Numbered from the stretch's first letter, positions 1 through 35,238 are shown. The stretch is 35,238 nucleotides of DNA from a bacterium (GCA_017538365.1 JAFYIZ010000043.1:1-35238); one strand, 5' to 3'. The notes: generated from the letters alone by a model not told the origin. Numbers and translations are program-made.

Positions 1-126
1 GGGGGATTACATAAAATCGCGAAAAAATTTCGGGGAAATAGGAATTTTGCTGTAAAAAAATTTGCGGGGATTTGGAAAATGCTCAATTTTATTGATGAAT
101 TTTAATTTTCCCCAAACCGGCTATAA
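1..126. other. AT-rich non-coding left edge
   Basis: No convincing gene is seen here. The stretch is AT-rich, with runs of A and T. It contains an imperfect inverted repeat, TTTGGAAAAT at 71-80 against ATTTTCCCCAAA at 105-116, whose stem needs a two-base bulge. It could be the decayed terminator of a gene lying to the left of the window, but no clear U-tract follows it. Confidence 0.3.
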
Positions 127-261
127 AACCCACAAATCATTGGACGCTTTCTGCGAAAAATTCTCATCACGCATAGCAGCAGATACCTGATCTACGCCAA
201 AGATCTGGTCAAAGACGGCGAAACCACATGTCTGCCGATATATTTCACACCGTTTTTGTAA
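127..261 (+). pseudogene. Possible 3' remnant of a coding gene
   Basis: The frame is open from the stop codon at 124-126 to the TAA at 259-261 and has no ATG, GTG or TTG start in its upstream half. Its translation looks protein-like, with the stretch RYLIYAKDLVKDGETTC followed by LPIYFTPFL and stop, rather than the low-complexity sequence around it. The best reading is the tail of a gene whose 5' part has been lost. Chance open frame is a real alternative because only about 44 codons are involved, and no family was recognised. The next promoter begins immediately downstream. Confidence 0.25.
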
Positions 262-267
262 TAATCC

Positions 268-295
268 TTGCCAATCTGTATAAAATACCTATAAT
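268..295 (+). promoter_or_regulatory. Predicted sigma-70-type promoter for the 339 lipoprotein
   Basis: TTGCCA at 268-273 and TATAAT at 290-295 are separated by 16 bp. The -10 box is followed by TTTGCG, the same discriminator seen at the 7836-7863 promoter. Transcription would start near 302, giving a leader of about 37 nt to the ATG at 339. Confidence 0.7.
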
Positions 296-338
296 TTTGC
301 GGTTTTTGTGTAATCGGATACAAAACTCGGAGGTCAAA

Positions 339-1091
339 ATGAAAAAAATCCTTGTTGTTTTTGCCATTCTCTGTGCATTTTTCGCGGTTTCATGCGGAAG
401 CGGCTCAAAAAATGAAGACACTGTCGATACCGGTGACAACGATCCGACTGATGATGCAGATTCACAGTCTGAACCAAGTGATGATGACGCTGACAGTGAG
501 CCGACTGATGATGCAGATTCTCAACCTGACGATGATCCTGAAGAACCATCTTACGGCGGCAGAGGTTGCAACGCCAGAACATCCTACGGCTCGACTTCGG
601 TCACAAGAGACGAAAGCTCCGTTTTTGACAGCTGTGCCACAGGTGCAAAATACTCTGACAGTTCTTGCATTTATCCTGATCCTGCAGAACTTTTCTTAAA
701 GTTGCAGAAAACGACGATAGTTTTCAAAAAGGAGTGCAAACAAAACGATGCACCTATTCCGTGTCCCGATTTTATCCCAGAGTCAATAACGCTCTCACAG
801 CTTACAGGTTGCAATATCTATCGTAACGAAAGCACTCCTAATGATGCTCAACCGTGCCTTTCCGAATGTCCTGAATTCTATTTTTCGACTGACAACGAAA
901 CCTTTAAAACAGTTGAATTCCGGCATGATTATGATTACGACTCAAATTACCCGTTTCATAACGCTTTTTTCGAATCCAGTAATTCCGAAAGAACAATTTT
1001 TCTTATTGTAGACACCGGCCAAAACACCGCTCTATTTAAATCATCAGATTCTTCAATAACACTTTCGTTTGAAATCTTGGTTGCCGAATAA
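339..1091 (+). CDS. Asp-rich, Cys-containing lipoprotein, function unknown
   Basis: The start is placed at the ATG at 339 because CGGAGG lies at 328-333 and a signal peptide begins exactly there. Upstream in-frame starts would overlap the promoter. The product is about 250 residues. It starts with MKK and a hydrophobic core ending in AVSC, with Cys19 as the likely lipidated residue; Ala at -3 is not the commonest lipobox residue. Residues about 23-75 are a low-complexity Asp/Ser/Glu/Pro linker. The remainder is a small domain with about nine cysteines, which suggests disulfides outside the cytoplasm. No family was recognised. The acidic residues soon after the Cys and the linker resemble surface-exposed lipoproteins, but that is inference. 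It appears to be transcribed alone. Confidence 0.8.
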   Translation: MKKILVVFAILCAFFAVSCGSGSKNEDTVDTGDNDPTDDADSQSEPSDDDADSEPTDDADSQPDDDPEEPSYGGRGCNARTSYGSTSVTRDESSVFDSCATGAKYSDSSCIYPDPAELFLKLQKTTIVFKKECKQNDAPIPCPDFIPESITLSQLTGCNIYRNESTPNDAQPCLSECPEFYFSTDNETFKTVEFRHDYDYDSNYPFHNAFFESSNSERTIFLIVDTGQNTALFKSSDSSITLSFEILVAE

Positions 1092-1172
1092 ATTTTCAAT
1101 CTTTCAGGAATTATAAAGCGAGCCGCCAGCGCTCCCAAAAGTTTCCAAAATTCTTCAAAATCCCTTTTACAC

Positions 1173-1200
1173 TTGAAATAATATTTTTAAAAAATATAAA
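1173..1200 (+). promoter_or_regulatory. Predicted promoter for the activase-DUF58-queA operon
   Basis: TTGAAA at 1173-1178 and TATAAA at 1195-1200 are 16 bp apart, followed by GCGGCGG. The spacing and GC-rich discriminator match other promoters in the window. It lies 32 bp before the ATG at 1233. Confidence 0.55.
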
Positions 1201-1232
1201 GCGGCGGAAGGTTTTTTGCACTTGGAGGAGAA

Positions 1233-4200
1233 ATGCAGGAGCGTCTTGGAATTGACATCGGTTCGACATTCATCACTGTTTTTTCACAAAATAAAAATAA
1301 AGTCGTTTTCCGTTTCAGACACAGCGGAAAAATAGCGGAATCGCTGAAGAAAATTTTTGCGGAGACCGATAGTGACACTTTGGTCCGCTTTACCGGAAAA
1401 ACTGCACAGGAATTTTCCGGAGTCGTCAAAGACCTCTGCATTTCAGAGGCTGAGGCGATAAACGCGGAACTCAAGAAGGAGAAATTTTTTGGCGGCTCAG
1501 ATTTTGCGATAATCAGTATCGGTGCGTCGTCGCTTAAAAAATACACGATAAAATCGGGAACTATCTCAGATATTTCGTCAAATTCGCTCTGTGCTTCGGG
1601 AACGGGACTTTTTCTGGAAGAACAGGCTGAAAGGCTTTCTATCGACCTTGAAAACATGCCTGCTCTGGATATTGCCGAGCCGCCGTCGATTGCGAGCAGA
1701 TGCACGGTTTTCGCAAAAAGCGACCTCATCCACCATCAGCAGGAAGGGCGTACGAAAGATGAAATGTGGGCGGGAATGTGCCGCGCGCTCGTTATTTCTG
1801 CGACGAACACACTTTTCAAAGGGCTTGAGATCAAAGGAAACTTCCTTCTTATCGGCGGAGTCAGCCTGAATAAAGAGGTCGTCCGCTGGTTCAGGACTCT
1901 TTTCCCGACTTCAGAGTGGCTCGTTCCTGAGTTCAGCGAAGCCTTTGTGGCTAAAGGGGCGGCTGAAAGTGCCTGCATAAAAGTAACTGAGATCGATCCA
2001 GACAAATTCTCCCACTCGGCAGCTTTTGAAAAAATGCCGCCTCTCACGCTGAAAAAAAGCAATTACCCGCACTTTATCGAGCCTACGCTTGATGAAGAAA
2101 ACAACGAAATAAGGATCCACAAGGCAAATTACCGCGAAATTCCCGAAGCGATTCTTGGAATGGATATCGGTTCGACTAGCACGAAGATAGCACTTCTTGA
2201 TCTCAAAGGAGAGCCGATACTCGATATTTACAGAAAAACAGGCGGTGACCCGGTAAACTCTGCGAAAAAACTTTTTAAAGCGCTCTATTCGCTCATTGAT
2301 CCTGCAAAAACAACTATCCGCGCGTTCGGAACAACCGGTTCGGGAAGAAAACTTTCGGGCATAATTTTCGGCGCCGACGCGATAATAAACGAGATCACGG
2401 CTCACGCAAAAGGAACTGCTTCGATTTTTCCGGAAGTCGAAACGATATTTGAAATAGGCGGTCAGGACGCAAAATTCATCAGGCTTTCGCACGGTTTTGT
2501 GACAGATGTCAACATGAACTACGTCTGCGCTGCCGGAACAGGCTCATTCGTCGAGGAACAGGCGCGAAAACTCGGGATACCGATAAATCTTGCGGGAAAA
2601 CTCACAGAACACGTAGCACCGCCCGTAACGAGCGACCGCTGCACGGTATTCATGGAGCAGGATATCCGCTCGCTTCTGCAGCAGGGTTTCGACAAAAACG
2701 AAGTTCTCGCCGCAGTCCATTACTCGGTTGTCAAAAACTATCTCAACAGAGTCGTAGGAAACCGCAAGATCAGCAAGGACAAAATATTCTTCCAGGGTGC
2801 TACGGCACGTAACAAAGGGCTTGTCGCGGCTTTTGAAAACCTGTTGAATGTAGAAATGGTGGTTTCTCCGTTCTGTCACGTCATGGGCTGCATCGGCGCG
2901 GCTTTAGTCGCTTTTGAAGAAGTCAAAGCTGAGGGCGAATCAAAAAAATCGGCATTCCGCGGAGCTGAATCGGCAACCATCGAAGTCACTTCGAGGACTG
3001 AGACCTGCAAACTCTGCAGCAATTTCTGCAGAATCAACCACATCTCCGAAAAAGGAGGCAGAGAATCTTCGTGGGGTTACGGCTGCGGCAGAGATCCCGA
3101 AACGCCGGTCAGAAAGGAAATAAAAGAATTCGAGCTCATAAAGCACAGAAACACGTCATTTTTCAAAAACTTCCTCACGGAAAAAGAGCCTATCGGTAAA
3201 GTCGGACTTCCGCTTGCAGTCTCGACCTGGACATTCCTTCCGCTCTGGAAAAAAATGCTCTCGCTTTTGAACATCGAGACTGTCGTTTCGGCACTTTCGA
3301 CAACTCCTGCAATCAAAGGGCTTTCGTCAAAATATTCGGCATCGGACTTCTGTTTTCCTGTCAAAACTTCAATCGGCCACACGCTTGAGCTGACAAACAA
3401 AAATCTTCCCGTTTTCTTCCCGACACTCATTTCGGCAGGCGACAACGTAAAAACGGCGATCAGCTTCTTCTGCCCTTACGTCCAGAGCGATCCATCGATA
3501 ATTTCGACCGTTATGGAAAAGAACGGGCTCGACCCGAAATCGAAGATAATTGACCCTGTCATCGACTTCAGAATGTCGGACGACAAAAACGGCTCGCTCA
3601 TTTTCAAAGCTCTGGAACCATTCTTCCCGACTCTTAAGGAAAAACAGGTGCGAAAAGCGTGGAAAGAGGCGCGCGATTACTACAAAAGCGAGACTACAAG
3701 GCTTATTGAAGAAGGCGAGGCTCTTCTTAAAAACGCGAAAAAAGAGAAAAAACCGGTGTTTCTGCTTGTGGGAAGACCTTACAACCTTTACGACAAAGGA
3801 ATCAACCTCGGAATTCCCGAAACCATCGCCGGAATGGGTTTTGACGTCCTTCCTATCGACATGATGAAGATAAATGTCGGCTCGCTTGCTGACACAAACT
3901 ACTGGAATCTTTTCTGGAATTACGGACAGAAGATAATCGCGGCAATCAAACGGGCGAAAAAAGAGGAAAACGTTTTTCCGATATACCTCACAAACTTCTC
4001 GTGCGGCCCAGACAGCTTCATCCTTTCTTTTGCAGAAAACGAAATGAAAGGGCGTCCTATGCTCATTCTTGAGCTTGACGAACACTCAAGCGACGGCGGA
4101 TACCTCACTCGTATTGAGGCTTTCATCGATGTTGTCAAAGGTTACATGAAAAACAGGCCTGAGCCGACGGAAAGGCCGCTTCCCGACATTTATCTCGCGG

Positions 4201-5354
4201 ATAAAGGACTCAAACCGGGCAAAATCTGGATTCCTCCGATGCACATCGGCACACCGCTTTTTGCCGCTGCATTCCGCGGTTTCGGTTACGATGCCGTGGC
4301 GATTCCGCTTGAGACAAAGCACGATCTCGTCACAGGAAAAAAATATGTCAGAGGTCAGGAGTGTCTTCCGATGATACTCACTCTGGGTTCTTTCTTAAAT
4401 CAGGTCAAAAAAGAGCCCGGAAAACAGCACACGTTTTTCATGCCTTCTTCGGAAGGGCCGTGCAGACTGGGACAGTACAATATGCTTGAGCGCATCGCTT
4501 TCGAGCATCTGGGGCTCGACAACATCGATATTCTGGCGCCTTCCAGCATAAATTCGTATCAGGGAGTCGAGGAACAGCTTCGAAGATACCTGATGCATTC
4601 GGTCATCACGAGCGACGTGCTTATGAAAATGACGACGCGTACCAGACCTTACGAAAAGACGAAAGGCGATGTCGATGCATTCCTCGAGAAAGCCATGAAA
4701 ACTCTTGAATTGGTGTTCGAGCAGAAAAAAAATCCGCTTCCGATAGTTGAACAGCTTGCTGACGAACTTGCAAAAATCCCGCGTTACAACGAGAAGAAGC
4801 CGCTTGTCGGCATCGTCGGCGAAATATACGTCAGAAGCAATGCCTGCGCTAACGGAGACCTCATCCGCGTAATCGAGGAAAACGGCGGCGAGGCTTGGCT
4901 TGCACCTCTTTTCGAGTGGCTCATCTACACAGTCTGGGTTCAGGATTTCATGGCGAAACAGAAAGCGTTCTCCCTTTTCGGAAGAGGCGAATCGCTCATC
5001 AAAAACCTTTACGTTTCGCATATTGACGAGTCATACGGCAAAGCTGCCGACAAAATCCTTTCCGACCGTCACGAGCCTTCGATAAAAGAGACTCTCGACG
5101 AAGGGATGAAGTATCTCCATCCCGAATTTGTAGGGGAGGCGATTCTTACCGTCGGCCGTGCCGTAATGTTTGCAAAACAGGGCGCTTCGATGATCGTCAA
5201 TGTCGCTCCTTTCGGCTGCATGCACGGAACAATTACCGATTCGATCTTCCAGGAAATAAAGAACACTCACAATATTCCGATAGTTTCGCAGTTCTACGAC
5301 GGCGATATCGACATAAACGACAGAGTCGCCAATATCCTAAGAATGAGAAAATAG
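1233..5354 (+). CDS. Two-headed BadF/HgdC-type activase fused to DUF2229/HgdB-like reductase region
   Basis: The start follows GGAGGA and an in-phase MQERLGIDIGST. This 1373-residue protein has two ASKHA ATPase domains (about 4-265 and 302-565) of the BadF/BadG/BcrA/BcrD family. Each has the cluster cysteines of this family (C120 and C157; C432 and C470). The second has the phosphate motif GGQDAK at 409-414, while the first has degenerate IGASSLKKY there. C592, C595 and C599 form a small Cys cluster. The rest is DUF2229 and 2-hydroxyacyl-CoA-dehydratase-like sequence, with C618, C707, C747, C924, C1044, C1077, C1205 and C1329 as candidate ligands. Known relatives couple ATP hydrolysis to low-potential electron transfer onto iron-sulfur dehydratases or double-cubane reductases. 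The substrate is unknown and no separate dehydratase subunits are nearby. The protein is cytoplasmic and probably oxygen-sensitive. A DUF58 gene follows 30 bp later. Confidence 0.88.
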   Translation: MQERLGIDIGSTFITVFSQNKNKVVFRFRHSGKIAESLKKIFAETDSDTLVRFTGKTAQEFSGVVKDLCISEAEAINAELKKEKFFGGSDFAIISIGASSLKKYTIKSGTISDISSNSLCASGTGLFLEEQAERLSIDLENMPALDIAEPPSIASRCTVFAKSDLIHHQQEGRTKDEMWAGMCRALVISATNTLFKGLEIKGNFLLIGGVSLNKEVVRWFRTLFPTSEWLVPEFSEAFVAKGAAESACIKVTEIDPDKFSHSAAFEKMPPLTLKKSNYPHFIEPTLDEENNEIRIHKANYREIPEAILGMDIGSTSTKIALLDLKGEPILDIYRKTGGDPVNSAKKLFKALYSLIDPAKTTIRAFGTTGSGRKLSGIIFGADAIINEITAHAKGTASIFPEVETIFEIGGQDAKFIRLSHGFVTDVNMNYVCAAGTGSFVEEQARKLGIPINLAGKLTEHVAPPVTSDRCTVFMEQDIRSLLQQGFDKNEVLAAVHYSVVKNYLNRVVGNRKISKDKIFFQGATARNKGLVAAFENLLNVEMVVSPFCHVMGCIGAALVAFEEVKAEGESKKSAFRGAESATIEVTSRTETCKLCSNFCRINHISEKGGRESSWGYGCGRDPETPVRKEIKEFELIKHRNTSFFKNFLTEKEPIGKVGLPLAVSTWTFLPLWKKMLSLLNIETVVSALSTTPAIKGLSSKYSASDFCFPVKTSIGHTLELTNKNLPVFFPTLISAGDNVKTAISFFCPYVQSDPSIISTVMEKNGLDPKSKIIDPVIDFRMSDDKNGSLIFKALEPFFPTLKEKQVRKAWKEARDYYKSETTRLIEEGEALLKNAKKEKKPVFLLVGRPYNLYDKGINLGIPETIAGMGFDVLPIDMMKINVGSLADTNYWNLFWNYGQKIIAAIKRAKKEENVFPIYLTNFSCGPDSFILSFAENEMKGRPMLILELDEHSSDGGYLTRIEAFIDVVKGYMKNRPEPTERPLPDIYLADKGLKPGKIWIPPMHIGTPLFAAAFRGFGYDAVAIPLETKHDLVTGKKYVRGQECLPMILTLGSFLNQVKKEPGKQHTFFMPSSEGPCRLGQYNMLERIAFEHLGLDNIDILAPSSINSYQGVEEQLRRYLMHSVITSDVLMKMTTRTRPYEKTKGDVDAFLEKAMKTLELVFEQKKNPLPIVEQLADELAKIPRYNEKKPLVGIVGEIYVRSNACANGDLIRVIEENGGEAWLAPLFEWLIYTVWVQDFMAKQKAFSLFGRGESLIKNLYVSHIDESYGKAADKILSDRHEPSIKETLDEGMKYLHPEFVGEAILTVGRAVMFAKQGASMIVNVAPFGCMHGTITDSIFQEIKNTHNIPIVSQFYDGDIDINDRVANILRMRK

Positions 5355-5384
5355 GTTCGGTTTTGTTCGTTTGATGGTGGAATC

Positions 5385-6689
5385 GTGAAAAAGCGGCACT
5401 ACAAGTGGTATTCGGCAACTTACAGGCTGAATGAAAAAATCGAAAGAAAGTTCACGACTACCGGAAAAGTTCTCTTTTTATGCGCTTTTGCCCTTGTTTT
5501 TTTCGGTCTGAACACTCATTCAAGCATGCTTTTTGTCGTTTTTGCTGCCTCTCTTGCACTGCTTGCCGCCGATGCGGTTTCGCTTGCGTTCAAATCTTTT
5601 GCATTTGAGTTCGAAAGGTTTCTTCCCGAATGTGTTTCAAAGGGAATTGTGGTAAAATACCCTGTGATTATGCGGGCAAAAAGTGATAAGGCAAATTTCG
5701 ACAGCCTTTTCTACTCCGAAGTTCCTGCTGCTCCGATACCTTCTTTTGAAGTTTTCAACGCAACTAAAGAGCCGGGCGAAGAAAAGCGCAACGCCTTCGA
5801 CAGAAAGATGGGGTATTACCGATGGAAGTGGCTCATCGATAAAAACTGCGGCGGAAAATATGAAGAATTTGCCGTTACCGGCAGGAAAACCGACGGCGGG
5901 ATTCTGTTTGATGTCTCTTTCATGCCGGAAAGGCGCGGAAAAATCGCTTTCGGCGGCGCGTACATTTTCCACAAAGGTATTTTCGGACTTTTGAAAAAAG
6001 GAAAAATCGTTGCCAATCCCGGAAGTTTCCTTGTTCTTCCTGAAATAAAGGAGTCGTTTGAAATTCCCGAAAATGAAGGGGATTCGGCAAATGAAAAAAA
6101 CGAAAAAACGCGCGAAATGCAGGAAACGGGAAGCGGTTTCGAGCTGAAATCCCTCCGTGATTTCGTTCCCGGCGATTCGATAAGGAACATCCACTGGAAA
6201 TCAAGCGCTAAAAGCGGTCAGCTGCGGACGAAAGAGTTTTACAAAGAGGTCGATTCGGGCTCGGTCGTCTTTGTCGACAACTTTTTTGAAGAGCACTACA
6301 GCGAAGATTTTGAAAAAGTCCTTTCCGCTGCGTCAACGCTAATGAACGCGATGCAGAGAGAGGAAAATCTTCCGCAGATTCTTTTTGTCGGCAGGGAAAC
6401 TCACGAAATTCCGGACAGCTCGAAAAAAAGTTTTGCATCAGCCTTGTCTATGCTGGCGCTTGCAGAAAATGATGCGGAAAACAAGTTCGAAAGCTGCCTC
6501 GAAACCCTTTTTGAAGCAGGTCGCGGCGCATCGACAATCTTCTTTTTCACTTCAAAATACGACGAAGCGAGAAAAAAGGCTTTGAAAACGCTCGCCGGGC
6601 TCGGCTGCGGCATTCACATTTTTTATGCAGGAAGCGCTGAAAGCGATTCCGAACTCAGCCGTTATGAAACAAAAATAGATTTTCAATAA
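5385..6689 (+). CDS. DUF58 domain membrane protein
   Basis: The 434-residue product starts at a GTG at 5385, with only GATGGTGG upstream as a ribosome site; the nearby ATG at 5374 hits a stop after four codons. Two adjacent hydrophobic segments (about 28-45 and 48-66) anchor it in the inner membrane. The DUF58 signature lies near 250-290, with LRDFVPGDSIRNIHW then KSSAKSG. The C-terminal part resembles a von Willebrand A-like fold. In other bacteria DUF58 proteins usually sit with MoxR ATPases and VWA proteins. Neither partner is present here, so its role is unclear. It probably shares the transcript of the activase upstream and queA downstream. The functional assignment goes no further than the family. 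Confidence 0.85.
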   Translation: MKKRHYKWYSATYRLNEKIERKFTTTGKVLFLCAFALVFFGLNTHSSMLFVVFAASLALLAADAVSLAFKSFAFEFERFLPECVSKGIVVKYPVIMRAKSDKANFDSLFYSEVPAAPIPSFEVFNATKEPGEEKRNAFDRKMGYYRWKWLIDKNCGGKYEEFAVTGRKTDGGILFDVSFMPERRGKIAFGGAYIFHKGIFGLLKKGKIVANPGSFLVLPEIKESFEIPENEGDSANEKNEKTREMQETGSGFELKSLRDFVPGDSIRNIHWKSSAKSGQLRTKEFYKEVDSGSVVFVDNFFEEHYSEDFEKVLSAASTLMNAMQREENLPQILFVGRETHEIPDSSKKSFASALSMLALAENDAENKFESCLETLFEAGRGASTIFFFTSKYDEARKKALKTLAGLGCGIHIFYAGSAESDSELSRYETKIDFQ

Positions 6690-6707
6690 CTTTATTAAGG
6701 CGGAAAA

Positions 6708-7748
6708 ATGGATACCGAAATTTTCAACTACGAACTTCCCGAAGAGCTGATTGCAGACGATCCTGCGGCGCGCGGAACGGGAAAAATGATGGTTCTCGAC
6801 AGAAGCAGAAACTCGATAACGCACTCCGATTTCAGCTTGATAACCGATTATATCGACGGCAATACAACGGTCGTTTTCAATTCGACGAAAGTCATTCCGG
6901 CGCGTATTTTCGGTAAGCGTGCAAGCGGCGGACAAGTTGAATTTCTGCTGCTCAAAGCGCTTAAGGACGGATTGTGGCAGGTGATGGTCAAATGTTCGAA
7001 GCACATCGACAAAGGAGAGGTCGTATTTTTTGAAAACGGGCTCACGGCGGAACTTGTCTCAAGAAGCGAGCAGTTTGCGGAAGTGCGTTTTTCGCTTGAT
7101 GCAGACAATCTTCTTGCCTATCTCGACAGATTCGGCGACATCCCGCTGCCGCCGTACATTCTGAAAAGACGCAACGAAAAGCACAGCAGGCCTGACGACA
7201 AGGAAAAATACCAGACTGTTTACGCAGAAACAGCCGGTTCTGTCGCTGCACCTACCGCGGGGCTTCACTTCAGCAGAGAAATAATCGAAAAAATACGCGA
7301 AATCACGGGCGGACACGTTGAAAATGTCGTTTTAGACGTCGGCCTCGGAACGTTTCTTCCGGTAAAAAGCGAAAAAGTCGAAGAGCACACGATGCACAAG
7401 GAACATTTTGTGATCGACGAAGCGACTGCAGCCAGACTCAATGCGGACAAGGCGGCGGGAAGAAAAATCCTTGCCGTCGGAACGACGACCGTCAGGGCGC
7501 TCGAAAGTGCCGCTGTTGCTAAAAACATCATCGAGCCGTGTGACAAAGAGACGGGAATTTTCATTTATCCGGGCTACGAATTCCGCTTTACCGACCGCAT
7601 TCTCACGAACTTCCACCTGCCGTGCAGCACTCTGCTTATGATGATTTCGGCATTCGCCGGACGCGAGTTCGTCATGAACGCATACAAAGAGGCTGTCGAA
7701 AACAGATACCGTTTTTATTCCTACGGCGATTCGATGCTTATTCTCTGA
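6708..7748 (+). CDS. queA: tRNA preQ1(34) S-adenosylmethionine ribosyltransferase-isomerase
   Basis: QueA transfers and isomerises the ribosyl part of S-adenosylmethionine onto preQ1 at the wobble base of tRNA, giving epoxyqueuosine on the queuosine pathway. The 346-residue length is close to typical family members. Family motifs are present: GTGKMMVLDR near the N-terminus, FNSTKVIPAR, the stretch AETAGSVAAPTAGLHFS, VGLGTFLPV, GTTTVRALESA and NFHLPCSTLLMM. The ATG at 6708 is preceded by AAGGCGG. It lies 18 bp after the DUF58 gene and is probably cotranscribed with it. No other queuosine gene is in the window, and no preQ1 riboswitch precedes it. Confidence 0.96.
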   Translation: MDTEIFNYELPEELIADDPAARGTGKMMVLDRSRNSITHSDFSLITDYIDGNTTVVFNSTKVIPARIFGKRASGGQVEFLLLKALKDGLWQVMVKCSKHIDKGEVVFFENGLTAELVSRSEQFAEVRFSLDADNLLAYLDRFGDIPLPPYILKRRNEKHSRPDDKEKYQTVYAETAGSVAAPTAGLHFSREIIEKIREITGGHVENVVLDVGLGTFLPVKSEKVEEHTMHKEHFVIDEATAARLNADKAAGRKILAVGTTTVRALESAAVAKNIIEPCDKETGIFIYPGYEFRFTDRILTNFHLPCSTLLMMISAFAGREFVMNAYKEAVENRYRFYSYGDSMLIL

Positions 7749-7835
7749 CAAAATTTTTTTGATACATGTCTGTTTTTACATAACAGTGTTTGTTTTATTT
7801 ATTTCAAAAAATCGCGGTTTTTTGTTTATTTTTTG

Positions 7836-7863
7836 TTGACTTGAAAATTTCTGTTTCTATAAT
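7836..7863 (+). promoter_or_regulatory. Predicted strong promoter of the signalling operon
   Basis: TTGACT at 7836-7841 and TATAAT at 7858-7863 are 16 bp apart, followed by TTTGCGA, the same discriminator as at 268-295. The leader to the ATG at 7913 would be about 43 nt. Nothing else recognisable lies in the AT-rich gap 7749-7912 apart from weak A/T-rich inverted repeats. Confidence 0.78.
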
Positions 7864-7912
7864 TTTGCGATTTTCGGCTCTTTAAACAAAATAATTCTTT
7901 CAGGAGGTTGTT

Positions 7913-8497
7913 ATGACTTATTTACCGCTTTCCTATCTGCTCGGGTCAAGAGCAAAAGTAGACATCATCAGAATTCTTGTCAACAGACAGAATTACACAG
8001 GCAGAAAAATTGCTGTTCTCAGCAGCACGAATCCGAATTCAAACAAAAAGGCTCTCGATTTCCTTATCGAAACCGGTCTTGTTTTGAGAGAACAGGTCGG
8101 CAACGCTTATCACTATAACCTTAACGACAAGCATTTCCTTTATGAACCGATCACCACTCTTTTCAAGGAAGAAGAGAAAACCATCAATAAAATCATGAAG
8201 TGCGGTGCCGCTTTCATCGAAGAGTTCGCTCCGAAAACACTTGCCGGTTTCGTTACTTACCTTAGAAGCAGTGTTGTTCTCACGGTTCTTGCACACTCTT
8301 TCCCTGCAAAAGATCTCAGCGATTATATTTATGAAAAAACCGGTTTCAGAGTTCTTGTAAAAGTTGTCGACACGATAACTCTCAACGAAAAATCGGTTAC
8401 CGATTACGCTGAAAAAGTTTATTTCTGGAACAATTACAAATCGATCGTAAAGATGCTTGATTCCAGAAATGTTGTTAAAACTTTCTTTAACTTCTAA
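7913..8497 (+). CDS. Winged-helix protein heading a receiver/HD-GYP operon
   Basis: The 194-residue product starts at an ATG after a perfect AGGAGG. Residues about 8-75 read as a winged helix-turn-helix: a helix SRAKVDIIRILVNRQ, a serine-rich turn, a recognition-like helix NKKALDFLIETGLV, then a wing REQVGNAYHYNLND. The layout resembles regulators in which a winged helix precedes a nucleotidyltransferase-like domain. The C-terminal half (about 90-194) lacks the GS and paired-Asp catalytic motif of such enzymes, so it is either degenerate or a different domain. It is the first gene of a three-gene unit with a receiver protein and a tandem HD-GYP protein. A transcriptional or adaptor role in that pathway is inference. 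Specific function is unknown. Confidence 0.75.
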   Translation: MTYLPLSYLLGSRAKVDIIRILVNRQNYTGRKIAVLSSTNPNSNKKALDFLIETGLVLREQVGNAYHYNLNDKHFLYEPITTLFKEEEKTINKIMKCGAAFIEEFAPKTLAGFVTYLRSSVVLTVLAHSFPAKDLSDYIYEKTGFRVLVKVVDTITLNEKSVTDYAEKVYFWNNYKSIVKMLDSRNVVKTFFNF

Positions 8498-8512
8498 GGT
8501 TTGGAGGCAACT

Positions 8513-8929
8513 ATGAGCAATAAAAACATCAACGTTCTTATCCTTGACGACGAAGAGAGCATTCTTTCCAGCCTCCGCAGACTTCTCGAAGACAAAGGCT
8601 ATAACGTCGTTACAAACAGCAATCCCGCTGCAGCGATCGAATACATGAGAAACAACATCGTTCACATCGCCCTTGTAGACGTCACGATGCCGAACATGGA
8701 CGGTCTTTCAGCTCTCAGCATGATGAAAGAGGTCAACGGTCTCACGCAGATCATCATGATGAGCGCTTACGCTACGACAGACAGAGTTATCGCTGCTCTT
8801 GAAAACGGCGCCAACGATTTCCTTCTCAAACCTTTCAACAACCTCGAACACGTTGTTTCGATCGTTGAAGAATCGGAAAAGAAGCTGATCCGCTGGCAGG
8901 GTGTAATCAAACAGCTTGGAGCACTTTAA
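8513..8929 (+). CDS. Stand-alone CheY-like receiver domain protein
   Basis: The ATG at 8513 is chosen over the TTG at 8501 because GGAGG at 8503-8507 is correctly spaced for it. The 138 residues are a single response-regulator receiver domain with the full catalytic set: D12 and D13 (acid pocket), D56 (phospho-acceptor), S84 (conserved Thr/Ser) and K106 followed by Pro. About 20 residues follow the receiver, with no DNA-binding or enzymatic output domain. It sits 15 bp after the winged-helix gene, and its stop codon is immediately followed by the start of the HD-GYP gene. It therefore probably acts by binding a partner, most plausibly that HD-GYP protein. No histidine kinase is in the window. 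Confidence 0.92.
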   Translation: MSNKNINVLILDDEESILSSLRRLLEDKGYNVVTNSNPAAAIEYMRNNIVHIALVDVTMPNMDGLSALSMMKEVNGLTQIIMMSAYATTDRVIAALENGANDFLLKPFNNLEHVVSIVEESEKKLIRWQGVIKQLGAL

Positions 8930-10204
8930 TTGACTATTTACCCGCAGGCAAGACTCACTCAACTGCCTATTCAGGATATAGAATTTCCTTCCTCTTTCGC
9001 TGCCGATTTTGTATCTGAGTTCGTCAAAGCGTGCGAGCTCGACAATTCCGGCAGCGAGATCTATCACAGTTGGAAAGTCTGCATCATGGCATGCAGAATC
9101 GGTAAAAAGCTCAATCTCGACAGAAATTCGATGAAAGAGCTGTTTTTCGCCTCTCTGCTCCACGACATCGGCGGAGTTATGGTCAAAGGCCACGTAATCG
9201 ACCTTTTGACCCAGATTCCCGATGCTTACGGTCAGAAAAGCAATTTCCGTATTTTTGTCCATCCGCACAGAGGCGAAACGATACTCAGCACTTTCCCGAC
9301 TTTCAGGAACATCAGCGAGATCGTGGGAACTCATCACGAGTTTTACGACGGTACCGGTTTCCCGAAAGGCCTGAAAGGCGACAAAATACCGCTCTGTTCA
9401 CGCATAATCAGAGTCGCTGACGCAGTTGAGATAGCCGCGCAGGTTCATTCTGTGGACGACCCCGATGAAATCATTTCGCTTCTCGGAATTTTTTCTGAGG
9501 AAGAGTTCGACCCCGAAATTTATAAAATTTTCGTTGATCTTGTTAAAAACGAAGCTCTTTTTGACGCGGTAAAAAGCGGCGAAGCAGTTGAAAAAAGCAT
9601 GGCAGAGCTGAAAAAAGAGATGACAGACCACCATCTGCTCTCTTCGCCAGACACTCTCAACCGTTTTTTCAAAATGGTTGCATCCATCGCCGACAACCTG
9701 ACTTCGTCCGAATACAATCACTCTCTGCGTGTCGCTGAACTTTCGGTTCAGATGGCTTACCTGATGAAACTGAACGAAAGTGAGATACTGACTATCCGCT
9801 GGGCTTCGTTCCTGCATGATATCGGCAAACTCGCAGGAAACCGCTCGGTTTACCGCAAGCGCGAAAAACTTACCGAAGAAGAGTGGCTGAACGTCAAGGC
9901 GCATCCGCAGAGAAGTTACGACATACTCAACAAAGTCGCAGGCATGGATAAAATTGCCTACTACGTTCTCTATCACCACGAAAATCAGGACGGTTCAGGC
10001 TATCCCGAAGGTTTGAAAGGGGAGAAGATTCCGCTTGCTTCGAGAATAATGCACGTTGCCGACGCCTACGACGCAATCACTTCAAACCGTCCATACCACA
10101 GAAAAAAACAGCAGGAAGAGGCTTTGAGCGAACTGAAAAAGAACGTCAACAGACAGTTCGATCCGAATGTTGTCGAAGTTTTTTCCAAATTCCTGATGTC
10201 GTAG
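8930..10204 (+). CDS. Tandem HD-GYP protein, probable cyclic-di-GMP phosphodiesterase
   Basis: The gene starts with TTG at 8930, directly after the TAA of the receiver gene; GGAG at 8918-8921, inside that gene, is the ribosome site, implying translational coupling. The 424-residue product has two HD domains. The N-terminal one has HDIGG (H78), HPHRGE, HHEFYDGTGFP (H135, H136) and RIIRVADAVE. The C-terminal one has HDIGK (H296), HPQRSYDIL, HHENQDGSGYP (H349, H350), RIMHVADAYDAI and RPYHRKK, a canonical HD-GYP set. HD-GYP enzymes hydrolyse cyclic di-GMP at a metal centre. The second domain looks catalytic. The first keeps its metal-type residues but has Gly for Lys in HDIGK, so it may be regulatory. 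No membrane segment is seen. Confidence 0.92.
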   Translation: MTIYPQARLTQLPIQDIEFPSSFAADFVSEFVKACELDNSGSEIYHSWKVCIMACRIGKKLNLDRNSMKELFFASLLHDIGGVMVKGHVIDLLTQIPDAYGQKSNFRIFVHPHRGETILSTFPTFRNISEIVGTHHEFYDGTGFPKGLKGDKIPLCSRIIRVADAVEIAAQVHSVDDPDEIISLLGIFSEEEFDPEIYKIFVDLVKNEALFDAVKSGEAVEKSMAELKKEMTDHHLLSSPDTLNRFFKMVASIADNLTSSEYNHSLRVAELSVQMAYLMKLNESEILTIRWASFLHDIGKLAGNRSVYRKREKLTEEEWLNVKAHPQRSYDILNKVAGMDKIAYYVLYHHENQDGSGYPEGLKGEKIPLASRIMHVADAYDAITSNRPYHRKKQQEEALSELKKNVNRQFDPNVVEVFSKFLMS

Positions 10205-10205
10205 T

Positions 10206-10256
10206 CTCTTCATTTTCGGACAGAAAAATCCTTCAAAAGAAGAGTTCTTTGCTGTC
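10206..10256. terminator. Possible bidirectional hairpin between convergent genes
   Basis: Two nested options exist. CTCTTC at 10206-10211 pairs with GAAGAG at 10239-10244, or GACAG with following A residues (from 10219) pairs with a T-run and CTGTC ending at 10256. It lies in the 50-bp gap between the HD-GYP gene and the converging ORF6N gene. Neither stem is strong. Confidence 0.25.
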
Positions 10257-11265
10257 ACAAAACAACTTTCTGATTTTTCAAAATATTTTTGATTAACGGC
10301 TTATAAACTGCACTGTCCGTAATTGTTGTAATTGCACTGACTTTTTTCCCGGCATCTTTTGACGAAGCTCCGCAGTGGTAAATAGTTTCGTTTTTTGTGC
10401 CGAAATCAAGGACGATGTATCTGTCGTGAAAGATTCCGTTCGCCATTTTGAAAGTAACGGTAATGCTTGGATATTCCTTGGAAAAATCATCATATTCCTT
10501 TTGATGCAGACCCTTGCCTTTGTTGTCGGTGAATATCGTGATTTTTACATTTTTCCGCGTTGATTTAAGCAGAACGAGCGTTTTCAAATCAATGTAGTTG
10601 TCAATCACGAAAATCGTCTCTTTAGCTTTGGCGTAAATTTCCTGATATGCGAGATCAGCTTCAACGGGCTTGCCGTTCAAAAACAAAAAATCCTTTTTCA
10701 GTTCCGGATTGGTGAAATCTTCAATTATGTGCGCAATGTCTGCTTTGGTTGCCATATTTTCTTCGATTTTCGATAATTTGTGATCTATCACGGCAATATC
10801 TTTCGTATTTTGTGAAGTCTGAATCGCAAGTTTGGCGACTTCATCATACCCGATCAGATGTTCCCGCTCGAGAATAAAATCTTTCATTCCCTTGAAAAGC
10901 CGGATCAGCATCTTGCTCTGTTGAATTGCCATATCGCCGCGAAGAACAGTCATCAGCATGTAAATTCCCTGTTCTGTGAAGGCGTAAGGAAGATATTTGA
11001 TGTTGCTGCCGCGTCCAGTGTTCAAGGTCAAAAATTTTGACCTTGAACGTAAAAAAGAGACTTTTTCCAATTCTTCCCATGTCAGTTGGAAGCGAAAATC
11101 ATTATCGAATTTGTCAATATTATTCTTTACTTGCTGGTTAAAAGCCTTGACAGAATAACCGTAAATTTCTGCCAGATCGAAGTCAAGCATCACTTGCACT
11201 CCGCGGATCGTGTAAATTTTTGACTTCAAATCCTGTTCGCTGTGAATCACAATTTCATTTTCCAT
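10255..11265 (-). CDS. ORF6N domain protein with PLD-like C-terminal domain
   Basis: The 336-residue product starts at the ATG at 11265 after a weak AAGAGG. Residues about 12-100 form an ORF6N domain, the phage/KilA-N-related DNA-binding fold, with RGVQVMLDFDLAEIYGY and the later AFTEQGIYMLMTVL. A charged helical linker spans about 130-185. The C-terminal part (about 193-330) is phospholipase-D-like: it has IFVIDNYIDLKTLVLL, then H280-x-R282-x4-D287 in place of the canonical HxKx4D, and HCGASSKDAG. The family is common in mobile or accessory regions of gut-type bacteria and has no firm function. Lys-to-Arg in the HKD motif may mean no phosphodiesterase activity. It faces its neighbours in the opposite orientation. 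Confidence 0.85.
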   Translation of the reverse strand: MENEIVIHSEQDLKSKIYTIRGVQVMLDFDLAEIYGYSVKAFNQQVKNNIDKFDNDFRFQLTWEELEKVSFLRSRSKFLTLNTGRGSNIKYLPYAFTEQGIYMLMTVLRGDMAIQQSKMLIRLFKGMKDFILEREHLIGYDEVAKLAIQTSQNTKDIAVIDHKLSKIEENMATKADIAHIIEDFTNPELKKDFLFLNGKPVEADLAYQEIYAKAKETIFVIDNYIDLKTLVLLKSTRKNVKITIFTDNKGKGLHQKEYDDFSKEYPSITVTFKMANGIFHDRYIVLDFGTKNETIYHCGASSKDAGKKVSAITTITDSAVYKPLIKNILKNQKVVL

Positions 11266-11297
11266 ATTTAAAACCTCTTAAAAAAACTTCACTCTGA

Positions 11298-11325
11298 AAA
11301 ATATTTATTTTGAAAATATTATCAA
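11298..11325 (-). promoter_or_regulatory. Weak candidate promoter for the ORF6N gene
   Basis: On the minus strand TTGATA (11325-11320) and TATTTT (11303-11298) are 16 bp apart. The region is so AT-rich that chance matches are likely. Confidence 0.3.
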
Positions 11326-11417
11326 CAAAACTTTAATTTATTTTGCAAAATATTCTAAAAATTCATTCGTAAAAGAAGTGAAAACAGCAGAATTTTTATG
11401 GAAACCAGTTTCTCATC

Positions 11418-11445
11418 TTGCCTTAAAACACTATTTTTGTAGGAT
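11418..11445 (+). promoter_or_regulatory. Candidate promoter upstream of the secreted DUF4424-like protein
   Basis: TTGCCT at 11418-11423 and TAGGAT at 11440-11445 are 16 bp apart. This would give a leader of about 100 nt before the ATG at 11554, containing the small frame at 11479-11544. The rest of the gap 11266-11553 holds nothing recognisable. Confidence 0.4.
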
Positions 11446-11478
11446 TGAGTGCTTGTTTTGCTATGCTGGATTAGTGAT

Positions 11479-11544
11479 ATGACTTACGAAAAATTTCAGC
11501 AAATCGGATTTCCGCAAACAAATGTTGATCCATATTGGCAATAG
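11479..11544 (+). CDS. Doubtful 21-residue leader ORF
   Basis: This frame runs from ATG to TAG, starts MTYEKFQQIGFPQ and ends VDPYWQ. It ends 9 bp before the next gene. The ribosome site is poor (CTGGAT), so it may be untranslated. It could be a leader peptide, a decayed gene end or chance. Confidence 0.18.
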   Translation: MTYEKFQQIGFPQTNVDPYWQ

Positions 11545-11553
11545 GGGGCTAAA

Positions 11554-12873
11554 ATGAGAAGTATAATATTTTCAGCGTTTTTTCTTTTTTGTTTCTGTGT
11601 TTTCGCCAACGGCGGGCCTGTATTTGACAACAAGCTCGGTTCCACCGGAAACGTCACATTCGTTAAAAAGGCCGCTCTCCAGCTTGTAAAGGAAGATCTG
11701 AAAATCAAAGTTGACGGCGAAAAGGCTCATTTTCAGGTGAGATATACTTTTCAGAATATCGGCGGAGATACAAAAATACAGTTTGCTTTCCCGATGGAAA
11801 CTAGAATGTTTGGTTGGAGTTGCTGGGGGGAAAAAGAACTGGAATGTCAGGCAAACAGGGCGAAAGAAATAAAGAATTTTATCGAAAAAGAGAAAGTCTT
11901 TGACTATAAAATTTCAAAAAACGGCAAGGATTTGAAGTGGTCAAAGAAATCGGAAACAAAAAAGATCGAAGATAATTCTGATGAGGATTTGAACAAAATC
12001 AGTGAATGGTTTATATCAGAAATCGAATTCAAAAAGTTTGAAAAGGCTGAAATTTATATCTCATACACGATTGAATCCGGTAGAACACTCGGGTTTTACA
12101 GCTGTTCGGCGATGCCGGAAATCACTTCAAGAGATATACACTACAACTTTTATCCGGCTTCTTTTTTCGGGACCGGAAGTGTCGGGGATTTGAGTGTTAC
12201 CGTTGATCTCACTGAACTCAAAAAAGATAACGGCAAACTGGATGAGACCAGAGGACTCGAATTTATAGAGCAGAACCCAGGAGTTTTAAAGTTCGAAGGA
12301 AAAAATGTCGATTTTAAAAAGGTCAAAGAATTCTTGGTTTACTATTCTATCGAAGAGAAAGATAGATCCGATTACATAAAGGCAAAAAGGCTTCTTCCAA
12401 CGCAGTTCCGCATAGTTTCACCGAACATTGCGCCTGAAAATGTGGAAAAAATGTTCGATTTTGATCCTGAGACCTGCTTTGCACCCGGCAAAGAAAATGA
12501 AATCTCATTCTTTTTCGATAAAAAATCTCTGCCGGGATATTCCGCCATTCTTTTGAAAACTTCAAAAAATGACAAGTTCAAAGTTGTTGGCGAAATGGAT
12601 TGCGATACATGGGACAGCGAGGATGTATTTGAGTACACTTCTGATAAAATCAGAAAATGTGATCTGTGCAGTGCTTCCCGTTGCGAAATGCAAAAAAAGC
12701 CAAATTGCAAATTTACCACGGATTGTGCCTATGATCTGATTGATCCTGGAGATTATGACCCGACGAATGTCAAGGAATGCCGCATTAAAATAAAAGTCGA
12801 ACCAGTCGGAGCAACAAAAAATGCTCCGTGCATAAGCGAGATATTTATTATGCCACATTACCTTGGGGAATAA
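11554..12873 (+). CDS. Secreted protein with DUF4424-like region and discoidin-like C-terminus
   Basis: The 439-residue product starts after AGGGGG. A signal peptide MRSIIFSAFFLFCFCVFA precedes NGGPVFDN, without a lipobox. Residues about 35-250 follow a DUF4424-like plan: VKKAALQLVKEDLKI, then HFQVRYTFQNIGGDTKIQFAFPM and later EIEFKKFEKAEIYISYTIES, as in beta-rich periplasmic proteins. The C-terminal part (about 285-439) has IAPENVEKMFDFDPETCFAPG and later CRIKIKVEPVGATKNAPCISEIFI. That pattern recalls discoidin-like carbohydrate-binding domains of the NADase-glycan-binding type. Both domain calls are by pattern and need a profile search. The gene is more AT-rich than its neighbours and sits in an accessory patch, so acquisition by transfer is possible. 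Binding of an extracellular glycan is inference. Confidence 0.6.
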   Translation: MRSIIFSAFFLFCFCVFANGGPVFDNKLGSTGNVTFVKKAALQLVKEDLKIKVDGEKAHFQVRYTFQNIGGDTKIQFAFPMETRMFGWSCWGEKELECQANRAKEIKNFIEKEKVFDYKISKNGKDLKWSKKSETKKIEDNSDEDLNKISEWFISEIEFKKFEKAEIYISYTIESGRTLGFYSCSAMPEITSRDIHYNFYPASFFGTGSVGDLSVTVDLTELKKDNGKLDETRGLEFIEQNPGVLKFEGKNVDFKKVKEFLVYYSIEEKDRSDYIKAKRLLPTQFRIVSPNIAPENVEKMFDFDPETCFAPGKENEISFFFDKKSLPGYSAILLKTSKNDKFKVVGEMDCDTWDSEDVFEYTSDKIRKCDLCSASRCEMQKKPNCKFTTDCAYDLIDPGDYDPTNVKECRIKIKVEPVGATKNAPCISEIFIMPHYLGE

Positions 12874-12877
12874 AAGT

Positions 12878-13009
12878 ATGAATGTCCAGAGCTCCATCCG
12901 CAAGAATTTTGATTGGTACTATCCACCAAAAGTAGACAACAAAATGAGCCTTTCGGGTAAAAACCAGACAAAAAGATTTTCTTCCAAAGTGTTTTTTGCT
13001 ATTGCCTGA
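12878..13009 (+). CDS. Doubtful 43-residue ORF or truncated gene start
   Basis: The frame starts 4 bp after the stop of the secreted-protein gene, with GGGGAA at 12866-12871 as a plausible ribosome site. It encodes MNVQSSIRKNFDWYYPPKV and ends KVFFAIA. The end looks like the beginning of a hydrophobic segment cut by a stop, as if a membrane-protein gene had been truncated. No family was recognised, and chance is possible. Confidence 0.25.
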   Translation: MNVQSSIRKNFDWYYPPKVDNKMSLSGKNQTKRFSSKVFFAIA

Positions 13010-13028
13010 ATATCTTATAGCAAAAATC

Positions 13029-13056
13029 TTGCCGTCATCTTTTTTGGCATTATAAT
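13029..13056 (+). promoter_or_regulatory. Predicted promoter of rpoN-ptsN-purSL
   Basis: TTGCCG at 13029-13034 and TATAAT at 13051-13056 are 16 bp apart, followed by TTTCCG. Initiation near 13063 would leave a leader of only about 20 nt before the ATG at 13083. Confidence 0.72.
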
Positions 13057-13082
13057 TTTCCGTTTTTTTGACGGGTGGCGCA

Positions 13083-14612
13083 ATGAGTTCTTCTTTAAAG
13101 ATACAGCAGCAGCAGAATCTGGTGCTTAAAACCGATCTCAGAATGACTCTGCAGATGCGCCAGAGCATCGAGATGCTGCTCAAAAACCAGTTCGAGTTGC
13201 GCGAAATGATTCTCGAGGAAGTTTCCGAAAATCCTTTTCTCGAAATCGAAGACTGGGGCGACGATATTCAGGAAGAACCGGTTCCGCAGCACGGAGAGGA
13301 AGCGGAGATTGCCGATACAAAAAGTTCCGATGTAACCGTTCCGCTTCAAATCAACGACAATTCAGCCGACATGAGCTCTATTCTCGCAGATTTCGACTGG
13401 GAGCAGATTAGGGAGACTTCATCGAACAATTTCGGCGAGACGAACCTCAAAAAATCGAACGATATTCCAAACGATTTCAATTTTGAAAACACGATTCCCG
13501 AAGAGGAGAGTTTTGCCCAGTCGCTCGATTTCCAGATTTCTGTTTCTTCTCATCCCGAAAGTATGAAAGACGTCCTCATTTACATGGCTTACAACCTCGA
13601 TGCGAAAGGGTTCCTGCCAGACAGCGACGAAGATATTGCCGTTCAGATAGCGACCGATGTCGAAACTGTTGCGAAGGCGAGAGAGATCCTTAAAAATTTC
13701 GAGCCTTTAGGCTGCGGGTGCCGCAATTTCCCCGAATATCTGAGATTTATTTTTATAGAGCACGGTTCGGTTGATATTCCCGAAAAATTCGAAAAATCGG
13801 TTCACCGCCTTTTCAATGACGAGACGATGCTTGATCTCCTCGTAAAGAAAAATTTCGACGCGCTCTGCGGAAGTTTGGGAATCACGCAGCAGGAACTCAC
13901 AGAACTTCTCCTTTTCTTCAGAAGCGGTGTAGCTTCTCCCTATCCGGCCTTCGGTTACGAGCAGGAGCGGACTGAATACGTCAAAGCCGATCTCATGGTC
14001 TTCATGCGCGAGGGCGAGCCGGTGATCTATATCGACGACAAAATGCTGCCGACGGTAATTCTCAAAACCGAGCTTTTTGAAGAGAATATGAAAAACGTCA
14101 AAAACCGCAGCGAAAAGCACTTCATGCGCGAAAAATACAAAAACGCAGAGTGGATAATAAAGTCAGTGAGTGACAGGAACCGCACGCTTTATCAGGTTGC
14201 GGCAAGCATTTTCTCGCATCAGAAGGCGTTTCTTGAGCACGGCGACAAATTTCTGAAACCGCTCACTCTGAAAGACGTTTCGGACGACATCGGACGCCAC
14301 ATCGCAACGGTTTCGAGGCTTACCAACGGCAAGTACGCGCAGACTCCGCACGGGATTTTCGAGCTGAAATACTTCTTCGTAAAGCAGGTGAACGACAACC
14401 TTACGACAAACAAGCGTCTTGAGCAGAAAATTGTCGAGATAATCGAAGGGGAAAGCCGCGAAAATCCCTACAGCGACGACGACATTGCCCACATTCTGAG
14501 CAAGGAAGGAATCGAAGTCGCCCGCAGGACCGTCGCTAAATACCGCTCGAAAATGAATATCCCGCTTGCAAGAGAGCGCAAAAGAAACTATCAATTCGAA
14601 GTCGGGAGCTGA
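13083..14612 (+). CDS. rpoN: RNA polymerase sigma-54 factor
   Basis: The ATG at 13083 is preferred over the TTG at 13068 because the protein then begins MSSSLKIQQQQNLVLKTD, the usual sigma-54 N-terminus, with GGGTGG just upstream. The product is 509 residues. Region I (about 1-50) is Gln-rich, with LRMTLQMRQSIEMLL and ENPFLEIED. An acidic region II follows, then the core-binding region. A helix-turn-helix lies near 395-425 (DVSDDIGRHIATVSRLTNGK). The RpoN box is ARRTVAKYR near the C-terminus. Sigma-54 directs polymerase to -24/-12 promoters that need AAA+ activators. No such activator and no convincing sigma-54 promoter is in the window. A PtsN-like gene follows 2 bp downstream, echoing the rpoN-ptsN association in proteobacteria. 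Confidence 0.97.
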   Translation: MSSSLKIQQQQNLVLKTDLRMTLQMRQSIEMLLKNQFELREMILEEVSENPFLEIEDWGDDIQEEPVPQHGEEAEIADTKSSDVTVPLQINDNSADMSSILADFDWEQIRETSSNNFGETNLKKSNDIPNDFNFENTIPEEESFAQSLDFQISVSSHPESMKDVLIYMAYNLDAKGFLPDSDEDIAVQIATDVETVAKAREILKNFEPLGCGCRNFPEYLRFIFIEHGSVDIPEKFEKSVHRLFNDETMLDLLVKKNFDALCGSLGITQQELTELLLFFRSGVASPYPAFGYEQERTEYVKADLMVFMREGEPVIYIDDKMLPTVILKTELFEENMKNVKNRSEKHFMREKYKNAEWIIKSVSDRNRTLYQVAASIFSHQKAFLEHGDKFLKPLTLKDVSDDIGRHIATVSRLTNGKYAQTPHGIFELKYFFVKQVNDNLTTNKRLEQKIVEIIEGESRENPYSDDDIAHILSKEGIEVARRTVAKYRSKMNIPLARERKRNYQFEVGS

Positions 14613-14614
14613 TT

Positions 14615-15064
14615 ATGTGCAAAATAGGAAAATTTCTGAAAAAAGAGCTCATCACCTGCCATGCCGGCATAAAAACGAAGGAAGAGCTTTTTGAATATAT
14701 CGCCGGAAATGTCGAAAAGTGCGCCGGAATCTCCAAAGATTCTGTGCTCAAAAGCCTGACGGAGCGAGAAACTTACGGTTCTACCGGAATCGGCAAGGGT
14801 GTTGCAGTCCCGCACTGCCGGATAAAAGGCTCGAAAGAAGTCGTCATCCAGCTTATTTCGCTTGCAGAGCCTATGCCTTACGGAAGCAGCGACGGCGAAG
14901 ACGTGAGCCTCGTTTTCACGCTGATAGTGCCCGAGGGAAACAATCTGCTTTATCTCAAGCTGATAAGCCAGATCTCGGTTTTATGCAGCAATGCCAGAAT
15001 ACGCGCAGGGCTCATCGCGGCGAATGATCCCGAAAAAATGATTGGTTTGATCTCAAATTTATAG
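14615..15064 (+). CDS. ptsN: PTS EIIA domain protein, PtsN (EIIA-Ntr) type
   Basis: The 149-residue protein belongs to the fructose/mannitol-type EIIA family, with the phospho-acceptor H67 in GVAVPHCRI and the preceding STGIGKG loop. PtsN-type proteins take phosphate from NPr and act as regulators of nitrogen, potassium or carbon functions rather than sugar transport. GGGAG at 14603-14607 lies within the end of rpoN, and only two bases separate the stop of rpoN from this ATG, so the two are cotranscribed. Proteobacterial clusters usually have hpf between these genes and rapZ after them; both are absent here. No EIIB/EIIC permease is nearby, which supports a regulatory role. The symbol rests on context and type rather than on proven orthology. 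Confidence 0.88.
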   Translation: MCKIGKFLKKELITCHAGIKTKEELFEYIAGNVEKCAGISKDSVLKSLTERETYGSTGIGKGVAVPHCRIKGSKEVVIQLISLAEPMPYGSSDGEDVSLVFTLIVPEGNNLLYLKLISQISVLCSNARIRAGLIAANDPEKMIGLISNL

Positions 15065-15073
15065 GAGGAAATT

Positions 15074-18000
15074 ATGGTTTTCAGAGTTGAAGTCGGTTTG
15101 AACGAAGATGTGAAGGACGCTCAGGGTCTGACCTGGAAAAGAAGGATCGAAACAGATCTCGGGATCAAGACGGTCACCGATGTCAAGATGCTCAAAGTTT
15201 ATCTCATCGACTGCGAGGATGTGACTCAGCAGCAGGTCGCAGCGTTTGCATCGGAAGTTCTTGCAGATCCGATAACCGAAGTTTTCGAGACGCGCGAAGT
15301 TCTGGCGGACAACTACTCTTTCGACTGGATAGTAGAAACGGGCTACCTTCCAGGAGTTACCGACAACGAAGGAAAAACGGCGCTCTGGGGACTCAAGACT
15401 TTCCTCGGTCACATCGGTGAAAACGATATGGTCTTCTCCGGCAGAAAGTATCTCATCAGCGGAAAAATCAGCGAAGACGAGATCAAAAAGATAGCGCACG
15501 ACCTTCTTGCCAACGCTGTAATACAACGTTATTCGATCCTCAGCGCAAAACAGTGGGCGAAAGGCCAGAGAATAGGCAATGCCGTTCCGAGAGTCGTCGA
15601 CAAGACCGCTCCGACAGTTGAAAAAATGGCGCTCGACGTTTCCGACGAAGACCTTATGAAGATCTCAAAATCGCGTGTTCTGGCACTCAATATTGATGAA
15701 ATGAAGGCGATACGTGACTATTTCAGGCGTGAAGACGTCATCAAAGAGAGAATTGCTCACGGAATGTCGGCGGAAGCAACAGACTGTGAAGTCGAAGTTT
15801 TCGCGCAGACTTGGAGCGAACACTGCAAACACAAAATTTTCGCGGCAGACATAAAATACGAAGACAAAAACGCAGAGAAAAACGAGGAGATCCACTCTCT
15901 TTACAAATCGTGCATCAAAAAGACGACGATGGATCTCATCGAGAGCAAACCGTGGATAAAATCAGTCTTCGACGACAATGCAGGTATCGTCCAGATCGAT
16001 GACGACACACTTTTCGCAATGAAAGTCGAAACGCACAACTCTCCGAGCGCACTTGACCCGTACGGCGGCGCACTCACCGGTATCGTCGGCGTAAACCGCG
16101 ACATCATCGGCTGCGGAATGGGCGCGAAACCGATACTCAACACCGATGTTTTCTGCTTTGCAAGCCCCTTCTTCCGCGGCGAGATCCCTGAAAAACTCCT
16201 TCATCCGGGAAGAATTTTCCGCGGCGTCCACAGAGGAGTAAAAGACGGCGGTAACGAAAGCGGAATTCCGGTAGTAAACGGCTCCATCTACTTTGATAAC
16301 CGTTATCTCGGCAAACCTCTCGTTTTCTGCGGAACGGGCGGACTCATGCCGATGGAACTCAACGGCAAACCTTCGTGGAAAAAAGAGGCGAAAGCTGGTG
16401 ACCTCATCGTCATGTCGGGCGGCAGAGTAGGAAAGGACGGTATTCACGGTGCGACATTCAGCAGCGAGGAGCTTCACGAGGGAAGCCCTGTCACGGCAGT
16501 TCAGATAGGGGACGCCATCGTTCAGAAAAGAATGTTAGACTTCATTCTCGAAGCGCGCGACAAAGACCTTTTCAACGCTATTACCGATAACGGCGCGGGC
16601 GGACTCAGCTCGAGTGTTGGCGAGATGGCGCAGGATACAGGCGGTGCGAGGGTAAACCTTGAAAAAGTTCCGCTCAAATATCAGGGTCTGCAGCCGTGGG
16701 AGATCTTCATTTCGGAAGCTCAGGAGCGCATGACGATGTCTGTTCCGAAAGAAAAATACGAAGAACTCAAAAAGATCGCAGACATCCACGAGGTCGAGAT
16801 CACTATCGTCGGCGAATACACGAACACCGGTTATCTTGAAATCTACTACAACGATATCAAGGCGGCATACCTCGAAATGGAATTCCTCCACAAAGGAAAC
16901 CCGAAATATCACTTGGAAGCGGTTTGGAATTTCCGCGAAAAACAGCCCGAAAAAGAGTTCATTCCGGCTGAAAAGAGCAACCTCAACCACACTCTGCTCG
17001 ATATGATAGGACGCGTGAACATCGCTTCGAAAGAAGACTGGGTAAGACAATACGACCACGAAGTTCAGGGCAGAAGCGCAGGAAAGCCTTTCTGCGGAGT
17101 AGAGCATGACGGCCCGAGCGATGCAGGCGTTCTCAGAGTTTCTCCGTTCAAGAAAAATGCGATCGTCGTTTCGCACGGAATCAAGCCTTCGTTCAGTGAT
17201 ATCGACTGCTTCCACATGACGGCAAGCGTAATCGATGAGGGCGTCAGAAACGCTGTATGCGTCGGTGCAGACCCTGATTTCATGAGCGGTCTCGACAACT
17301 TCTGCTGGCCTGATCCGATCTACGACGCCGAAAAGAACGACGACGGCAAAATGAAGCTCGCACAGCTTGTCCGCTCCAACAAAGCGCTTTACAAATACTG
17401 CACAGAATACGGTATCCCGCTCATCAGCGGCAAAGACAGCATGCACAACGACTACGGCAGCGGCAAAAACAAAATTTCTATTCCGCCGACACTCCTTTTC
17501 ACGCTGATTTCGAAGATGGACGACGTCGAAAAGATGGTCACGATGGATTTCAAACACGAAAACGACAAAATTTTCCTCATCGGCGAAACGAAAGACGAAC
17601 TCGGCGGCAGCGAATACTACCTCTACCACGGCATAAAGCACGAAGGATTCGTTCCGAAAGTAGATTCGGCGAAATTCATGAAAAGTTACCGCGCCCTGCA
17701 TGAAGCAATGAAACAGGGACTTGTCGCAAGTGCTCACGACCTTTCGGACGGCGGATTTGCGATAGCAGTTGCCGAATCGGCATTCTCCGGCGGCTTCGGC
17801 GCAAAAGTAGACCTCAGGAAAATGATAAAATCGGGCGACGTAACAAGAAACGACACTCTTCTTTTCAGCGAATCGAACGGCCGAATCCTTGTTTCGGTAA
17901 AACCTGAAAATGCCGAAGCATTCAAAAATGCCATGAAAGATTGCGAATGCGCGGAAATCGGTGAAGTAACTTCGGGAACATTCCTCAAAATAAACGGCCT

Positions 18001-18079
18001 TAAGGACGAAAGCGTCGTCGACCTCGATATCGAAGAGCTCAAAAAGAGCTGGAAAGGCCTTATGAACAAGATGCACTAG
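15074..18079 (+). CDS. purL: Phosphoribosylformylglycinamidine synthase, PurS-PurL fusion without glutaminase
   Basis: The enzyme makes formylglycinamidine ribonucleotide from FGAR, ATP and ammonia in purine synthesis. The start follows AGGAGG. The 1001-residue chain opens with PurS-like sequence (about 1-170, apparently two units) where small PurS would normally be separate. The PurL catalytic part follows: WSEHCKHKIF with H250, then ETHNSPSALDPYGGA, a second ATP-type half, and SGKDSMHNDY. It ends at about 1000 residues, so the roughly 250-residue C-terminal glutaminase of long PurL enzymes is absent. A separate PurQ must supply ammonia from elsewhere in the genome. This is the PurSL architecture known in some deltaproteobacterial-type lineages. 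It is 9 bp after the ptsN-like gene. Confidence 0.94.
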   Translation: MVFRVEVGLNEDVKDAQGLTWKRRIETDLGIKTVTDVKMLKVYLIDCEDVTQQQVAAFASEVLADPITEVFETREVLADNYSFDWIVETGYLPGVTDNEGKTALWGLKTFLGHIGENDMVFSGRKYLISGKISEDEIKKIAHDLLANAVIQRYSILSAKQWAKGQRIGNAVPRVVDKTAPTVEKMALDVSDEDLMKISKSRVLALNIDEMKAIRDYFRREDVIKERIAHGMSAEATDCEVEVFAQTWSEHCKHKIFAADIKYEDKNAEKNEEIHSLYKSCIKKTTMDLIESKPWIKSVFDDNAGIVQIDDDTLFAMKVETHNSPSALDPYGGALTGIVGVNRDIIGCGMGAKPILNTDVFCFASPFFRGEIPEKLLHPGRIFRGVHRGVKDGGNESGIPVVNGSIYFDNRYLGKPLVFCGTGGLMPMELNGKPSWKKEAKAGDLIVMSGGRVGKDGIHGATFSSEELHEGSPVTAVQIGDAIVQKRMLDFILEARDKDLFNAITDNGAGGLSSSVGEMAQDTGGARVNLEKVPLKYQGLQPWEIFISEAQERMTMSVPKEKYEELKKIADIHEVEITIVGEYTNTGYLEIYYNDIKAAYLEMEFLHKGNPKYHLEAVWNFREKQPEKEFIPAEKSNLNHTLLDMIGRVNIASKEDWVRQYDHEVQGRSAGKPFCGVEHDGPSDAGVLRVSPFKKNAIVVSHGIKPSFSDIDCFHMTASVIDEGVRNAVCVGADPDFMSGLDNFCWPDPIYDAEKNDDGKMKLAQLVRSNKALYKYCTEYGIPLISGKDSMHNDYGSGKNKISIPPTLLFTLISKMDDVEKMVTMDFKHENDKIFLIGETKDELGGSEYYLYHGIKHEGFVPKVDSAKFMKSYRALHEAMKQGLVASAHDLSDGGFAIAVAESAFSGGFGAKVDLRKMIKSGDVTRNDTLLFSESNGRILVSVKPENAEAFKNAMKDCECAEIGEVTSGTFLKINGLKDESVVDLDIEELKKSWKGLMNKMH

Positions 18080-18748
18080 TCATAAGATCCCGTTTCCCGC
18101 AAAAGAGAAAAATCCGCCGCCTTTTGTAAAAATTATATGATCCAGAAGTTCGATTCCCATCATAAAACCTGCCTCGCGAAGCCGTTTTGTCATGAGTTTG
18201 TCTTCATCGGAGGGCATCATATTTCCTGACGGATGGTTGTGCGCGACGATTATCGAAGCGGCCCGGTCGGTGCATGCGGCGGCGAAAACTTCCCGCGGGT
18301 GGAGCGGTGCATAATTCAAAGTTCCGATAAAAGTGAGATGAACGTTTATAACACGCCTGGAGCCGTCTAAAGTAATCGTCAGAAAATGCTCCTGCTTCTT
18401 TTCGGCGTAGTCTTTTAGAAGCGGCAGCAGATCTTTCGGAGTCTTTATGAGCGGTTTCTCGCTTTCAATGTAAAAGCGTTTCGCAAGTTCGAATGCGGCC
18501 ATGATCTGGCACGCTTTGGATGTGCCGACACCAGGAATTACAGAAAGTTTTCTGATATCAAGAGCTTCGAGCTTCTCATCTTCGAGCAGAGTTTCAATCT
18601 CTTTTGAAATAGTCATCAGCGGATGGTCTTTGCCGCCGCTGCCGAAAATGAGAGCTATAAGTTCTCTGTTTGAAAGTGCCGAAGACCCTTTTAAAATCAG
18701 CTTTTCACGCGGTTTATCCTTTTCGTAAAGATCTTTTATCTGTTTCAT
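18080..18748 (-). CDS. radC: RadC family JAB/MPN domain protein
   Basis: The 222-residue protein has an N-terminal UPF0758/helix-hairpin-helix region (SVIPGVGTSKACQIM, about 69-83) and a C-terminal JAMM metal-binding motif, with H170 and H172 in AHNHPSGN followed by D181. RadC was once linked to recombinational repair, but its molecular activity remains uncertain. The motif suggests a metallo-hydrolase. The TGA stop (18080-18082 on the complement) lies immediately against the TAG of purL with no base between, so the two convergent transcripts have no intergenic terminator. Confidence 0.95.
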   Translation of the reverse strand: MKQIKDLYEKDKPREKLILKGSSALSNRELIALIFGSGGKDHPLMTISKEIETLLEDEKLEALDIRKLSVIPGVGTSKACQIMAAFELAKRFYIESEKPLIKTPKDLLPLLKDYAEKKQEHFLTITLDGSRRVINVHLTFIGTLNYAPLHPREVFAAACTDRAASIIVAHNHPSGNMMPSDEDKLMTKRLREAGFMMGIELLDHIIFTKGGGFFSFAGNGIL

Positions 18749-18766
18749 AATCGCCTCGCATTTAAA

Positions 18767-18794
18767 ACTTAAATTAGAATAGCTTGAAAGTCAA
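18767..18794 (-). promoter_or_regulatory. Weak candidate radC promoter
   Basis: On the minus strand TTGACT (18794-18789) is 16 bp from TTAAGT (18772-18767). The -35 box is good and the -10 box poor. No convincing promoter was found for the divergent phosphatase gene. Confidence 0.3.
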
Positions 18795-18910
18795 GATGAA
18801 ATTTTGTAGTCATTTAAGAAAATTTTTTGGAAAACAGAGTAATAAACTCTTTCTCTTGCTTTCCAATCTAAAATCAGTTAGAAGCGCGCGCAACTATGCA
18901 AGGAGGAAAA

Positions 18911-19567
18911 ATGAAACTCAAATCGGTGATTTTCGATATGGACGGAACGCTGCTCGACACGCTCGACATCATTTCGAGAACAAACAACGAGGTGCTGCAA
19001 AGCCACGGTTTTCCCATACACACAATAGAAGAGTACAAAGGTTTTGTGGGTGACGGAATGAGGATGCTGATGCGCCGCGCCCTTCCGAAAGGTACTTCAG
19101 AAGATGTTGTGAGTGCTCTTCTTCCCGAAGTTTTAGACCTTTACCACGAAAAAGGTGTCGGAACTATCCCGCCGTTTCCTGGAATCAGGGAGACGCTTTC
19201 GGGGCTTGTCGAAAGAGGTGTGAAAATCTCGATCCTCACCAACAAGGAACACAAATATGCGCTGCTCAACGCCGAAACTATCCTCGGAGAGTTCAAGTTT
19301 GACGCGATCCTGGGTGAGCGCGCCGGAAAGCCGCTCAAACCAGCTCCCGACGGCATTTTTGAAATTGCGGAAATCACAAAAGTTCCGCTTTCTCAGACGG
19401 TTTATGTCGGTGACATGAAAGCCGATGTTATGACCGCAAAAAACGCTGGAATCACTTCGGTCGGTTGTCTATGGGGCTTCGGCAGAAAAGAGGATTTAGT
19501 TGCCCTCGGAGCCGACATTCTTATTACTGAACCGAAAGAACTTCTTGAATTGGCTGATAAAAATTAA
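18911..19567 (+). CDS. HAD-superfamily phosphatase, phosphoglycolate phosphatase-like
   Basis: The ATG at 18911 is chosen rather than that at 18896, because AGGAGG at 18900-18905 serves it and the protein then opens MKLKSVIFDMDGTLLDT. The 218 residues carry the HAD motifs: nucleophile D9 and acid D11 in DMDGT, the motif II Thr in ISILTNK, Lys in KPLKPAPDG, and the acidic motif VGDMKADV. A cap domain with FVGDGMRML lies after motif I, as in Gph-type enzymes. Substrate cannot be decided from sequence; phosphoglycolate, pyrophosphate or sugar phosphates are candidates. It stands alone between divergent radC and convergent leuS. Confidence 0.9.
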   Translation: MKLKSVIFDMDGTLLDTLDIISRTNNEVLQSHGFPIHTIEEYKGFVGDGMRMLMRRALPKGTSEDVVSALLPEVLDLYHEKGVGTIPPFPGIRETLSGLVERGVKISILTNKEHKYALLNAETILGEFKFDAILGERAGKPLKPAPDGIFEIAEITKVPLSQTVYVGDMKADVMTAKNAGITSVGCLWGFGRKEDLVALGADILITEPKELLELADKN

Positions 19568-19588
19568 TCAAAGTTTGGCAATGATTCC

Positions 19589-19635
19589 TTCGACAAGCTC
19601 AGGAACCATATCAACCGGTCATTGAGCCTGTCGAA
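19589..19635. repeat. REP-like palindrome between convergent genes
   Basis: TTCGACAAGCTCA at 19589-19601 and TGAGCCTGTCGAA at 19623-19635 are inverted copies with one mismatch, which becomes G-U pairing in minus-strand RNA. Four further partial pairs (AACC with GGT and neighbours) extend the stem inward, leaving a loop of about 9 nt. The core resembles the TTCGACARGCTCA-type dispersed palindromes known from many bacterial genomes. It ends 3 bp before the last codon of leuS and could terminate both converging transcripts. No RAYT transposase is in the window. Confidence 0.7.
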
Positions 19636-19638
19636 ATG

Positions 19639-22185
19639 TTATCCTACCACGTTTACGAGTTTTCCCGGAATGTAGACGACTTTTTTGATTTCGCCCGATT
19701 TGAGGAATTTGGAGTAGTCTTTCGCTCTGACTGCCGCTTCTACTTCAGCCGCAGTGACGTTTGCCGGGAAGTTCATCTTGTCGCGGAGTTTGCCGTTTAC
19801 CTGAACGACGACAAGGATTTCGTCTTTGACTAGAGCGTTTTCATCGACTGTCGGGAACGGAGTTTCGGTGACTGCCTTCATTCCGCAGATTTCGGCGAGT
19901 TCTTCGGTGATATGCGGCGCAAACGGGTTGAGAAGAAGGATTATCGAGCGCAGAGCCTGAGCCAAAACTGCTTTTTCGTTATCGGTTTCGGGTTTCAGTT
20001 TGTAAGCCGCGTTTACGAGTTCCATGATTGCGCTGATAGCGGTATTGAAGTGGAATCTTTCGATCTCGTCGCCGACTTTCTTGATTGTTTCGTGCGTTTT
20101 CGCCCAGAGATCCTTGCCGTTTCCCTCAGCGTTTTCCGGATCAGCAAAGTTTCTGATAAGCTCTTCGTTTGCGGTGACGATGTTCCAGATCCTTGAGAGG
20201 AATCTGCTGCAGCCTTCGACACCTTCTTCAGACCATTCGAGGTCTTTTTCCGGCGGAGCTGCGAAGAGGACGAAAAGTCTTGCGGTGTCGGCACCGTATT
20301 TGTCGATGAGAACGAGCGGATCAACGACGTTTTTCTTCGATTTGCTCATCTTTTCGACTCTGCCGACATTTACAGGAGAATCATCGGAAATAGTGTAGTA
20401 TTTGCCGTCTTTCTTGTAAACTTCATCAGGGTATAAGTATCCGGAATCATTGGAGTAAGATTCCATGCAGACCATGCCCTGCGTAAGAAGGTTCTTAACC
20501 GGCTCACGGAATCCGATATAGCCCAAATCTGCTAACACTTTCGTGAAGAAACGTGTGTAGAGCAGGTGCATTACGGCGTGTTCGACTCCGCCGATATACT
20601 GGTCAACAGGCATCGCGTGGTCGACTTCCTTGCGTGAGAAGGGTTCTTTCTCGCTTCTCGGATCGCAGTATTTGATGTGATACCACGAACTTTCGACGAA
20701 TGTATCCATCGTGTCGGTCTCTCTCGTCGCCTTGCCGCCGCAGCACGGGCAGGTCGTCTCGTAAAACTCGGGCATATCCTTGAGCGGGCTTGTAACGCCG
20801 GTAAATTCGACGTTTTCGGGAAGTCTGACGGGAAGGTTTTCGAGTTTTTCGGGAACTGTTCCGCATTTCGGGCAGTTTATCATCGGGATCGGTGCGCCCC
20901 AGTATCTCTGACGGCTGATGCCCCAGTCGCGAAGACGATAGTTTATGCCGATTCTGCCGCATCCAGCCTTGATGACGTGGTCACTGATAACTTTTTTTGC
21001 TTCGATCGAATCGATTCCGTCGAACATTCCGCTGTTTACAAGGACGCCGGGCTCGGTGTAAGCCTCGGTAAGCGGTAGTTCAAGGTCTCTGTCCTTCGGT
21101 TTGATGACGACTTTGACGGGAAGATCATATTTTTTGGCAAAGTCAAAATCACGCTGGTCGTGTGCCGGAACCGCCATTACGATTCCTGTTCCGTAGCCGG
21201 CAAGAACGAAGTTGGCGAAGTAAAGCGGAACTTTCTCGCCGGTGAGCGGATGGATCAGATATTTGCCTGTGAAAAAACCCTTCTTTTCGTAATTTTCATC
21301 GCGTGTTTCAAGGTGCAGACGTTTGACCTCATCGATAAATGCCTGCATCTCGGCGCGGTTGGGGGCTTCCTCAAGAAATTTCGCCGTAAACTCGTGTTCG
21401 ACCGCCATGCTGACGAAGGTTACGCCCATGAGCGTGTCGGGACGGGTCGTAAAGACAGTCGCAGTTTCGTCGCTGTCAGCAAATTTGAAATCAACGTAGG
21501 TTCCGACACTTCTTCCGATCCAGTTGCGCTGCATCTCTTTTACGTTGTCGGGCCAGCCTTTGAGCTCGTCGAGACAGTCGAGAAGTTCCTGCGCATAATT
21601 CGTGATTTTGAAGTACCACTGTTCGATTTTGCGTTTTTCGACCTGGCAGCCGTGCCTCCAGCAGACGCCGTTTTCAACCTGCTCGTTGGCAAGAACGGTG
21701 TTGCATTTTGGGCACCAGTTTACTTCGTTGTTCTTTTTGTAAACCAAGCCGCGGTTGAACATTTCGATGAAAAATCTCTGTTCCCAGCGGTAGTAGTCAG
21801 CCTTGCAGGTTGCGACTTCGCGGTTCCAGTCGTAGCTGAAACCGAGCTGGAAGAAGCGTTCGCGCATGTTGTCGATGTTTGCGTAAGTCCATTTTGCCGG
21901 CGGAATCTTGTTTTCGATCGCAGCATTTTCAGCGGGAAGGCCGAACGAGTCCCAGCCGATCGGATGAAGGACGTTGAAGCCTTTGCGGAAGTAGTAACGC
22001 GCAATTACATCGCCTATCGAATAGTTTCTGACATGCCCCATGTGGAGTCTGCCTGAGGGGTAGGGGAACATTTCAAGCATGTAGTATTTAGGACGCGGAT
22101 CAGACGAGCCTTTGTATTCGAAAACGCCCGATTCTCTCCACTTTTTCTGCCATTTAGGCTCTATTTTCTTGTGTTCGTAAAGCAT
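19639..22185 (-). CDS. leuS: Leucine--tRNA ligase
   Basis: The class I synthetase charges tRNA-Leu. Its ATG at 22185 follows TTGGAGGT. The 848-residue product has the HIGH signature as HMGH at 48-51, after MFPYPSG, and KMSKS at 612-616. It also has zinc-type cysteines in WCPKCNTVLANEQ and in the later NCPKCG and CPCCGG region, and an editing insertion with TTRPDTLMGVTFV. The C-terminus has the expected anticodon-binding region ending in KVVYIPGKLVNVVG. It lies 12 bp downstream of the TPR gene, so it probably depends on that gene's promoter. No T-box leader is seen. Confidence 0.98.
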   Translation of the reverse strand: MLYEHKKIEPKWQKKWRESGVFEYKGSSDPRPKYYMLEMFPYPSGRLHMGHVRNYSIGDVIARYYFRKGFNVLHPIGWDSFGLPAENAAIENKIPPAKWTYANIDNMRERFFQLGFSYDWNREVATCKADYYRWEQRFFIEMFNRGLVYKKNNEVNWCPKCNTVLANEQVENGVCWRHGCQVEKRKIEQWYFKITNYAQELLDCLDELKGWPDNVKEMQRNWIGRSVGTYVDFKFADSDETATVFTTRPDTLMGVTFVSMAVEHEFTAKFLEEAPNRAEMQAFIDEVKRLHLETRDENYEKKGFFTGKYLIHPLTGEKVPLYFANFVLAGYGTGIVMAVPAHDQRDFDFAKKYDLPVKVVIKPKDRDLELPLTEAYTEPGVLVNSGMFDGIDSIEAKKVISDHVIKAGCGRIGINYRLRDWGISRQRYWGAPIPMINCPKCGTVPEKLENLPVRLPENVEFTGVTSPLKDMPEFYETTCPCCGGKATRETDTMDTFVESSWYHIKYCDPRSEKEPFSRKEVDHAMPVDQYIGGVEHAVMHLLYTRFFTKVLADLGYIGFREPVKNLLTQGMVCMESYSNDSGYLYPDEVYKKDGKYYTISDDSPVNVGRVEKMSKSKKNVVDPLVLIDKYGADTARLFVLFAAPPEKDLEWSEEGVEGCSRFLSRIWNIVTANEELIRNFADPENAEGNGKDLWAKTHETIKKVGDEIERFHFNTAISAIMELVNAAYKLKPETDNEKAVLAQALRSIILLLNPFAPHITEELAEICGMKAVTETPFPTVDENALVKDEILVVVQVNGKLRDKMNFPANVTAAEVEAAVRAKDYSKFLKSGEIKKVVYIPGKLVNVVG

Positions 22186-22197
22186 GATACCTCCAAA

Positions 22198-24633
22198 TCA
22201 CTTTTCAAAAGGAACTGAAAATTTATAATTTTTAAAAAGGAACTTCTTTAAAGCCTTCTGCTTTGCATCTTTGAGTTTTTCCGTTATGTCGGTGATTATT
22301 TCGACTTCGCGCTGCCCGAAAGGCTGCTTTTTGTCGAGGTTTTTCTGCATGTATGCGACGATTTTGTTTTCCTGACCTTCGTTTACCATGATTTCGGCGT
22401 TCAGCAGAATCAGGTAGTTGTGCATGATGAGCGTGCCAGGTGAGAGGAATTTTTCATTTTCCAGAATGTAGTTGAGTCCGTTTTTCGCCTTTGTGAGATC
22501 GCCCTGATAGTAGGTTATTTCCGAAGCGAAAGCGAGCGCCGGAAGGTAGAATCTGTTGCATTCGAGCATTGCGTCGATTGTTGCGAATGTGCGCTGTTTG
22601 TCGCCCTGACTTCTGTAAATCTCGGCTTTGAGATAGAGCAGCGCCGGTTCGCACCTCTGCAGCGTACTCATGAGTTTGTCGGTCTCTTTCGAAACGATCT
22701 CAAGTTCGCCAGCATCCTTCATTTTTATCTGCTCGCGCAGAGCAATCCAGAGCGGATCGTTGTTTTTGCCGAGTTCCAGATATGAATCGGCTTTGTCGAA
22801 AAGCATGTATCTGTTGTAGATTTCGTTAAGTTTCGCCCTCGCTTCCTTCGTGTCGAGCTTTTCCAGAGTTGTTACAGCCTGATAGACCGCGCCGAATTTA
22901 AGGAACTCGTTTATGACGTTCATCTTGTTTTCGTCTTTTTCCAGAGCGTAGATTTTTTCAAGCAGTTTTATAACTTCCGGAATATCGTTTTTGTGGGCGA
23001 GGACATCGAAAAATGCATAGAGCATTTCTAGATTTTCGGGATTTTTCTCGACAAGTCCTTTGAGCTGGTTGAGGTAAAGCTCTTCGTTTGTGAGGCGGTA
23101 TTTCATGCTGAGGATTTTCGCCGTGACATTGTCGTTTTTCTCTTTCTCGTTTATCTGCTCGTAAGCCGCGACCGCCTCTTCAAAGTAACCGTTTTTCTCG
23201 CTGCAGAGAGCCCCTGCGGCAAAAATTTCGCTGTTGACGCTGTCGGGAAAGAACTGCTGAAGCTCGTGGTATGCGAAGTAGCAGTTGCTGTAGTCGTTGT
23301 TTTCGAGGCTCGCTTCGAGAACCAGTTTTATATCTTCACCGTCACGGGCGGTATCTTTCTTTTCCTTCATGTAAAGCGCCATGCGGTAGGCTTCGTTGGG
23401 ATTTTTCCTGATGAAATCGCGTGCAATGTCACGGCAGAAAGTTCTTCCGGGACAGACCGAATAGAAGCCGTCAACGACAACTTGTTCATCTTTCATAGCC
23501 TTTCCGAGCAGGATTTTTGCTTCGCCGAAGAAGTATCTTTCCTGGCTCAGATTCTTCCAATTGTCGAGCATCGCGAGATCGTGCGGAGCGCTCTCGAGTT
23601 CTTTTTCAGCAGCAATAGCCGCTTTGGAGCTTATCATCACTTTCAGTTTCTGCGAAAGCTCGTAGTGCGGGAAAGCCTCGAGAATCCTGTTGTTGAGTTC
23701 TTCCGCTTCTTGAAATTTATTCTGCCTGAAAAGCATGAGCGCGGTATAAAAACTTTCACGGAGATTCGGTTTTTCGATTTTTTCGGGGATGTCGAGTTCG
23801 AGAACCGCTATTTTCTGCTTCGTTGCAGGATACTCGAAATCGAGTTTGTGCAGATATTCAGTATCGACCGGCGGAATGCGGTTTTCAATCGAATCAACAA
23901 GCTGAGTAAGCTCTTTCCCTTTGTCAGAAACCAGGGTCGAATAGATCCTGAACTGCGGAATGTCGCTATCCTCGAAATCGGGAGTGATGTGAAAATCCAG
24001 AATTCCGAGCGCGTAGGTCCAGAGAATAGCCTTTTTGATGTTGTCGCCCATTCCTTCGCGGATGTCGGCAAGTTTGAGTTCGCGCACCGAAGACGCATAG
24101 TCTGAAAATGAGAGTGAAGTGAAGCTTGCAAGCGGATTTTCGAGCATTTCTTCGTATTTTTTGGCCGGATTTTCCTGTAAAGCGAAGTAAAGTCCGGTGA
24201 TTATTACCGCAACGGCAGCGACTGCGATGAAAAAGTTCCTGAGTTTGAGCTTGTTGTAATGCTCGTTCGTTTCGAGCGTCGGTTTGACGATGACGATGTC
24301 GCGCACCGCTTTGTTCGCCTTCGTGTCGGAAGTTTCGGCATCTTCGTCATCGGCGTATTTTTCAAGTTCGCGTTTTGCCGCAAAGTGATTCGGGTTCGCG
24401 GCTATGACCATTTTCAGGTCTTTGATACCTTCGCGTTTTTTGCCGAGGTTTATGAGCGCGATGCCGCGGTAAAAATGTACTTCCGGTGTTTCGGAACCGC
24501 TTCTTATGTCGGTCACTTTGATGATTGTCTGCCACTCTGATTCGCGTTTGCACTCTTCGAGATATTCAATTAAATTCGGCAGATTCGGGTTCGAATTGTA
24601 CTGCTCTTCCAACGTCTGAAGTTTTCTGCTCAT
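22198..24633 (-). CDS. Large TPR-rich single-pass membrane protein
   Basis: The start is placed at 24633 (MSRKLQTLEE), because AGGAGG directly precedes it. The 12-residue extension to 24669 would overlap the predicted promoter. The 811-residue product has a cytoplasmic N-terminal TPR-like region (about 10-95), an acidic linker, one membrane segment at 133-152 (FFIAVAAVAVIITGLYFAL), and then about 650 residues of helical repeats with TPR spacing. Examples are FRQNKFQEAEELNNRILEAF and EIYRSQGDKQRTFATI. It is probably anchored in the inner membrane with a long periplasmic helical solenoid that binds a partner. The partner is unknown. It heads a two-gene operon with leuS, an arrangement that does not explain its function. 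Confidence 0.85.
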   Translation of the reverse strand: MSRKLQTLEEQYNSNPNLPNLIEYLEECKRESEWQTIIKVTDIRSGSETPEVHFYRGIALINLGKKREGIKDLKMVIAANPNHFAAKRELEKYADDEDAETSDTKANKAVRDIVIVKPTLETNEHYNKLKLRNFFIAVAAVAVIITGLYFALQENPAKKYEEMLENPLASFTSLSFSDYASSVRELKLADIREGMGDNIKKAILWTYALGILDFHITPDFEDSDIPQFRIYSTLVSDKGKELTQLVDSIENRIPPVDTEYLHKLDFEYPATKQKIAVLELDIPEKIEKPNLRESFYTALMLFRQNKFQEAEELNNRILEAFPHYELSQKLKVMISSKAAIAAEKELESAPHDLAMLDNWKNLSQERYFFGEAKILLGKAMKDEQVVVDGFYSVCPGRTFCRDIARDFIRKNPNEAYRMALYMKEKKDTARDGEDIKLVLEASLENNDYSNCYFAYHELQQFFPDSVNSEIFAAGALCSEKNGYFEEAVAAYEQINEKEKNDNVTAKILSMKYRLTNEELYLNQLKGLVEKNPENLEMLYAFFDVLAHKNDIPEVIKLLEKIYALEKDENKMNVINEFLKFGAVYQAVTTLEKLDTKEARAKLNEIYNRYMLFDKADSYLELGKNNDPLWIALREQIKMKDAGELEIVSKETDKLMSTLQRCEPALLYLKAEIYRSQGDKQRTFATIDAMLECNRFYLPALAFASEITYYQGDLTKAKNGLNYILENEKFLSPGTLIMHNYLILLNAEIMVNEGQENKIVAYMQKNLDKKQPFGQREVEIITDITEKLKDAKQKALKKFLFKNYKFSVPFEK

Positions 24634-24660
24634 AAAACCTCCTGCAAACAAAGCACGGTT

Positions 24661-24688
24661 TTTATACAAATACTTATTTAAAAATCAA
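24661..24688 (-). promoter_or_regulatory. Predicted promoter of the TPR-leuS operon
   Basis: On the minus strand TTGATT (24688-24683) and TATAAA (24666-24661) are 16 bp apart, followed by AACCGTGC. It is part of a divergent promoter region with yajC. Confidence 0.6.
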
Positions 24689-24725
24689 GAAGAAGAATCT
24701 CTTTTAACAAACAGCGGCGCATTTC

Positions 24726-24753
24726 TTGCTAAAAAAAATTTTTGTGCTACACT
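24726..24753 (+). promoter_or_regulatory. Predicted promoter of yajC-secD-secF-recJ
   Basis: TTGCTA at 24726-24731 and TACACT at 24748-24753 are 16 bp apart, followed by CTGCCG. The leader to the yajC start is about 37 nt. Confidence 0.6.
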
Positions 24754-24796
24754 CTGCCGCTTGTTTTTTTGTTGACCTTTAAAAATGGAGATTAGT

Positions 24797-25147
24797 TTGA
24801 CAGTTAACACGTTGAATTTATTGGGTAATTTATTGATAACGCAGGAAGCTGCGCAGCAGGGCGGAGCTATGGGAATTTTGAATATGCTCCTGCCTTTTAT
24901 CCTTATTTTCGGTATTTTTTACTTCCTTGTTATTCTCCCTCAGAGAAAACAGATGAAAAAACACAACGAAATGCTGAATCAGCTTAAAAAAGGCGATACG
25001 ATTCTGATGAGCAACGGCTTCCAGGGAAGGATTGCCGAGGTCAAGGATGCAGAGCTCAAAGTCGAGATCTGTCAGAACCCTAAAGTCGTCGTAACTGTTC
25101 AGAAAACAGCTGTTGCAAGCGTTGTTGCAAAGGGAACGGAAGAGTAA
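24797..25147 (+). CDS. yajC: Preprotein translocase accessory subunit YajC
   Basis: The start is placed at the TTG at 24797 rather than the ATG at 24785. The ATG has no ribosome site, while AATGGAGATT, containing that ATG, matches the ribosome site of the next gene and is correctly spaced for the TTG. The product is about 116 residues, with one membrane segment (NMLLPFILIFGIFYFLVILP) followed by QRKQMKKHNEMLNQLKKGD, the YajC signature, and a small C-terminal domain. YajC binds SecDF and the SecYEG channel in the inner membrane. Order and spacing place it first in a yajC-secD-secF-recJ operon. Confidence 0.93.
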   Translation: MTVNTLNLLGNLLITQEAAQQGGAMGILNMLLPFILIFGIFYFLVILPQRKQMKKHNEMLNQLKKGDTILMSNGFQGRIAEVKDAELKVEICQNPKVVVTVQKTAVASVVAKGTEE

Positions 25148-25174
25148 AAACAATATAAATGGAGATTGATTGTT

Positions 25175-26902
25175 ATGGAAAGAAACTGGTTGGCAAGAGC
25201 AATTTTTGTTCTTGTGATTATTGCCGCGGCATGCGTTTCGCTTATCCCGACTTTTATCGACACGGAAGCAAATCCGTGGGCTGAAAAGATAAACAGCGGG
25301 CTCAGCCTTGGTCTTGATCTTAAAGGCGGTATTCACTTCGTTCTCAGCGTAGACACCGAAAAGGCGGCTACCGACAGGCTCGACCGCAGAACGGACGAGA
25401 TCAGAATCAGACTCGACGAAGAAAAGATCCCTTACGAAACGGTTAAAGTTCTCCCCGAAAGCTATGCGATCGAAGTCAAACTTGCAGAAGGCGCGAACAA
25501 AGACCTTTTCAGAGACAAGGTCATTGACTACTTCGGCGACCTCAAAAAGACCGGAAGTTCCGGAAATTCCTACACTTTGACGATGCGTGACGAATACGTT
25601 CAGCAGCTTAAGGTCAATGCTGTCGACCAGACGCTTGAAACGCTCCGTTCGAGAATCGACGAACTCGGTCTTAAAGAGCCGATCGTTACGAAACAGGGCG
25701 AAAACTCGATCCTTGTTCAGCTCCCGGGCTACAAGGATGTCGAGAGAGCAAGAAGCATCATCGGTCAGACTGCTCAGCTTGAGTTCAAAATCGTTGCTGA
25801 AGACAAAGATCCGCTCGGCGAATATCAGGGCGAAGTTCCCGAAGGTATCACGCTTGTAACCGGCAGAGGCTCGAATGCTGAAGGATCGGTTTACACATAC
25901 AAATATGCGACCGGAAAAGACCGCACGAAACTCAGAGAATTTTTGAAGGATAAAGCTCCGGAAGGAACAGAATTCCTTCTTGAAGAAAACGTCCTTGCAG
26001 ACGGAACGAAAGAATATATGTCATGGCTGCTTTACCGCCAGGCTTACATCACGGGCGACATGCTCACCGATGCGAGAGTTTCGATCGACCAGCAGAAGAA
26101 CAGACCTTATGTCAGCATGAACTTCGATAAAGTCGGCGCTGAGATTTTCGCAGACGTAACGGGCAAAAATATCAAACGCAAAATGGCGATCATCCTCGAT
26201 GAAAAAGTCAACAGCGCACCTGTAATCCAGTCAAGGATCGAAGGCGGCAGCGCGATGATCACGCTCGGCGGAAACGGCGACTACAACTCGATTTTCCAGG
26301 AAGCGAAAGACCTTGCGCTTGTTTTGAGAGCAGGTTCTCTTCCCGCACCGGTAACGTTCGAAGAAAACAGAACGGTCGGCCCGAGCCTCGGTCAGGACTC
26401 TATCGACAAAGGTAAAATGGCTGTTTCGATCGGCTTTGCACTTGTCGTTGTTTTCATGTTCCTTTACTACGGTTTTGCAGGACTCATCGCAGACCTCGCT
26501 CTTTTCCTCAACCTTCTTTTCATCATGGCTGCAATGGCTGCATTCGGCGCAACGCTCACGTTCCCCGGTATCGCAGGTATCCTTCTTACGGTCGGTATGG
26601 CGGTTGACGCGAACGTTATTATTTTTGAAAGAATAAAAGAAGAGCTGCGTGTCGGAAAAGCGATCGAAGCTGCGATAGAAAGCGGTTTCAACAAGGCTTG
26701 GTCGGCGATTTTCGATGCCAACCTGACCACGGCGATAACATCTTTCGTGCTTTGGGAATTCGGTACCGGCGCAATCAAAGGTTTCGCAATAACCCTTCTG
26801 ATCGGTATCTGCTCGAGTATGTTCACCGCGATTTTCGTAGCAAGAGTTGTTTTCAACTACTTCTTGAAAGCACACATCAAGATGTTTTCACACGTTAAAT
26901 AA
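25175..26902 (+). CDS. secD: Protein translocase subunit SecD
   Basis: SecD uses the proton-motive force, with SecF, to pull exported proteins through the Sec channel. The ATG at 25175 is served by GGAG at 25161-25164. The 575-residue product has an N-terminal membrane segment and the motif LGLDLKGGIHFVLS. Large periplasmic domains follow, with LRSRIDELGLKEP and the later DEKVNSAPVIQSRI. Five further membrane segments start after PAPVTFEENRTVGPSLGQDSI, and ILLTVGMAVDANVIIFERIKEE carries the conserved Asp of the proton path. The start of secF follows 12 bp after the SecD stop. Confidence 0.98.
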   Translation: MERNWLARAIFVLVIIAAACVSLIPTFIDTEANPWAEKINSGLSLGLDLKGGIHFVLSVDTEKAATDRLDRRTDEIRIRLDEEKIPYETVKVLPESYAIEVKLAEGANKDLFRDKVIDYFGDLKKTGSSGNSYTLTMRDEYVQQLKVNAVDQTLETLRSRIDELGLKEPIVTKQGENSILVQLPGYKDVERARSIIGQTAQLEFKIVAEDKDPLGEYQGEVPEGITLVTGRGSNAEGSVYTYKYATGKDRTKLREFLKDKAPEGTEFLLEENVLADGTKEYMSWLLYRQAYITGDMLTDARVSIDQQKNRPYVSMNFDKVGAEIFADVTGKNIKRKMAIILDEKVNSAPVIQSRIEGGSAMITLGGNGDYNSIFQEAKDLALVLRAGSLPAPVTFEENRTVGPSLGQDSIDKGKMAVSIGFALVVVFMFLYYGFAGLIADLALFLNLLFIMAAMAAFGATLTFPGIAGILLTVGMAVDANVIIFERIKEELRVGKAIEAAIESGFNKAWSAIFDANLTTAITSFVLWEFGTGAIKGFAITLLIGICSSMFTAIFVARVVFNYFLKAHIKMFSHVK

Positions 26903-26914
26903 GTGGAGTGGAAG

Positions 26915-28051
26915 ATGAAATTGAATGAACTTAAAATAGACTTTATCGGCAAGTCAAAAATACTTTTCCCGATTTCGTGCGTTCTGGTCGTTATTTCGAT
27001 ATTTCTCGTTGTTTTCAAGAGCTTCAACTACGGTATCGACTTTGCCGGCGGAACCGAGATCCAGATCAAAGCTGACGGCGTAACTCAGGAACAGGCCAGA
27101 GAAGTTATGGCTCAGTTCGGAGCAAACGACATCCAGCAGTTCGAAGGAAAGCAGAACGAATACCTCGTCCGTTTTAAAAACATTTCAATGGTCGATGACG
27201 CATCGATCAACGCGTTCCTTGACGCTGCAAAAGCAAAATTCAGCGATGCGAAAATGCTCAAGACCCACTTTGATTCTCAGGTCGGCGACAGAGTCGAGAT
27301 CTGGTTTGACAAGGAAATTCCCGAAGCTGACCTCAATGCTCTCATAGCCGAAACGAAACTTCCGGTTATCGAGAAAGACGCTGTCAAGTACAACAAAGTC
27401 GGCGACAGACACATCTACAAACTTATGCTCAAAGGTATGACGAACGAGATCGTAAACGCGATCGACAAGATAAATGCTGATGCTAAGGCTGATCTCGTCA
27501 GAGTTGAACTCGTCGGCCCGAAAGTCGGTCAGCAGTTGAAACTTTCCGCGATCATGGCGGTTTTCTACGCTCTCATCGCGATCCTTGTTTACATCGCTTT
27601 CAGATTCAATTTCATGTTTGCTCCCGGCGCTGTTATCGCTCTTTTCCACGACGTTATGATCGCTCTCGGAATCTGGTCGCTTTTCGGATTCTCGTTTGAC
27701 CTTACCGTCGTTGCGGCACTTCTTACGATCGTCGGTTACTCGATCAACGATACGATCGTCATTTTCGACAGAATCAGGGAAAACATGAAAGACCCGTCCA
27801 AAGGCGCAACTTTGGCTGAAAAGATGAATACTAGCCTCAACGAGACCCTGCAGAGAACTTTCCTCACTTCGATCACGACTCTGCTTTCGGTTCTGGCTCT
27901 GCTCATTTTCGGCGGTGCGATCATTTCTGGTTTTGCAGGCGTTATGTGCATCGGTGTCGTAGTCGGTACCTATTCATCGCTCTTCATCGCATCTCCCATT
28001 ACGCTTTACATTGAAAAATATATGAACAAAAGAAAAGGAAACGCAGCATAG
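26915..28051 (+). CDS. secF: Protein translocase subunit SecF
   Basis: The ATG at 26915 is preferred over the GTG at 26903, because GGAGTGG lies between them. The 378-residue product has the first membrane segment, FNYGIDFAGGTEIQI, a periplasmic domain longer than that of compact SecF proteins, VELVGPKVGQQL, and five further segments including VGYSINDTIVIFDRIREN. The stop TAG is immediately followed by the recJ ATG, so the two are translationally close. SecDF acts as one inner-membrane complex. Confidence 0.98.
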   Translation: MKLNELKIDFIGKSKILFPISCVLVVISIFLVVFKSFNYGIDFAGGTEIQIKADGVTQEQAREVMAQFGANDIQQFEGKQNEYLVRFKNISMVDDASINAFLDAAKAKFSDAKMLKTHFDSQVGDRVEIWFDKEIPEADLNALIAETKLPVIEKDAVKYNKVGDRHIYKLMLKGMTNEIVNAIDKINADAKADLVRVELVGPKVGQQLKLSAIMAVFYALIAILVYIAFRFNFMFAPGAVIALFHDVMIALGIWSLFGFSFDLTVVAALLTIVGYSINDTIVIFDRIRENMKDPSKGATLAEKMNTSLNETLQRTFLTSITTLLSVLALLIFGGAIISGFAGVMCIGVVVGTYSSLFIASPITLYIEKYMNKRKGNAA

Positions 28052-29785
28052 ATGAAGCCGAAATGGCAAATACTCAATCCCGATCCGGGCAAAATTGATG
28101 TTTTAAGTAAGACGCTCGGCATTTCAAAGACTGTTGCGACTGTCCTTGTGAACCGCGGTATCGACGAGGTCGAAACTGCGAGCATGTTCCTTCAGGCTAA
28201 GATCAAGTCTCTGCCCGATCCGTTTTTGCTGAAAGATGCGGAAAAGGCTGCAGAAATCATAATCGACTACATAAAAAATAAGAAAAAGATAGTGATTTAT
28301 GGCGATTACGATGTCGACGGAATTACTTCGACTTTGATTATGTATCAGTTCCTCTCGCACATCGGTGCAAGCGTCGATCACTACATCCCGCACAGACTTG
28401 AAGACGGCTACGGGCTCAACACATATACTTTGGAAGAGATCGCGACAAACGGCGGCGAGCTTGTAATCACGGTCGACTGCGGAATTACGAGCGTTGACGA
28501 AGTGAAATACGCCAAAGACCTTGGCCTGGCGACGATAATCATCGACCATCACCATGTCGGCGAAACGGTTCCTCCGGCTATCGCGATAGTCAACCCGCAC
28601 CAGCCAGACTGCCAGTATCCGTTCAAAGAAATGGCGGCAGTAGGCGTTGCATTCTCCTTCCTCATGGTTTTCAAAAAAATTGTTGAGAAGGACGGATTTT
28701 TTGAAGGAACGCTTCCTAATCTGGTCGAATATCTCGATATCGTCGCTCTCGGAACTGTCGCAGATATGGTTCCGCTTCTTGAATCGAACAGGATCTTCGT
28801 AAAATACGGTCTTACGCAGATGCAGAAAAACCAGCGCCCGGGCCTGCTCGCTCTGGCTAACATCTGCGGTTTGAAGTCGCTTAAAGAGATAACTCCGTCG
28901 GTAATAAGCTACAAAATGGCTCCGCGCCTCAATGCGGCTGGCAGGATCGGAAACGCGATAAAAGGTCTGGAACTTATCGAAAGTACCGATTACGATGCTG
29001 CCCTCAAAATGGCGGAAGAGCTTAATTTAACTAACGAATATCGTCAGCAGCTCGAAGCCGAGATTTTTGATCAGGCTTTGGCGAAAGTCGAAAACAGCGA
29101 CATAATCCAAAAGAGAAATTCGATAGTTCTTTATTCCGAAAAGTGGCATCCCGGCGTTATCGGAATCGTTGCGTCAAGACTGGTGGAAAAATTCTACAAG
29201 CCGACCATCATGATCTCTGTCGAAGACGGAATAGGCCGCGGCAGTGTCAGAAGCATCCCGCAGCTCCACATATACAAAGTTCTTGAAAGACTCAGCAACT
29301 ATCTGGTGCAATACGGCGGTCACAAATATGCGGCAGGTCTTACGATTCAGGAATCAAAAATAGCTGAATTTATTGACAAATTTGATGAAATTGTCGCGGA
29401 AGAACTTGAAGAGGAAGTCGGCGGACAGATGACCGAGATCGATTCGGAACTACAGCTTAAAGAGCTTGTTCCAGATCTCGTTGTCGCTCTTTCGAAACTC
29501 GAACCTTTCGGAATAAACAACCCCGAGCCAAATTTCCTTGCAAGAAACGTCAAGATTTTGAAGCAGAGCATCATCAACAGAAGCCATCTCCACTGGAAAC
29601 TCGGCGCTAAAAACACGAACATGACCTTCAACGCGATAGGTTTCGGTCTTCTGAATCACGGAAACGCGCCGGTAGTAGGCGACACGATCGACATAATCTA
29701 TTTCCCGCGTATAAATGTTTACGGTGACAACATAATGATGCAGCTTTACATCAAGGATTTTGTCCATTCGGGATCGAACAGATAG
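28052..29785 (+). CDS. recJ: Single-stranded-DNA-specific exonuclease RecJ
   Basis: RecJ degrades single-stranded DNA 5' to 3' in recombination and mismatch repair. The 577 residues match the usual length. The DHH-family motifs are present: YGDYDVDGITST (about 86-97), VDCGIT, then DHHHVG, and RLNAAGRIGNA. The DHHA1 region has SEKWHPGVIGIVASRLVEK and the GGHKYAAG motif. The ATG at 28052 follows the stop of secF with no spacer; AAAGGAAA inside secF is the probable ribosome site. A secDF-recJ order is shared by several bacterial lineages. It is the last gene of the operon. Confidence 0.97.
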   Translation: MKPKWQILNPDPGKIDVLSKTLGISKTVATVLVNRGIDEVETASMFLQAKIKSLPDPFLLKDAEKAAEIIIDYIKNKKKIVIYGDYDVDGITSTLIMYQFLSHIGASVDHYIPHRLEDGYGLNTYTLEEIATNGGELVITVDCGITSVDEVKYAKDLGLATIIIDHHHVGETVPPAIAIVNPHQPDCQYPFKEMAAVGVAFSFLMVFKKIVEKDGFFEGTLPNLVEYLDIVALGTVADMVPLLESNRIFVKYGLTQMQKNQRPGLLALANICGLKSLKEITPSVISYKMAPRLNAAGRIGNAIKGLELIESTDYDAALKMAEELNLTNEYRQQLEAEIFDQALAKVENSDIIQKRNSIVLYSEKWHPGVIGIVASRLVEKFYKPTIMISVEDGIGRGSVRSIPQLHIYKVLERLSNYLVQYGGHKYAAGLTIQESKIAEFIDKFDEIVAEELEEEVGGQMTEIDSELQLKELVPDLVVALSKLEPFGINNPEPNFLARNVKILKQSIINRSHLHWKLGAKNTNMTFNAIGFGLLNHGNAPVVGDTIDIIYFPRINVYGDNIMMQLYIKDFVHSGSNR

Positions 29786-29792
29786 TTTTCAT

Positions 29793-29805
29793 CACTAATA
29801 TAGTG
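29793..29805. other. Short palindrome after recJ
   Basis: CACTA at 29793-29797 and TAGTG at 29801-29805 form a 5-bp stem with a 3-nt loop, followed shortly by a run of A. It lies 30 bp before the next promoter. It could be a weak terminator or a protein-binding site; evidence is slight. Confidence 0.25.
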
Positions 29806-29834
29806 GTACAAAAAAATTGGAAAGCGGTTGTGAA

Positions 29835-29862
29835 TTGACACTGTTTTTTCTGTTATTATAAT
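29835..29862 (+). promoter_or_regulatory. Predicted strong promoter of the GH13 lipoprotein gene
   Basis: A perfect TTGACA at 29835-29840 and a perfect TATAAT at 29857-29862 are 16 bp apart, followed by TCTGAG. It is the best hexamer pair in the window. The leader is about 20 nt. Confidence 0.8.
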
Positions 29863-29888
29863 TCTGAGTTTTTTTGTTGGAGAGACTT

Positions 29889-31859
29889 ATGAATAAAGCG
29901 AGATTTTTTCTGATTTTTGTTTTGGCAGTCGTTTTTGTTTCGTGCGTTGACACAGGCGAAGTCGAAGGTCCGATAGAAATTACGAACCATGTTGACGACT
30001 GGCGCGACGAGGTTATTTATCAGCTTATCACTGACCGTTTTGCCGACGGCGACGTCAACAACAACTACAATGTGAATAAAAAGTCGCTCACATCGTGGAA
30101 CGGCGGCGATTTTCAGGGTATAATCGACAACATCGACTACCTCAAAAAGCTCGGTGTGACGGCAGTTTGGATAAGTCCGGTCGTTAAAAATGTCGATTCC
30201 GACGCAGGTATCGCAGGTTATCACGGCTACTGGACGCAGAATTTCAAAGCAGTAAACCCGCACTTCGGCGATTTGGCGAAACTGCGTGAAATGATTAAGA
30301 TTCTGCATGAAAACGACATAAAAGTCATTCTCGATATCGTTGCAAACCATGTCGGTCAGCTTTTCTACTACGACATGAACAAAAACGATCAGCCTGACGA
30401 AATGGTTATGGGCAGCGACATGACGTGTGACGCTTACTGCGGCCACATCACGGGTGTCGAAGATCAGGATGTAAAAAATCAGATCTGCTCGCAGGAATAT
30501 TCGAAAGAATCGATTTCGTGGCTTCCCGAAGGCAACGACTGCTATGCAAACTGCGTGTACAGATGCAAAAACGAAGAATATCCGCAGAAAATGGGGATCG
30601 TCCGCTACAGCGAATGGGACCCCGACTTCGATCCGCGCAAAATCCGCTCGTTTTCCGATGCGGGAGAATCTGGTATCGCGCCGATAAAATGGGTTTATAT
30701 GCCTGAAATCAACCGCGTTCCGCCTGAACCGGCAGAGTTCCACAACGACGACTGGTACAACAGAATGGGCAGAACAGTTACCTGGGACAGCGACTATCAG
30801 GTCGTAAAAGGCGACTTCCCAGGCGGACTCAAAGACCTCGACACGACGAGAACTGATGTAAGAAACGCACTTATTTCGGTTTTCCAGTACTGGATCGGCG
30901 CGCTTGACATTGACGGTTTCAGAGTCGACACGATCAAGCATGTCGAGCACGAATTCTGGCAGGTTTTCACTCCGGCGATGCGCTCTTACGCAAAAAGTAT
31001 AGGAAAAGAAAATTTCTTTATTTTCGGCGAGGCTTTTGACGGAAGAGACGATCTTCTCGGCAGTTTCACTCAGCACGACGAAATGGATTCGGTTTTCTAT
31101 TTTTCCCAGAAATTTCAGGTATTTGACTCGATTTTCAAATGGGGAAACGCTACGAAAAACTTTGAAGGTCTTTTCAACGAAAGATGGAACAAGCACCGCG
31201 ACGGAAGTGCTCTCAATGAAGGCGAATCGCCGCGTTACGGCACGGTTTCAGGTGTAAAAGATGCTGACGGAAACGTCCTCAGCCCGCAGAGAATCATGGT
31301 AAATTTCATGGATAACCACGATCTTCCGCGCTTCCTTTATGAACAGCCAGATCAGAAGGCTCTCCACAACGCTCTATCGCTCATGTTCACGATGGACGGA
31401 ATTCCCTGCATCTACTACGGAACCGAGCAGAATTTCAGCGGCGGAAACGATCCGGCAAACCGCGAAGCACTCTGGACAAGCGGCTATGACACCGAAAACG
31501 ATACTTTCCAGCACATCTCGAAAGTTGCGGCACTCCGCGCAAAGTATGCTCCGCTGCGCCGCGGTGACCTCGACATCGTATGGTCGACCGACCACACCGG
31601 AGACGAGAGTGACGCAGGAATACTTGCGTTCGAGAGAACCTACAAAAACGAAAAGATGCTTGTCGTTATAAACACAAACAAAAACCACGCTTCGAAAACC
31701 TCGTTTGAAGGTGCTGTCATGAAGACAAATTTCAACGGCGGAACCAGTCTTGTCAACGTTTTCCCCGGTTCGGAAGGCAAAAGCTACACCGTTTCTGGCG
31801 ACGGAACGCTTGAAATCGAACTTCCGGCACAGACAGCGGCGGTTCTTGCTGTAAAATAG
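29889..31859 (+). CDS. GH13 alpha-amylase-family lipoprotein
   Basis: The ATG at 29889 follows GGAG. The 656-residue product has a lipoprotein signal ending FVSC (Cys19), so it is probably attached to a membrane facing the periplasm or outside. The GH13 barrel begins at DEVIYQLITDRFADGD. Region I is DIVANHVG. The catalytic set is complete: nucleophile D347 in GFRVDT, acid/base E381 in FGEAF, and D478 in MDNHD. A C-terminal beta domain (MLVVINTNKN onward) follows. Between regions I and II is an insertion with six cysteines (TCDAYCGHI, QICSQ, DCYANCVYRC), suggesting disulfides and an exported location. It probably hydrolyses or rearranges alpha-glucans; exact specificity is unknown. The next gene follows after 6 bp. 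Confidence 0.92.
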   Translation: MNKARFFLIFVLAVVFVSCVDTGEVEGPIEITNHVDDWRDEVIYQLITDRFADGDVNNNYNVNKKSLTSWNGGDFQGIIDNIDYLKKLGVTAVWISPVVKNVDSDAGIAGYHGYWTQNFKAVNPHFGDLAKLREMIKILHENDIKVILDIVANHVGQLFYYDMNKNDQPDEMVMGSDMTCDAYCGHITGVEDQDVKNQICSQEYSKESISWLPEGNDCYANCVYRCKNEEYPQKMGIVRYSEWDPDFDPRKIRSFSDAGESGIAPIKWVYMPEINRVPPEPAEFHNDDWYNRMGRTVTWDSDYQVVKGDFPGGLKDLDTTRTDVRNALISVFQYWIGALDIDGFRVDTIKHVEHEFWQVFTPAMRSYAKSIGKENFFIFGEAFDGRDDLLGSFTQHDEMDSVFYFSQKFQVFDSIFKWGNATKNFEGLFNERWNKHRDGSALNEGESPRYGTVSGVKDADGNVLSPQRIMVNFMDNHDLPRFLYEQPDQKALHNALSLMFTMDGIPCIYYGTEQNFSGGNDPANREALWTSGYDTENDTFQHISKVAALRAKYAPLRRGDLDIVWSTDHTGDESDAGILAFERTYKNEKMLVVINTNKNHASKTSFEGAVMKTNFNGGTSLVNVFPGSEGKSYTVSGDGTLEIELPAQTAAVLAVK

Positions 31860-31865
31860 CTGACA

Positions 31866-32849
31866 ATGGCTCTTAAAAAAAATCTCAAAATCGCAATAAG
31901 TTTTATTATTGTCGCAGTTCTTTTCTATCTCCTTTTCAGAAAACTCGATTTCGAACTTTTCAGAAAATATTTGTCCGAAGGCAACAAACTGCTGATTTTA
32001 TGCGGCGTTCTGGTTTATCTTTCTGCGTTTGCAGTGCGCGCTCTTCGCTGGAAAGTGCTGCTTAAACATATCGGCAGTTTCAAAATCCGTGAACTTGCTC
32101 CCGTGATTGTCGCAGGTTATGCCGTAAACAACGTCCTTCCGGTGCGGATAGGGGAGATAGTCCGCGCCGCGATTGCGGGAAAGATGTTCAAAATCAGCAT
32201 TCCTTCAACATTCGCGTCAGTTTTTGTCGAGCGTATTTTCGACGGACTTACTATCGCGCTCATCCTTTCTGTCACAATTTTTTTCTATCCTTTTCAGGAA
32301 AATATGAAAACTCTGGCGTGGGGAGCATCGCTGTTTTTCGCGCTTTTGTTCGTTTTTGCGCTTGTCTCGGCATTTTCATCAAAACCGCTTGAATTTGTTC
32401 GGTTTTTAAGAGGAAAATTTCCTAAATTTTTAGGCGTTTTCTTTGATTTTTCTGAAAAATTCCTAAAAGGTGCGGCTTCCCTTGACTCCTGGAAAAAAAT
32501 CGTTGCGACATTTTTCTTAAGCCTTTGCGTCTGGGCGTTTGAATTGGCAGTTTATCTGCTTGTTTCGGCTGCTTTCGGAGTCAAAATCCCTATTGAGGGT
32601 TGCTTAGTCATGCTCTGTGCCGCGAATTTAGGAATGCTTGCAGCTCCGACACCCGCAGGACTCGGAGTTTTCCAAGGCGCGATTGTTTTTGCACTTGAAT
32701 CGTTCAATGTCCCGTATGAGCAGCGGATGGCGGTTGCGCTGATACTCCACGCCGCTCAGATAGTTCCGACAACAGTCATCGGTTTCATCTGGATCTGGGT
32801 GAAGAATCTGAAGATCAGTGCCGACGCAAAAATTGCGTCGGAAAATTAA
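31866..32849 (+). CDS. Flippase-like membrane protein of the LPG synthase/UPF0104 family
   Basis: The 327-residue, very hydrophobic protein has about eight membrane segments. Family signatures are RALRWKVLLKHIG, the conserved GYAVNNVLPVRIGEIVRA, a following SVFVERIFDG, and the C-terminal APTPAGLGVFQGAIVFALE. Relatives include the MprF membrane half and AglD-like proteins, linked to moving or modifying lipids and glycolipids. No aminoacyl-transferase half is attached. It starts 6 bp after the GH13 gene without a clear ribosome site, so translation may depend on ribosomes finishing that gene. A joint role with the amylase-like protein is not shown. Confidence 0.85.
   Translation: MALKKNLKIAISFIIVAVLFYLLFRKLDFELFRKYLSEGNKLLILCGVLVYLSAFAVRALRWKVLLKHIGSFKIRELAPVIVAGYAVNNVLPVRIGEIVRAAIAGKMFKISIPSTFASVFVERIFDGLTIALILSVTIFFYPFQENMKTLAWGASLFFALLFVFALVSAFSSKPLEFVRFLRGKFPKFLGVFFDFSEKFLKGAASLDSWKKIVATFFLSLCVWAFELAVYLLVSAAFGVKIPIEGCLVMLCAANLGMLAAPTPAGLGVFQGAIVFALESFNVPYEQRMAVALILHAAQIVPTTVIGFIWIWVKNLKISADAKIASEN
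32821..32841. terminator. Perfect hairpin inside the end of the flippase gene
   Basis: CCGACGCAA at 32821-32829 and TTGCGTCGG at 32833-32841 pair perfectly around a 3-nt loop. The hairpin overlaps the last codons of the flippase-like gene and is followed by AAAATTAAG, with no T-run on the plus strand. A role at the convergent junction with nth is likely. Confidence 0.55.
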
Positions 32850-32856
32850 GAAGAGG

Positions 32857-32870
32857 CGGCTAAGAAGCCG
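32857..32870. terminator. Second small hairpin overlapping the end of nth
   Basis: CGGCT at 32857-32861 and AGCCG at 32866-32870 enclose AAGA. The stem covers the nth stop codon. With the hairpin at 32821-32841 it may act on both converging transcripts. Confidence 0.4.
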
Positions 32871-33510
32871 GACATATTTCTTTCAGCGGGCATTTGTCAC
32901 ATTCGTGCTTTGTCGGTCTGCAGATTGTCTGCCCGAGCGTGACTAATTCCTGATTTATCTCTTTCCAGTATTTTTTCGGGAGCGTTTTTTTGAGCTCGAT
33001 TCTTGTTTCTTCGGGCGTTTTGGTTTCAACAAGTCCCCACATGTTCGAAATGCGGTGAACGTGGGTGTCGACGCAGATTTCGTATTTGTCGAAAGCCTTG
33101 ATTAGAACGAGCGATGCCGTCTTCACGCCGACTCCGGGAAGTGTCGTGAGTTCAGCGAGTGTCTCTGGAACAACTCCGCCGAATCTTTCTACAACAGCTT
33201 CAGCCAGTTTTTTCAGGTTTTCCGCTTTTGTTCTGTAAAAACCGACGGGATAGATGAGTTCGGCGAGCTCTTCAACTGAAAGTTCCGCCGTCTTTTCCGG
33301 TGTGTCGGCGCGGCTGAAAAGCGATTTCGACGCTTTTGTCGTCACGGCGTCTTTGGTTCGTGCCGAAAGCATGGTCGAAGCGAGAAGTTTCCACGGCGAA
33401 TCGTGCCCGGCAGCCATTAGGTCTATGACCGGGGCGTAATCGAGTTCTTTCACCCAGATTCTAAGTGCAGCAAACGCTTTGTCGATTTGAATTTTGGGAG
33501 TTGTGCTCAT
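32860..33510 (-). CDS. nth: Endonuclease III
   Basis: This base-excision repair glycosylase/lyase removes oxidised pyrimidines. The 216-residue length is typical. The helix-hairpin-helix LPGVGVKTA carries the catalytic K130, and D148 lies in CVDTHVHRI. The iron-sulfur loop is complete with C197, C204, C207 and C213 in the C-x6-C-x2-C-x5-C pattern. Its ATG overlaps the TGA of udk as ATGA, indicating translational coupling. It converges on the flippase-like gene with a 10-bp gap. Confidence 0.97.
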   Translation of the reverse strand: MSTTPKIQIDKAFAALRIWVKELDYAPVIDLMAAGHDSPWKLLASTMLSARTKDAVTTKASKSLFSRADTPEKTAELSVEELAELIYPVGFYRTKAENLKKLAEAVVERFGGVVPETLAELTTLPGVGVKTASLVLIKAFDKYEICVDTHVHRISNMWGLVETKTPEETRIELKKTLPKKYWKEINQELVTLGQTICRPTKHECDKCPLKEICPAS

Positions 33511-34145
33511 TTTTTTTCCGATTTTTCCTTGTCGGAAAGCCAGTGGGAGATTTTCGAAACGATGATGTCGATTGCGACGGAATTTTGTCCGCCTTCAGGA
33601 ATGACGAGGTCTGCAAAGCGCATTGTCGGTTTGACAAAATCGCGGTAAGCGGGACGAACCATCGTGAAATAACGTTCCCTGATTTCTTCAAACGAACGTC
33701 CGCGCTGCTCCATGTCGCGCCTGATTCTTCTCATCAGACGGATGTCGGCATCGGTATCGACGAAAATTTTGATGTCAAGCATATTTCTCACTTTCTCGTC
33801 GTGGAAAGTCATGATTCCTTCGAGAACGATGATGTCGGCAGGCTCGATGAGCTCTGTTTCCTGCTTGCGGGAATGGGTAACGAAGTCGTAGATCGGTTTT
33901 TTTATCGCCTTGTTAGCCTTTAAATCGTTGAGTTGCTGCTGCAGAAGCGGAAAATCGATTGCGTCTGGAATGTCGTAGTTGTTTTTCTCGCGCTCAGCGA
34001 GGGTTTTACCCGACAAATCTTTGTAATAACTGTCCATTTCGATGATGACGACTCTTTCGTCATTCGAAAAAGCCTGTTTGATGTTTTTTGCGACGGTCGT
34101 TTTTCCCGAACCCGAACCGCCTGCGATTCCGATAAAAAGCGGCAT
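33507..34145 (-). CDS. udk: Uridine kinase
   Basis: The start is placed at 34145 (MPLFIGIAGG), directly after GGGAGG; an upstream in-frame ATG would run into the promoter. The 212-residue product has the P-loop GGSGSGKTT at 9-17, then EMDSYYKDLSG, NYDIPDAIDFPLL, VLEGIMTF and DIKIFVDTDADIRLMRRIRRD, as in the Udk/phosphoribulokinase family. It phosphorylates uridine and cytidine in pyrimidine salvage. It is the first gene of a two-gene operon with nth. Confidence 0.96.
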   Translation of the reverse strand: MPLFIGIAGGSGSGKTTVAKNIKQAFSNDERVVIIEMDSYYKDLSGKTLAEREKNNYDIPDAIDFPLLQQQLNDLKANKAIKKPIYDFVTHSRKQETELIEPADIIVLEGIMTFHDEKVRNMLDIKIFVDTDADIRLMRRIRRDMEQRGRSFEEIRERYFTMVRPAYRDFVKPTMRFADLVIPEGGQNSVAIDIIVSKISHWLSDKEKSEKK

Positions 34146-34172
34146 ATTAACCTCCCTCAAAAATGACGCACT

Positions 34173-34200
34173 AATATACGGGAAAGACAAAGTTTTTCAA
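34173..34200 (-). promoter_or_regulatory. Predicted promoter of udk-nth
   Basis: On the minus strand TTGAAA (34200-34195) and TATATT (34178-34173) are 16 bp apart, followed by AGTGCG. The leader is about 25 nt. Confidence 0.6.
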
Positions 34201-34223
34201 TATTTTTTGTTGTTGCGGAAAAC

Positions 34224-34251
34224 TTGTGTTTTTGTTTAAAAATTTGATAAT
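34224..34251 (+). promoter_or_regulatory. Predicted promoter of the right-edge lipoprotein
   Basis: TTGTGT at 34224-34229 and GATAAT at 34246-34251 are 16 bp apart, divergent from the udk promoter. The -35 box is moderate. Confidence 0.5.
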
Positions 34252-34284
34252 AAAAAGATTTTTTGAACCGCCGTGGAGGTAAAA

Positions 34285-35238
34285 ATGAAGAAAATCTTTT
34301 TATTTTGTGTCTTCCTTTCAATTTCGGTTCTTTTTACCGGGTGCGGCAGTTCAAAAAAAGAGACAGCCAATGATTCGGATGCTGTGTCGGATGAAGATTC
34401 TGAGAGTGCCGATGAAGATGAGGATAATGTGACGGATGAAGAGTACGAAGAACCTCCTAAAAACCAAATTCCTTTGACGCAGGAATGCATCGGAAAAAAG
34501 CTCCTGACCAAGGAAACGGTCGATGTAGACATTCATAAAACAGGTTATGCTGATCAAAATTATACCTATCGGATAGCCCGCTTTTACGATGAAAACTGCC
34601 GCATCAAATTCGAGAGCAAATACCGCGTTACGGATACCTCTCATACCAATCATAAGGGCCGCTCGTACGAATATGATGACAAAGGCAATGTGACAAGGGT
34701 ATGCAAACGGAATATAGAGGGAGTCGTTACAGGGGAATGCCAGCGGTTTTCTTATGAATTCAACGATGACGGAACGATCAAAAAAATGTGTGTCGGGAAA
34801 TTGGAGGAAGGAAGAGAGGCAGGTTGTGTCACTTATTTTTACGATGAGAACGGGAGGATCAAACAGAGAGTAAGAAGAAGCGCGGTCAAAGAGATATTCC
34901 CGTTCTTTCGTGATTTCTCCGATGAGGATGCTGAATATTTTTCTGAGGACTATGCAGTTGTGGAGAGTGTTTTCACCAACGGAGAGCGTGTTTCCGAAGG
35001 TATTGATATGCAGGAAAGAGTCGATTATTTTTATGACGAAAAAGGGAAACTCACAGAAAAGAAACGCTACTTTATTTCCAAAGAGTTCGATGAAAACGGC
35101 AATGATGCCGCAGTTTACTATTACGGTTATGTTCCCGCATGGGTCGCATCTATCGATATGACGACGAAAAAGACGATAAAATATGACTATTCAGACGGAT
35201 TTCTGGTTAAAAGCCATCACGATTTTTACGAATACTAC
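34285..35238 (+). CDS. Acidic lipoprotein with YD-type repeats, cut by the window edge
   Basis: The frame is open from the ATG at 34285, after GTGGAGG, to the last base, so at least 318 residues are encoded and the 3' end is missing. A signal peptide ends LFTGC with Cys20 as the lipidation site; Phe is at -3. Residues about 24-60 are an Asp/Glu-rich linker. Four YD-type repeat units begin near 128 (YEYDDKGNVTRV), 155 (FSYEFNDDGTIKKM), 183 (TYFYDENGRIKQ) and 247 (DYFYDEKGKLTE). YD repeats in other proteins build extracellular beta structures that bind carbohydrate or form shells. It shares the signal plus acidic linker plan of the lipoprotein at 339-1091, but the domain behind the linker differs. 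Function is unknown. Confidence 0.82.
   Translation, partial: MKKIFLFCVFLSISVLFTGCGSSKKETANDSDAVSDEDSESADEDEDNVTDEEYEEPPKNQIPLTQECIGKKLLTKETVDVDIHKTGYADQNYTYRIARFYDENCRIKFESKYRVTDTSHTNHKGRSYEYDDKGNVTRVCKRNIEGVVTGECQRFSYEFNDDGTIKKMCVGKLEEGREAGCVTYFYDENGRIKQRVRRSAVKEIFPFFRDFSDEDAEYFSEDYAVVESVFTNGERVSEGIDMQERVDYFYDEKGKLTEKKRYFISKEFDENGNDAAVYYYGYVPAWVASIDMTTKKTIKYDYSDGFLVKSHHDFYEYY

Follow-up and report, generated by a model that had tools for sequence, protein, structure and literature searches.

Archerases are homodimers in which each monomer provides two cysteines to one cluster, and their target in the 2-hydroxyacyl-CoA dehydratases, component D, pairs two homologous subunits as a heterodimer, each with its own [4Fe-4S] cluster; in the catalytic subunit, three cysteines hold it (PMC11574389). 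Among the related enzymes, class I benzoyl-CoA reductase spends one ATP per electron, and the double-cubane cluster has six cysteine ligands in one subunit (PMC11971306). Here, we examined a 35,238-nt stretch of bacterial DNA (GCA_017538365.1, JAFYIZ010000043.1:1-35238; hereafter, the window) containing an ORF of 1373 amino acids at positions 1233–5354 of the plus strand, the strand to which all feature coordinates below refer unless stated otherwise. Its ATG start codon is preceded by a GGAGGAG ribosome-binding site, and no competing frame of comparable length occurs there. From the N-terminus, the encoded protein (1233–5354) consists of two activase heads, a four-cysteine (Cys4) knuckle, and two halves, a and b, that resemble the HGD-D family.

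A search against Pfam showed that the protein matches PF01869 (BcrAD_BadFG) in two stretches (E = 1e-58, 199 bits, cut-off 31.5) and DUF2229 (PF09989; E = 4e-46), and the NCBIfam profile TIGR00241 scored 252 bits (cut-off 125.4). The cut-offs of both activase profiles, PF01869 and TIGR00241, were thus exceeded, as required for an HgdC/BadF-type activase, and the two-head architecture is that of the large-activase family. A reading of this DNA made from the sequence alone had proposed two HgdC-type activase heads on one chain, and Pfam and the alignments agreed that both are of the BadF/HgdC type. Head 1 (aa 1–250; 1233–1982) has the ASKHA fold of BadF/HgdC and a nucleotide site that is degenerate, whereas head 2 (aa 304–566; 2142–2930) is an intact HgdC-type ATPase head by Pfam, alignment, and fold; the linker between them is approximately 55 aa long. 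In comparisons with HadI, MbdQ, HgdC, DCCP-R, and MbdP, the E-values ranged from 1e-35 to 2e-17 for head 2 and from 1e-16 to 6e-5 for head 1. The heads (residues 1–640) and the reductase part were modelled separately with AlphaFold2. In the model of the heads (mean pLDDT 87, pTM 0.77), each had an HgdC-like fold, and the first Foldseek matches were again HadI, MbdQ, HgdC, DCCP-R, and MbdP, with TM-scores of 0.79–0.90 normalized to the target. For two domains of approximately 260 residues each, a pTM of 0.77 suggests that the modelled arrangement of one head against the other is fixed.

In both heads, two cysteines aligned with the cluster cysteines of HgdC, HadI, and MbdP/Q. On the basis of this alignment and of their conservation, C120 (1590–1592) and C157 (1701–1703) of head 1 and C432 (2526–2528) and C470 (2640–2642) of head 2 are the predicted ligands of a bridging cluster; the sequence-only reading had placed all four residues exactly. 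To follow these residues among relatives, we collected 77 related loci by a locus search, 67 of which gave full-length proteins (about 38–95% identical, from many phyla), and took a further 20 loci, including several diverged subfamilies, from genomes of the source phylum. Cysteines were counted in an alignment of 89 rows, the wider set comprised 93 sequences, and the unselected homologue set consisted of the ORF protein and the 67 full-length relatives. The four head cysteines were invariant in the 93 aligned relatives, and in each head they lay in CA(A/S)GTG and (R/T)CTVF motifs in 89/89 rows. Six cysteines of the reductase part (C707, C747, C924, C1044, C1077, and C1329) were likewise conserved in 89/89 rows, and those of the knuckle (C592, C595, C599, and C618) in 87/89. 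The protein has 20 cysteines in total, and the remaining six (C69, C183, C248, C548, C553, and C1205) varied in this alignment. The 14 cluster-type cysteines were kept down to about 26% identity, except for a few losses in the knuckle, and all 14 were present in relatives from Haliovirga, Listeria, and Fusobacterium. Because the cluster-type cysteines are conserved while the other six vary, the pattern is not one of chance. Loss of the head cysteines in close homologues, which would have spoken against the earlier proposal, was found in none of the 89 rows, and the many conserved-looking cysteines that had been noticed behind the heads proved to be conserved indeed.

Several individual sequences deserve mention. 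A relative on a Paraclostridium bifermentans plasmid (L135:4995-8843; 1282 aa), located near ABC transporter, hemerythrin, ferredoxin, and hcp genes, reads IGAQE in head 1; its head and half a cysteines are present, and those of the knuckle and half b have been lost. One homologue (L021:5967-10099) lies in two frames with a break near residue 494, which is probably an assembly or sequencing error. The N-terminal extension of another relative (L067) was considered as a fused partner and rejected, because it is repetitive, lies before the probable start as read-through, and has no Pfam match.

The two heads differ markedly in their nucleotide sites, a point that the sequence-only reading overlooked. 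Alignment of the homologues showed that head 2 carries the phosphate-2 motif IGGQD (aa 408–412; 2454–2468) and that IGASS takes its place in head 1 (aa 96–100; 1518–1532). Among the ORF protein and its 67 nearest full-length relatives, GGQD was found in head 2 of 68/68 and in head 1 of 0/68, with QD absent from head 1 in all 68; we therefore class head 1 as a degenerate homologue rather than a functional activase. Even among relatives of solved structure, the motif is not universal, since MbdP has GGQT. In the wider set of 93 sequences, the head 1 Asp was missing in 79 and present in 14. The 79 sequences without it were variable in the phosphate-1 Ser-Thr of head 1 as well, and all 79 kept D8, G10, the adenosine GG..N motif, and both cysteines in this head, together with the phosphate-1 Ser-Thr, GGQD, and cysteines of head 2. 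Head 1 of the protein studied here accordingly retains D8, G10, G208, G209, N213, and both cluster cysteines. It is also the fastest-diverging part of the protein, with a median identity of 35% to the ORF protein versus 58% for head 2, and its identity was lower than that of head 2 in 78/78 relatives. In a phylogenetic tree of 62 heads, every head 1 fell on one side of a branch (support 98/92), so that a single head duplication suffices, and the head trees placed the single-head activases between the head 1 and head 2 sides. Loss of the head 1 Asp characterized a single clade of 18 rows, which had full support, and the long-branched Paraclostridium protein. The best reading of these motifs is that head 2 would hydrolyse ATP and head 1 would hold the cluster.

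Split forms of the protein bear on how the heads pair. In Monoglobus pectinilyticus (L138:1776-4993), the whole protein is divided among three adjacent genes: half a is a DUF2229 protein, half b is a “2-hydroxyacyl-CoA dehydratase”, and the activase has a single head, which shares 43% identity with head 2 across 259 aa, and the knuckle at its C-terminus. A two-gene form in Fusobacterium encodes head-head-half a followed by half b. Because the Monoglobus activase gene encodes one head, its product must dimerize to form a bridging cluster, and most simply, the fused heads replace that homodimer. We infer that heads 1 and 2 form an internal pseudo-dimer with one [4Fe-4S] cluster held by C120/C157 and C432/C470, a proposal well supported, if indirectly, by the invariant aligned cysteines, the single duplication, the one-head split form, and the structure model. 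The chain might instead form a homodimer, with head 1 pairing with head 2′ or head 2 with head 2′ and the bridging clusters lying between molecules; in characterized HgdC-type activases, the dimer is formed by separate chains (PMC11574389), and the inter-head linker of approximately 55 aa would permit such swapping. However, all sampled lineages with the fused form have retained the two-head unit, and head 1, despite its strong divergence from its ancestor (35% versus 58%), has kept its cysteines, as expected of an obligate partner; the heads were also modelled as a monomer with a pTM of 0.77, and we therefore consider this arrangement unlikely.

Downstream of the heads, the knuckle C592-x2-C595-x3-C599-x18-C618 (3006–3086), conserved in 87/89 rows, joins them to the reductase part, which the sequence-only reading correctly described as fused behind the heads without recognizing that it is a duplicated pseudo-dimer. 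Profile comparison divided it into half a (aa 650–985; 3180–4187), with C707, C747, and C924 and with DUF2229 at aa 656–877, and half b (aa 986–1373; 4188–5351), with C1044, C1077, and C1329. The halves are homologous to one another (hhalign E = 5e-8 over 295 columns), and their cysteines align in pairs (C707/C1044, C747/C1077, and C924/C1329). Half a was related to HGD-D with E = 1.3e-6, the match of half b alone was weak (probability 14%), and as a control, either half compared with the heads gave E = 0.018 or worse. The spacing of the half b cysteines (+33, +252) is exactly that of the three cluster cysteines of BzdO. Pfam found no match to PF06050 (HGD-D) in the 1373-aa protein itself, and the split relatives reached the cut-off of 28.4 (37.5 bits for split half a and 28.4 bits for split half b); we therefore call the halves HGD-D-like and do not file them as HGD-D. 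A sequence search of the PDB with the reductase-part profile returned nothing at E ≤ 1. The AlphaFold2 model of this part (pLDDT 89, pTM 0.87), used for a fold search, gave 12 matches at E ≤ 0.001, all of which were benzoyl-CoA reductase, HadBC, or DCCP chains, with TM-scores to these known enzymes that were moderate, at about 0.5 of the target. As far as can be judged from sequence, the layout of two homologous modules with three cluster-type cysteines each corresponds to component D of 2-hydroxyacyl-CoA dehydratase, an alpha/beta heterodimer.

Identification as a class I benzoyl-CoA reductase was rejected, since the scores on the BcrA/BcrD/BzdQ equivalogue profiles TIGR02259, TIGR02261, and TIGR03192 were all far below cut-off and the catalytic His is missing: Gly1080 occupies the position of BzdO His131 (the third residue after the second cysteine), where the relatives compared have G, T, S, or P.

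The gene stands alone, as had been claimed: its neighbours, DUF58, queA, and a response regulator/HD pair, are housekeeping or regulatory genes, none is conserved across phyla or beyond close relatives, and the context gives no hint of a substrate. The accompanying claim that dehydratase partners are absent was correct for the neighbourhood only, because dehydratase-like modules lie on the same chain, and other contigs of the genome encode a separate activase of 263 aa and an HGD-D protein of 341 aa. Further along the window, an ORF6N-domain gene (10258–11265, minus strand) with a lower G+C content (0.38) lies on the strand opposite to its neighbours and is possibly a mobile insertion. The source genome also carries a paralogue of the same architecture (G000:C11:24325-28482, minus strand; L087), about 30% identical, with GGQD in both heads and without the Cys4 knuckle as a unit, as well as a single-head activase (G000:C40:40284-41111, minus strand) and a three-cysteine HGD-D protein (G000:C36:2795-3781, minus strand); the latter two are on different contigs, with no visible linkage between them. 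DUF2229 proteins, mostly encoded by ORFs of about 1400 aa, occurred in 28/28 sampled genomes of the phylum, at one to several per genome, a distribution that fits a general role better than a catabolic operon. Three genomes of the phylum encode DCCP-like proteins with extra double-cubane cysteines (L110, L111, and L112).

These genome contents also bear on the possibility that the protein activates another enzyme encoded at an unlinked locus, such as the HGD-D protein of contig C36 or a corrinoid protein, and that its halves only relay electrons. DUF2229 does carry the database label “CoA enzyme activase” domain, and an HGD-D gene does exist elsewhere in the genome. However, no HGD-D gene was found in 7/28 genomes of the phylum, some of these seven being incomplete, whereas DUF2229 proteins were found in 28/28; moreover, the genome has a separate single-head activase, and both halves keep all three cluster cysteines, which makes this explanation improbable. 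It is very improbable that the reductase part has the double-cubane [8Fe-9S] cluster of DCCP and BzdN and reduces small molecules like DCCP, a comparison that the sequence-only reading had suggested, because, although DCCP and BzdNO chains are among the fold-search matches and six cysteines are invariant in this part overall, they are distributed three to each homologous half and aligned pairwise, whereas six in one subunit are required (PMC11971306), and the DCCP-like proteins of the phylum do show extra cysteines; a double cubane, and with it identification as DCCP, was rejected on the number and placement of the cysteines.

We consider it likely that the protein is a self-contained, ATP-driven, low-potential reductase, with an activator (a pseudo-dimer with one hydrolytic head) and its component-D-like target on one chain. 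Heads 1 and 2 would fold on each other around the bridging [4Fe-4S] cluster, which would be loaded by a reduced carrier such as ferredoxin. Judging from the motifs, ATP hydrolysis is expected at head 2 only, and head 1 would be a degenerate partner that gives two ligands and probably still binds a nucleotide. Binding and hydrolysis of ATP at head 2 would bend the head pair and fire electrons singly into the reductase part, possibly via the four-cysteine site at residues 592–618. In each HGD-D-like module, three cysteines may ligate a [4Fe-4S] cluster that retains an open coordination site, as in component D (HadBC), and one of the two modules would reduce the substrate. A cost of one ATP for each electron would be expected, because class I benzoyl-CoA reductase, with GGQT in MbdP, spends the same. 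More tentatively, and as a serious possibility, we propose that in the asymmetric clade, a symmetric two-ATP dimer has become one hydrolytic head and a dead head kept only for its two ligands; each ATP would send one electron by a continuous route within the molecule into a pseudo-heterodimer resembling component D, and the protein would serve a core function in whole uncultured lineages.

To our knowledge, the characterized archerase systems are multi-chain, with components that meet transiently. A single chain would fix both stoichiometry and path, and coupling and the ATP spent per electron would therefore be directly measurable. The half-dead variant and the paralogue with both heads intact in the same genome offer a ready test of one versus two ATP sites, and the three-gene form of Monoglobus would be useful as a separable system. 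The DUF2229 family, present in all 28 genomes of the phylum, also extends to many other phyla and to cultured species such as Listeria. The literature searched contained no functional study or characterized member of the family, and the fusion may be discussed in papers outside it.

Compared with the known systems, the protein shares with 2-hydroxyacyl-CoA dehydratase (HgdC/HadI with HgdAB/HadBC) the two bridging cysteines per head and the two three-cysteine HGD-D-like modules; it differs in consisting of one chain, in the absence of GGQD from head 1, in the extra Cys4 knuckle, and in the very low sequence identity of its reductase part. Like class I benzoyl-CoA reductase (BzdNOPQ and MbdONPQ), it combines one ATPase pair with one catalytic pair; both also show asymmetry between the two ATPases, in a milder form in benzoyl-CoA reductase (GGQT in MbdP versus GGQD in MbdQ), and half b shares the BzdO cysteine spacing. 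Unlike that enzyme, it shows neither the six-cysteine double cubane of BzdN nor the catalytic His131 of BzdO (here Gly1080), and it is one chain instead of four. DCCP/DCCP-R likewise pairs an HgdC-type ATPase head with an HGD-D fold, but in DCCP, a homodimer, each subunit has six cluster cysteines. The layout is shared by the large proteins annotated in RefSeq as “acyl-CoA dehydratase activase” or “2-hydroxyacyl-CoA dehydratase” (Listeria, Fusobacterium, Haliovirga, and Collinsella), which have two heads, DUF2229, and a C-terminal module, so that the single-chain layout was already known by annotation; in the three that were aligned (Haliovirga, Listeria, and Fusobacterium), however, the head 1 Asp is kept (GGED or GGQD). 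The present analysis adds the reading of the heads as a half-dead pseudo-dimer, the recognition of the reductase part as a duplicated three-cysteine module, and the correspondence with the split genes.
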